A DNA stretch of 42,913 bases from Lysobacterales bacterium (GTDB taxonomy: Bacteria > Pseudomonadota > Gammaproteobacteria > Xanthomonadales > SZUA-36), in assembly GCA_021648125.1 (NCBI GenBank), contig JAKITK010000024.1:1-42913 (forward strand). The letters run 5' to 3'. Shown here in pieces: positions 1 to 42,913 of the stretch. The position numbers and the translations under genes are program-made. Each line of letters begins with the position of its first letter. Positions within the stretch are counted from its first letter, which is position 1. The notes under the pieces were generated by a model. That model ran no database searches. It was not told the origin of the DNA and saw only the letters and a list, made by a program, of their open reading frames with translations.

Positions 1-659
1 TACAGTAGGCAACACCTAAGAACCCAGCCTTTGGAGTTCCGTGCACAGATCGCGAGAGCACAAGGATGTGCGAAGCGATCCCACAGAGCAAAATTACAGT
101 AGGCAACACCTAAGAACCCAGCCTTTGGAGTTCCGTGCACAGATCGCGAGAGCACAAGGATGTGCGAAGCGATCCCACAGAGCAAAATTACAGTAGGCAA
201 CACCTAAGAACCCAGCCTTTGGAGTTCCGTGCACAGATCGCGAGAGCACAAGGATGTGCGAAGCCGATCCCACAGAGCAAAATTACAGTAGGCAACACCT
301 AAGAACCCAGCCTTTGGAGTTCCGTGCACAGATCGCGAGAGCACAAGGATGTGCGAAGCGATCCCACAGAGCAAAATTACAGTAGGCAACACCTAAGAAC
401 CCAGCCTTTGGAGTTCCGTGCACAGATCGCGAGAGCACAAGGATGTGCGAAGCGATCCCACAGAGCAAAATTACAGTAGGCAACACCTAAGAACCCAGCC
501 TTTGGAGTTCCGTGCACAGATCGTGAGAGCACAAGGATGTGCGAAGCGATCCCACAGAGCAAAATTACAGTAGGCAACACCTAAGAACCCAGCCTTTGCA
601 GTCATAAGCACAGATCGCGAGAGCACATGGATGTTTTGTACATGCCGGAAAAGCTCCGA
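1..659. repeat. Tandem array of seven 94-bp repeats with nested palindrome
   Basis: Units begin with TACAGTAGGCAACACC at 1, 95, 189, 284, 378, 472 and 566. The period is 94 bp; the third unit is 95 bp because of one extra C. The first six are nearly identical. The seventh diverges after about 34 bp, then resumes the core before decaying near 659. Each unit holds a nested hairpin (48-80 in unit 1): outer stem GATCGC/GCGATC, inner stem GCACA/TGTGC and loop AGGA (TCCT on the minus strand). Minus-strand open frames across the array shift with the 94-bp period and look non-coding. The array starts at or before the window edge, so the copy number is a minimum. Confidence 0.95.
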
Positions 660-730
660 GTAGCTTCAACCAGCGGTAAATAATTGAATTTGAGATGGGG
701 TTTCATTTCATCAAAACGAACGAGGGCTAT

Positions 731-2182
731 ATGTTTTACAATCTCAGCAAGCTCATTTTAATATTCCTGTTCATTGCATTGCTGGCCGTTACCAGTTTAG
801 CTAATACCAGCATTAGATCAGTAACAAATAATACAGTCTTTAAAGATAGCTTTGAGGCGCCAACGCCAGTTAATCAACCACCAATAGCCAATGCAGGCCC
901 TGCCCAACCCCTGATGGAGCTCACTCAAGGCCAGCTTGATGGTAGCGGCAGTAGCGACCCCGATGGCACTATTAGCCAATATCAATGGCAACAGACCCAG
1001 GGGCAGCCCGCCTTTATTGAAAATGCCAATACCGCGCTCACCAATATCATCACCCCTGCAGTTGGTGTCGATACCGTACTCACCTTTGAGCTAACGGTAA
1101 CCGATAACCAGGGGCTGAGCAGCACGGCCGCAACCACCGTTACCGTACAGCCCGATATTACCGATGGCGATATTGACGGTGACGGCATTGCTGATGAGAA
1201 CGACCTGTTTCCAAACGACGGTGATGAGGCCTACGACTTTGATGGTGATGGTATTGGTGATAATGCCGATACCGATCGAGATGGCGATGGTATCGATAAC
1301 GACAGCGACTGGTATCCCAATGACCCCGGTCTGAACGCCGCGCCCGTATTAACCATTACCTCACCACTGGAGGCAGCAACCCACAATAGCGGCAGGTTGC
1401 GGGTAACCGGCACCCTTAGCGCAGCCCCCAATACCGGTATTACCGTCAATGGTATTGTCGCCCGCCTAGGCGGTGATCCCTACGGCAGTGAATTTGCAGT
1501 AATGATACCGCTTGAGCAGGGCAGCCAGGATATTACCGTCACCGCCACATTACTGAGCAGAAAACAAATAAGCCAAACGGTAACTGTTACCGGTGGCGCC
1601 CAAGACCTGTTCCTTGCTTATGCTGACTCTGAGCATACCTTTGCTCCGGCTTCGGTTGAATTTAACCTTATTAACTTGAACCAGACTGGTATCCAGCGTA
1701 TTGATGTGGATTTTGACGGTGATGGTAATATCGATCAGGTTATCGACAATGGCTTTGGGCAAAGTATCAGTTACGACTACAGCCAAGCCGGAATATACCT
1801 GCCCGTTATCACCGTTGTAGATACCGACAACATAAGTCACCGCAATGATCTAGTCGTGGGAATCGAATCCGAAGCTCAGCGTAACCTGCTGCTACAGCAA
1901 GTATGGAACGGAATGAATGCCGCGCTGGTATCGGCTAACCTGGGTTTAGCTAAAGAGCATCTATTTATTGGAGATACCGTGGGTGGCTATGGTCAAGTAT
2001 TTTACCTGCTATTGCCGTTTATGGACGATATCGTTGCTAGCTATTCGCTGTTACAGCCAGTTACCACCGAGTTGGAATATGGCGAGTATCTGATTAACCG
2101 GGATATTGATGGTATCAACCGCGCCTTCTTCGTCTACTTAATGGCAAACGGTAATGGCGTTTGGCGAGTACGGAGTATGTAG
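731..2182 (+). CDS. Secreted PKD / thrombospondin-type-3 calcium-repeat protein
   Basis: This is probably an exported, calcium-binding adhesive or structural protein. I chose the ATG at 731 because GAGGG sits 4 bases upstream and it places a clean signal peptide at residues 1-26 (hydrophobic run LILIFLFIALLAV, then a cleavage-like SLA). An in-frame ATG at 695 has a poorer site and would bury the signal. From the chosen start: a PKD-type Ig domain at about 47-140 (NAGPAQ, GSGSSDPDG, FELTVTDNQG); acidic DxDxDG repeats at about 145-198 typical of TSP3 calcium repeats; an Ig-like segment at about 205-285; a second PKD-like stretch to about 370 containing DFDGDGNID; and a C-terminal part I do not recognise. 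It is the first gene of a four-gene same-strand exported cluster. Its stop lies 2 bases before the next start. No enzymatic motif is seen. Confidence 0.85.
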   Translation: MFYNLSKLILIFLFIALLAVTSLANTSIRSVTNNTVFKDSFEAPTPVNQPPIANAGPAQPLMELTQGQLDGSGSSDPDGTISQYQWQQTQGQPAFIENANTALTNIITPAVGVDTVLTFELTVTDNQGLSSTAATTVTVQPDITDGDIDGDGIADENDLFPNDGDEAYDFDGDGIGDNADTDRDGDGIDNDSDWYPNDPGLNAAPVLTITSPLEAATHNSGRLRVTGTLSAAPNTGITVNGIVARLGGDPYGSEFAVMIPLEQGSQDITVTATLLSRKQISQTVTVTGGAQDLFLAYADSEHTFAPASVEFNLINLNQTGIQRIDVDFDGDGNIDQVIDNGFGQSISYDYSQAGIYLPVITVVDTDNISHRNDLVVGIESEAQRNLLLQQVWNGMNAALVSANLGLAKEHLFIGDTVGGYGQVFYLLLPFMDDIVASYSLLQPVTTELEYGEYLINRDIDGINRAFFVYLMANGNGVWRVRSM

Positions 2183-2184
2183 TT

Positions 2185-3030
2185 ATGGGTGACCTTTATT
2201 CACCAATTTTCATAATACCTTTTATCATTGCGTATTATTTCTGGATTTTAGTATTACCTATACTGGTTGCCCAGCTATTGGTATATATGCTGACAAAGCA
2301 TTTTGGCTGGGAGCTTAAAAAGAAACATAAATGGCTCTGGATCATTCTGTTGGCAAGCATTTGGATTACCTATCCCTGGTTTAGTATTGTTGAAGATATA
2401 GAAGGCAGGGTTGTTGATGTAACCGGCCAGCCCATAGAAGGAGTGCTGGTGACGGCTCTTTGGGAGTATGAGCCGATAATCCCGGTCACCGACCTTATTT
2501 CTAGGAGCGGCTCCAATGCTGCCCAAGCAAGAGAAGCTGTGACCAATAAAGAGGGGCGTTATCGGATTTACGGATTTACCTACCTCCCATCTTTTAATCA
2601 TAAACTGCGGTTACTTGAGCCAGAGGTGAGGTTTTACCATGAGGATCTGCGGGTTGATTACAGGCTAAGCAAGTTTTTGGGAACTACTTACCCACCAAAT
2701 TTCGATTGGGGTATTATCCGAGAAAGCAGTTGGAATGGTCTTGATGTGGTGATGGTTATATCAGACAACGGTTCTCTACAGAATGGGTATAGCGGGTCTC
2801 TGTGGGGATTTGTTAGTGATGTGTTAAGCGAAGATAATGATAATTGCATGTGGACAAATATTCCGAATGCAATTATCACTAGGCTTAAAGCTACTAAGAA
2901 TAGCGTATGGATTTCTGAAGATACAGTAAAGTTTGGTAGACGCTCATTACCTAGGAACATGGAGAAGTGTGGCGTAGATGTTAGTTTTTTTGAAGGACTG
3001 GATGAATGGAATATAAAAACTGTGCAATAG
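2185..3030 (+). CDS. Membrane protein with carboxypeptidase-regulatory-like domain
   Basis: 281 residues of unknown function. The ATG at 2185 is preceded by CGGAG and follows the previous stop by 2 bases; an upstream in-frame TTG at 2161 would overlap that gene. Residues about 8-38 are a long hydrophobic stretch, probably a membrane pass or hairpin, and a second segment (WLWIILLASIWITYPWF) follows at about 50-66. After it comes a beta-rich stretch (GRVVDVTGQPIEGVLVTA) that matches the CarboxypepD_reg / transthyretin-like fold often found in exported bacterial proteins. The rest is a soluble domain with no motif I recognise. It overlaps the following gene by 25 bp, so the two are probably co-translated. 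Its tight linkage to the neighbouring secreted proteins suggests a shared cell-surface role; that is inference. Confidence 0.75.
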   Translation: MGDLYSPIFIIPFIIAYYFWILVLPILVAQLLVYMLTKHFGWELKKKHKWLWIILLASIWITYPWFSIVEDIEGRVVDVTGQPIEGVLVTALWEYEPIIPVTDLISRSGSNAAQAREAVTNKEGRYRIYGFTYLPSFNHKLRLLEPEVRFYHEDLRVDYRLSKFLGTTYPPNFDWGIIRESSWNGLDVVMVISDNGSLQNGYSGSLWGFVSDVLSEDNDNCMWTNIPNAIITRLKATKNSVWISEDTVKFGRRSLPRNMEKCGVDVSFFEGLDEWNIKTVQ

Positions 3031-5897
3031 CTATAGCGTTGTCTACCCTGACAATACTGCCCGTTACTGGCTTGGCATATGAGACCCCCACCCATGAGAG
3101 GATGTCAGAGGCGGCACTGAAAAATTCGGTGCTGTTTGAGGCAGATGGGGTTCTCAAGGAGCTTGGTATAATCGTGCCAAACGATATAAAGGATTTTGCA
3201 ACTCCTGACGGTAGTTTATCTGATGAAGGAAACGAACGCTTCCATGATTTTTACCTGGAAAAAAACATCAAGAGCCAACGAAATGTTATCGGTCATGTAC
3301 GCCTAGGTTCAGCTTATGAAGATCACGAAAAGATCCTTTGGGCTTGTGCGCATTTTTTTGATCCAGAAAAAAAGCGGCGACTGAGGCCTGATTTGTGTCT
3401 GTTTGGATCCAACTTTCGCTCCCCCAATTGGGCTCTATATGGTGTCGATAAGGATGGAGAGTTGATAGCCAACCGCAGTGATGCATTAATGCGAGATGGC
3501 AACAACCGCTTTTTTTTAGCCTTGACCACTGAGAATAAAACCACCCGGGAAGAATATTTTGGCAGCCTTTTCCGCAATATCGGTCAGGGCATACATCATA
3601 TACAAGACATGACCCAACCACAGCATGTGCGCGATGATCCGCATCTTCCAGTTTTGGGTGAAGAAGTAAGTCTTTACGAAAAGTATTCCAATTGTAAGTA
3701 TAGGGTAAATGAACCAACAGTGAAGCCTGGTTGGACTATAAATACGATCAGCAATTTTCTTACAGGTAAATGTACATTTGACTCCCCACTAAAAGTGCCC
3801 CAAGACTATGCTGAAATCTCCTTAAACCAATTCAATCACTCAGAAAAGTTCTGGATAAATGAGGGTAAGGGGATGGCTGAATTTACCAATGCAAATTTTG
3901 TCTCCAAGGATACTAATTTCAGGATAAGTGGTCAGTTGTTGTCTGCCCCACCCCGGACCCTGACCTATAGCTATGGGAAGTACAAGCTACCTGACCCCAA
4001 TAACGATGGTGGGCCAATCATAGACATATCCAGAATTGAGGCACCAATTCCAGAGGGTCTTGGCAGTGGTCCTGATCAGCCCTTGCGTGGTGAAATCAGG
4101 TTTTTTGGCACCATGGTTAAGGATAAATATACGGGCACCAGTAAGCTAAACCCCCGTACCAGCTCGCTTTCTATATTTCATGATGACCTGAGATTGCAGA
4201 ATATAGCTATTCCTCTGGAACCTTTTGGTGTGCCTTCGCCTTTGCGCCTGTTCTCACTCAACAGATTCACTTTCGATGAAGCGCATAAATATCTGTTATC
4301 CCGCGCTGTGTCTTATAGCACCGGGCTGATCAACTACTTCTTCCGTGGTCGGGTGGCCATTAGCAATGTATTGTATCTGGGTGGTGATGAGATCATCATA
4401 ACAATTAAAAATGTCACTGCGGATAAGAACCTTGATGGCGCGGCCTATAGTTTTACCAATGGTAGTTTCTCTCTGTATTATGATGACGGGAATGGTAGCC
4501 GCTATAGAATACCCGCGAGATTTACTTTTGATGCCGTGCTGGTGGGAGATGAAATGTTAGAGAATGGTGACAAAAAGACCATAATCTTTAACTTATCACC
4601 TGATGGTACACCTATTGATATAGATATCAAAAAACCGCTTACCCTGATTTTTGATGGCGCTATAAGCCATGCGGATCTGGAGCGGAGTAAATGGGAGCGC
4701 GGCATCGCCGCCACCACTTTTTACGCCGAACCACTGCTATCTTTTGATATCAGCCGGTCAGATGGCAATGCGCCAGTGCCCAATGTTATCGACATATACT
4801 CATCTTATGACCTTGGGTTGAATTGGGAGCCAGTTGCAGAATCAGCTTTTTCCATAGCTTTCAGTGATACCACCCTTGACCCATCTAATCGCCTGGGGAT
4901 TAATGCGGTGGCTTATATTGGTAATCGGGAGCTACTGGTGTACCTAGATTATCTGGATTACAACAACGGTACACCCGGAAGCACTAGTCTAAGTATAGGA
5001 TCCTTACGCTTGAGTAGCTATGGCGCGGAAAATATACTGTCAGGTGTTGCGCTTGACTGGGGTACGGCAATTGGTGGGGCAGGTAATAATATCTTCGACA
5101 ATATGGCAACATTACACTCGCTAAGCGCCACCGGGCCAACCAGCCTGGCTGCACTCAGAATCAGCAAACCACCACTCACTGATCCACCACCCCGCGTCCG
5201 CACCTTTGAACTATTAACAATACCTGATTGGTCTGTGGATACCAATTGGGTAATGAGCGGCAACCCGGATGCAGGCGGCCTGCCTGAGCTTTCCTGGTTG
5301 GGCGGGGATGATTTTATTATGGCTACCCAGGTTGAGGCTTCTGAAACTGGCAACCCTGATGCGCGGGAGCGCGAGTCTGCATTACGAATAACCAACGATG
5401 GGGGTCTTAGCTATGCTGAGCTGGCAAGAATAGCCGTGTGTGAAGCAGATGATAACACCTGTGTACAACATGTTGTACCCATGGATGAAGGCCGCCTATT
5501 CGGTTGGATTGAACAACATGCCAGCGATTACCCTGGAACCACAATATTTTATACCTCCACCGATGCCGGTGCTTCCTGGCAGGTGCTGGGTACTGCACCT
5601 GAAACATCAGCATGCCAAGATAATGCCTTGCGTTATACTGAAGTAAATACCGTTATATATCTTGGCAGTAGTAGCCCTTTCATACCTTTTGTTAATGATG
5701 TTTTTTTTATAGAAACCACTTGTAAGGAGATCATTGAGGATGGCGGCTTTTACAGTGGCTTGAATATAATCAGTACTAATGTATTTGCCAGCAAAGATAG
5801 CGCTAGGAACTGGACTGAGGTAATCAAACCACCCAAAATGAATGGCCGGATTATTTATGCAGGCGATAACGGAGTTGTTCCAGGGATTTTTGACTAA
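3006..5897 (+). CDS. Secreted zinc phospholipase C-like protein with Asp-box repeats
   Basis: 963 residues with a signal peptide at 1-24 (ending TGLA). The mature N-terminus carries a histidine pattern like the zinc-dependent phospholipase C / S1-P1 nuclease superfamily: THERM near 29, RFHDFY near 80, AHFFDP near 117 and GIHHIQDMTQPQHVRDD at about 195-211, where the H-x3-D and later H are the expected metal ligands. The middle is unrecognised beta-rich sequence. The C-terminal half has at least four Asp-box-like motifs (SSYDLGLNW near 600, TNDGGLSY near 794, STDAGASW near 850, SKDSARNW near 928), which usually mark sialidase-type propeller blades. The start overlaps the upstream gene by 25 bp. 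A lipid- or nucleic-acid-degrading secreted enzyme is plausible; the substrate is not determinable here. Confidence 0.8.
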   Translation: MEYKNCAIAIALSTLTILPVTGLAYETPTHERMSEAALKNSVLFEADGVLKELGIIVPNDIKDFATPDGSLSDEGNERFHDFYLEKNIKSQRNVIGHVRLGSAYEDHEKILWACAHFFDPEKKRRLRPDLCLFGSNFRSPNWALYGVDKDGELIANRSDALMRDGNNRFFLALTTENKTTREEYFGSLFRNIGQGIHHIQDMTQPQHVRDDPHLPVLGEEVSLYEKYSNCKYRVNEPTVKPGWTINTISNFLTGKCTFDSPLKVPQDYAEISLNQFNHSEKFWINEGKGMAEFTNANFVSKDTNFRISGQLLSAPPRTLTYSYGKYKLPDPNNDGGPIIDISRIEAPIPEGLGSGPDQPLRGEIRFFGTMVKDKYTGTSKLNPRTSSLSIFHDDLRLQNIAIPLEPFGVPSPLRLFSLNRFTFDEAHKYLLSRAVSYSTGLINYFFRGRVAISNVLYLGGDEIIITIKNVTADKNLDGAAYSFTNGSFSLYYDDGNGSRYRIPARFTFDAVLVGDEMLENGDKKTIIFNLSPDGTPIDIDIKKPLTLIFDGAISHADLERSKWERGIAATTFYAEPLLSFDISRSDGNAPVPNVIDIYSSYDLGLNWEPVAESAFSIAFSDTTLDPSNRLGINAVAYIGNRELLVYLDYLDYNNGTPGSTSLSIGSLRLSSYGAENILSGVALDWGTAIGGAGNNIFDNMATLHSLSATGPTSLAALRISKPPLTDPPPRVRTFELLTIPDWSVDTNWVMSGNPDAGGLPELSWLGGDDFIMATQVEASETGNPDARERESALRITNDGGLSYAELARIAVCEADDNTCVQHVVPMDEGRLFGWIEQHASDYPGTTIFYTSTDAGASWQVLGTAPETSACQDNALRYTEVNTVIYLGSSSPFIPFVNDVFFIETTCKEIIEDGGFYSGLNIISTNVFASKDSARNWTEVIKPPKMNGRIIYAGDNGVVPGIFD

Positions 5898-5965
5898 GCG
5901 CTGCTGAATTGAATATTGGAATAAGAAAAAAGCGCTATGGTGGACTCTTATCGAGGAGAAAGATA

Positions 5966-6523
5966 ATGGATAAAGTAATATTAGCATTTATCGTTGGGCT
6001 GGCTATCTTCGCTGTCAACTCTGTCCGCGCACAGAATCTGGCAGTAGAAGAAAGCAACAGAACAATTGAAAACAAGACCTTGCAGGTGTTGAGAATATCT
6101 GATCGCTGGATCTGGTTAGATGCTGTGGACTATGGGTGGAAAAGATTCAAAATACCAGATGATTTCAGCTTTATTGTTGATAGTGAAGCTGTAAGCTTGG
6201 ATGAAATTGTTGTAGGGCAAAAATTGAATGTTTATATCACCAGAACAGAAACTGATTGGATTCTGCTTTCTGAGCCTGGTGGAGTAGAGGCGGTTGAAGA
6301 TACTAATGCGGGGGAAGAGGAGTCTCCTGCTATGCCTACTATCACCATGAGCGAGGTTGTTATCACCAGTACAGTACCGAATATTTATATCATGAGCACT
6401 GGGACGACTCTGGTTCCAATTTCTGAAGTTGATGGAACAAGGGCTGTTGAAGATACTGAGGTAGACAAATGTATAGTGATACCGCAAGAGAGCCTGAAAT
6501 GCCACAAGCGGCGAGATAGATAG
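5966..6523 (+). CDS. Small secreted hypothetical protein
   Basis: 185 residues, not recognised. The ATG at 5966 follows a strong GAGGAG site; an in-frame ATG at 5909 lacks one and would add 19 basic residues before the signal peptide. Residues 1-23 form a signal peptide (VILAFIVGLAIFAV, cleavage after VRA). The mature part begins with a short beta-rich domain (about 30-110) containing a tryptophan-rich stretch (DRWIWLDAVDYGW), followed by an acidic linker and a valine-rich tail ending in two cysteines. It lies 68 bp after the phospholipase-like gene on the same strand and is the last gene of the exported cluster. The region just downstream in the same frame is transposase-derived, so the native C-terminus may have been altered by an insertion. 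Confidence 0.65.
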   Translation: MDKVILAFIVGLAIFAVNSVRAQNLAVEESNRTIENKTLQVLRISDRWIWLDAVDYGWKRFKIPDDFSFIVDSEAVSLDEIVVGQKLNVYITRTETDWILLSEPGGVEAVEDTNAGEEESPAMPTITMSEVVITSTVPNIYIMSTGTTLVPISEVDGTRAVEDTEVDKCIVIPQESLKCHKRRDR

Positions 6524-6547
6524 CCAGCGGCTGTATCAAGCAGTTGC

Positions 6548-6646
6548 CTGAGGCGACTTGAAGAAAAATACCCGGCAGCGATGAAGTGTCTGGTGAAAGA
6601 TAAAGAAGCGATGCTGGCCTTTTATAACTTTCCGACTGTACACTGC
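6548..6646 (+). pseudogene. IS256-type transposase C-terminal fragment
   Basis: Conceptual translation from 6548 gives LRRLEEKYPAAMKCLVKDKE followed by AMLAFYNFPTVH. This matches the conserved segment of Mutator/IS256 transposases before the TTNPIES motif. The homology then stops abruptly and the frame runs into the 91-bp repeat array. There is no start codon, no catalytic DDE region and no inverted repeat, so this is a scrap. It lies in the same frame as the gene ending at 6523, directly after its stop. A second IS256 scrap (N-terminal) lies at 39006. Confidence 0.6.
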
Positions 6647-6703
6647 GACATATCCGGATCAGCAATCCTACCACTGGCGACACAGGTCGCGAGAGCAGGT
6701 CAC

Positions 6704-7150
6704 GATCTACCTTGAGTGGGGTTTAACTACGATATTTATTTATTGAGCTTTGGCGTTTCCTCTAGAGATCGCTCTTTTGCATCCATGCAACCGCGATCTA
6801 CCTTGAGTGGGGTTTAACTACGATATTAATTTGTTGGATTTTGGCGTTTCGTGTAAGCATCGCTCTTTTGCATCCTTGCAACCGCGATGTACCTTGAGTG
6901 GAGTTTAACTACGATATTTATTTATTGAGCTTTGGCGTTTCCTCTAGAGATCGCTCTTTTGCATCCTTGCAACCGCGATGTACCTTGAGTGAAATTGAGC
7001 TTTTGTATTAGTTTATTGGCTTTCGAGTTTTCCTATATCGCTCTTTTGCATCCATGCAACCGCGATGTACCTTGAGTGAAATTGAGCTTTTGTATTAGTT
7101 TATTGGCTTTCGAGTTTTCCTATATCGCTCTTTTGCATCCATGCAACCGC
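6704..7150. repeat. Tandem array of five 91/87-bp repeats with nested palindrome
   Basis: Units start at GAT(C/G)TACCTTGAGTG at 6704, 6795, 6886, 6977 and 7064. The first three are 91 bp. The last two are 87 bp, near-identical to each other, and differ from the first three in the central filler. Each junction carries a nested hairpin (6767-6798 for the first): outer stem GATCGC/GCGATC, inner stem TTGCA/TGCAA, loop TCCA or TCCT. The outer stem equals that of the 94-bp array at 1-659, but the filler sequence is unrelated. No coding capacity is seen. Confidence 0.95.
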
Positions 7151-7156
7151 GACATA

Positions 7157-7172
7157 CCTACATCCTTGTAGG
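7157..7172. repeat. Solitary hairpin, stem CCTACA/TGTAGG, loop TCCT
   Basis: A perfect 6-bp stem with loop TCCT follows directly after the last unit of the 91/87-bp array. It shares the loop but not the stem sequence with the array hairpins, and looks like another member of the same hairpin family. Confidence 0.7.
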
Positions 7173-7178
7173 CAAAAT

Positions 7179-7237
7179 GCCCGGAACAGGAAAAAGAGGG
7201 GAAACCTGTTCCGGGCGCTTGTTAGCAAGCTAACAAG
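7179..7237. repeat. Two adjacent perfect inverted repeats
   Basis: The first hairpin has 12-bp perfect arms GCCCGGAACAGG (7179-7190) and CCTGTTCCGGGC (7205-7216) around a purine-rich loop. The second has 9-bp arms CTTGTTAGC/GCTAACAAG (7218-7226, 7229-7237) around AA. No T-run follows on either strand, so an ordinary intrinsic terminator is not clearly supported. It could be a double terminator, a transcript-stabilising structure or the end of a mobile element. Confidence 0.75.
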
Positions 7238-7654
7238 TAAAGTTGACCCAAGCGGGCCGAACTTATACCAACCGTCAGATGAAGAAGAAGGGGGGTTCTT
7301 GCTTCACCCTTAACGACTGATGGTACTTTCTGTAGGTTCCGAGCAATTCATTCACCCATCCAAAACCTACCTGATATGGCGTATCTTATATATTAATAAT
7401 AAATAAAACAATTGATAATTTCTTATTGTTAGCCCTAGATATATTTATGCCATAATAGATTTTACAAAAGAGATGATATTTATAGCAACAAAGGAGCCTC
7501 TAACTCCTTCAAAATGAAGTGCTTTGGGGTTCCAAATTATTCAATAACAAGGTGAACTATGTGGAAATTACCTCACAATTACGCCTTCCTGAATGAATAA
7601 CTATTAAAATTGTGGCTGCAGATTGCCCATTTTTAATAAACCTGGGGTACTTTA
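7238..7654. other. AT-rich leader region of the LysR gene
   Basis: There is no gene of ordinary size here. The stretch is AT-rich, especially 7380-7470, and probably contains the LysR gene promoter. A 13-codon frame at 7559-7600 (ATG to TAA, MWKLPHNYAFLNE) has AAGGTG upstream at good spacing. It might be a leader peptide, but nothing beyond the ribosome site supports it. Confidence 0.35.
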
Positions 7655-8560
7655 ATGAATTATAGAAAGATTCCTCCACTGCGTGCATTGCGTGCATTTG
7701 TAGCCTCTGCCAAACATTTGAGCTTCACCCGGGCAGCCGAAGATCTCTATGTAACTCAGGCGGCCGTTAGCCTGCAAGTCAAACAGCTAGAAGAATTTCT
7801 CGAAATACCACTATTTATTCGTGGTAGCCGTAGTCTGACGATGACCGCTCAGGGTAAAATCTATTTACAGGATGTTAATGTTGCACTGAAAGAGTTAGCC
7901 GCAGCCACCGAAAGGGTAACCCGGCGTAACCGTAATGTTGAATTGGTGGTCAGCACCCTCACCTCTTTCGCTGAGCGCTGGCTGATTCCTAAACTGCCGG
8001 ATTTCCAACAGGCTCATGCGAATATGGATATCCGTATTACGGCATCAGAGTGGGTCGTTGATTTTGATCGTGACGGCGTAGATTTAGCCATTCGTTATGG
8101 TGGCGGTGAATGGCCAGATACCAACTCCACACTGCTGTTAAGGGATAATATTTTTCCGGTTTGCAGCCCTGGTTTATGTGAAAATTCGAAGCTCCCCTGC
8201 AAGGCAGAAAATCTGGCGCAATTCACCCTGCTGCACGATGACTACGCTCGCGAAGACTGGATGCAATGGCTGAAAGTAGCCGGAATTACCAGCGTTGATG
8301 CTCAGCGAGGTTTAAGCTTTAGTCATTCGAGCATGATGCTTGAAGCTGCAGCACAAGGCATGGGCTTGGCACTGGGGCACACTTCACTTATCCAGGATGA
8401 CCTCAAGTCTGGGCGTTTGATTAAGCCTTTTGAATCCTGCCTGCGAGACGAAATGGCTTACTATATTGTCACCCCGGTGGGCACTGACAATAAGCTGGCA
8501 AATGTATTTCGCGACTGGCTGTTGGAAGAAGCACGACAAAAGCCACTTCTGAAAAACTAG
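7655..8560 (+). CDS. LysR-family transcriptional regulator, GcvA-like
   Basis: 301 residues with a standard LysR layout. An N-terminal winged helix-turn-helix occupies about 6-65 (PPLRALRAFVASAKHLSFTR, then AAEDLYVTQAAVSLQVKQLE), closely resembling the GcvA branch. The periplasmic-binding-type effector domain follows at about 92-295 (SFAERWLIPKLPDFQ, DGVDLAIRYGGGEWP). GcvA proteins control glycine-cleavage genes, but relatives regulate many unrelated targets and no gcv gene is nearby, so the target is unknown. It is not in an operon: the upstream side is a long intergenic and repeat region, and the downstream gene converges. The start follows CTGGGGTAC at moderate spacing, with no better alternative. 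Confidence 0.88.
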   Translation: MNYRKIPPLRALRAFVASAKHLSFTRAAEDLYVTQAAVSLQVKQLEEFLEIPLFIRGSRSLTMTAQGKIYLQDVNVALKELAAATERVTRRNRNVELVVSTLTSFAERWLIPKLPDFQQAHANMDIRITASEWVVDFDRDGVDLAIRYGGGEWPDTNSTLLLRDNIFPVCSPGLCENSKLPCKAENLAQFTLLHDDYAREDWMQWLKVAGITSVDAQRGLSFSHSSMMLEAAAQGMGLALGHTSLIQDDLKSGRLIKPFESCLRDEMAYYIVTPVGTDNKLANVFRDWLLEEARQKPLLKN

Positions 8561-8612
8561 AGTTAGCCGCTGCGCGGAAAGAGAATAAAATCCGGCCTGG
8601 TTATTAGAAATA

Positions 8613-8957
8613 TCATCCTGGCGGCCATGTTAACGCCCGCCCAGCAAGTAAGTGTAAATGTATATGCCATACCGCCTGGCCAGCAGCTTCGCCACAATTC
8701 ATCACTACTCTGTAGCCCTCATCTGCAAATCCAGCTTGTTTAGCAATATCCCGTGCGGCCAAATATAACTCACCGATTAAGCCTGTTTGATGATCAGAAA
8801 TGTCATTGATTGTACGAATTTTTTCCTTGGGAATAATCAAGATATGAGTTGGTGCCTGCGGGTTTATGTCTCTGAAAGCCAGTACAGTTTCGGTTTCATA
8901 TACAATCTCCGCAGGTATTTCACGGGCAATAATTTTTTCAAACAGGTCTTCGGACAT
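8613..8957 (-). CDS. HIT-family nucleotide hydrolase (HinT-like)
   Basis: 114 residues, the usual length for HinT purine-nucleoside phosphoramidase. The start MSEDLFEKI at 8957 has GGAGAG upstream; a longer open frame extends further but lacks family similarity. The family signature HIHLHLLAGR lies at about 97-106, and the terminal LTWPPG is typical. Enzymes of this group hydrolyse AMP-lysine and related phosphoramidates in the cytoplasm. It is divergent from the AdaA/Ogt-type gene (about 70 bp between starts) and convergent with the LysR gene. Confidence 0.92.
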   Translation of the reverse strand: MSEDLFEKIIAREIPAEIVYETETVLAFRDINPQAPTHILIIPKEKIRTINDISDHQTGLIGELYLAARDIAKQAGFADEGYRVVMNCGEAAGQAVWHIHLHLLAGRALTWPPG

Positions 8958-9029
8958 GTGGACTCTCCAATAATTTATTAGCGCAAGAAACGGGTGGTCT
9001 ATACCGCAGTTATCACGCAAAATAGCACA

Positions 9030-9890
9030 ATGAATAATAGTAACAGCGAAACACCTCGGAAACATTATCAAACGGTAACTAAGGCACTGCATTATCTCAA
9101 AGATAGGCAACTTGAGCAGCCATCACTGGAAGAACTGGCGGCACAACTGCAGTTGAGCCCGGCCTATTTGCAGCGAGTTTTTCAGGCATGGGCCGGCGTC
9201 AGTCCAAAGCAATTCCTTCGTCATCTCACCCGTGATGCCGCCGTAAAACGACTAAAAACCGGCGCCACTGTGTTTGATGCAGCTATTGACAGTGGCTTAT
9301 CCGGCAGTAGTCGACTGCATGACTTACTGATTCATACTGATGCACTCACCCCGGGACAGGCGCGAAATGCCGGGAAACACCTGAGTATTTGTTGGGGTTT
9401 TTATTTCTCACCTTTTGGCAGCTGTTTATTAGCCTGGACTGAGCGCGGTCTCGCTTTCCTAGGCTTTTCCTCAATTAGAGGAAAACAATACGCCATTGCT
9501 GAACTGCAACAACAATGGCCATTGGCTAGTCTGCTGGAGAAGCCTAAGGAAGCGCAGGTATGGGGGGAACGAATTTTCACTATATCTACCGATCAACCGC
9601 TGCCGGTGTGGCTCGCGGGCAGTCCATTTCAATTAAAAGTTTGGCAGGCATTACTTAAAATTCCAGATAATGCGAATGTGACCTATGGCGACCTAGCTAC
9701 TGCCACCGGCAACCCCAGAGCCGCGCGTGCGATCGGTACAGCTGTAGGACGCAATCCAATTTCGCTTTTAATCCCTTGCCATCGGGTTATCCGAAAAATG
9801 GGGGTTATTGGCGAGTATCGCTGGGGCACAGAGATAAAAATGTCTATACTTGCCCAAGAAAACATCAACTGCCACATTTCTACAGGGTGA
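9030..9890 (+). CDS. AraC-type regulator fused to methylated-DNA cysteine methyltransferase (Ada-like)
   Basis: About 286 residues. The N-terminal part (about 15-100) is an AraC helix-turn-helix pair (LEELAAQLQLSPAYLQRVFQ, SPKQFLRHLTRDAAVKRL). The C-terminal part is an O6-alkylguanine-DNA alkyltransferase with the acceptor-cysteine signature IPCHRVI and the downstream GEYRWG. Such fusions repair O6-methylguanine by irreversible methyl transfer to the cysteine. The Ada N-terminal phosphotriester-repair domain with its zinc cysteines is absent, so the usual damage sensor is missing. The start is uncertain: ATG 9030 is used, but an in-frame GTG at 8994 is possible and neither has a strong ribosome site. 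The next gene begins 4 bases after this stop. Confidence 0.88.
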   Translation: MNNSNSETPRKHYQTVTKALHYLKDRQLEQPSLEELAAQLQLSPAYLQRVFQAWAGVSPKQFLRHLTRDAAVKRLKTGATVFDAAIDSGLSGSSRLHDLLIHTDALTPGQARNAGKHLSICWGFYFSPFGSCLLAWTERGLAFLGFSSIRGKQYAIAELQQQWPLASLLEKPKEAQVWGERIFTISTDQPLPVWLAGSPFQLKVWQALLKIPDNANVTYGDLATATGNPRAARAIGTAVGRNPISLLIPCHRVIRKMGVIGEYRWGTEIKMSILAQENINCHISTG

Positions 9891-9894
9891 GAAA

Positions 9895-10470
9895 ATGCAA
9901 GTTCATAAGTTAGAGTTCGTTGCTTTATTTCTACTAACCAGCGTATTTCTTTCATCTATCGCTGTAGCTGATCAGTTGAAAAATATTGATAATTATCTGG
10001 AATATTCACCGATATTTTCCAGTTCAGGTCAGCCGAACAAACAACAGCTGTCGTTGCTGTCTGAAAATAAGTTCAAAAGAATCATCTACTTAGCTTTTAG
10101 CGACCAGTCCACATCACTAGCAAAAGAAGACCGAATTGTAAAATCCCTGAATATGGACTTTGTGCATATTCCGGTTGACTTTGAAAAGCCAACTTTGAAT
10201 GACTTCAACATGTTTGCTGCTGTAATGAAGACAAACCCCGGGGCAAAGACCCTGCTCCATTGCCAAATTAATTTACGCGCTTCCACCTTCAGTTTTCTTT
10301 ATCGGGTGATACACAAGCAAGTTCCTATGAAAACGGCTAAAGATGATCTTGATAAAATATGGGAACCAAATCCAGTCTGGTTTAAGTTTATCAAAACTGT
10401 TTTAGACAGCCATGGCCTAAACCCGGAGTGTGATGATTGCGACTGGGGTAGCAATACCTTTAGCGACTAA
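9895..10470 (+). CDS. Exported protein-tyrosine-phosphatase-like protein
   Basis: 191 residues. ATG 9895 is preceded by GGGTGAG and lies 4 bases after the Ada-like stop, so the two are probably co-transcribed. Residues 1-26 form a signal peptide (FVALFLLTSVFLSSIAVAD). The mature protein has the cysteine-phosphatase loop LLHCQINLRAS (HCx5R) at about 124-134 and a general-acid candidate in VDFEKP upstream, as in the DSP/DUF442-type family. It is likely a periplasmic phosphatase, but the loop is not the classical HCxxGxxR because asparagine replaces glycine, so activity should not be assumed. The C-terminus has two close cysteines (CDDC). Confidence 0.72.
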   Translation: MQVHKLEFVALFLLTSVFLSSIAVADQLKNIDNYLEYSPIFSSSGQPNKQQLSLLSENKFKRIIYLAFSDQSTSLAKEDRIVKSLNMDFVHIPVDFEKPTLNDFNMFAAVMKTNPGAKTLLHCQINLRASTFSFLYRVIHKQVPMKTAKDDLDKIWEPNPVWFKFIKTVLDSHGLNPECDDCDWGSNTFSD

Positions 10471-10524
10471 CCGTTGAGTAGGAGCACTTGGTGTTCTGGT
10501 TTTGATTAATTTAGAAATTTAATC

Positions 10525-11247
10525 TTAGATTATCGAGCCTGAGTCTAAACGATGTTGATTGTTTTTAGAAAGCAACCACTCAATAATTCCTTGAGCAACT
10601 ATATCCACTTCTCGGGCAGGATCACTCGCACTGGGCATCCAGGCTTTTGCCCGCAGACTGGTCCGCATAGGGCCGGGGTTAATACCATTAACCCTGATAC
10701 CATCGTGATCTAACTCGGCTTTGAGTTGTTCGATCAGTGCAAGCAAGGCAGATTTACTGACCCCGTAACTACCCCAGTTGGCTTCTTGCATAGTTTGCAT
10801 ATCTTCCAACAAAAAAACCAGTCGGGCATTACCCGCCTGCTTGAGTAAGGGCAGACAAGTTTTACTCAGTAGCCAGGGTCCATTAAGATTGGTTTGTATG
10901 CTCCGCAGCCATTCCAGCGGATCAGTATGCGCCATGGGCGCAAGTGCTGTAAACCGCGCGGCTGTATGAATAAGAATATCCAGCTTCCCCAGCTGTGTTT
11001 CTAAGGCTTCTGCCATTTGCGTATATTGGTCGATACTGGGTATTTCTAGATCCAGAGGGTAAATCAACGGTTCATAATTACACTCAGACTGGATTCGGTC
11101 TGCTACTTGGTTCAAGCCACTTTCGTTGTTATCCAACAAGATCAACTCCAATTGATCTGCTTGACACATGCGCCCAAGCTGCAATGCCAGCTCACTACCC
11201 AGGCCACCGACGGCACCGGTAATTAGTATATTTTTTGTTGTTGCCAT
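10525..11247 (-). CDS. yciK: Short-chain dehydrogenase, YciK-like
   Basis: About 240 residues, a classical SDR oxidoreductase. It has the cofactor loop ITGAVGGLGSE, the catalytic YGVSK (Y-x3-K) and INPGPMRTSLRAKAW, which is typical of YciK. In pseudomonads yciK follows mupP and ubiG; here two small genes intervene, but the neighbourhood still supports the name. The usual NNAG is replaced by HTAA, as in this subgroup. The substrate of YciK is unknown. Start: ATG 11247 gives a short lead before the Rossmann fold; an in-frame ATG at 11289 is an alternative. It is divergent from the FmdB-type gene. Confidence 0.8.
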   Translation of the reverse strand: MATTKNILITGAVGGLGSELALQLGRMCQADQLELILLDNNESGLNQVADRIQSECNYEPLIYPLDLEIPSIDQYTQMAEALETQLGKLDILIHTAARFTALAPMAHTDPLEWLRSIQTNLNGPWLLSKTCLPLLKQAGNARLVFLLEDMQTMQEANWGSYGVSKSALLALIEQLKAELDHDGIRVNGINPGPMRTSLRAKAWMPSASDPAREVDIVAQGIIEWLLSKNNQHRLDSGSII

Positions 11248-11366
11248 GATATTCCGCTGCTTACTTTCATAATTGACAAGATCGGTCATTATATAGCCTG
11301 CGTCAATGCTAAAATACCCGTATTCCACTGATTATTTTCAAATCAAACCATTTGAGGTTCCCTGGT

Positions 11367-11657
11367 ATGCCAATTTATGTCTATCAGCCCAGCGGGGATA
11401 GCAGTTGCGATTTCTGTAGTGCCGGCTTTGAAAAACTCGAAAAACTGACTGAGCCCAGGCTAAGTACCTGTCCGCACTGCGCTGCGCCTTGTAAACAGGT
11501 GATTACCGCGCCTAATTTACACGCTGGCATGAGTTCGCTGAAGCCTAAAAACCTTGCTGAAAAGGGTTTTACCCAATACCGCAAAGTGAGCAAGGGTGTG
11601 TATGAAAAATCTGCTGGTAAAGGGCCGCAGTATATTTCCGATGATGGCAAGGATTGA
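11367..11657 (+). CDS. FmdB-family zinc-ribbon protein
   Basis: 96 residues starting MPIYVYQP, as is usual for this family; an ATG 15 bases upstream is less likely. The two cysteine pairs CDFC and CPHC form a putative zinc ribbon within the first 50 residues, followed by a charged flexible tail. FmdB-type proteins are widespread and were first linked to formamidase regulation, but their general function is unknown. Single gene, divergent from the YciK-like gene. Short hairpins follow the stop (CCGGTA/TACCGG at 11669-11683) without a T-run. Confidence 0.82.
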   Translation: MPIYVYQPSGDSSCDFCSAGFEKLEKLTEPRLSTCPHCAAPCKQVITAPNLHAGMSSLKPKNLAEKGFTQYRKVSKGVYEKSAGKGPQYISDDGKD

Positions 11658-11741
11658 ATTGTTATTTTCCGGTAAGCTACCGGCGCAAGGCCGGCATGAG
11701 GACACAATTGCACGGCTTATGGCAGGTATATGCCGAAAACT

Positions 11742-12125
11742 TTACGAAATCAGTGAGCTGATAGAATCTTCCCAGTTCTCTCCGTCAAAATCTTCAATGC
11801 TGATGGAGTGAATTGTCTCGGGGTCCAGGCAATTTATATTGACACTGTAGCCGGAGGGGTGGGAACGCGGGATATAAAAAGATTTAACCCCGCAATGTTT
11901 ACAAAAAAGATGATGGGCGGTTTTGCTATTAAATTGGTAGTTTGTGAGTGAGTTTTTACCGCTCAACAGCTCAAAATTCTCAGCGCTGACTATCAGGTGT
12001 AAAAACCCGCTTTGACTACAAATAGAACAATTGCATTTAACCGCTTTAATCGCGGCGGCTGCTGTAACCTTAAAGCGTATTTTTCCGCAATGACAGCCAC
12101 CACTATGTTGAATTATTTTCGTCAT
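11742..12125 (-). CDS. GFA-family (CENP-V/GFA domain) protein
   Basis: 127 residues. The family's zinc-binding cysteines are all visible: GGCHCG near 10-14, CNCSICS near 31-37 and FCKHCG near 74-79. The family is named after glutathione-dependent formaldehyde-activating enzyme, but most members have no proven formaldehyde role and there are no formaldehyde genes nearby. The start overlaps the mupP stop by 4 bp (ATGA), so it is translationally coupled as the last gene of the minus-strand efp-mtaD-ubiG-mupP run. Confidence 0.87.
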   Translation of the reverse strand: MTKIIQHSGGCHCGKIRFKVTAAAAIKAVKCNCSICSQSGFLHLIVSAENFELLSGKNSLTNYQFNSKTAHHLFCKHCGVKSFYIPRSHPSGYSVNINCLDPETIHSISIEDFDGENWEDSISSLIS

Positions 12126-12751
12126 TGTAATAAATCGATAATCTCTGCCGGTGACTGCAAAATAGCAGCGTCACTGGCAGCAGGCCCGTAGCCCCAACTA
12201 ACATGATAACCCGGCATTCCCGCAGCTTCTGCGGCCTGCATATCGCGTTGGTCGTCACCGATATAAATTGTATTTTCAGATTTGATTTTTAATTTGTTAC
12301 AGGCAAGTAGCAATTGGTCTGGCCAGGGTTTAACCCGTGCAAGTGTATCTCCGCAAACCAGACAAGCCGAACGCTTGGCTAATCCGGATGCCTGCATCAC
12401 CAATTGACTGAATCTTGTGTGTTTATTGGTGACCACACCCCATGGCATTACGCGTTCATCAAGCTCTGCTAGCATTGCTTCAATTCCGGAGAACGCAATT
12501 GTATCGGTGTATGGGTTTTCACTGTAATAATTGAGTAACTGCTGTTTCCGACTTGCTGTGAGGGCAGCATCAGCTGCTGGCATTCCAGCTTCGATCAAAC
12601 CCGCAGCCCCGCGACTGACAGCAAAAGCCAGTGGCGCTACCTCAAGTGGCAACATGCCCTCGCCCGCACGCACATGATTGAGCGCAGCTACCAAGTCACG
12701 AGCCGTATCCAGCAGGGTACCATCGAGATCGAAGAGAACGGCTTTAATCAT
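12122..12751 (-). CDS. mupP: HAD phosphatase, N-acetylmuramic acid 6-phosphate phosphatase
   Basis: 209 residues, a HAD-IA phosphatase with the nucleophile motif FDLDGTLLDTA at residues 7-17, VVTNKHTRF (motif II) near 109 and IYIGDDQRDMQAA (motif IV) near 167. By sequence alone it could be phosphoglycolate phosphatase, but its position directly downstream of ubiG and near a YciK-like gene is that of MupP. MupP dephosphorylates MurNAc-6-phosphate in the anhydro-murein recycling route of pseudomonads. It overlaps the GFA gene by 4 bp and begins 11 bp after ubiG, so it is in one operon. Confidence 0.87.
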   Translation of the reverse strand: MIKAVLFDLDGTLLDTARDLVAALNHVRAGEGMLPLEVAPLAFAVSRGAAGLIEAGMPAADAALTASRKQQLLNYYSENPYTDTIAFSGIEAMLAELDERVMPWGVVTNKHTRFSQLVMQASGLAKRSACLVCGDTLARVKPWPDQLLLACNKLKIKSENTIYIGDDQRDMQAAEAAGMPGYHVSWGYGPAASDAAILQSPAEIIDLLQ

Positions 12752-12762
12752 TTATTTAGGTT

Positions 12763-13503
12763 TTATGCTGAAACAATGGGTTTATGCGCATGAATCAAAT
12801 AATTCACCCCGACCGAGCCACCGGTTTTAACCGTCCGCTGTAACGGGTTGTAATGCAGGCCGCGAATATCCTTAACTTCCATACCTGCCGCGCGAATCCA
12901 TGCGGATAATTCTGATGGTCGAATAAAACGGTCGTACTGATGAGTGCCACGGGGCAGTAAGCGCAGTACATGTTCAGCACCAACAATCGCCATAACAAAA
13001 GCTTTGGGTGTACGGTTTATGGTGCTGAAGAAACAATCCCCACCCGGTCCCAACAGCGCTGCCACAGCAGTTATTACAGAAGATGGATCCGGAACATGCT
13101 CAAGCATTTCAAGGCAGGTGACCAATTCGTAGGCCCCCGTTTCATCCTGCGCGAGTTGTTCAACAGTTATACAACGATAATCCACTTCAACAGCGGACTC
13201 CAGACCGTGTAACCTGGCAATTTTCAGCGCTTTATCAGCGATATCGATGGCCGTGACATCCGCGCCGTCTCTGGCCATGGCTTCGGATAATATTCCGCCA
13301 CCACAGCCTACATCCAATGTTTTGGCGGCTTTCAGAGGGTGAATTTCCGCGATATAGTTCAGCCGCGCGGGGTTGAGATCATGCAAGGGACGAAAATCAC
13401 CATCCGGGTCCCACCAGCCATTCGCCTGGGCTTCAAATTTACGCTTTTCTTCCGGGTCAACATTGGCCTGGAAATTGTCTTTTTGGGTTTTTGCTGTGGT
13501 CAT
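12763..13503 (-). CDS. ubiG: Ubiquinone biosynthesis O-methyltransferase
   Basis: About 246 residues. UbiG carries out both O-methylations of the ubiquinone ring. The start MTTAKTQKDNFQ at 13503 follows AGGA; the open frame runs further upstream into mtaD, but that part has no similarity. Visible motifs are NGWWDPDGDFRPLHDLNPAR (the UbiG N-terminal signature), the SAM-binding loop LDVGCGGGILSE, CLEMLEHVPDP, and FFSTINRTPKAF. It begins 23 bp after the mtaD stop and precedes mupP by 11 bp, the order seen in pseudomonads. Confidence 0.95.
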   Translation of the reverse strand: MTTAKTQKDNFQANVDPEEKRKFEAQANGWWDPDGDFRPLHDLNPARLNYIAEIHPLKAAKTLDVGCGGGILSEAMARDGADVTAIDIADKALKIARLHGLESAVEVDYRCITVEQLAQDETGAYELVTCLEMLEHVPDPSSVITAVAALLGPGGDCFFSTINRTPKAFVMAIVGAEHVLRLLPRGTHQYDRFIRPSELSAWIRAAGMEVKDIRGLHYNPLQRTVKTGGSVGVNYLIHAHKPIVSA

Positions 13504-13526
13504 TATCCTGATTCCCGTACCGGCAG

Positions 13527-14885
13527 CTACGCTAACTGTTGGTGTTCCTTGCGATGCCGTTGTAGTCGTTCTCCCCATTGATCGGCGCGGCTAATAATAT
13601 CCGCCATATCCATGCGCGTCAGCTCACCCTGCTCTAACAGGCGTTCACCAGCGACCCAGACATCACTGACTTGCTGGCGATGGCTGGCATAAATGATTTG
13701 AGAAAGCACATCGTGTACCGGATGGCTCTCTGGGGCACTAAAATCAAGTGCACAAAAATCGGCTTGCTTACCCACTTCAATCGAACCTATTTCAACTTCC
13801 ATACCCAGTGCTCTGGCGGCATTTATAGTGACCATCTCAAGTGCATCAGCCACCGGCAGTGCGCGTGGATTAGCGGATAGACCCTTGGCAAGAAACGAAG
13901 CGGTTTGCGCTTCACCTAAAAGGTCCAGGTCGTTATTACTGGCTGCACCATCGGTAGCAATGCTGATATTCACCCCGGCGGCCTGTAGTTTATGCACCGG
14001 ACAAAAACCACTGGCGAGCTTGAGATTGGATTCCGGACAGTGCAGAACATGCACACCCCGTCGGGCTAATAGCTCGATTTCGTGTTCACTGACCTGAGTC
14101 ATATGTACAGCCATTAAACGGGGGCTGAGCATACCAATTTTTTCCAAGCGGGCCATTGGTCGAATGCCATATTTTTCCATCGAATCTTCAATTTCCCAAG
14201 GCGATTCATGCAAATGCATATGAATAGGAATATCCATTTCATCTGCCAACAGAGCAATCCGTTCAAGCTGGATGTCACTAACAGAATACGGTGCATGTGG
14301 GGCAAACGCCGTACGCACCAAGGGTTCTGAGAGAAAATTTTGATGGACTTCTATACCCCGGCGGAAGTATTCATCCGCATCTGCTGCCCAAGCAGTTGGT
14401 AGATCAATGACCAGCAGGCCAACCGTTACCCGCATGCCAGCCTTTACAGCGACAGCGGCGGCGACATCCGGAAAAAAGTAATTGTCACTGAAACATGTGG
14501 TGCCTGAACGCAGCATTTCCACCACCGCAAGCTCAGTACCGTCACGCACAAAATCGGGGCCAACCCAACGCTGTTCTGCCGGCCAGATGTTGTCGTACAG
14601 CCAATCGTGCAGTGGTAAATCATCGGCAAAACCACGGAATAAGGTCATCGCAGAGTGGCAATGGGTATTAATAAGGCCGGGCAGTAATACATGCTCTGCC
14701 AGCACCACCCTTTTTAAATCCGGCCATAATTCATCAGCCTGCTGCTGATCAACAATAGCTGAAATGGTATCATCAGTAACCGCTACCAGGTGGTTTTCTA
14801 AAACCTGAGCATGGGGCACCACAGGCACCAGCCAACGAGGCGCAATAAGGTAGTCCGGTTGCAGTTGCGATAGCTTGGGATTCAT
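13527..14885 (-). CDS. mtaD: 5-methylthioadenosine / S-adenosylhomocysteine deaminase (TRZ/ATZ family)
   Basis: 452 residues, an amidohydrolase. Metal-site motifs are present: LINTHCHSAMTLFRG near 69-83, HMHLHE near 215, MAVHMTQ near 255 and IATDGAASNNDLDL near 308-321. In Pseudomonas the orthologue next to ubiG deaminates methylthioadenosine to methylthioinosine as part of methionine salvage. The ATG at 14885 starts 1 base after the efp stop, so translation is very likely coupled to efp. The assignment to MTA over other amidohydrolase substrates rests on genomic context and family resemblance. Confidence 0.88.
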   Translation of the reverse strand: MNPKLSQLQPDYLIAPRWLVPVVPHAQVLENHLVAVTDDTISAIVDQQQADELWPDLKRVVLAEHVLLPGLINTHCHSAMTLFRGFADDLPLHDWLYDNIWPAEQRWVGPDFVRDGTELAVVEMLRSGTTCFSDNYFFPDVAAAVAVKAGMRVTVGLLVIDLPTAWAADADEYFRRGIEVHQNFLSEPLVRTAFAPHAPYSVSDIQLERIALLADEMDIPIHMHLHESPWEIEDSMEKYGIRPMARLEKIGMLSPRLMAVHMTQVSEHEIELLARRGVHVLHCPESNLKLASGFCPVHKLQAAGVNISIATDGAASNNDLDLLGEAQTASFLAKGLSANPRALPVADALEMVTINAARALGMEVEIGSIEVGKQADFCALDFSAPESHPVHDVLSQIIYASHRQQVSDVWVAGERLLEQGELTRMDMADIISRADQWGERLQRHRKEHQQLA

Positions 14886-14886
14886 A

Positions 14887-15459
14887 TTATTTGTCTTTAA
14901 CCCGAGATGCATATTCACCGGTGCGAGTATCAACTTTAATCACCTCGCCTTCCTGAACAAACAGGGGCACACGCACTACCGCACCGGTTTCCAAAGTGGC
15001 AGGCTTGCCGCCACCGCCAGAAGTATCACCACGAACGCCGGGATCGGTCTGAGTGATTTTGAGCTCAACAAAGTTTGGGGCTTCAATCGTTAAAGGAGCA
15101 CCGTTATAGAGCATCACAGTGCAGGTATCTTCGTCCTTCAGCCAGTTTACAGCATCCCCAATGGCAACTTTATCGGCGGGATATTGCTCGTAGGATTCCG
15201 GATCCATAAAATACCAAAACTCACCATCTGTATATAGATATTGCATATTGGTTTCAAAAATATCGGCTGCTTCCACCGACTCACCCGACTTAAATGTGCG
15301 TTCAATGACCCTACCACTTTTCAGGTTGCGTACTTTTACCCGGCTGAAAGCCTGGCCTTTTCCCGGTTTTACAAATTCGTTTTCGACGATATTATATGGG
15401 TCGCCATCCAACAAGATTTTCAGACCGCTGCGGAATTCGTTAGTTGAGTAAGTGGCCAT
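14887..15459 (-). CDS. efp: Elongation factor P
   Basis: 190 residues. EF-P relieves ribosome stalling at proline runs. The start [12 protein letters not shown] at 15459 has GGAGAT upstream; an in-frame ATG four codons earlier lacks support. The tip loop VKPGKGQAF places Lys34 as in the E. coli type that is beta-lysylated, consistent with epmB being divergent 98 bp away. The C-terminal OB fold ends TGEYASRVK, as usual. First gene of the minus-strand run efp-mtaD-ubiG-mupP-GFA. Confidence 0.97.
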
Positions 15460-15557
15460 GTGTATCTCCAAAAAAATAGTTTAAAATGTTGTTGTTAAGG
15501 CAGGCGCAATGTTGACTGTCTATTTTGTCCATATGATACCACTACCCTGAGATCTCT

Positions 15558-16574
15558 ATGACTCTTTCAAGTGCCGGCAAATCGCAATTACACCGTGTTG
15601 ATCATCACTGGCGGCAAGTGCTTAAACAGGCTATGAGAAAACCCGCAGAACTACTGGAACAGCTACAACTTGACCCACAGCTGCTGAATGGTATCGAGGC
15701 CGGGCAACGGCAGTTTCCGTTACTAGCGCCACCGGCATTTGTCCAGCAGATTGAAAAAGGCAACCCGGAGGACCCCCTGTTTCTGCAGATATTTCCCCAG
15801 GCAGCCGAAAGCCTTCCTCCTAAGGATTTGTTAAAAGACCCAGTGGGCGACCTTGCCAGCCAAGGCAGCACGGCATTGCTGCACAAATACCACTCCCGAG
15901 CACTGATCATCACCACTGGAGCCTGTGCTATCCATTGCCGCTATTGTTTTCGCAGGCACTTCCCGTATTCCAGTAACAGTGGGCACCGGCTGGATTGGCA
16001 GCACACTCTGAAATATATCGAGCAACACCCCAATATCAGCGAAATTATACTTAGCGGCGGTGATCCGCTAATGTTGCCTACCCAACAGCTTCACAAAATC
16101 ACTCAGCAATTATCCACATTGCCACAAATTACCACGCTGAGGATTCACACTCGAATGGCAACCTGCCTACCGGAACGCTTTAATACAGCCCTTTTAGCTT
16201 GGCTAAAAAATCTGCCTTTCAGGCTGGTGCTAGTGCATCATATTAATCATCCGAATGAAATCAGCGAACCTGCAACTAAGGTAATTTTCAGGCTCAAGCC
16301 GCTGATTCAGCAACAACTGAATCAGAGCGTGCTATTGGCTAGTGTGAATAATAATGTACAAACATTAAAACATTTATCGGAATTATTATTCACGAATAAT
16401 ATATTACCTTACTACTTGCACCAAATGGATCGGGTAACTTCAGCCGGTCACTTTATATGCAGTGATCATGAGGCCACTAAGATAGTTACTGAGTTGCGTG
16501 CCAGCCTACCCGGATACCTGGTACCAAAACTGGTACGAGAAGAGGCCGGTAAATCAAGTAAAACACCGATTTAA
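15558..16574 (+). CDS. epmB: EF-P (R)-beta-lysine-forming lysine 2,3-aminomutase
   Basis: 338 residues, a radical-SAM and PLP enzyme. It converts (S)-alpha-lysine to (R)-beta-lysine for attachment to EF-P Lys34 by EpmA. The [4Fe-4S] motif is CAIHCRYC at about 118-125, followed by FRRHFPY. ILSGGDPLML and the PLP-lysine region GYLVPKLVRE near the C-terminus match the family. At about 340 residues it is the short EpmB type, not the longer fermentative lysine aminomutase. It is divergent from efp. The partner ligase gene epmA is not in this window. Confidence 0.95.
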   Translation: MTLSSAGKSQLHRVDHHWRQVLKQAMRKPAELLEQLQLDPQLLNGIEAGQRQFPLLAPPAFVQQIEKGNPEDPLFLQIFPQAAESLPPKDLLKDPVGDLASQGSTALLHKYHSRALIITTGACAIHCRYCFRRHFPYSSNSGHRLDWQHTLKYIEQHPNISEIILSGGDPLMLPTQQLHKITQQLSTLPQITTLRIHTRMATCLPERFNTALLAWLKNLPFRLVLVHHINHPNEISEPATKVIFRLKPLIQQQLNQSVLLASVNNNVQTLKHLSELLFTNNILPYYLHQMDRVTSAGHFICSDHEATKIVTELRASLPGYLVPKLVREEAGKSSKTPI

Positions 16575-16710
16575 GGAAAACTTTGTTAAAGCGATTTAGA
16601 GGAAAGAGATAAACTTATTTATCATAAAGTTAGCGAATGAATTGAAATAATGACTAGAAGCTATTACACTGTCAATGTTAGGGTAAATTGATGTAAAAGG
16701 ATTTGCAACA

Positions 16711-18762
16711 ATGGGAAGTTATAGAATACTGATAATCGATCAATCACCGGAAGCGGCAGGAGAAATTAATTCACTGCTTAAATATTCCGGCATTTCTGTG
16801 CGTGTGTTATATGCATCCACCCAGTACGACCTTGATGCTATCGGTAGCGATAAATCACCCGATATCATCATCATTCAAAACCCTGATGACAGCGATCTTA
16901 GTCTATCAATGGTTAAAGTATTCTGCCAGAAACACCCCAATGCCAGTTGCTTTATTCGCCGTTCCACTAGCGAAGTAGAATTTATGAAGATGGCATTTGA
17001 TGCCGGTTTCACAGGATTCCTGGATATTAACAACTCTGAAATGACCACCGCAGTCCTCAAGCGAGAACTTAAAAACCGGCAAGCATCGAGTGAACTTCAG
17101 CAGCACCAAAAAGTTCTAGCAGATATCGAGGACCGATATAAACTATTACTGGAAAGCTCGCGTGACCCAGTCGCCTATGTACACGAAGGCTTTCATATTT
17201 ATGCCAACCCGGCATATTTGGAGCTATTTGGTTTCGCCAGCTTTGAAGACCTAGAGGGCGAATCAGTCCTTGGGCTACTCAGGCTGGATGAAGAAGAAGG
17301 CGATTTCCGTAAGTTGCTGAAGTTGATTCACATAGGTGAACTACCCGACCACGAAGTTAAGGCGATTAGTAATCATGATCAGCGCCACCTAGACCTCGAA
17401 TTTTTACCCGCGCGTTTCAAAGGCGAACACTGTATCCAGCTGTGGATCCATGAGCGCCAGTCCGATCCGCAAGTGCTGGCCGAACTCGAACACCTGCGCA
17501 ACCATGATGCCCTCACCGGGCTTTCCAACCGCGAAAATTTCCTTGAAGCCCTGGAAAATGTAGGCGATGCCAAACAGGAAAATCAGGTATATAGTGTCCT
17601 GCTCATAGAAGCTGACCAAATTGACACCATCGCCAGGGAGCTAGGCGCTCGCGGTACAGATCACCTGATGCGTGAAATGGCCGGGATTCTGACTGATGTG
17701 TGCGAACCATCTACAGTTTGTTCGCGCTACCGGGACTCCGTATTTGCCTGCCTGGTTCAAGCAGAAAACAAGCAGGAAATAGAAACCACCACACAAAAAA
17801 TCCTGCAACGCTGCCGGGACAGTGTTTTCGACCTCGGCAACCACAGCATAACGGCTACTTGCAGCATCGGCCTCGCCTACATTGGAACTATGCAAGTAAA
17901 TGCCGATGAATTACTACAACAAAGCACTGCTGCACTCAACGCTGCGCACGAGGGCGGCGGCGACCGTATCAGTCGCTATCGGCCGAAACTGACAGCTGTT
18001 GATGGTACTGATGACGAAGAACACTGGGGCGAACGGCTGCGCTATGCCATCAACCATTCACATGAAAACCTGCTGATCATTCAGCAGGCCATTGTTGATG
18101 TCGCCGACTCGGGTCAGGATTTATACATTGAGGCCTTCACTTATCTGAAAGAAGATAAGGAAGAAATAGATCCCAGTGTATATATGCCCAAGGCTGAAGA
18201 TCACAAACTGGCTGCGGATATCGATCGTGCCATCCTGCCACAAATTCTTGACATGATTGCCCATCCTGAATCGGCAACCGAAGTCAGCACCTACTTCTAC
18301 AGCCTCAGCCGCAGTTCGGTAGAAGATGTGAATTTCCCCGGCTGGTTACGCCAGCAATTTGAATCCACCGGAGCAGACTCATCGCGACTGGTTCTACAGG
18401 TATCGGGCACCGATGTGGCACGAAACTTAAAGCCGGTGCAACGCTTAATGGAGTCTCTTATTGGACTTAATTGCCCTCTGAGCATTGCCGGCTTTGACGG
18501 CGAGCAAAGTGTAATGTCCTCACTAAAACACCTGCCGGTAACATTTATCAAGCTGGATGCTGAAATTACCCGGCAACTGGGCAGCAACCCGAAAATCAGT
18601 GATCATATTCAAATGATTGTAACTCACGCCAAGGCGCACAATACACAGGTCATCGCTGGCGAAGTCGCCAGTGCCACCGAGCTTTCAACCATTTGGTCCA
18701 CCGGAATAGAGTTGGTACAGGGCGACTACCTGAAACAAAAAACCCGGGTTGCCGCCCAGTAA
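16711..18762 (+). CDS. fimX: FimX-like protein: degenerate REC-PAS-GGDEF-EAL c-di-GMP receptor
   Basis: 683 residues, about the length of Pseudomonas FimX, which links c-di-GMP to type IV pilus assembly and twitching. The layout is the same. A receiver-like domain spans 1-125, with Asp10 kept but the phospho-acceptor position in IIIIQNPDD not an aspartate. A PAS domain lies at about 135-250. The GGDEF domain (about 262-420) has RYRDSVF near 340 in place of GGDEF. The EAL domain (about 435-680) has EAF at 474-476 in place of EAL and lacks the usual DDFG and AEGVE acids, though QGDYL is kept. It is therefore predicted to be enzymatically dead and to bind c-di-GMP through the EAL fold. No pilus genes lie nearby. 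It stands between epmB and gluQ. Confidence 0.85.
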   Translation: MGSYRILIIDQSPEAAGEINSLLKYSGISVRVLYASTQYDLDAIGSDKSPDIIIIQNPDDSDLSLSMVKVFCQKHPNASCFIRRSTSEVEFMKMAFDAGFTGFLDINNSEMTTAVLKRELKNRQASSELQQHQKVLADIEDRYKLLLESSRDPVAYVHEGFHIYANPAYLELFGFASFEDLEGESVLGLLRLDEEEGDFRKLLKLIHIGELPDHEVKAISNHDQRHLDLEFLPARFKGEHCIQLWIHERQSDPQVLAELEHLRNHDALTGLSNRENFLEALENVGDAKQENQVYSVLLIEADQIDTIARELGARGTDHLMREMAGILTDVCEPSTVCSRYRDSVFACLVQAENKQEIETTTQKILQRCRDSVFDLGNHSITATCSIGLAYIGTMQVNADELLQQSTAALNAAHEGGGDRISRYRPKLTAVDGTDDEEHWGERLRYAINHSHENLLIIQQAIVDVADSGQDLYIEAFTYLKEDKEEIDPSVYMPKAEDHKLAADIDRAILPQILDMIAHPESATEVSTYFYSLSRSSVEDVNFPGWLRQQFESTGADSSRLVLQVSGTDVARNLKPVQRLMESLIGLNCPLSIAGFDGEQSVMSSLKHLPVTFIKLDAEITRQLGSNPKISDHIQMIVTHAKAHNTQVIAGEVASATELSTIWSTGIELVQGDYLKQKTRVAAQ

Positions 18763-18786
18763 CTCAACAACCCGCCCGCGACCTGT

Positions 18787-19650
18787 ATGCACAAACCTTA
18801 TCGCGGGCGCTTTGCCCCCTCACCAACCGGTGATTTACATTTAGGCTCCCTGCTAAGCGCAGTGGCATCCTATCTTCAAGCGCGCCAGCATAAGGGCCAA
18901 TGGCTGATACGAATCGAAGATATTGACCCCCCGCGTGAAATCCACGGCAGTGCCGCTGGAATTGTTAAAGATCTACAGGCACTCGGTATGCAGGCGGATG
19001 AAGCTGTCAGCTACCAGAGTCATAATACAGCCACTTACCTCCAGGCGGTTACAAGCTTACTGACATCCGGCAAGGCCTTCCGCTGTAGCTGTTCCCGCAA
19101 GCAATTAAAAAATCACCCCGTCTACCCCGGCAGTTGTCGCAAGTTACAAACTGATACCTGCGCTGTAAGGTTAAGGGTTGCTACTCCTCAACTAACGGTT
19201 ATTGATCAGCTGCAGAAAACCCGGGAGTACGCACTGGCCAAAGATATTGGTGATTTTATTATCTGGCGGGCCGATGATTTACCCGCCTATCAATTGGCGG
19301 TAGTTGTTGATGATGCAGCCATGAGCATTACTGAAGTTGTGCGTGGCTGTGACCTGCAAGACTCGACCCCGCGGCAACTTTACCTACAGGAGTGCCTAGG
19401 CCTGCCCCAGCCAGATTATTTACACATTCCCCTGCTGACAGACAAAAACGGACGAAAATTGAGTAAGCGCGATAATGACGACCCCTTAAACCAACTGCAA
19501 CCGCTGGCCGCAATCCGCCTAGCATTGCAACTGCTCGGGCAACACCCACCTTCAGAAATCAGTGATTTGAACAGGCTTTGGGGCTGGGCAATAGCACATT
19601 GGCGGGTCAATAATATTCCGTCGCGATTGGCTACTGATTATATTCCCTGA
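18787..19650 (+). CDS. gluQ: Glutamyl-Q tRNA(Asp) synthetase
   Basis: 287 residues, a truncated glutamyl-tRNA synthetase paralogue without an anticodon-binding domain. It charges glutamate onto queuosine 34 of tRNA(Asp). The HIGH-like motif is APSPTGDLHLGSL near 10-22, the KMSKS-like motif is GRKLSKRDND near 220-229, and the zinc-site cysteines (FRCSCSR, PGSCR) are present. The start lies 24 bp after the fimX-like stop, so co-transcription is likely. No strong ribosome site is visible. Confidence 0.95.
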   Translation: MHKPYRGRFAPSPTGDLHLGSLLSAVASYLQARQHKGQWLIRIEDIDPPREIHGSAAGIVKDLQALGMQADEAVSYQSHNTATYLQAVTSLLTSGKAFRCSCSRKQLKNHPVYPGSCRKLQTDTCAVRLRVATPQLTVIDQLQKTREYALAKDIGDFIIWRADDLPAYQLAVVVDDAAMSITEVVRGCDLQDSTPRQLYLQECLGLPQPDYLHIPLLTDKNGRKLSKRDNDDPLNQLQPLAAIRLALQLLGQHPPSEISDLNRLWGWAIAHWRVNNIPSRLATDYIP

Positions 19651-19714
19651 AAAAAGGCTGATTGCGATTGAGAGTGGCGTTATACTTGGCAAACAATAAA
19701 TCATTGGTATTTCT

Positions 19715-20671
19715 ATGAACCCGAATTTCCTGGAATTTGAACAGCCCATTGCAGAGCTCGAAGCTAAAATAGAAGAGTTGCGCCATGTGGGCAGCGACAA
19801 TGCCGTTGATCTGGAAAAAGAAATTCAGCGGCTGAAGATAAAAATGCAGCAAAAGATGGCGGGAATTTTTAAAAACCTCACGCCCTGGCAGATGACCCTG
19901 CTTTCCCGGCACCCGCAACGGCCCTACACGCTGGACTACATAGAACATATTATTGATGACTTCCAGGAACTGCATGGCGACCGTGCTTTTGCCGACGACC
20001 ACGCGATGGTTGGCGGATTAGGTAATTTTCGCGGCCAGCCAGTAATGATTCTGGGCCAACAAAAAGGCCGCTCAACACGCGAAAAAGTTCGGCGGAATTT
20101 TGGCATGGCACGGCCGGAGGGCTACCGTAAAGCCCAACGCTTAATGGAAATGGCCGCCCGCTTCAGCTTACCAATACTGACTTTTATTGACACCCCCGGC
20201 GCCTACCCCGGCATTGGTGCCGAAGAACGCGGACAATCGGAAGCCATTGCCCGTAATCTTGCGGTTATGGCAACCCTGCCGGTAGCGATAATTTGCACCG
20301 TCATTGGTGAAGGTGGCTCCGGGGGTGCACTTGCGATTGGTGTTGGCGACCGGGTTAATATGCTGGAATATTCAACCTACTCGGTTATTTCACCCGAAGG
20401 CTGTGCAAGCATCCTCTGGAAAGATGCCAAATACGCCGAAACCGCTGCCGAAGCACTCGGAATAACTTCCACACGAGTGAAAGCGCTGGGATTGGTTGAC
20501 CAGATTATCCCGGAGCCTGAGGGTGGCGCGCACCGCAACCCACAACAGGCGGCTGAAAATGTTGCCGATGTAATCGAATCCCAGCTACAGGAACTTAATC
20601 CTCTAAGCAACTCTGTGCTGCTGGATGCACGCTACCAGCGACTGCTCAGTTACGGCAGTTACAGTGGCTAA
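19715..20671 (+). CDS. accA: Acetyl-CoA carboxylase carboxyltransferase alpha subunit
   Basis: 318 residues, full length. With AccD it transfers the carboxyl group from biotin-BCCP to acetyl-CoA, the first step of fatty-acid synthesis. Characteristic stretches are [54 protein letters not shown] and [16 protein letters not shown]. It overlaps the following tilS gene; the accA-tilS order is common in gammaproteobacteria. Confidence 0.98.
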
Positions 20672-22073
20672 AGCCGCCCCTTTTTCTGCGGAGCACTTAT
20701 ACAGCTGGATCATCGAAAAACAAGCTGGGCTGACTGATCAACAGCATTTTCAACGTGTGCTACTAGCCTTTAGCGGTGGTTTAGACTCAACCGCCCTGTT
20801 ACTGGCTGCCCGGCAAGTACAGGAGCAGCTGAGCATCCCCATGTTGGCTGTACATGTGAATCACGGAATCCAAGCTGAGGCCGGGCACTGGGCTGAGCAT
20901 TGCCGGGATGTTTGCCAACAACTGGATATGCCGTTTAAGCTGCTGCAGGCTGAAGTCAACAATGAACACCGTAAAGGCCTGGAAGCCCGTGCCCGCGAGG
21001 CGCGCTATACCGCACTGACAAGTATCGCCAGCAGCGGCGATTTGCTGCTTACCGGTCAACATGCGGATGACCAAAGCGAAACTCTGTTATTACATCTGCT
21101 GCGCGGCAGCGGTGTGGAAGGCCTAGCTGCTATTCACCCTCTGCGGACCTGGAACAAGGGTTGGCTTGGCCGCCCGCTACTGGGAATAAGACGAGAACAA
21201 TTAGTCGAATATGTCAGTGCACAGGGACACCGCTGGAGTGAGGATCCTTCAAACCAGGATCTTTCTCTACGGCGTAACTTCCTGCGGCATAAAGTATTTC
21301 CTTTGGTAACCGAGGTGTGGCCGCAGGCTGTTACCAGCCTGAACCAATCAGCTGAGCATTGCAAAGATGCCCTGGAAAACTTGGCAGAGCTGGCACAAAT
21401 AGATATCCAACGCCTGCAAGTATCCGCGTTAGACCGGCAACTGCACAGACTGTTGCTTACGCCGCTATTACAACTACCTGTTCGTCGTCAGCGATTGATT
21501 TTGCGTAGCTGGATCCGCCAGCAAGGCCGTCAAACGCCGGGGGTGCATAAGCTCAATAGCTTCCTGCAACAACTTGCCACAGCGGCTAACGATGCGCAAT
21601 GCGAACTCTGTTGGCAAGGCTATCGTATGGCCAGCCATAGCCAATACCTTTACCTCAATGCAGAAAACCCAAGCCACCACCCCGATATAGAAACAATGGA
21701 GTGGCTCCAGAAAAGCGACTGGCATGGCCGGCTGAGCGTTGAGAAAGCCGCAGAATTCAACTTCGATAACTACTCAATTTCAAGCCGTAAAGGCGGAGAA
21801 AGCATTAACCTAGCTACTCGTTTGGGGACACACACACTGAAAAAACTTTTTCAGGAATCCGGCATTCCGCCATGGTTGCGTGGCAGTATTCCGCTACTAC
21901 ATCAGGGGAAAAAACTGGTAGCAGTCGGTGATTTATGGCTGGATGAAAACTTCCAACAACAACTAAAGCAATCAGGCAGTACTCTCACTTGGGAACCTAC
22001 CAACAATCAATGGGTAGCATTGCGAAATGCTATACTCAAGCTCTCAGAACCAATACAAGAAGCTTTAAAATGA
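20664..22073 (+). CDS. tilS: tRNA(Ile)-lysidine synthetase
   Basis: About 469 residues. TilS converts C34 of the CAU-anticodon tRNA(Ile) to lysidine so that it reads AUA. The PP-loop motif [14 protein letters not shown] is near 31-44, and [20 protein letters not shown] follows. The C-terminal TilS substrate-binding domain ends near GDLWLDENF. Start uncertain: GTG 20664 overlaps accA by 8 bp and gives a normal N-terminal length; an in-frame ATG at 20625 would overlap accA by 47 bp. It ends in a 4-bp ATGA overlap with xseB. Confidence 0.93.
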
Positions 22074-22309
22074 CCAGCAAAAACGACAACTCGGCAAAAG
22101 ACTTTGAAACCAGCCTTGAGCAACTTGAAAAACTGGTATTACAGATGGAATCCGGTGATTTAAGCTTGGATGAATCCCTCGCCCAGTTTCAACAAGGTGT
22201 TAAGTTAACCCGGCACTGTCAGCAGTTGCTGGAAAATGCCAAACAAAGCGTCGAAAAATTACTCGATGTGAATTCAGAAGACAGCGCGGTCGCATTTAAC
22301 CAAGAATAA
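22070..22309 (+). CDS. xseB: Exodeoxyribonuclease VII small subunit
   Basis: 79 residues, the normal length. It partners XseA in exonuclease VII. The sequence DFETSLEQLEKLVLQMESGD and the LSLDESLAQFQQGVKLTRHC stretch are diagnostic. The start overlaps the tilS stop by 4 bp (ATGA); a longer open frame upstream is antisense-like filler inside tilS. In most gammaproteobacteria xseB heads an xseB-ispA-dxs operon. Here neither ispA nor dxs follows; a MITE-like element and hairpins do. Confidence 0.93.
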   Translation: MTSKNDNSAKDFETSLEQLEKLVLQMESGDLSLDESLAQFQQGVKLTRHCQQLLENAKQSVEKLLDVNSEDSAVAFNQE

Positions 22310-22327
22310 AGAAAAACAATCACCGCT

Positions 22328-22532
22328 GTCCCGTTAACAAAAAAGTAGTTTGCTACAACTGACTCCGTATCCCGCTGGACTAATGAGGCAAGGAATATTA
22401 AGACAATAAGTAAGTCAGCCCAATCCTATCGTCATATGTAACTCGACACTATACCGTTAATTTTCAATAGTTTAGCGGATATCGACCTTCGCTGGAATGA
22501 CGATACTGAAGTTAACGGTAAGTTAACGGGAC
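22328..22532. mobile_element. MITE-like element with 11-bp terminal inverted repeats
   Basis: GTCCCGTTAAC at 22328-22338 and its exact reverse complement GTTAACGGGAC at 22522-22532 bound a 205-bp non-coding stretch. Inside the right end, GTTAACGGTAA and GTTAACGGGAC form an 11-bp direct repeat (22511-22532), and CTTCGCTGGAATGACGATAC resembles dispersed bacterial repeat sequence. I see no clear target-site duplication. A non-autonomous element or an operator pair are the alternatives. Confidence 0.5.
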
Positions 22533-22564
22533 TGCAGTAAAAAATAATTCAACCCGGAAAATTT

Positions 22565-22605
22565 GCCTGCAGGAGTGCACAGGCTATACAATCCCTGCGG
22601 GGATT
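22565..22605. repeat. Two hairpins upstream of a small membrane protein gene
   Basis: GCCTG/CAGGC (22565-22569, 22580-22584) and AATCCC/GGGATT (22590-22595, 22600-22605, loop TGCG) lie 23-63 bases before the ATG at 22628. They could be a terminator or attenuator, or part of the adjacent repeat. No T-run follows. Confidence 0.4.
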
Positions 22606-22627
22606 ACACTTAAACATGAGGTACATC

Positions 22628-22945
22628 ATGGAACATTTGGGAAGAGTTTTATTTGTTATTGGTATTATTGCATCCGCTGCTGCCGGTCTTGGGCTCGACT
22701 GGCACTGGCTTCCTTGGACGCTAGTATTACTGGGTGCCATTGTAGGGGTCATCAATATTACTGCTACTGAAACCCGTACATTTCTTATCGCTGGCATTGC
22801 CTTAACGCTATCAGCTACTGCATTTCGCGATATACCTGCCATCGGTGGTGTTGTCACTCAGGTGGTGAGTAATATTTTGCTGTTTGTTTCCGGCGCACTT
22901 TTTATTGTTGCCATGAAGGCATTGTTCGACACAGGCAAAGACTAA
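22628..22945 (+). CDS. Small conserved-type membrane protein
   Basis: 105 residues, almost entirely hydrophobic with about four membrane segments (VLFVIGIIASAAAGLG; LPWTLVLLGAIVGVINI; FLIAGIALTLSA; VVSNILLFVSGALFIVAM). ATG 22628 has GAGG 7-8 bases upstream and is preferred to the ATG at 22616. No motif suggests a function. Its stop overlaps that of the convergent dehydratase gene by 4 bp. Confidence 0.7.
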   Translation: MEHLGRVLFVIGIIASAAAGLGLDWHWLPWTLVLLGAIVGVINITATETRTFLIAGIALTLSATAFRDIPAIGGVVTQVVSNILLFVSGALFIVAMKALFDTGKD

Positions 22946-23946
22946 GCAGAGGCGAGATCGGCGCCCGTATGTAAATAACGCTGATAACTTTCAGCGTCGA
23001 TATTTGCGCCACAAATAATCATTCCAACCCGGCGACCCGCTAAGGGTTTCTGTAAGGGACCCGCTAAGGCGGCCATGGCAGCAGCCGCTGCCGGCTCAAT
23101 GGCGAGCTTTAAATCTTGGAAAACATAGTACAGAGACTGCAAAATTTCTTCATCGCTCACCCTGACGATCCTCTCTACATGTTTTTTACACAATGAAAAA
23201 CTGTAGGCTTCGGCATGCGGTGCACCTAGACTGTCGGCCAGCGTATCGACTTTGTCGATTTTTTGCGGACTACCGGCACGGAAACTCTGATACATACTAT
23301 CTGCACCATAGGGTTCGACTGCAAATATTTCACAGTCCGGTGCCAGTAAGCGGATAGCAGAACTCACACCCGCACACAAACCACCGCCACCGACAGCAAT
23401 AATCATTGCATCAATGGCCTGCCCTTGGGCGCTGAGTTGCTGATGAAATTCATAACCGATCGTTGCGGTTGCAAGAGCCACGGTTTCGCCAGCAAACGGA
23501 TGGATAAAAAAACGCCCTTCTTCGGCTTCTATCAACCGGACCTGCTCAAAGGCGGCATGCACATCTTTAACTAGGGTGACCTCAGCCCCGTAGTCCCGAC
23601 ATAAAGAAACCCGATAGGGATTTGAAGCCGAAGGCATCACTACCTTGGCTGTAGTTCCCGCCCGGGCAGCCGCCCAGGCAACAGCAGCTGCGTGATTACC
23701 AGCACTAACCGCGGTTACCCCGCGCTCCAGTTGACTGGGATTTAAATGCTGTACAGCCAGCAAGGCAGCTCTGGCTTTAAAACTGCCGGTGTGCTGCAAC
23801 ATCTCAAGCTTTGTTACGACCTGAGTGTTATTCCCAAATCTGTGTTGCGCTGACTTTTGCGGCCAGTTTAATAGCGGGGTCTGAATGATTTCAGCACTTA
23901 GCCGATCATTGGTTGATGCAATATTTGCGATGCTTAATTCAGGCAT
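22942..23946 (-). CDS. PLP-dependent threonine/serine dehydratase-like enzyme
   Basis: 334 residues, a fold-type II PLP enzyme. The Schiff-base lysine is in TGSFKARA near 53-60, followed by SAGNHAAAVAWAA and the phosphate-binding loop VGGGGLCAG near 184-192. The length matches catabolic threonine dehydratases or serine racemases. No C-terminal ACT regulatory domain is present, so it is not biosynthetic IlvA. The substrate among threonine, serine or hydroxyaspartate cannot be fixed from sequence. Single gene, convergent with the small membrane protein. Confidence 0.85.
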   Translation of the reverse strand: MPELSIANIASTNDRLSAEIIQTPLLNWPQKSAQHRFGNNTQVVTKLEMLQHTGSFKARAALLAVQHLNPSQLERGVTAVSAGNHAAAVAWAAARAGTTAKVVMPSASNPYRVSLCRDYGAEVTLVKDVHAAFEQVRLIEAEEGRFFIHPFAGETVALATATIGYEFHQQLSAQGQAIDAMIIAVGGGGLCAGVSSAIRLLAPDCEIFAVEPYGADSMYQSFRAGSPQKIDKVDTLADSLGAPHAEAYSFSLCKKHVERIVRVSDEEILQSLYYVFQDLKLAIEPAAAAAMAALAGPLQKPLAGRRVGMIICGANIDAESYQRYLHTGADLASA

Positions 23947-24453
23947 TATATTTCCTATTGCGGATACTGAAATGACTAAGATGAAGCTGATTTATCAAGC
24001 TCATTAATAATAATATTTATCTTTTTTTGTATTTTCATAATGTTAGGGTTACTATCAAGAAACAAGCTTAATTAAACTCTGCACCGATACTAATTACAAG
24101 CAGAGAGGGAGTGTATCAGATGTTATGGAAAATTCGAGTACTCGATCAGGTCTTGTTTACTAAATGCCTCAATCGCAAGACACTTCAGGACTTCCTGGGC
24201 AATAAGCTAGATATCGCATCTGCGGCAGTTGAGATTCAGGCATTACCTACCCTCCGGGGATATCAGTGCAGAAGCTCTGGCATCTGAAATTCTAATTAAC
24301 CTCAACCAGCCTTCATTATATTCCGCAGGGATATCTACACGGATGTAGATTAAGCGCATGGACGCGCGCCGCGGTCTCCTTTAGGGCAGCGATAATTCTC
24401 TGCCCTGGCGATGACAAGCCTGCCATGAAACCACAGTACTTTACTTTAGGGAA
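23947..24453. repeat. Gene-free stretch with REP-like hairpins
   Basis: No gene is seen in these 507 bases. At 24333-24350 there is a perfect 7-bp stem ATCTACA/TGTAGAT with loop CGGA (TCCG on the minus strand). It is followed by an imperfect hairpin (24354-24367, stem GCGC/GCGC, loop region TGGA) and then AGGGCAG/CTGCCCT (24383-24389, 24400-24406). The first two share the TCCN-loop design of the arrays at 1-659 and 6704-7150. The third may be the nrdJ operon terminator, but no T-run is evident. 24120-24290 looks like decayed coding sequence that I cannot identify. Confidence 0.55.
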
Positions 24454-25182
24454 TCACCCGCACTTAGAATATCCGCAGGAGAGACAAGTCGCACAATTGT
24501 CCATCACCACAACTGCCTTGGTATTACATTTATTGCACAAGATAGCTGATGCGGGATAGGATTCATCAGTTGCAGTGTCACTAACTACACTCAGATCAGT
24601 GGTTTTTTTTACAGCAGCCTCCGCCTCTACTCGCTTTTGCTTGAGAATAAGCTGCTGCTGTTCGGAGAGTTCATCGGGAACGATTAAGCCGATTTTAATG
24701 AGATGATGCTCTACCACACCACCAATATCGGCAATAATGGAAGGCACAAACTTACCGCCCGGCTTAAAGTACCCGCCTTTGGGGTCAAACACTGCCTGCA
24801 ACTCTTCTGCCAAAAATGTTACATCGCCACCTTTACGGAAGACCGCCGACATTAAACGAGTTAGTGCCACAATCCACTGGAAGTGATCCATATTTTTGGA
24901 GTTGATAAAAATCTCAAACGGCCGCCGAGTTTCATGATCGGTGCCAGCATTAAGCACAATATCATTAATGGTGACATACATGGCATGATCATCCATCGGT
25001 GTTTTTATTTTATAAGTAGAGCCTTCCAGCGAATCGAAGCCTTCAGGCCGCTGTACTGATTCGGTCATACGAATAATATTATCGGAGGACTTTTCAACTT
25101 TGGTTTTCTTTTTTTCCTGTTGCTGCTTCTCCTCCGAGAGCACTTCATAGTCGACAATTTTGCCTATAATTTTTACTGTCAT
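24454..25182 (-). CDS. nrdJb: Class II ribonucleotide reductase, NrdJb subunit (TSCPD domain)
   Basis: 242 residues. In Pseudomonas and relatives the B12-dependent reductase is split into NrdJa (catalytic barrel) and NrdJb (this part). A lysine/glutamate-rich N-terminal linker precedes the TSCPD domain (about 60-165: MYVTINDIVLNAGTDHETRR, PFEIFINSKNMDH). A C-terminal cysteine cluster (CNKC, CATC, CGYSKCG) matches the redox-active tail that re-reduces the active site. GGAGAA lies just before the ATG. It follows nrdJa by 69 bp on the same strand, so both are in one operon. A TSCPD protein fused or adjacent to class II reductase is required for activity in Pseudomonas. Confidence 0.93.
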   Translation of the reverse strand: MTVKIIGKIVDYEVLSEEKQQQEKKKTKVEKSSDNIIRMTESVQRPEGFDSLEGSTYKIKTPMDDHAMYVTINDIVLNAGTDHETRRPFEIFINSKNMDHFQWIVALTRLMSAVFRKGGDVTFLAEELQAVFDPKGGYFKPGGKFVPSIIADIGGVVEHHLIKIGLIVPDELSEQQQLILKQKRVEAEAAVKKTTDLSVVSDTATDESYPASAILCNKCNTKAVVVMDNCATCLSCGYSKCG

Positions 25183-25251
25183 GGTATTCTCCGGGTATTC
25201 AATAACCCTGTATTAATATTGTTTGTCCGCTGTTAAGCGTTATCAGAGGTA

Positions 25252-28200
25252 TTAAAACTTACCGTAATAACCTTCTTTAAGGGCATCAAAAAGATTCGCT
25301 GCTGTGTGAATTTCGCCATCATAATCAATTTCTTCGTTACCTTTAACCTCAACGATCTGGCCGTCATCAAGCACAAAGCGGTAAATGGTTTTTTCCAAAT
25401 CTTCTTCTTTAACCAGCACGCCCTGGAAGGCCTCCGGGTTAAAGCGGAAGGTGGTACAGCCTTTCAGACCTTTTTTCCAAGCATACATATAGATATCCTT
25501 GAAGTCTTCATAGGGATAGTCCGTAGGTACATTGGCAGTTTTGGAAATTGAAGAATCTATCCAGATTTGCGCCGCCGCCTGGACATCAACATGCTCACAG
25601 GGAGCCACCGAGTCTGCGGTAATAAAATAGTCCGGCAATTTTTCTTCGACCTTATCTGAATTCGGCATAGCTTGCGCATTAATATACTCACGGTAGGCTA
25701 GCAACTCATAGCTGTAAACTTCGACTTTCTCTTTGCTCTTACGACCCTCGCGAATAACATTACGCGAATAGTGATGGGCAAAGCTAGGCTCGATACCGTT
25801 AGATACATTATTGCCCAGCGACAAGGAGATAGTTCCGGTGGGTGCGATGGATGTATGGTGAGTCCAGCGCGCACCTTCTTCAGCTAATGCTGCTACCAGT
25901 TCGGGACGGAACTTAGCGATTTTTTGCATATAGCGACTGTATTTTGCGAACAATACTTTACCTGCAACTTTATCCCCGAGCTTATATCCATCAGCGATCA
26001 TTTCTGGTCGTTGCCGGAGCATTTTTTGGGTAACTTCAAAAACCTCGTTCATGATGGGGGCCGGGCCTTTTTCGCGACTGAGTTCGAGTGCTTCTTCCCA
26101 GCCTGCCAATGCCATCTCCCGTGAAACTTTCTCGGTAAACTCGAGAGACTCCGGCGAACCGTATTTCATCTGCTGCATGGTGAGGCTTGAACCCAGGCCT
26201 AAAAAGCCCATACCATGACGCCGCTTGCGTTCTATTTCAGCCCGTTGTTGTGCCAATGGCAGACCGTTAATATCCACTACATTATCGAGCATGCGGGAGA
26301 ATATTTTTACTGTTTTATGGTAATCATCCCAATTGAAACTGGCCTCTTCTGTGAAAGGCTTTTCAACATAACGAGTGAGGTTGATGGAACCCAGCAAACA
26401 AGCCCCGTAAGGAGGCAGCGGTTGCTCTCCACAGTTATGCGCGTGCAAGCCGTTAGCATCGAATGTATTTATACCCGGCACCTGAACATCATAAACATCC
26501 TCAACACCGGCAGCTTTAACTGAAACCACTCGGGCAACAAAACGCTCACGGTTCAAGTCACGCTGATAACTTTCAAGTAACTGCTCCAGACGCGCCTGTT
26601 TGCGCACATCAGCAAAGCCGATTAACTGCTTAAATTGGCGGATAGATTCACCAGAAATTATCAACTCGTGGTTCGCCTTGCATTGATACTCTTGCTTGCC
26701 GCCACGACCGTCCGGCAACAACCGCTTGCCGGCTTCACGGCGATTGCGATACACGGTTGAGGCAATTCCCAGACGCAGTAACATTCTCTGCACTGCTTGC
26801 AAATCCTGTAAATGGGATTGCGACAAGCGTACGCTAACACCTTTTTTCTGAGTGCCCTGAACCGAGCCATCCGCATCAAAAAACCCGCGCAAGAAACCTC
26901 GATAAAATTCACTCGAAGCACTCTCGACAGGTGCAGTTATATGCTTATTACCCGGACTGAAACCCAAGGTGTCAGCAAGCCCGCCAATAGCCGCAGTAGA
27001 CAGGCGGTATTCACTACGCCCACTTACTGCTTGCCAGCCATTGAAATCACTACGATGTGGCAGCGTTTTTACAGCGGCTAAGGCCTCGGTCATAACACTT
27101 TGTGTACCCGCATCAATCCCGCCAGCATCACCATTTACAGTCATTGCCTGCGACCACACGCTGAGTATGGTCTTATCAGTTTTAACTGTACCATCACCTA
27201 ATAACAAACCCATTAAATAACCTTGGTCACGGTTGTAACTACCCAGCCATGAAGCTTGTTGGCGATGGTCATTTAATAAAACCCGGTCACCTGCAATAAG
27301 TTCACTGGCAGCGCACCATTCGGTTTCGGTGCTATAACGAGTAAATTTTGACACCCGGCGCAGACGGTGATCTGCGGTAAGTTTAAGGCTATACCCTTCT
27401 GTTGTTTCCAGCCTGAGAACAGGTTTGTTAGCGGTGCGAAAAAAGCCCTGCTCACCACTCTTATGAGATATACCATCGACCAGTGCAGTGAAACTTGTGC
27501 CAATCAGATCAGCCACCTGTTTTGGTCCAGTATCCGTCTGCACCCAGGTATCCGCTGTTACGCACGGATTGGTGGCTCGAATATTTTCACAAAACCAATT
27601 GTTATTAGTATCATTAATGCTGTCGATAAGGATAAAACCAGGCTCGGCAAAATCATAAGTTGAGGCCATGATCATATCCCACAAACGACGCGATGGGATT
27701 TGTTTGTAAATCTTACAGGCGACTTCTCCAACTTCATTAGTGATATAGCCTTCAGTGGTAGGCCAGTCGCGCCAAATCACTTGTTCAGCATCAGCAAGCT
27801 CGATATCATCAGCATCCTTCTTACTAATAGGAAATGCCAGCGGCCAGTTTTGCTCACTTTCGACGGCTTGCATAAATTCGTTGGTAATAAGCAGAGAACA
27901 GTTAAACTGCCGCAAACGGCCAGCTTCTCTTTTCGCGCGCACAAACTCCATAACATCGGGGTGACCGACCTCAAAAGTTGCCATTTGCGCGCCCCGGCGA
28001 CCGCCGGCTGAGGAGACCGTGAAACACATTTTATCGTAGATATCCATAAACGACAGCGGGCCGGAAGTATGCGCACCAGCTCCGGATACATAAGCACCTT
28101 TTGGACGCAGAGTAGAAAACTCATAACCAATACCGCAGCCGGCCTTTAGGGTAAGTCCGGCTTCGTGGACTTTATCTAAAATACCGTGCATTGAATCCTC

Positions 28201-28530
28201 AACAATACCGGAAACAGTACAATTGATCGTAGAGGTTGCAGGTTTGTGTTCCTGAGCGCCGGCATTTGAGGTAATTCTGCCGGCAGGAATTGCGCCCCGT
28301 CGCAGTGCCCATAAGAATTCTTGGTACCAGTGCTCGCGCTTTTCCTGGTCCAGTTCCACCTCTGATAATGCCCGCGCTACACGAATAAAAGTATCGTCAA
28401 TTGACTCATCAACCGCGTTACCGTTTTTATCTTTCAGGCGATATTTTTTATCCCATATATCCAGTGATGCCGATTGTAAAGGTAGTATTTTATTTTCTGT
28501 ATTCATAACTTCTAGCTGAACGCTGCCCAT
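25252..28530 (-). CDS. nrdJa: Class II ribonucleotide reductase NrdJa, interrupted by an intein
   Basis: 1092 residues as encoded, 715 after removal of a 377-residue intein. B12-dependent reduction of ribonucleotides. Extein motifs include PAGRITSNAGAQ near 82, STINCTVSG (Cys104, a redox cysteine candidate), GCGIGYEFSTLRPKG near 131, FNCSLLI near 209, CGEQPLPPYGACLLGSINL right after the intein, and TSIAPTGTISL in the C-terminal part. NPCGE is the thiyl-radical cysteine site of class II enzymes, so the first residue after the intein is the catalytic Cys323 of the spliced protein. Start ATG 28530 has CAGGGAC upstream; an in-frame ATG at 28506 is weaker. Tandem NrdR boxes lie 82-130 bp upstream. 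NrdJb follows. Confidence 0.95.
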   Translation of the reverse strand: MGSVQLEVMNTENKILPLQSASLDIWDKKYRLKDKNGNAVDESIDDTFIRVARALSEVELDQEKREHWYQEFLWALRRGAIPAGRITSNAGAQEHKPATSTINCTVSGIVEDSMHGILDKVHEAGLTLKAGCGIGYEFSTLRPKGAYVSGAGAHTSGPLSFMDIYDKMCFTVSSAGGRRGAQMATFEVGHPDVMEFVRAKREAGRLRQFNCSLLITNEFMQAVESEQNWPLAFPISKKDADDIELADAEQVIWRDWPTTEGYITNEVGEVACKIYKQIPSRRLWDMIMASTYDFAEPGFILIDSINDTNNNWFCENIRATNPCVTADTWVQTDTGPKQVADLIGTSFTALVDGISHKSGEQGFFRTANKPVLRLETTEGYSLKLTADHRLRRVSKFTRYSTETEWCAASELIAGDRVLLNDHRQQASWLGSYNRDQGYLMGLLLGDGTVKTDKTILSVWSQAMTVNGDAGGIDAGTQSVMTEALAAVKTLPHRSDFNGWQAVSGRSEYRLSTAAIGGLADTLGFSPGNKHITAPVESASSEFYRGFLRGFFDADGSVQGTQKKGVSVRLSQSHLQDLQAVQRMLLRLGIASTVYRNRREAGKRLLPDGRGGKQEYQCKANHELIISGESIRQFKQLIGFADVRKQARLEQLLESYQRDLNRERFVARVVSVKAAGVEDVYDVQVPGINTFDANGLHAHNCGEQPLPPYGACLLGSINLTRYVEKPFTEEASFNWDDYHKTVKIFSRMLDNVVDINGLPLAQQRAEIERKRRHGMGFLGLGSSLTMQQMKYGSPESLEFTEKVSREMALAGWEEALELSREKGPAPIMNEVFEVTQKMLRQRPEMIADGYKLGDKVAGKVLFAKYSRYMQKIAKFRPELVAALAEEGARWTHHTSIAPTGTISLSLGNNVSNGIEPSFAHHYSRNVIREGRKSKEKVEVYSYELLAYREYINAQAMPNSDKVEEKLPDYFITADSVAPCEHVDVQAAAQIWIDSSISKTANVPTDYPYEDFKDIYMYAWKKGLKGCTTFRFNPEAFQGVLVKEEDLEKTIYRFVLDDGQIVEVKGNEEIDYDGEIHTAANLFDALKEGYYGKF
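26434..27564 (-). mobile_element. Intein with LAGLIDADG homing endonuclease in nrdJa
   Basis: 377 residues, from CVTADTWV (after extein ATNP) to LHAHN, followed by extein Cys (codon 26433-26431). Splicing motifs: N-terminal Cys1; block B TADHRLRR at 63-70 (T-x2-H); block F/G VYDVQVPGINTF near 357-368; terminal HN; and +1 Cys. The endonuclease domain has two LAGLIDADG-type helices, YLMGLLLGDGT near 116-126 and FYRGFLRGFFDADGS near 220-234, both with the acidic residue kept. All residues for splicing and DNA cutting appear present. The reading frame is continuous with the extein. Confidence 0.95.
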
Positions 28531-28612
28531 TTTTATGTCCCTGTCTTTATTGTATTTAATTGATTATTTTTATTGTTTCTGCATTATTCTGCGAATTTTA
28601 ATTTATGCTCTG

Positions 28613-28660
28613 ACACAACAGATTGTGATAATTAGCCTGCAAAAACACAAGATATTGTGT
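28613..28660. promoter_or_regulatory. Tandem NrdR boxes
   Basis: Two copies close to the NrdR-box consensus: ACACAACAGATTGTGA at 28613-28628 and ACACAAGATATTGTGT at 28645-28660. They are spaced 32 bp start to start, about three helix turns, which is the usual arrangement for NrdR pairs. They lie 82-130 bp upstream of the nrdJa start on the minus strand. NrdR represses ribonucleotide reductase operons in response to dATP/ATP. The rest of 28531-28912 is AT-rich with no further gene; it must hold the divergent promoters. Confidence 0.85.
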
Positions 28661-28912
28661 TTAGACTGATAACGATACGCCTCTAGCCTGCTGCTGTCAA
28701 CGCTAGAAAGAATCAATAACTTAGCGAAATTCTCTTTCATCCTTTTGTTTTTCATGCTGTTTTTTTCTTGTTAGTGGCACTATCGCTGTAAAAATAATGC
28801 AAAATTTTTGTAACCATTTCAGAACCGCTGTCGTCTTCAATTTGTACCCCCTGAAATTAAACTATAGGGTGCTGCATCATTCACTAACTAATATCTACTT
28901 GAGAGATCAAAA

Positions 28913-29455
28913 ATGACAAACAAAATATTTCGAAATAGCCTAATTGCTGGCCTACTTATGAGCTTCAGCCTGAGTGTTTCTGCTGAAGAAACTTTAATGA
29001 CCGAAATCAACGGAGATGATCTGGAAGTACACCAAACTGATCTCTCGCATCTGGCGACTGGCGAATCTGAAATTATCTATACTGAAAGTGGCAAAGAGCT
29101 GACTCTGACTCGCACTGAAGATGGAGTGGAAGTTTTGGTTGATGGAGAAAAAGTCAACACGGGGCTGCATATGGCCGAAGCCGAGTGTAAGTTTGAAGTC
29201 CTCATCGAGACCGACTGTGATGATTGTGAGATGGAAACACATGAGTTACTAGCACTTGCAAGCCTAGATGCTGATGATATAAATTGCATGGACGGAAATA
29301 CTGCAACAGAAACATCCTGGGTATCTGCAGATGGCAGCCAGCGTATGTTTAAACGCAGCAGCTTATCCAGCAATGGCAAACTCAGCGCAGATGAAGGCGA
29401 AGTACAGGTGATTATGATTCATAAAGAAATGAGACATACTTCTGAAGAAAATTAA
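28913..29455 (+). CDS. Secreted acidic protein of unknown function
   Basis: 180 residues, not recognised. The signal peptide is 1-24 (NSLIAGLLMSFSLSVSAEE). The mature protein is strongly acidic, with short repeated beta-like stretches and a close cysteine cluster (ETDCDDCEME) near 99-108 plus two further cysteines, which may form disulfides or bind metal. GAGAG lies upstream of the ATG. It stands alone, divergent from nrdJa across 382 bp, with a hairpin after its stop. Confidence 0.75.
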   Translation: MTNKIFRNSLIAGLLMSFSLSVSAEETLMTEINGDDLEVHQTDLSHLATGESEIIYTESGKELTLTRTEDGVEVLVDGEKVNTGLHMAEAECKFEVLIETDCDDCEMETHELLALASLDADDINCMDGNTATETSWVSADGSQRMFKRSSLSSNGKLSADEGEVQVIMIHKEMRHTSEEN

Positions 29456-29463
29456 GATACTTT

Positions 29464-29481
29464 CCCGGCCTCTGAGCCGGG
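29464..29481 (+). terminator. GC-rich hairpin after the secreted-protein gene
   Basis: CCCGGC and GCCGGG with a 6-base loop lie 9 bases after the stop codon. Only a weak T-rich tail follows (ATCTCATT), so termination would depend on the stem. A larger repeat element follows at 29516. Confidence 0.55.
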
Positions 29482-29515
29482 ATCTCATTGAGGCCCGAGC
29501 AATTGTTAGGAGATA

Positions 29516-29579
29516 CCGGGTGATGTGCAAGAAGCACAAAGCTCGTGAGAACACAAGGATGTGCGTAATGACCACCCGG
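29516..29579. repeat. Nested palindrome related to the 94-bp array core
   Basis: Outer arms CCGGGTG (29516-29522) and CACCCGG (29573-29579) enclose two inner hairpins: GTGC/GCAC, and CACA/TGTG around loop AGGA (29552-29563). The second contains GAACACAAGGATGTGCG, almost the same as the core of the 94-bp repeats at 1-659. Eight Ts begin at 29591, so it may also act as a terminator. Confidence 0.65.
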
Positions 29580-29675
29580 CATGACAGATCTTTTTTTTGC
29601 ACCGGTAAATAAAAACCATCTTCCCGATCTGTAATCAGAGGTTTTGATATGCGCAGAATACCGCTATGATAGCGC

Positions 29676-30146
29676 ATGCTACATATTATTCTCTATCAGC
29701 CTGAAATCCCACCAAATACCGGTAATATAATCCGTCTGTGCGCTAACACTGGCGCTAAGCTGCACCTGATTCACCCGCTGGGGTTTAATCTTAGTGATAA
29801 ACAAATGCGCCGAGCCGGCCTGGACTACCACGAATTTGCCAGCATTGAAGAATATTCAGACTGGGAGGATTTTCGCCAACGCCAGCCTGGAATGCGGTTG
29901 ATGGCTTTTTCTACCCACGGAAAACGCAGACATACTGAGATTCAATTTGCCGATGGTGACGGTTTATTATTCGGGCCGGAAACCCGCGGACTGCCTGAAA
30001 CTATTCGAGACTCAGCAGGAATTGAAGTTGTACGCCTACCGATGGTTGCTGGCAGCCGCAGCCTGAATTTATCCAATACGGTGGCGGTGGCACTTTATGA
30101 AGCCTGGCGACAATTGGACTTTCAGGAATACCCCGCCGAAGATTAA
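29676..30146 (+). CDS. trmL: tRNA (cytidine/uridine-34 2'-O)-methyltransferase
   Basis: 156 residues, the standard length of the SPOUT enzyme TrmL (YibK), which methylates the wobble ribose of tRNA(Leu) isoacceptors. Motifs: LYQPEIPPNTGNIIRLCANT near 6-25, LLFGPETRGLP near 96-106 and the trefoil-knot region RLPMVAGSRSLNLSNTVAVA near 123-142. No ribosome-binding site is visible before the ATG; instead a perfect 5-bp hairpin (CGCTA/TAGCG, 29662-29674) ends 1 base before it. Its stop overlaps that of gpsA on the other strand. Confidence 0.95.
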   Translation: MLHIILYQPEIPPNTGNIIRLCANTGAKLHLIHPLGFNLSDKQMRRAGLDYHEFASIEEYSDWEDFRQRQPGMRLMAFSTHGKRRHTEIQFADGDGLLFGPETRGLPETIRDSAGIEVVRLPMVAGSRSLNLSNTVAVALYEAWRQLDFQEYPAED

Positions 30147-31150
30147 ATACTTTCAGCCTTGGGTTCGCGGGAGAGTAACATTTTCAAGCCTTTCTCGGGA
30201 GCAAGGCCTTTGTGGATTATCGAAAATACCACTTCTGAAATTGGCATCTCTACTTTGTGCTGTTGAGCCTGACGGTGGACTTCCTCTGCGGTATTGACCC
30301 CCTCAACCACCTGCCCGATTTCCACCAGTGCTTTCTCAGCGCTATCGCCACGACCCAGAGCGAGTCCAAAACGGCGGTTTCGTGATTGGTCACCGGTGCA
30401 AGTAAGCACTAGGTCACCCATGCCTGCGAGCCCCACTAAAGTTTCTTTTTGTGCACCCATAGCAGCACCCAGGCGCATCATTTCCACCAGCCCCCGGGTC
30501 ACCAGTGCGGCACGGGCATTATCACCCAAACCCATGCCATCGGCGATACCAGTGGCTACTGCCAGCACATTTTTGACCGCGCCACCTAACTCCGCGCCAA
30601 CCAGATCATCAGAAGTATAGGTACGAAACGCACCATGATGCAACGCGGCCGCAAAGCGTTGGTTAAATTGCGGGTCTGTGCCCGCAACCGTAACTGCTGT
30701 GGGCATATTGCGTGCGACTTCCATCGCAAATGAAGGGCCCGTGACCAACGCCAGCGGTGTATCGGCAGGCAACATATCGCGTGCCACTTCATGCAATAAG
30801 CGGGCACTGCCCGGCTCAAAGCCTTTACTGGCCCAGGCCAGACCACGACTGACATCCAGATATTTAATTGATTGTGCCAGCACTGATCCAAAACCATGGC
30901 TCGGGGCGGCGATCAGTAGGTGATCGATATCCTCCAGCGCTGTTGCCAAGGATGGAACAGCGACCAAATTTTCGGGTAAGTCGACCCCGGGGAGAAAACG
31001 CTGATTGCGCCCGCTCGCCTTGATTTCTTCTATATGGCTGCTATCCCTACCCCATAACCTGACCTGCTGACCGGCTCTGGCCAACTGAATGGCCAATGCG
31101 GTTCCCCAGGAACCGGCACCGGCTACCGCAAAAATTAGTGGTTTAGTCAT
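30143..31150 (-). CDS. gpsA: Glycerol-3-phosphate dehydrogenase [NAD(P)+]
   Basis: 335 residues. It makes sn-glycerol-3-phosphate for phospholipid synthesis. The NAD-binding loop is AVAGAGSWGTALA near 8-20; also ASKGFEPGS, VTGPSFAMEVA, the catalytic lysine region GGAVKNVLAVATGIADG, and GLAGMGDLVLTCTGDQSRNR. The ATG at 31150 was chosen because the upstream in-frame stretch runs into secB and has no similarity. It lies 16 bp after the secB stop, so the two form an operon, an order common in gammaproteobacteria. Confidence 0.97.
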   Translation of the reverse strand: MTKPLIFAVAGAGSWGTALAIQLARAGQQVRLWGRDSSHIEEIKASGRNQRFLPGVDLPENLVAVPSLATALEDIDHLLIAAPSHGFGSVLAQSIKYLDVSRGLAWASKGFEPGSARLLHEVARDMLPADTPLALVTGPSFAMEVARNMPTAVTVAGTDPQFNQRFAAALHHGAFRTYTSDDLVGAELGGAVKNVLAVATGIADGMGLGDNARAALVTRGLVEMMRLGAAMGAQKETLVGLAGMGDLVLTCTGDQSRNRRFGLALGRGDSAEKALVEIGQVVEGVNTAEEVHRQAQQHKVEMPISEVVFSIIHKGLAPEKGLKMLLSREPKAESI

Positions 31151-31166
31151 AAAGGTTATGGTGCTT

Positions 31167-31694
31167 TTATGCTTCGCCTTCAGGTGTTGCCTTGGCCGTA
31201 GCTTCCGCTTGGGCCTGCTGCATACGCTGCCCGTAGAGTGCATCAAAGTTAATCGGCTGCAATACCAATGGTGGGAAACCACCGTCTGTCACCAGAGTGG
31301 AGATCATGGCGCGGGCATAAGGGAATAAAGTTGTCGGACACAGGGTGTTCATAGCAGCGTGGTGGCTTTGCTCATTAAAGCCTGAAATCTGGAAAATACC
31401 CGCCTGTACAACTTCGGCCAGATAGGCTGTTTTTTCACCTACAGTTGCGGTTACCGTAATTGTCAGGGTCACTTCAAACAGGTCATCACCCATTTCATCT
31501 ACCCGCTGACCGAGGTTGAGCTTGACATCAGTTTGTCCTTGCTCAGTAAAAATTGTCGGTGCGTTAGGAACTTCAAAGGAAACATCCTTCGCGTAAAGCT
31601 TCTGTACGGCAAACTGCATGCCTTCAGGACTCGGCTGTCCTTCTACTGTCGCTGCCTGTGTTTTTTCTTCTGCCTGTGTTTTTTTTTCTGCCAT
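31167..31694 (-). CDS. secB: Protein-export chaperone SecB
   Basis: 175 residues. SecB holds presecretory proteins unfolded and hands them to SecA. Characteristic stretches are FAVQKLYAKDVSFEVPNAP, the EVTLTITVTA strand, YLAEVVQAGIF and the conserved LCPTTLFPYARAMISTLVTD with GGFPPLVLQPINFDALY. An AGAGAG site precedes the ATG. It has a longer charged N-terminal lead (about 25 residues) than the E. coli protein. gpsA follows by 16 bp. Confidence 0.97.
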   Translation of the reverse strand: MAEKKTQAEEKTQAATVEGQPSPEGMQFAVQKLYAKDVSFEVPNAPTIFTEQGQTDVKLNLGQRVDEMGDDLFEVTLTITVTATVGEKTAYLAEVVQAGIFQISGFNEQSHHAAMNTLCPTTLFPYARAMISTLVTDGGFPPLVLQPINFDALYGQRMQQAQAEATAKATPEGEA

Positions 31695-31784
31695 GATATT
31701 TCTCTCTGGAGTTGTAATTATCTGATCTTAATCAGATTAATAAGATGCTAAAGCTAATAAATTAATTCTTCAATGACCAAGCCG

Positions 31785-32210
31785 TTAAGAATTCTTAACC
31801 GGAAGGTGGTCACTGAGCCACTGAGTCATACCGCCGCGCAGCAGTGAAACACTGGAATAGCCCTGTTTCACCAAACTTGATGCAGCAGTTTGAGCCATTG
31901 TCCCGGACTTGCACACCACTATAATGGGGCGATCTTTGAGTTTTTCAATATCCTTACCCGGATTTTTTAATTGCGCCAAGGGTAAGTGCCATGCACCGGC
32001 AATATGTGCTTTACGATAAACATCGGCGTTAGATACATCTACAACGGCCGCATTGTCATTGTTGATAAGGCTTACCGCATCATGTGTTGAGATGGTATTA
32101 AAGCCCTGGTTAGCACGGCTGACCTCGGTATAGATCAGCATTAACAGGGTGCCGACAAACGCCGTGACCATTAACATGTGATTGCCTGCAAATTCAATTA
32201 ACTGGCCCAT
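31785..32210 (-). CDS. Membrane-anchored rhodanese-like protein
   Basis: 141 residues. An N-terminal membrane segment (MLMVTAFVGTLLMLIY) is followed by a rhodanese domain (about 38-138) with the active-site cysteine loop VVCKSGTMAQTAA near 97-109. This is the YibN type found between secB and gpmI in many gammaproteobacteria. A glutaredoxin gene (grxC) usually lies between it and secB; here only 90 bp separate them and no such gene exists. Sulfurtransferase activity is plausible; the physiological role of this family is unsettled. Confidence 0.88.
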   Translation of the reverse strand: MGQLIEFAGNHMLMVTAFVGTLLMLIYTEVSRANQGFNTISTHDAVSLINNDNAAVVDVSNADVYRKAHIAGAWHLPLAQLKNPGKDIEKLKDRPIIVVCKSGTMAQTAASSLVKQGYSSVSLLRGGMTQWLSDHLPVKNS

Positions 32211-32364
32211 AAAAAATACCTAATGAATACCTAATGAAAAATTATCCGTATATTATACGCAAATCTGAAGCGCTAGGGAGCCTCAGCGTATTTGAATGGT
32301 AATTATGCGATAATTTCAACTCAAGCTTATACTAATCACTATTTTGACCAAGCTAGGCAATAAA

Positions 32365-33921
32365 ATGCAATCACAGAAAGAACTCAATACCCATACTCGA
32401 CACACCCGTCCAAAACCCCTGATGCTGCTTATACTCGATGGCTGGGGCCATCGCGAAGCGGCTGCCGACAACGCCATCAGCAATGCTAATATCCCAAACT
32501 GGGACCGGCTCAGGGACAGCGGCGCGCACACGCTGCTGGAAACCTCGGGAGTGGCGGTGGGTCTGCCCGATGGGCAGATGGGAAATTCCGAAGTTGGGCA
32601 CATGAATATCGGTGCCGGGCGGATTGTATTTCAGGATTTCACCCGAATTGAACAAGCGATTGCCAGTGGTGAATTTACCACCAACCCTGCGCTATGCTCG
32701 GCGATCGACAAGGCAAAAGAAAAAACCGTGCATATCATGGGACTGTTATCCCCCGGTGGTGTCCATAGTCACGAACGACAAATGTTCGCCTGTATTCGTC
32801 TGGCACAGGCTCGTGGTGCTAAAAAAATTGTAATACATGCTTTTCTTGATGGCCGCGATACCCCGCCACGCAGCGCCCTGGATTCGATTAATAAACTTGA
32901 AGCCTTACTTGCCGACATACCTTCTGCACAAATTGGCAGTCTATGCGGTCGCTATTATGCAATGGACCGGGATCAACGCTGGGATCGGGTACAACGAGCC
33001 TGGGATATGCTGGTTAACGCCGCCGCGCCTTTTCACTATAAAAATGCAAGCCAAGCACTGGCAGCCGCCTATGCGAGAGTTGAAAATGATGAATTTGTAC
33101 AGCCTAGTTTAATTGGCAGTAGCCCGGCTATTGCTTCGGGTGACAGTGTTATTTTTATTAATTTTCGTGCCGACCGGGCACGCGAGCTAACCCGGGCATT
33201 TGTAGAGCCGGAGTTTTCAGGTTTCAATCGGCAAGCCCCAAAACTCGCCAGCTTTGTCAGCATGACCGAGTACCTTGAAGGACTGCCAACCGAGATAGCC
33301 TTTCCATCGGTCGAGTTGCAACAGGTCTTTGGTGAGGTGTTGGAAGCCCATGGAATGCGACAATTGCGCGCTGCCGAAACCGAAAAATATACGCATGTTA
33401 CTTTTTTCTTTAATGGCGGTTCAGAGGCGGCGTTTAAAGGCGAAGATCGAAAGCTGATTCCCTCACCAAAAGTTGCCACCTATGATCTGCAACCCGAAAT
33501 GAACGCCCCATTGTTACAGCAAGCCCTTGTAGATGCCATTCACTCTGACCAATACGATGTCATTATCGCCAATGTCGCCAACCCTGATATGGTGGGTCAC
33601 AGTGGCAAGCTGGATGCTGCAATTTGTGCGGTAGAAGCCGTTGATGTGCTGCTGGGCGCAGTTGCCACAGCGATAGACGCTGTTGGTGGCGCGCTGCTAA
33701 TTACCGCCGACCACGGCAATGTGGAACAGATGAGTGACCCGCTAACAGGTCAACCGCATACCGCACACACCACCAACCCGGTACCTTTGCTCTACCCTGG
33801 CAGCAGCAAGAAACTCCAGAGCGGCAGCCTGCGTGACCTTGCGCCAACTATGCTCGGTCTACTTGGGCTTCCTACCCCTAAAGAAATGACCGGGCGTGAC
33901 TTGTTGGATGTTAATGACTAG
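32365..33921 (+). CDS. gpmI: 2,3-bisphosphoglycerate-independent phosphoglycerate mutase
   Basis: 518 residues, full length. It interconverts 3- and 2-phosphoglycerate through a phosphoserine and two Mn ions. Motifs: LLILDGWGHRE near 21, MGNSEVGHMNIGAGR near 73 (catalytic Ser), FLDGRDTPP, GRYYAMDRDQRWDR, FINFRADRARELTRA, NPDMVGHSGK and ITADHGNVEQM. Start ATG 32365 has AGG upstream; a TTG at 32344 is less likely. It overlaps envC by 8 bp and is divergent from the rhodanese gene. Confidence 0.97.
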   Translation: MQSQKELNTHTRHTRPKPLMLLILDGWGHREAAADNAISNANIPNWDRLRDSGAHTLLETSGVAVGLPDGQMGNSEVGHMNIGAGRIVFQDFTRIEQAIASGEFTTNPALCSAIDKAKEKTVHIMGLLSPGGVHSHERQMFACIRLAQARGAKKIVIHAFLDGRDTPPRSALDSINKLEALLADIPSAQIGSLCGRYYAMDRDQRWDRVQRAWDMLVNAAAPFHYKNASQALAAAYARVENDEFVQPSLIGSSPAIASGDSVIFINFRADRARELTRAFVEPEFSGFNRQAPKLASFVSMTEYLEGLPTEIAFPSVELQQVFGEVLEAHGMRQLRAAETEKYTHVTFFFNGGSEAAFKGEDRKLIPSPKVATYDLQPEMNAPLLQQALVDAIHSDQYDVIIANVANPDMVGHSGKLDAAICAVEAVDVLLGAVATAIDAVGGALLITADHGNVEQMSDPLTGQPHTAHTTNPVPLLYPGSSKKLQSGSLRDLAPTMLGLLGLPTPKEMTGRDLLDVND

Positions 33922-35092
33922 AACTCGAAAAGCATTAACCACACAAACCTGGTTGATCCTTACCGTGGGGTTATTATTCCTAATTTTCAACTGGAATCTC
34001 GGCTTTGCGGAAACCGATAAACAGAAAAAAACCCGGCAACAAATTGAACAACTGGCTGAACATATCCAGGATTTACAGCAGGAACTGGAGGGTTCTCGCA
34101 GCCTTTTCGGTGATGAACAGCAGGCGCTGAAACAACTGGACCTGGAGATTCAGTCAAACCGTCACGACCTGCGCATGTTCCAACAACAAGCCCTAGAGCA
34201 ACAACAGCAGATTGTTGAACTGGAACAAAACCAGCAACAAATATTAGCCGAACTAGGACTTGAAAAACATCAGCTTGCCCAGCAGCTGCGCCAAGCCTGG
34301 CTGCTGGGTCGTGGAAGCCAGCTAAAACTGCTGCTGAATCAGGATGACCTCAGCCAGGGTAGCAGGATGATGACCTATTACCGATACTTTAATCAGTCGC
34401 GACTAAGCCTGATCAGTGAATTTGACCAGCAACTCGACATCCTCGAAGAAAACTATCGGCAGTTGCAAATTGCCGAACAGGTATTGACGGGCTTACAGGC
34501 AGATGCCGAATCCATTTTGATAAGCCTTGAAAACAAACGCCAGCTACGACAACAATCCATTACCGCATTGAACCACCAGATTGAAACCAAGTCCAGCCGT
34601 TTGGTCGAATTAAAACAAGATCGTAAAGACCTAGAAACTCTGCTGGAACGCCTGCAAGATTTGCTTGGCGACATACCTGAAGACCTAGGTGCCGAGCTTT
34701 CACTGCAGACCGTTAAGGGCCAATTAGCAAAACCACTGGATGGCCGGGTTCGTTATCGCTTCGGGGATCAACGCTCCGGTAATATCCGTTGGAAAGGCTG
34801 GTTCTTTCAAGCATCTACAGGCACTGATGTTCACACCATTGCCAATGGCCGTATTGCCTATGCAGATTGGCTGCGAGGTTATGGCTTACTGATGATCATC
34901 GACCATGGTGACGGCTTTATGAGCCTGTACAGCTATAATGAGAGCTTATTCAAGTCGGTAGGAGAATGGGTTGGAAACGGTGAAGTTATTGCCCAGAGCG
35001 GGCCGGCATCGGGTACTTCCTACGATGGCCTATATTTTGAATTACGCCATGAGGGTAAAGCCCTGAACCCGCAGTCTTGGTTTCAAAAATAA
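33914..35092 (+). CDS. envC: Murein hydrolase activator EnvC
   Basis: 392 residues. The N-terminal signal/anchor (WLILTVGLLFLIFNW) is followed by a long glutamine-rich coiled coil at about 35-255, then a LytM/M23 domain at about 275-390. The zinc ligands of active M23 peptidases are not conserved (YSYNES and LYFELRHEG replace the active HxH pattern), as in EnvC, which activates the septal amidases AmiA/B under FtsEX control. The start overlaps gpmI by 8 bp. ctpA follows by 9 bp, the gpmI-envC-ctpA order of pseudomonads. Confidence 0.93.
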   Translation: MTRTRKALTTQTWLILTVGLLFLIFNWNLGFAETDKQKKTRQQIEQLAEHIQDLQQELEGSRSLFGDEQQALKQLDLEIQSNRHDLRMFQQQALEQQQQIVELEQNQQQILAELGLEKHQLAQQLRQAWLLGRGSQLKLLLNQDDLSQGSRMMTYYRYFNQSRLSLISEFDQQLDILEENYRQLQIAEQVLTGLQADAESILISLENKRQLRQQSITALNHQIETKSSRLVELKQDRKDLETLLERLQDLLGDIPEDLGAELSLQTVKGQLAKPLDGRVRYRFGDQRSGNIRWKGWFFQASTGTDVHTIANGRIAYADWLRGYGLLMIIDHGDGFMSLYSYNESLFKSVGEWVGNGEVIAQSGPASGTSYDGLYFELRHEGKALNPQSWFQK

Positions 35093-35101
35093 GAGAAGTT
35101 T

Positions 35102-36280
35102 ATGTTGCTTAATCATCTCCACAGCTGCCGACAACGATTATTGATGCTCTCAGCGGTATTGTTAATATTTTTATCGCAAGCTTTAACGGCTGAATCTGAG
35201 GAGCGTCCACAGTCTGTAAACCTTGAAGATTTGCGTGCCTTCACCGAGGTATACACACGCCTTCGAGACCAGTACTACGGGAGTGTAGATCAGCAGTTGA
35301 TTTTCCAGCATGCGATTACCGGCATGCTAGCGGAGGTTGACCCGTATTCTAGCTATCTGACAAGTGCTGAATATGCGCGTTTAAATGAGACATCCAGCGG
35401 TGTCTACGCCGGTATTGGCGTGGAAATTTCGAGTGCGGATTTCCGCCTTAAAATCACCGGGGTCATTGCTGATTCACCAGCCGAGGAAGCAGGCATAAAG
35501 GCTGGCGACATTATTACTGCCGTGAATAACCAGGCTGTTAAAGGGCGACTGATAAACGCATCTCTTGAGGATCTCCGCGGTGAATCCGATAGTCGGGTAT
35601 CCATTGAAACCCTGCGGCAAGCAAGCGCAAGTGATAAAGCCCTTAGCCAGCGCTATGAATTGGTGCGCCGGGTTGTACATTACAATGAAATTAGCTCGCG
35701 CCGGCTGGTTGAAGATTTTTTATACCTCCAGATTAAAAGCTTTCAACACAATACCGCGCGGGAATTACAAACCGAGATAAGCGCTCAACTTAAACGCTCG
35801 GCAATCCCCGGCTTAATCCTAGATTTACGCGATAACCCCGGTGGAGTTCTTAACAGTGGTGTTGCGGTGGCCGACCATTTTATGCAGAAAGGCCTGATTG
35901 TTACCACCAAAACTCGTGGTGAAACAGAAGACCTGCGATTCTCCGCCAACCGTGAGCAATTATTGACAGGAATTCCAATTGTGGTTCTGGTAAACAGTAG
36001 TACCGCATCTGCAGCAGAAATCCTCGCTGGCGCGTTAAAAGATAATCACCGTGCCACCATCGTGGGTGAGAAAACCTTTGGTAAAGGTTCGGTTCAAACA
36101 ATTTTCCCGCTTGCTAATGGCGCTGCACTTAAACTCACCACAGCACATTATTACACCCCCTCCGGCCAAGTAATCCATAAACACGGGATCGAACCGGATG
36201 TGGTAGTTGCGGATGAATTTGAGGGTGCTGATAATGATCCTGTTTTAGCTGCTGGGGTTGAGGTTTTGTGGGGACTTTGA
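35102..36280 (+). CDS. ctpA: Carboxyl-terminal processing protease (S41)
   Basis: 392 residues with an N-terminal signal sequence (LLMLSAVLLIFLSQALTAES). A PDZ domain lies at about 95-175 (GVYAGIGVEISSADFRLKIT; SPAEEAGIKAGDII). The S41 catalytic domain has the nucleophile Ser in VNSSTASAAEILAGALKDN near 300 and the Lys in GEKTFGKGSVQTI near 324. In Pseudomonas CtpA, with a lipoprotein adaptor, degrades peptidoglycan cross-link hydrolases. The C-terminus is short after the protease core. It ends the conserved core block; the sequence beyond is accessory. Confidence 0.94.
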   Translation: MLLNHLHSCRQRLLMLSAVLLIFLSQALTAESEERPQSVNLEDLRAFTEVYTRLRDQYYGSVDQQLIFQHAITGMLAEVDPYSSYLTSAEYARLNETSSGVYAGIGVEISSADFRLKITGVIADSPAEEAGIKAGDIITAVNNQAVKGRLINASLEDLRGESDSRVSIETLRQASASDKALSQRYELVRRVVHYNEISSRRLVEDFLYLQIKSFQHNTARELQTEISAQLKRSAIPGLILDLRDNPGGVLNSGVAVADHFMQKGLIVTTKTRGETEDLRFSANREQLLTGIPIVVLVNSSTASAAEILAGALKDNHRATIVGEKTFGKGSVQTIFPLANGAALKLTTAHYYTPSGQVIHKHGIEPDVVVADEFEGADNDPVLAAGVEVLWGL

Positions 36281-36294
36281 CTGTAAGATAAAAA

Positions 36295-36447
36295 AAACCT
36301 GTCGTCCCAGCCTGCAAATCCGGATACTTATCAGTAACAGGTTTCATGTCTCTCGCTAAGGCGCAAAGAACGCAGAGAAACCCAATGATTTAACTTTGCT
36401 ATCTTTGCGTCTTGGCGAGAGTTTATTTGGGGTTTATTTTGCAGGCT
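36295..36447. repeat. Multi-arm palindromic intergenic element
   Basis: Several inverted repeats share this interval: AAACCTGT/ACAGGTTT (36295-36302, 36337-36344); AGCCTGCAAA/TTTGCAGGCT (36309-36318, 36438-36447); and a 20-base pair of arms at 36350-36369 and 36402-36421 that match at 18 of 20 positions. The last resembles the widespread ...GGCGCAAAGA...-type dispersed bacterial repeat. Arms of the first two interleave, so not all can form at once. The rest of 36281-36550 holds no gene; a T6 tract near 36487 could end ctpA transcription. Confidence 0.7.
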
Positions 36448-36550
36448 ACTCGCCATCCCGGGATAACGCCCAAGGTGGCGTGGTGTGTTTTTTATTCAAT
36501 TTTTAGGGCAGACCCCCTATTTGTTTCATAACCAAAACCTCAAACCCAGC

Positions 36551-37342
36551 TCAATTTACAATATGTTCAACTAGCTCAAGCAATTTCTTTCTTGTCTGCC
36601 TCGGGGCTTCAAATGCCGCGACTTGTGAGCGCGAAATCGCGGCGGCGTACAATTTTTGCGCTGACTTTTGCGGACTGGAAAACATGAATGAGAATAGTTT
36701 GAACACTGTAGGCATAGCCGGGCTTTTGGCCATTCTGGTTTTAGTGGCCGGCAGATCAATAGTCGAAAACAGTATGTCACCTTCATGTTTTTGTTGCTGC
36801 AAACAAGAAAAAATCAAACTGACCGCGGCTTTGCTTTGGGCATAAGCTCCAGACATTACCTTGAAGTCCTTCGGATTGCTTAATTGACCTACTTCTAAGG
36901 AGTCCACCATTTTTCTAGCACCGGAGCCTGAAATAATGACTGCCGATTTTTCTGCTGCGCTCATTTGTGGCAATAGTAGCTTGGTAAGAAAATAAGGTGC
37001 TATCGTGTTGACCGCAAAATGCATCTCAACACCTTGTGCGCTCATCATTTTTGTCGGAATAAGCACACCGGCATTGTTGAACAACAAGTCGATGGTCTTA
37101 CACTGTTTGGAAATCTTTGCAGCAACCGCCTCAATCTGCACTAGGTCCGACAGGTCAGCCGTAAAATTGGTAATTTTAGCCTCAGGAAATTGCTCGAGCA
37201 GGCCAGATCTGATTTCATCTGCCGTCTGTTCATTTCTGTTTATGCAGATGATGTTATATTTGTTACGAAGCAATAACTGGCAAAGCGCAGTGCCAATTCC
37301 AGAGGTTGTGCCAGTAATGATTGCGGTTCTGGTGTTGGTCAT
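36551..37342 (-). CDS. Short-chain dehydrogenase/reductase
   Basis: 263 residues, an SDR oxidoreductase. The cofactor motif is TGTTSGIGTA near 11-20, also LFNNAGV near 87-93, the catalytic serine in IISGSGAR, and YAQSK (Y-x3-K) near 166-170. It resembles the retinol-dehydrogenase / protochlorophyllide-reductase-like branch (NTIAPYFLTKLLLP). The substrate is unknown. The gene stands alone on the minus strand. A 25-bp near-perfect palindrome 71-95 bases upstream of the start may be its operator. Confidence 0.85.
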   Translation of the reverse strand: MTNTRTAIITGTTSGIGTALCQLLLRNKYNIICINRNEQTADEIRSGLLEQFPEAKITNFTADLSDLVQIEAVAAKISKQCKTIDLLFNNAGVLIPTKMMSAQGVEMHFAVNTIAPYFLTKLLLPQMSAAEKSAVIISGSGARKMVDSLEVGQLSNPKDFKVMSGAYAQSKAAVSLIFSCLQQQKHEGDILFSTIDLPATKTRMAKSPAMPTVFKLFSFMFSSPQKSAQKLYAAAISRSQVAAFEAPRQTRKKLLELVEHIVN

Positions 37343-37412
37343 AATTTGTAGTCCATAGATTGTTTCTCGACAATAAAAGGCGGTTCAGGAACGAAGAATA
37401 GAGGGAAGAGCA

Positions 37413-37437
37413 GAATGGCACTAAGTTAGTGCCATTC
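37413..37437. promoter_or_regulatory. Perfect 12+12 bp palindrome, operator candidate
   Basis: GAATGGCACTAA (37413-37424) and TTAGTGCCATTC (37426-37437) are exact complements around a single G. It is located 71-95 bp upstream of the SDR start, a position typical of TetR/MarR/HxlR-type operators. Related half-sites recur at 37520-37549. Confidence 0.55.
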
Positions 37438-37519
37438 TTGCATTAATTATACACCTTATAATTTAGCTTTAAATAAAGCTTAAGTCATTGATAGGTTACA
37501 TGATAAGACCCCTTATCTT

Positions 37520-37549
37520 AGTGCTATTCTGGTCAGTGCTATTCTGGTC
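37520..37549. repeat. Two perfect 15-bp direct repeats related to the palindrome half-site
   Basis: AGTGCTATTCTGGTC occurs twice head to tail (37520-37534, 37535-37549). It resembles the right arm of the palindrome at 37413-37437 (AGTGCCATTCTTG). A GATAAG/CTTATC hairpin (37502-37517) precedes it. It could be a binding-site cluster or a decayed repeat. Confidence 0.6.
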
Positions 37550-37609
37550 TGTCCCCGATTGACTTTTAAGTAAATTACTCGGTTTCCTGTCGGTAAACAT
37601 CGATTTCTT

Positions 37610-37757
37610 CTCGTGGCAAAAACGGGAATGCTTCTATTAGGCGTCTGTCCCGTCTACCTGCTCGTGGCAAAAACGGGAATGCTTCTATTAGGCGTCTGTC
37701 CCGTCTACCTGCCGTCTACCTGTCTACCTATCCCGTCTACCTACCCCGTCTACCTGC
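37610..37757. repeat. 51-bp tandem duplication followed by CCGTCTACCTG microrepeats
   Basis: CTCGTGGCAAAAACGGGAAT... starts at 37610 and again at 37661; the two 51-bp copies are identical. They are followed by four or five short degenerate copies of CCGTCTACCTG to about 37757. The frame across the array encodes only the repeat peptide and lacks a ribosome site, so I do not call a gene. The remainder of 37343-37897 holds no other feature I can support. Confidence 0.85.
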
Positions 37758-37897
37758 AAAGAGATAATTCGCCCGCATTAATCAACAACACATTGTGAGC
37801 ATCCCCTGATAAAGTAGACACTCATTTAAGGTAAAATCTAACTTAACCTCAAACTCTATAAAACACTATTGATCTATATCATGGGCTATTATTTCAT

Positions 37898-38917
37898 ATG
37901 CTAACAAACATTACTAAATATATTATTCGAATAAGCATACTATTGTTGCTTATTTTACTTGGGTTTACTGCAGTTTTTCCGGAATGGCTTGACTTTAAAG
38001 ATGTGCTTGTCACTGAATACAAGGAGAAACGCCAAAGGGAGGGGAATGAAAAGACGGAACAATCTGAGACTCACTTCTCTTGCACCTCAGAACTTGTTGT
38101 TCATAAATCCAGAAATAGTCCAATTATCGATGCCACCAACAATATACCCAGAATCACTAGTGATGGTGCCCCAAAAGTTCTAATAAACAGAGACCCCCGA
38201 GCCTTTGATAAAGTATGCGAAGGCGATACGCTTGAATACTATATCTATGCAGCAAATATCGACCGAATGATGGTTACCTACGAAAATAACAAGCAAACTC
38301 TTTGGCATGGAATAATACAGCCGGTGAATTTTGAAACACCAATGAAATTTAGCGCCCCGAAGGGATGGCTCGGGAATACCACCATTAAAGTTACGGGCTT
38401 CGCAAAGGGAGAGGTAAAGCTTGCCAGCAATAGGGCAACATTCAATATTATAAAGCGACGCCTGAACAAGGCCCCTGACAAGCCGAAAAAAGAGGCAGCA
38501 CATAAAGTTCCACCGTCCTTTGAACTGAAATGGAGAAATGCAGAAAGAGCGAGAAGATTTACCCGCATACAGATCATTGACGGAAAGACACTGTATATCG
38601 CATATAGCTCTAATAATATTGAAAACTGGAGAATGAAAATAGATCTGAAAAAAGAGAATATAGGACCGAATAGCCATATCATGCTGACCAATGATAGCGC
38701 TGATGTTTGGATAAAGACCTTATCTCCAAGCAAACGTTTTGAACCCGCTTTGATTAAAAATGTGTCCGGAATACTAGTCACAGAAAATTCAATCAATGGG
38801 CACTACCTTGTAAGATTAGAAGTGCATGCTAGTGATCAGACGCTACCGGGGATAGCTGAAGATATACCAGCACAGGGAATTTACTACATTAAGGGCAGCG
38901 TTCTTGTTGCAGAATAG
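37898..38917 (+). CDS. Membrane-anchored hypothetical protein
   Basis: 339 residues, not recognised. One N-terminal membrane segment (IIRISILLLLILLGFTAVFP, about 9-28) is followed by a lysine-rich, low-GC soluble part, predicted to lie outside the membrane or in the periplasm. A cysteine pair (FSCTSE, KVCEGD) could form a disulfide. The middle has an Ig-like pattern (TLEYYIYAANIDRMMVTYEN; NTTIKVTGFAKGEV), which suggests a beta-sandwich. No good ribosome site is seen before the ATG. Codon use looks more AT-rich than the core genes and it sits in a repeat-rich accessory region, so it may be horizontally acquired. Confidence 0.6.
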   Translation: MLTNITKYIIRISILLLLILLGFTAVFPEWLDFKDVLVTEYKEKRQREGNEKTEQSETHFSCTSELVVHKSRNSPIIDATNNIPRITSDGAPKVLINRDPRAFDKVCEGDTLEYYIYAANIDRMMVTYENNKQTLWHGIIQPVNFETPMKFSAPKGWLGNTTIKVTGFAKGEVKLASNRATFNIIKRRLNKAPDKPKKEAAHKVPPSFELKWRNAERARRFTRIQIIDGKTLYIAYSSNNIENWRMKIDLKKENIGPNSHIMLTNDSADVWIKTLSPSKRFEPALIKNVSGILVTENSINGHYLVRLEVHASDQTLPGIAEDIPAQGIYYIKGSVLVAE

Positions 38918-38965
38918 TTGATATCCACACACGCAATCGAGACTGTAAAAAAGTCTGTGTAACTA

Positions 38966-38999
38966 CCTATCATTGAACCCGCTAACGGGTAAGGATAGG
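38966..38999. repeat. Nested hairpin upstream of the IS256 scrap
   Basis: CCTATC (38966-38971) pairs with GATAGG (38994-38999), enclosing ACCCG/CGGGT (38977-38981, 38986-38990). It ends 6 bases before the ATG of the IS256 fragment and is probably part of the IS upstream region. It could be a translation-limiting hairpin, as IS elements often carry. Confidence 0.5.
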
Positions 39000-39005
39000 C
39001 AAATC

Positions 39006-39098
39006 ATGAACAAGAAAGAGCTCCAAGCAATCGCGCAGGCGGCGGCCTAGAACATCAAGACAGAAGAAGACCTCAACGAGTTCCGGTCAATACTGTAA
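39006..39098 (+). pseudogene. IS256-type transposase N-terminal fragment
   Basis: The frame reads MNKKELQAIAQAAA, then a TAG stop (39048-39050), then NIKTEEDLNEFRSIL and a TAA stop (39096-39098). This is the conserved start of many IS256 transposases, interrupted by a nonsense codon and cut off after 30 codons. Not functional. Confidence 0.75.
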
Positions 39099-39147
39099 GA
39101 GCGGAAGAAGGGGTGTAGATCAGCCACTGACGAAAATCAGGTTGAAA

Positions 39148-39255
39148 GAGGTGATCCGCAAGATACTCGCTCATCTGGATGAAAAAGTAACTCCAACCAC
39201 AACAGGCCTGTTGCCGGAGACGAGGGCTCCACCGGCAACGGGGTTGTTCGTTTGA
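39148..39255 (+). pseudogene. Probable IS91-type transposase C-terminal fragment
   Basis: The frame reads EVIRKILAHLDEKV ... LLPETRAPPATGLFV and stops at 39253-39255. The ILxHLD...RAPP...GLF pattern is that of the C-terminus of IS91-family transposases, as I remember it. Nothing of the catalytic domain is present. The remaining part of 38918-39544 (39256-39490) shows no coding sequence I can identify. Confidence 0.45.
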
Positions 39256-39544
39256 CAGAGTGAAACCGATATTTCACTAAACAGGCTGTTCCCTACAGGG
39301 CGCGGCACGGCTTCTGTCGCCCTAGGAACTGCAATCGGCTAAAATAACGGGGATGCGGACTTCACTTTTGTGAGATTTCACGGCAATCTAACTGGAAAGC
39401 GTGAAAAGTTGACGCAATAAACTGCTTCGGTACTTGTCAGTTTCATGGGAAAGGGCTTTAATCCTTCCTAAACTCCTCTTACAAGCCACTACACAATGTT
39501 CCAAACGAATGGGTTCATCAATCCGTATGGGAACAGGTCATTGG

Positions 39545-39902
39545 CTATAACTTATTCACCTCTTTTAGCCTATGTCCTACTGCAACTATGGCTTTTATTG
39601 CTGGTATTAATTCTGCGCCCAATTCAGTCAAACTGTATTCAACTGAGGGCGGTGATGTCGGCATTACTTCACGATTGATAACACCATCAGCCTCTAATTT
39701 TTTTAAACGTGCCGTCAATACTTTAGCTGATACACCTTGAATATCGCCTTTTAATTCACTAAATCGTCTGGGGTCCTCACTTAAATACCAGATAATAGCA
39801 GGGGCCCATCTGCCGCCAATAACACCTAAACATCGATGCAATGGGCATTCTTCTGGCGGAAGGCTTACCTTGTTTTTTCTTCTTGGAAGAAAGCTTGAGC
39901 AT
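39545..39902 (-). pseudogene. HxlR-family regulator with a frameshift near its start
   Basis: The body encodes a winged-helix HxlR domain: PPEECPLHRCLGVIGGRWAP with the conserved N-terminal cysteine, FSELKGDIQGVSAKVLTARL and the YSLTELG wing end. A perfect AAGGAG site (minus strand, 39917-39912) and an ATG at 39902-39900 precede it, but that frame reaches the domain only if one base is lost in the run of six As (plus-strand T6 at 39873-39878). A correction gives MLKLSSKKKNKVSLPPEECP, a normal HxlR start. The longer uninterrupted frame, to 40075, runs antisense through a GST remnant and is unlikely. HxlR proteins often control nearby detoxification genes. It may be a genuine null mutation or a homopolymer sequencing error. 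Confidence 0.75.
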
Positions 39903-40108
39903 TTTGAATTGCTCCTTAACGATGGGCGGCAGTATCTATTAGGCAATAAGTTCTCAGTTGTGGATGCTTTGTTTTTCGTCGTTTCTAGTTGGACGACACC
40001 AACAGGTATAGGTTTGGATAAATGGCCTAATATTTCCGCTTTTCTGAACGTATTTCTGAACGGAAAGCGGTTCAAGATGCAATGCGTGCAGAAGGGTTAC
40101 TGAACTAA
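39891..40108 (+). pseudogene. Glutathione S-transferase C-terminal remnant, frameshifted
   Basis: The frame from about 39891 gives KLEHFELLLNDGRQYLLGNK, then FSVVDALFFVVSSW and LDKWPNISAFLNVFL, the C-terminal helical domain of a GST. After about 40050 the similarity continues in another frame as ERKAVQDAMRAEGLLN and ends at TAA 40106-40108. The thioredoxin-like N-terminal domain is missing, so this cannot be an active GST. The TAA shares its last A with the ATG of the NTF2-like gene, so the two were once translationally coupled. The front overlaps the HxlR start on the opposite strand. Confidence 0.7.
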
Positions 40109-40506
40109 TGATTATAAATGAGAAACAAAATATGGCAACAGAGTTTTTAACTATCGTAAACGTTCTTTCAACATATTTTGATGGTTTATATAACAGTAAT
40201 ACTTCTATGCTTGCAGATGTTTTTCATCCGCAAGCATACTACGTTTCTGTGACTGATGGCACGATGATTCGGCTTGATATGGATGAATACTTTCCAATCG
40301 TTGACAAGCGTCCGTCACCTTCTAGTAGAGGAGAAAAGCGAAATGACCGTATCATATCCTTGGAATTTGCAGGTCCTGTAACAGCGCATGCTCGTGTGGA
40401 GTGTTCTATTAAAGAAAAGTTCTTCACAGATTTCCTAACGTTGATTTTCGTAGACCAAAAATGGCAGATCATTTCAAAAGTTTTTCATTACGATTATATT
40501 AAATAA
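40108..40506 (+). CDS. NTF2-like / putative lumazine-binding family protein
   Basis: 132 residues. The pattern (YFDGLYNSNTSMLADVFHPQ at the front, an AHARVECSI strand, FTDFLTLIFVDQKWQIISKVFHYD at the end) matches the SnoaL/NTF2-like superfamily of small cone-shaped proteins, close to the 'putative lumazine-binding' group. Function is unknown; members bind or isomerise small hydrophobic substrates. The ATG at 40108 overlaps the GST remnant's stop (TAATG), supporting this start over the ATG at 40132. The tautomerase gene follows after 46 bp, so a small detoxification-type operon is plausible. Confidence 0.78.
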   Translation: MIINEKQNMATEFLTIVNVLSTYFDGLYNSNTSMLADVFHPQAYYVSVTDGTMIRLDMDEYFPIVDKRPSPSSRGEKRNDRIISLEFAGPVTAHARVECSIKEKFFTDFLTLIFVDQKWQIISKVFHYDYIK

Positions 40507-40552
40507 ACCACAATATAAACCTATTTCTAAAATAAAACATCAAGGAGCTATA

Positions 40553-40759
40553 ATGCCCTACATAAATATTAAAATCACCCGAGAAGGAACCACACCCGAG
40601 CAGAAGGCTGAACTTATTAAGGGAACAACCGAACTTTTAGTTCGTGTTCTCAATAAAGCACCTGCAACGACATTTGTAGTAATTGATGAAGTTGACTTGG
40701 AAGACTGGGGAATAGGTGGGCTTCCCGTCAACGAGTTTAGGAAGAGTCAACGACATTAA
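40553..40759 (+). CDS. 4-oxalocrotonate tautomerase-family enzyme
   Basis: 68 residues, the standard size. The start MPYINIKI gives the catalytic N-terminal Pro1 after Met removal. GTTPEQKAELIKGTTELLVR and TTFVVIDEVDLEDWGIGG fit the family (the latter region carries the oxyanion-side residues). Strong AAGGAG lies 8 bases before the ATG. Such tautomerases act as hexamers on enol/keto or dehalogenation substrates; the substrate here is not inferable. It overlaps the end of the nitronate monooxygenase gene on the other strand by 4 bp. Confidence 0.9.
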   Translation: MPYINIKITREGTTPEQKAELIKGTTELLVRVLNKAPATTFVVIDEVDLEDWGIGGLPVNEFRKSQRH

Positions 40760-41805
40760 AAAGCACCTTCGATTTCACGCACTAACTCTTTAGTAAGCTG
40801 ACCTGCTGAAACCTCTTTACATCCAGAGATATTTTGTCCAGCCCACAGTGGAGAGAAATCACCACTACCCATGCTTTCAGCCTTAGCACGCAAAGGCGCA
40901 ATGGCAGACGTCGCCAGAGGAAATACAGGCGTGGCTGCACTGATTGGACCCAGTTCTTTTATGATTCGGTTCGTGATGCTTCGTGCGGGGCGTCCAGTGA
41001 AGAGATTGGTAAGCGCCGTGACGCTCGCCGCCTCGCTTTTTAAGGCGCCACGATGCACCGTGCTCGTAGTGGCTTCTGGGCACAACATGTAGGAAGTTCC
41101 AACTTGCACCCCAGCTGCGCCAAGTGCCATAGCAGCAGCAACACCTTTCGCATCTGAGATACCACCTGCAGCAATAACTGGAATTTTAACCGCCTGTACG
41201 ATCTGCGGGACTAACACGAACGTACCGCTCTGGGTGTTTAGATCCTCAGAAAGGAAGATACCGCGATGACCACCAGCCTCAAGTCCTTGTGCAATAATGG
41301 CATCGACTCCATGCGCTTCCAGCCAACGTGCTTCTTCAACAGTCGTCGCTGAAGATAAAATTTTTGCACCCCAGCCTCGCACCCGTGTCATCAAGTCTAC
41401 CGATGGCAAACCAAAATGAAAGCTCACTACAGGTGGCTTAAACTCTTCCAACACCTCGGCAACTTCGTTGCTAAAGGGCATTCGACTGGGGCCCACGGGA
41501 ATAGTATTTGGATCAATTCCAAATTCTGCAAAGTACGGCGAGAGCACGGCACGCCAAACAGTTTCCTGCTTATGGTTGGGTTCAGGTTGCGTGTGACAGA
41601 AAAAATTTACATTATAAGGCTCGGCGGTTTGCTCTCTAATTTTCGTCAACTCATAGCGAATTGCGTCCGAATCAAGCATCGCGCAAGGGAGTGAACCAAG
41701 CCCACCTGCCTTAGAGACCGCCACGGTAAGTTTGTTGTCCTGCACGCCGGCCATAGGAGCTTGAATAATTGGGAGTGATATTTTTAGTAGTTGTCGTAGG
41801 TTCAT
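40756..41805 (-). CDS. Nitronate monooxygenase (FMN, 2-nitropropane dioxygenase family)
   Basis: 349 residues. It oxidises alkyl nitronates such as propionate-3-nitronate, a toxin of plants and fungi. Motifs: LPIIQAPMAGVQDNKLTVAV near 11-30, SFHFGLPS near 128, QGLEAGGHRG near 173 with the catalytic histidine, PVIAAGGISDAKGVAAAMAL and GAAGVQVGTSYMLCPE for FMN phosphate binding. The C-terminal SPLWAGQNISG is the class I signature. Full length. Divergent or convergent to all neighbours, so transcribed alone. Confidence 0.92.
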   Translation of the reverse strand: MNLRQLLKISLPIIQAPMAGVQDNKLTVAVSKAGGLGSLPCAMLDSDAIRYELTKIREQTAEPYNVNFFCHTQPEPNHKQETVWRAVLSPYFAEFGIDPNTIPVGPSRMPFSNEVAEVLEEFKPPVVSFHFGLPSVDLMTRVRGWGAKILSSATTVEEARWLEAHGVDAIIAQGLEAGGHRGIFLSEDLNTQSGTFVLVPQIVQAVKIPVIAAGGISDAKGVAAAMALGAAGVQVGTSYMLCPEATTSTVHRGALKSEAASVTALTNLFTGRPARSITNRIIKELGPISAATPVFPLATSAIAPLRAKAESMGSGDFSPLWAGQNISGCKEVSAGQLTKELVREIEGAF

Positions 41806-41911
41806 TTAGACTTTCCGTTTTAGTTAAAACTCATTATTAACTAGTTTTTTTATTGTTCATATCTAGCCTAACTTTTTTACAACCTGCCTAACTTAATTAT
41901 AGCAAAAGTTT

Positions 41912-42190
41912 TTATAACAATCCTTCTACACTCGTTCCAACATCTTCGATGAAAGTTGAATCTGGATAGTCTTCATCGGGTTCAAGGACCAAAGCCTCAA
42001 GGCCACACTCTTTTAAGGCTTGAATGTAATCTAGGTGTTGAAGAAGTGCTTTCTGATAAACCGGAGCACCTAAATTAGCTGTTGTTATGCCTACTAAAGA
42101 CTAAAAGTTGTGCTCTAGAAGGTAAGTTGTTGTTTTCGAGCGCTCAACATATCCGACAACATCAAAATGTGATGAAAGGTTAATAAAAAG
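41912..42190 (-). pseudogene. Dimethylarginine dimethylaminohydrolase-like N-terminal remnant
   Basis: Minus-strand translation gives SLVGITTANLGAPVYQKALL, then QHLDYIQALKECGLEALVL and DEDYPDSTFIEDVGTSVEGL, ending at TAA (41914-41912). This matches the N-terminal part of dimethylargininases (LG.P.Y..A..QH..Y...L...G, and PDS.F.ED). A TAG stop lies in frame at 42101-42103 directly upstream, and the catalytic half is missing. Frame continues upstream as unrecognised sequence to about 42190. The rest of 41806-42212 is AT-rich and holds no gene I can support. Confidence 0.6.
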
Positions 42191-42212
42191 GACAGTAAGT
42201 AATAAAAATAAA

Positions 42213-42267
42213 AAATAAAAAAAGGACAGACAGAGCGCCAAAATAAAAAAAGGACAGACAGAGCGCC
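42213..42267. repeat. 28-bp direct repeat at the intron 5' side
   Basis: AAATAAAAAAAGGACAGACA followed by GAGCGCC occurs at 42213-42239 and 42241-42267, with a poorer partial copy before it (about 42182-42196). The second copy runs straight into the group II intron RNA region. Confidence 0.8.
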
Positions 42268-42913
42268 GAGCTAAATCGGCAGAAGATTGGAGGTGAAAGC
42301 CCTCTACTCAGTAGGGATTAACCATCCGCTGAGACCTTGAGTCATGAGCCGTTGGTCGTGAGGCCAAAGGTTAAGCGTTGACAGAGGAACATGCAGGCTC
42401 AGTATTGAGCTCCGAAATCACCGATTGAGAACGCCGACCTTGTTGTCTGATGGGGAAGGCCACACCGGCAAAGCGGGACAGCCGATTGCGTTTCAATAAC
42501 CTTATGCATCCTATAACTGAGCATATGTTAGAAAAAGCCTATCGCGCCTTGAATTCTAAGGCAGCGGCTGGCGTGGATGGTGAAGACTGGCGTAGTTATG
42601 GTGAGGATCTTCCCGCCAAGCTACGCGGATCTTTGCCATCGCCTGCATACCAACAGTTATAGGCCGCAACCGGTAAAGCGAGTCTGGATACCTAAAGATG
42701 ATGGGCAGCAACGACCGATAGGGATAACCACCCTAGAGGATAAAATCGTACAGCAAGCACTGGTCTGGGTATTGGAAACGATTTACGAGAATGACTTTTG
42801 TGGGTTTAGTTATGGATTCCGCCCCGGTCGCAATCAACATCGCGCACTGGATGCAGTTTTCATGGCGATCACAGTGAAGAAAGTCAGCTGAGGAGCCTCT
42901 GATCTATTCATGA
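42261..42913 (+). mobile_element. Group II intron, 5' part, truncated by the window edge
   Basis: The stretch 42261-42450 looks like the structured 5' RNA of a bacterial group II intron: GAGCGCCGAGC, a GCCGA/TCGGC stem, AGATTGGAGGTGAAAGCCCTC and further short complementary blocks, followed by a reverse-transcriptase frame. The canonical 5' end is GUGYG; here GAGCG stands at the likely boundary, so the exact first base is uncertain or mutated. The 3' domains V/VI lie outside the window. Confidence 0.7.
42450..42913 (+). pseudogene. Group II intron reverse transcriptase, frameshifted and interrupted
   Basis: The first frame (ATG 42450) gives the N-terminal RT part: HPITEHMLEKAYRALNSKAA, then AGVDGEDW, to about 42630, after which it ends at a TAG at 42660. 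The continuation (LCHRLHTNSYRPQPVKRVWI, then DGQQRPIGITTLEDKIVQQA and YGFRPGRNQHRALDAV) is in the +1 frame. A single-base indel near 42620-42635 would join them. That frame meets a TGA at 42889-42891 just after KKVS, where family members have KKVSW. The catalytic YADD lies beyond the window or is lost. Either the RT is dead or the sequence has errors here. Confidence 0.85.

What the first reader, a model, noticed from the sequence alone, without database searches (positions are those of the whole stretch)
1..7150. Exported-protein cluster bracketed by two repeat arrays with the same outer stem
Four same-strand exported or membrane genes (731-6523) lie between the 94-bp array (1-659) and the 91/87-bp array (6704-7150), with a transposase scrap at the right edge. 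The arrays could be recombination borders that let the cluster be gained, lost or swapped. The proteins (calcium-repeat PKD, membrane protein with regulatory-like domain, phospholipase-like with Asp boxes, small secreted) look like a surface or secreted system that I cannot match to a described one.
Basis: inference. Interest (0 to 1): 0.62.

Follow-up and report, generated by a model that had tools for sequence, protein, structure and literature searches.

The report
Swappable-cassette phospholipase operon beside repeat arrays
The genes between the two repeat arrays include a widespread, apparently undescribed three-gene secreted phospholipase-like operon whose catalytic half seems to be exchanged between bacteria as a cassette together with its neighbouring envelope-protein gene; here it sits at a repeat-rich site that is empty in a close relative.

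Summary
The arrays, the four genes and the transposase scrap are real. In the closest relative with the same right flank (G003, 89-91% identical) the two arrays abut with nothing between: an empty site. The array-1 hairpin arm recurs at the right inner edge of the insert (6681-6697). The arrays are not needed, though: a paralogous cluster in the same genome lies between folK and pgi without arrays, and in 78 homologous loci the only long-period tandem arrays found lie inside ORFs. Gene 4 is not part of the system. The other three form a conserved operon: g1 (secreted PKD/Ig), g2 (membrane protein or lipoprotein, transthyretin-like), g3 (zinc-phospholipase-C fold, nine conserved ligand positions, variable C-terminal module); g1 precedes g3 in 52 of 56 testable loci. 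The unexpected part is modularity. In related pairs [g1 end-g2-g3 N-half] is replaced while the g1 body and/or g3 C-half stay 82-91% identical in DNA; g2 co-varies with g3N, not g3C; the same unit occurs as tandem truncated copies in several genomes, including this one. I read it as a polymorphic effector-partner locus with a 5' cassette. Enzymatic activity and immunity are inferred.

The parts
1..659 (.). Array 1: 94-bp hairpin units, 6.7 copies; contig starts inside it
   Evidence: two copies in G003 beside array 2
609..625 (+). Last array-1 arm CACAGATCGCGAGAGCA = left inner edge of the insert
695..2182 (+). g1: secreted protein with PKD (K319L-like), Glucodextran_B-like Ig domain and conserved C-terminal domain ending VWR(I/V)xSM
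2161..3030 (+). g2: N-terminal membrane helices, transthyretin-like (CarboxypepD_reg-like) domain; many homologues show a lipobox-like sequence by eye; overlaps g1 and g3
   Evidence: (below Pfam cut-off)
3006..5897 (+). g3: secreted zinc-dependent phospholipase-C-fold protein with variable C-terminal module
3078..4346 (+). g3N: PLC-fold domain, residues 25-447, nine conserved ligand positions
4347..5894 (+). g3C: beta region then Asp-box propeller-like module (lower-confidence model)
5966..6523 (+). Gene 4: small secreted protein, not part of the conserved operon
6539..6668 (+). Remnant of a Mutator/IS256-like transposase gene; part of the same remnant follows the deleted copy in C34
6681..6697 (+). 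Array-1 arm (1 mismatch) at the right inner edge of the insert
6703..7159 (.). Array 2: 91/87-bp hairpin units, 5.1 copies
   Evidence: orthologous array directly after array 1 in G003

Best explanation
The cluster is one copy of a widespread three-gene operon for a secreted zinc phospholipase-C-like enzyme. g1 is an exported Ig/PKD protein. g2 is an envelope-anchored (often lipoprotein-like) transthyretin-like protein. g3 is a Sec-exported PLC-fold hydrolase (g3N) fused to an exchangeable C-terminal module (g3C; Asp-box propeller-like in the window). [end of g1-g2-g3N] behaves as a 5' cassette that is swapped by recombination against a retained g3C, and spare [g2-g3N] units can sit in tandem, mostly upstream of the full-length g3. 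The most likely working: g3 cleaves phospholipids of other cells, g2 is the matched partner that restrains or folds its own g3N in the producer's envelope (immunity-like), and cassette exchange changes the enzyme-partner pair. In the window genome this accessory module was inserted into a pre-existing hairpin-repeat site. Shown by computation: operon conservation, predicted fold and ligand conservation, block replacement, g2-g3N co-variation, empty sites. Inferred: enzymatic activity, target, g2's role, and that tandem copies serve as donors.
For: Operon: of 78 genome loci examined (of 104 relatives found), 56 have at least 2.5 kb upstream of g3; 52 have g1, 36 g2, 9 more an unassigned ORF in the g2 slot, 4 neither. 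Fold: in VIA-align the first 13 entries are all PLCs, Z 13.9-16.9 (B. cereus PLC 1ah7 Z 15.9, 218 of 245 aligned, 4.0 A); model residue 25 (24 in two rows) falls on chain residue 1; the next entry has Z 8.7. Ligand columns in 45 rows: H30, D106, H116, H197, H207, H213, E225 45 of 45, D201 44, Y25 43; a weak profile alignment to Listeria PLC (E 0.0044; its H116 part alone is not significant) supports H116, H197, D201, H207 and E225. Cassette: L064/L069 DNA 83-88% up to 216 nt before the g1 stop, two scraps of 92 and 61 nt over about 2.0 kb, then 91% from g3 codon 372 to the g3 end; L078/L088 87-90%, one 77-nt scrap over about 2.0 kb, then 88% to the g3 end; L059/L060 82% from within g3 through 3 kb downstream. 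g3N tree: L069 with L062 (100/95), L064 with L065 (93/91); clade {L064,L069} rejected, p 0.024. Over 32 loci g2~g3N rho 0.75, g2~g3C 0.13; partial 0.74 (p 0.0005) against 0.06 (p 0.22). Tandem [g2-truncated g3] units: own C24, L063, L065, L083, L086; the middle unit of L065 and the unit of L083 differ from the full gene in their 5' part but share 80% DNA over their last 539 and 686 nt. Empty sites: G003 for the arrays, G002 for folK-pgi.
Against: No function is known for any member. Foldseek itself ranks sortilin propellers (matching g3C) above PLCs, E 1.5e-5 against 1.1e-4. g2 is absent, with no ORF of 120 aa in its slot, in L060 and six other g1-bearing loci, so an obligatory immunity gene is not universal. 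8 of 12 genomes searched have a single g3 match and no truncated copy, so donors may come by transfer rather than from a local store. Downstream of the g3 stop the L064/L069 and L078/L088 loci do not align either, so the replaced block is not the only variable part there. The truncated unit of L063 (84.5% DNA) and the first unit of L065 (86%) are near-copies of the full gene, not alternative alleles. Six of ten truncated copies lack some ligands. {L078,L088} is not rejected on g3N (p 0.22), and the g3N tree has long branches and a bootstrap that had not settled. L058/L059 show no swap. g1C co-varies with g2 and g3N too (rho 0.75-0.77), so the g2 link is not exclusive. The g3 model is of moderate confidence (pLDDT 69).
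Confidence: 0.5

Rival explanations
1. g2 is a foldase, chaperone or anchor for g3, not an immunity protein; g3 is a scavenging secreted phospholipase or nuclease.
For: g2 carries a transthyretin-like domain; TTR-like domains of VgrG proteins bind and stabilise the phospholipase effectors PldA/PldB (PMC6684961, passages). g2 lies upstream of g3, unlike the downstream partner genes reported for Tle1 (PMC9860674, passages) and MafB (PMC4287609, passages). S1/P1 nucleases share this fold, as the review PMC3482391 says (passages).
Against: Tandem extra g2 copies without a full g3 partner and faster g2 evolution in the own genome (dN/dS 0.71, 0.49 and 0.37 for three copies, against 0.36 for g3N and 0.15-0.21 for g1) fit a specificity partner in conflict somewhat better. 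TTR-like folds are common, and Z is only 6-7.
Confidence: 0.35
2. The cassette reflects surface variation against phages, predators or host immunity rather than effector-partner warfare.
For: Exported, modular, patchily distributed (4 of 22 genomes in the genus of L059; 4 of 19 in that of L088, one only a fragment); block replacement beside retained sequence.
Against: Catalytic ligands are kept in nearly all of 45 aligned full-length proteins, and g2 is tied to g3N rather than to g3C.
Confidence: 0.12
3. Tandem [g2-g3N] copies are only decaying duplications, and the apparent swaps are fast divergence.
For: Several copies are short fragments (own C24 91 aa and about 50 aa, L086); L063 and the first unit of L065 are near-copies of the full gene; C34 is a deleted remnant.
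Against: Sharp right-hand DNA breakpoints in three pairs and left-hand ones in two, conflicting tree for L064/L069, truncated copies with full ligand sets (L026 246 aa, L065 both, L083) and dN/dS 0.18-0.36, although part of that may predate truncation.
Confidence: 0.2
4. One reading: the two arrays are recombination borders that let this cluster be gained, lost or swapped.
For: Arrays abut in G003; array-1 arm on both inner edges; G002 holds other genes in the interval.
Against: Paralogue in C24 without arrays, C34 copy without arrays on a 3-kb contig, no intergenic array of this kind found at 78 other loci, dispersed array-2-like stretches. The left border of the window is a contig end.
Confidence: 0.35

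Closest known systems
Polymorphic toxin-immunity systems with cassette reservoirs (MafB/MafI; CdiA-CT/CdiI recalled)
   Same: Modular exported protein, co-varying small partner gene, truncated alternative cassettes with their own partner gene, evidence of block exchange
   Different: In MafB the N-terminus is constant and C-terminal cassettes with mafI lie downstream (PMC4287609, passages). Here the exchanged half is N-terminal, the partner is encoded upstream, and spare units mostly precede the full-length gene. Toxicity and immunity untested
Type VI lipase effectors with lipoprotein immunity (Tle/Tli; PldB with tli5b123)
   Same: Phospholipase beside an envelope-anchored partner, sometimes several partner copies (PMC9860674 and PMC6684961, passages)
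   Different: g3 has a Sec-type signal (by eye) and a PLC fold, not a Tle fold (Tle fold recalled, not tested); no VgrG, Hcp or PAAR gene was recognised by eye in the ORFs listed
Zinc-dependent phospholipase C / S1-P1 nuclease / Het-C superfamily
   Same: PLC fold, mature N-terminal aromatic residue, HxxxDxxxxxH and further ligands
   Different: Window g3 does not reach Pfam PF00882; extra beta insert and Asp-box module; conserved operon partners
REP-like palindromic repeat arrays (recalled as a class)
   Same: Short hairpins in tandem and dispersed copies
   Different: No associated transposase tested; no Rfam match in window 1-7700

Membership tests
Zinc-dependent phospholipase C superfamily (fold) | PLC fold over the catalytic domain | tested here: met
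   VIA-align Z 13.9-16.9 for the first 13 entries, all PLCs, next Z 8.7
Zinc-dependent phospholipase C superfamily (fold) | Nine metal-ligand positions | tested here: met
   Conserved in 43-45 of 45 rows; five mapped on 8cqm, the rest by recall of the PLC ligands and spacing
Zinc-dependent phospholipase C (Pfam PF00882) | Curated profile score | tested here: not met
   No match for the window g3; L065 g3 14.3 bits against 26.8 needed
Zinc-dependent phospholipase C superfamily (fold) | Phospholipase activity | not testable with these tools
   Needs an assay
Polymorphic toxin-immunity system | Variable effector half exchanged as a cassette with its partner gene | tested here: met
   one of two tested clades rejected
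Polymorphic toxin-immunity system | Constant N-terminal trafficking part, variable C-terminal toxin | tested here: not met
   The block replaced in L064/L069, L078/L088 and L059/L060 is N-terminal; C-terminal exchange also occurs between more distant members
Polymorphic toxin-immunity system | Partner neutralises effector | not testable with these tools
   Needs co-expression
Type VI lipase effector-immunity pair | Association with T6SS genes (VgrG, PAAR, adaptors) | tested here: inconclusive
   ORF listings of the window 1-12000 and some loci show none by eye; no family scan of the flanks
Known anti-phage defence system | PADLOC model match | tested here: not met
   0 of 5 proteins matched
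Site bordered by recombining repeat arrays | Same cluster flanked by arrays elsewhere | tested here: not met
   Not seen at C24, C34 or 78 other loci, many of them cut by contig ends
Site bordered by recombining repeat arrays | Empty site with joined arrays | tested here: met
   G003

The most novel reading that the evidence does not exclude
An 'inside-out' polymorphic effector locus: the catalytic PLC domain and its upstream envelope partner form a 5' cassette that is swapped onto a retained C-terminal targeting module, with spare [partner-catalytic domain] cassettes stored upstream of the full-length gene; g2 is a cognate immunity protein of a new transthyretin-like type.
Probability: 0.35. 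Interest if true: 0.78.

Novelty: new variant of a known kind. Interest (0 to 1): 0.6.

Why it matters
An exported phospholipase-like operon found across Beta- and Gammaproteobacteria, and in a few records titled as other phyla, appears in none of the listings of searches (PubMed Central open papers only). Its modularity is the mirror image of the best-known cassette toxins: the enzyme half and an upstream partner move, the C-terminal module stays. If g2 is a cognate inhibitor, this gives a new effector-immunity class and a clear test of how effector-partner pairs are exchanged. The two arrays give a direct view of insertion at (or loss from) a hairpin-repeat site, by comparison with a close relative that has the empty site.

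Tried and rejected
Four genes as one unit: rejected, gene 4 travels apart. Arrays as an essential part: rejected. Rfam for the arrays: no match. PADLOC: none for 5 proteins. NCBIfam: no family for g2 or g3 of the window. Gene 1 as a calcium-repeat protein: TSP_3 is below its cut-off (0.017). Nearest-neighbour agreement between g3N and g3C is low (17 of 63), but at such distances it is noisy and I rest no claim on it; one search left out 36 of 102 g3 ORFs without the splitting motif and 3 more for length. One search used 32 loci, only those with g1, g2 and a splittable full g3. Finding the left flank of the window in its own genome failed: the G003 left-flank protein has no match in G000. In alignment A5 the row L050 3816-4913 (minus) was a wrong-strand ORF; the true g1 there is 3834-4862 (+); that row was left out of the g1 model. 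The kinase and response-regulator genes of G002 in the interval may be core genes rather than cargo; not settled (one search compared them only with loci in hand). The Foldseek list for g2 is headed by dioxygenases at E 0.001 or worse, taken as the shared TTR-like sandwich only. Families not listed in the fold searches are not thereby excluded. In C24 one 10-base match to the array-2 core lies inside the start of an ORF, taken as chance.
Full report
OBSERVATION. The window is one whole contig (C93) of a 3.23-Mb, 111-contig assembly and starts inside array 1. Array 1 is 94 bp x 6.7 at 1-634, array 2 is 91/87 bp x 5.1 at 6703-7159. Single-strand DNA folding gives the same nested hairpin in both, outer stem GATCGC/GCGATC; the inner loops, AGGA and TCCA/TCCT, are close to reverse complements. 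The 94-bp unit occurs only in this contig, with two short stem-only hits elsewhere; array-2-like stretches occur on four other contigs. The four ORFs and the Mutator-type transposase remnant are as described.

THE SITE. The right flank (7478-11593) aligns to G003 at 89-91%. There two array-1 units (L147 589-762) are followed directly by array 2 (about 814-1225) and then the LysR gene, with no gene between the arrays. G003 is only about 60% complete, but this stretch is contiguous. In the window, homology on the left stops at about 634 and resumes at about 6703, and the last array-1 arm CACAGATCGCGAGAGCA recurs at 6681-6697 with one mismatch; with up to three mismatches no other copy exists in the 42.9 kb outside array 1. 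G002 keeps a relative of the left-flank repeat protein, a degenerate hairpin after it and the LysR flank (69% identical), with EF-hand, kinase, lipoprotein and regulator genes (named by eye) in between. In G001 the contig begins 487 nt before LysR and shows a different short direct repeat instead. So the site is a repeat-rich, variable interval; the cluster was inserted there, or lost in G003. The own-genome paralogues and the G002 data favour gain but do not prove it.

THE CLUSTER IS A REPEATED, MOBILE MODULE. The same genome has a second cluster at C24 between folK and pgi: g1 (1068 aa), then g2, g3 fragment (246 aa), g2, g3 fragment (91 aa), g2, g3 fragment of about 50 aa. No array was found there. 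In G002 folK and pgi are neighbours, a second empty site; in G012 two other genes lie between them and in G001 the neighbourhood is rearranged. A third copy in C34 (3 kb) keeps part of g1, a piece of gene 4 and part of the same transposase remnant, with large deletions. G002 carries the last 47 residues of a g3 at a contig end. G001 and G003 gave no g3 or g1 match.

THE CONSERVED OPERON. Of 121 genomes (own plus 120 relatives), 5 had g3 matches and 8 had g1 matches, the own genome included; in G096, G117 and G068 the two are neighbours. A pattern-based scan of the collection of 84,980 species genomes gave 104 relatives of g3, of which 78 loci were kept and examined, mostly Beta/Gammaproteobacteria, with some records titled Rokubacteria, Nitrospirae, Spirochaetes, Verrucomicrobia, Thermoanaerobaculia and Deltaproteobacteria (MAG titles, taxonomy not checked). 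With three profiles built from the first members, 56 loci have at least 2.5 kb upstream: g1 in 52, g2 in 36, 9 more with an unassigned ORF in the g2 slot, 4 with neither (L095, L104, L114, L127; in L095 a g1 ORF exists but overlaps g3, so it was not counted). Of the 22 loci with shorter upstream DNA, 6 show g1 and 7 g2. Gene 4 was found in none of the 78.

WHAT THE PROTEINS ARE. g3: signal peptide (by eye), then Y-E-x-x-T-H. The AlphaFold model (45 sequences, pLDDT 69, pTM 0.62, better in much of 25-445) matches zinc phospholipases C above all others in VIA-align: the first 13 entries, Z 13.9-16.9, next entry Z 8.7, model residue 25 (24 in two) on chain residue 1. Foldseek on the whole model ranks sortilin propellers first (1.5e-5) and PLCs from rank 7 (1.1e-4). 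Ligand columns are conserved in 43-45 of 45 rows, and a weak profile alignment to Listeria PLC (E 0.0044) supports five of them; the names of the nine PLC ligands are recalled. g3C resembles Asp-box propellers (sortilin, YCF48; VIA Z about 8), with low local confidence. g2: membrane helices in the window, a lipobox-like sequence in many homologues (read by eye), a transthyretin-like domain at 75-204 (Z 6-7, under the level at which the tool calls a match safe) and a variable rest. g1: PKD/Ig domains of very different length and a conserved C-terminal domain.

THE CASSETTE. In L064/L069 the upstream flank (87.5%), g1 (83%) and g3C (91%) align as DNA, but 5049-7059 does not, apart from two scraps of 92 and 61 nt; beyond the g3 stop the loci do not align again except for one 59-nt scrap. 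In L078/L088 the same holds for 4931-6904 (one 77-nt scrap), between 87-90% upstream and 88% in g3C, again ending near the g3 stop. In L059/L060 g3C and about 3 kb downstream align at 82%, upstream only partly and more weakly, and L060 has no g2. Proteins tell the same: g3C 66-97% per 100 residues while g3N is 25-65% and g2 41-48%. The converse also occurs: L071/L074 and L064/L065 have related g3N (37-74%) and much less similar g3C (16-47%). On g3N, L069 joins L062 and L064 joins L065, and {L064,L069} is rejected (p 0.024); {L078,L088} is not rejected (p 0.22). L058/L059 show no swap, and L197 carries the L059 allele. Over 32 loci, g1C, g2 and g3N correlate with each other (0.75-0.77) and hardly with g3C (0.12-0.19); partial g2~g3N given g3C 0.74 (p 0.0005), g2~g3C given g3N 0.06 (p 0.22). 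The replaced unit corresponds to the one found in tandem truncated copies: C24, L063, L065, L083, L086. In L065 (middle unit) and L083 the spare unit differs from the full gene in its 5' part but shares 80% DNA over its last 539 and 686 nt, which would allow recombination into the full gene; the L063 unit and the first L065 unit are instead near-copies of the full gene (84.5 and 86%). Of ten truncated copies checked, four keep all nine ligand residues and six do not. dN/dS of truncated against full copies is 0.18-0.36, which need not postdate truncation. 8 of 12 genomes searched have a single g3 match.

MECHANISM. Shown by computation: a conserved operon, a predicted PLC fold with intact ligand set, block replacement of [g2-g3N], patchy distribution (4 of 22 and 4 of 19 genomes in two genera), empty sites. 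Inferred: g3 is an active secreted phospholipase (or nuclease); g2 is its cognate envelope partner, somewhat more likely inhibitor than foldase; spare cassettes serve as donors. Published parallels, seen as passages: MafB/MafI cassettes with constant N-terminus (PMC4287609); lipoprotein immunity of phospholipase effectors and the tli5b123 genes (PMC9860674, PMC6684961); TTR-like domains that chaperone phospholipases (PMC6684961); Het-C as a toxin domain related to the PLC/S1-P1 fold (PMC3482391). The listings of searches showed no paper on this operon.

VERDICT. The finding is real and the site hypothesis is partly right. The arrays are where the module landed, not what it is. The more interesting object is the operon and its 5' cassette.

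Noticed in passing
7174-7235: A hairpin stretch (CCCGGAACAGG...CCTGTTCCGGG) upstream of the LysR gene is kept at 85-88% in G002 and G012, where the rest of that intergenic region did not align; perhaps a terminator or regulatory element.
   Followed up: no
L147 3-491, L149 3-320, L150 7170-8072: A protein of VDGDGTGIA / GLGNGTG-type short repeats with a related end lies at the left of this site in three genomes but has no match in the window's own assembly.
   Followed up: partly
L148 1-120: In G001 the same spot before the LysR gene has a different short direct repeat (ACCGGATCAAGTCCGGCATGACG), suggesting a repeat-prone site.
   Followed up: no
L149 835-4812: EF-hand, sensor kinase, lipoprotein and response-regulator genes (by eye) occupy the site in G002; cargo or ancestral content not settled.
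   Followed up: partly
L044 80-355: A RelB/DinJ-like antitoxin ORF (by eye) lies next to the deleted cluster copy in C34.
   Followed up: no
37610-37712, 42212-42267: Perfect two-copy tandem repeats of 51 and 28 bp elsewhere in the window.
   Followed up: no
L060 1621-2484, L088 2930-3731: Tandem repeats of 270-279 bp inside g1, so g1 length probably varies by repeat number.
   Followed up: no
L076, L105, L132: Three g3 loci come from MAG records titled Klebsiella pneumoniae; the title is probably wrong, taxonomy not checked.
   Followed up: no
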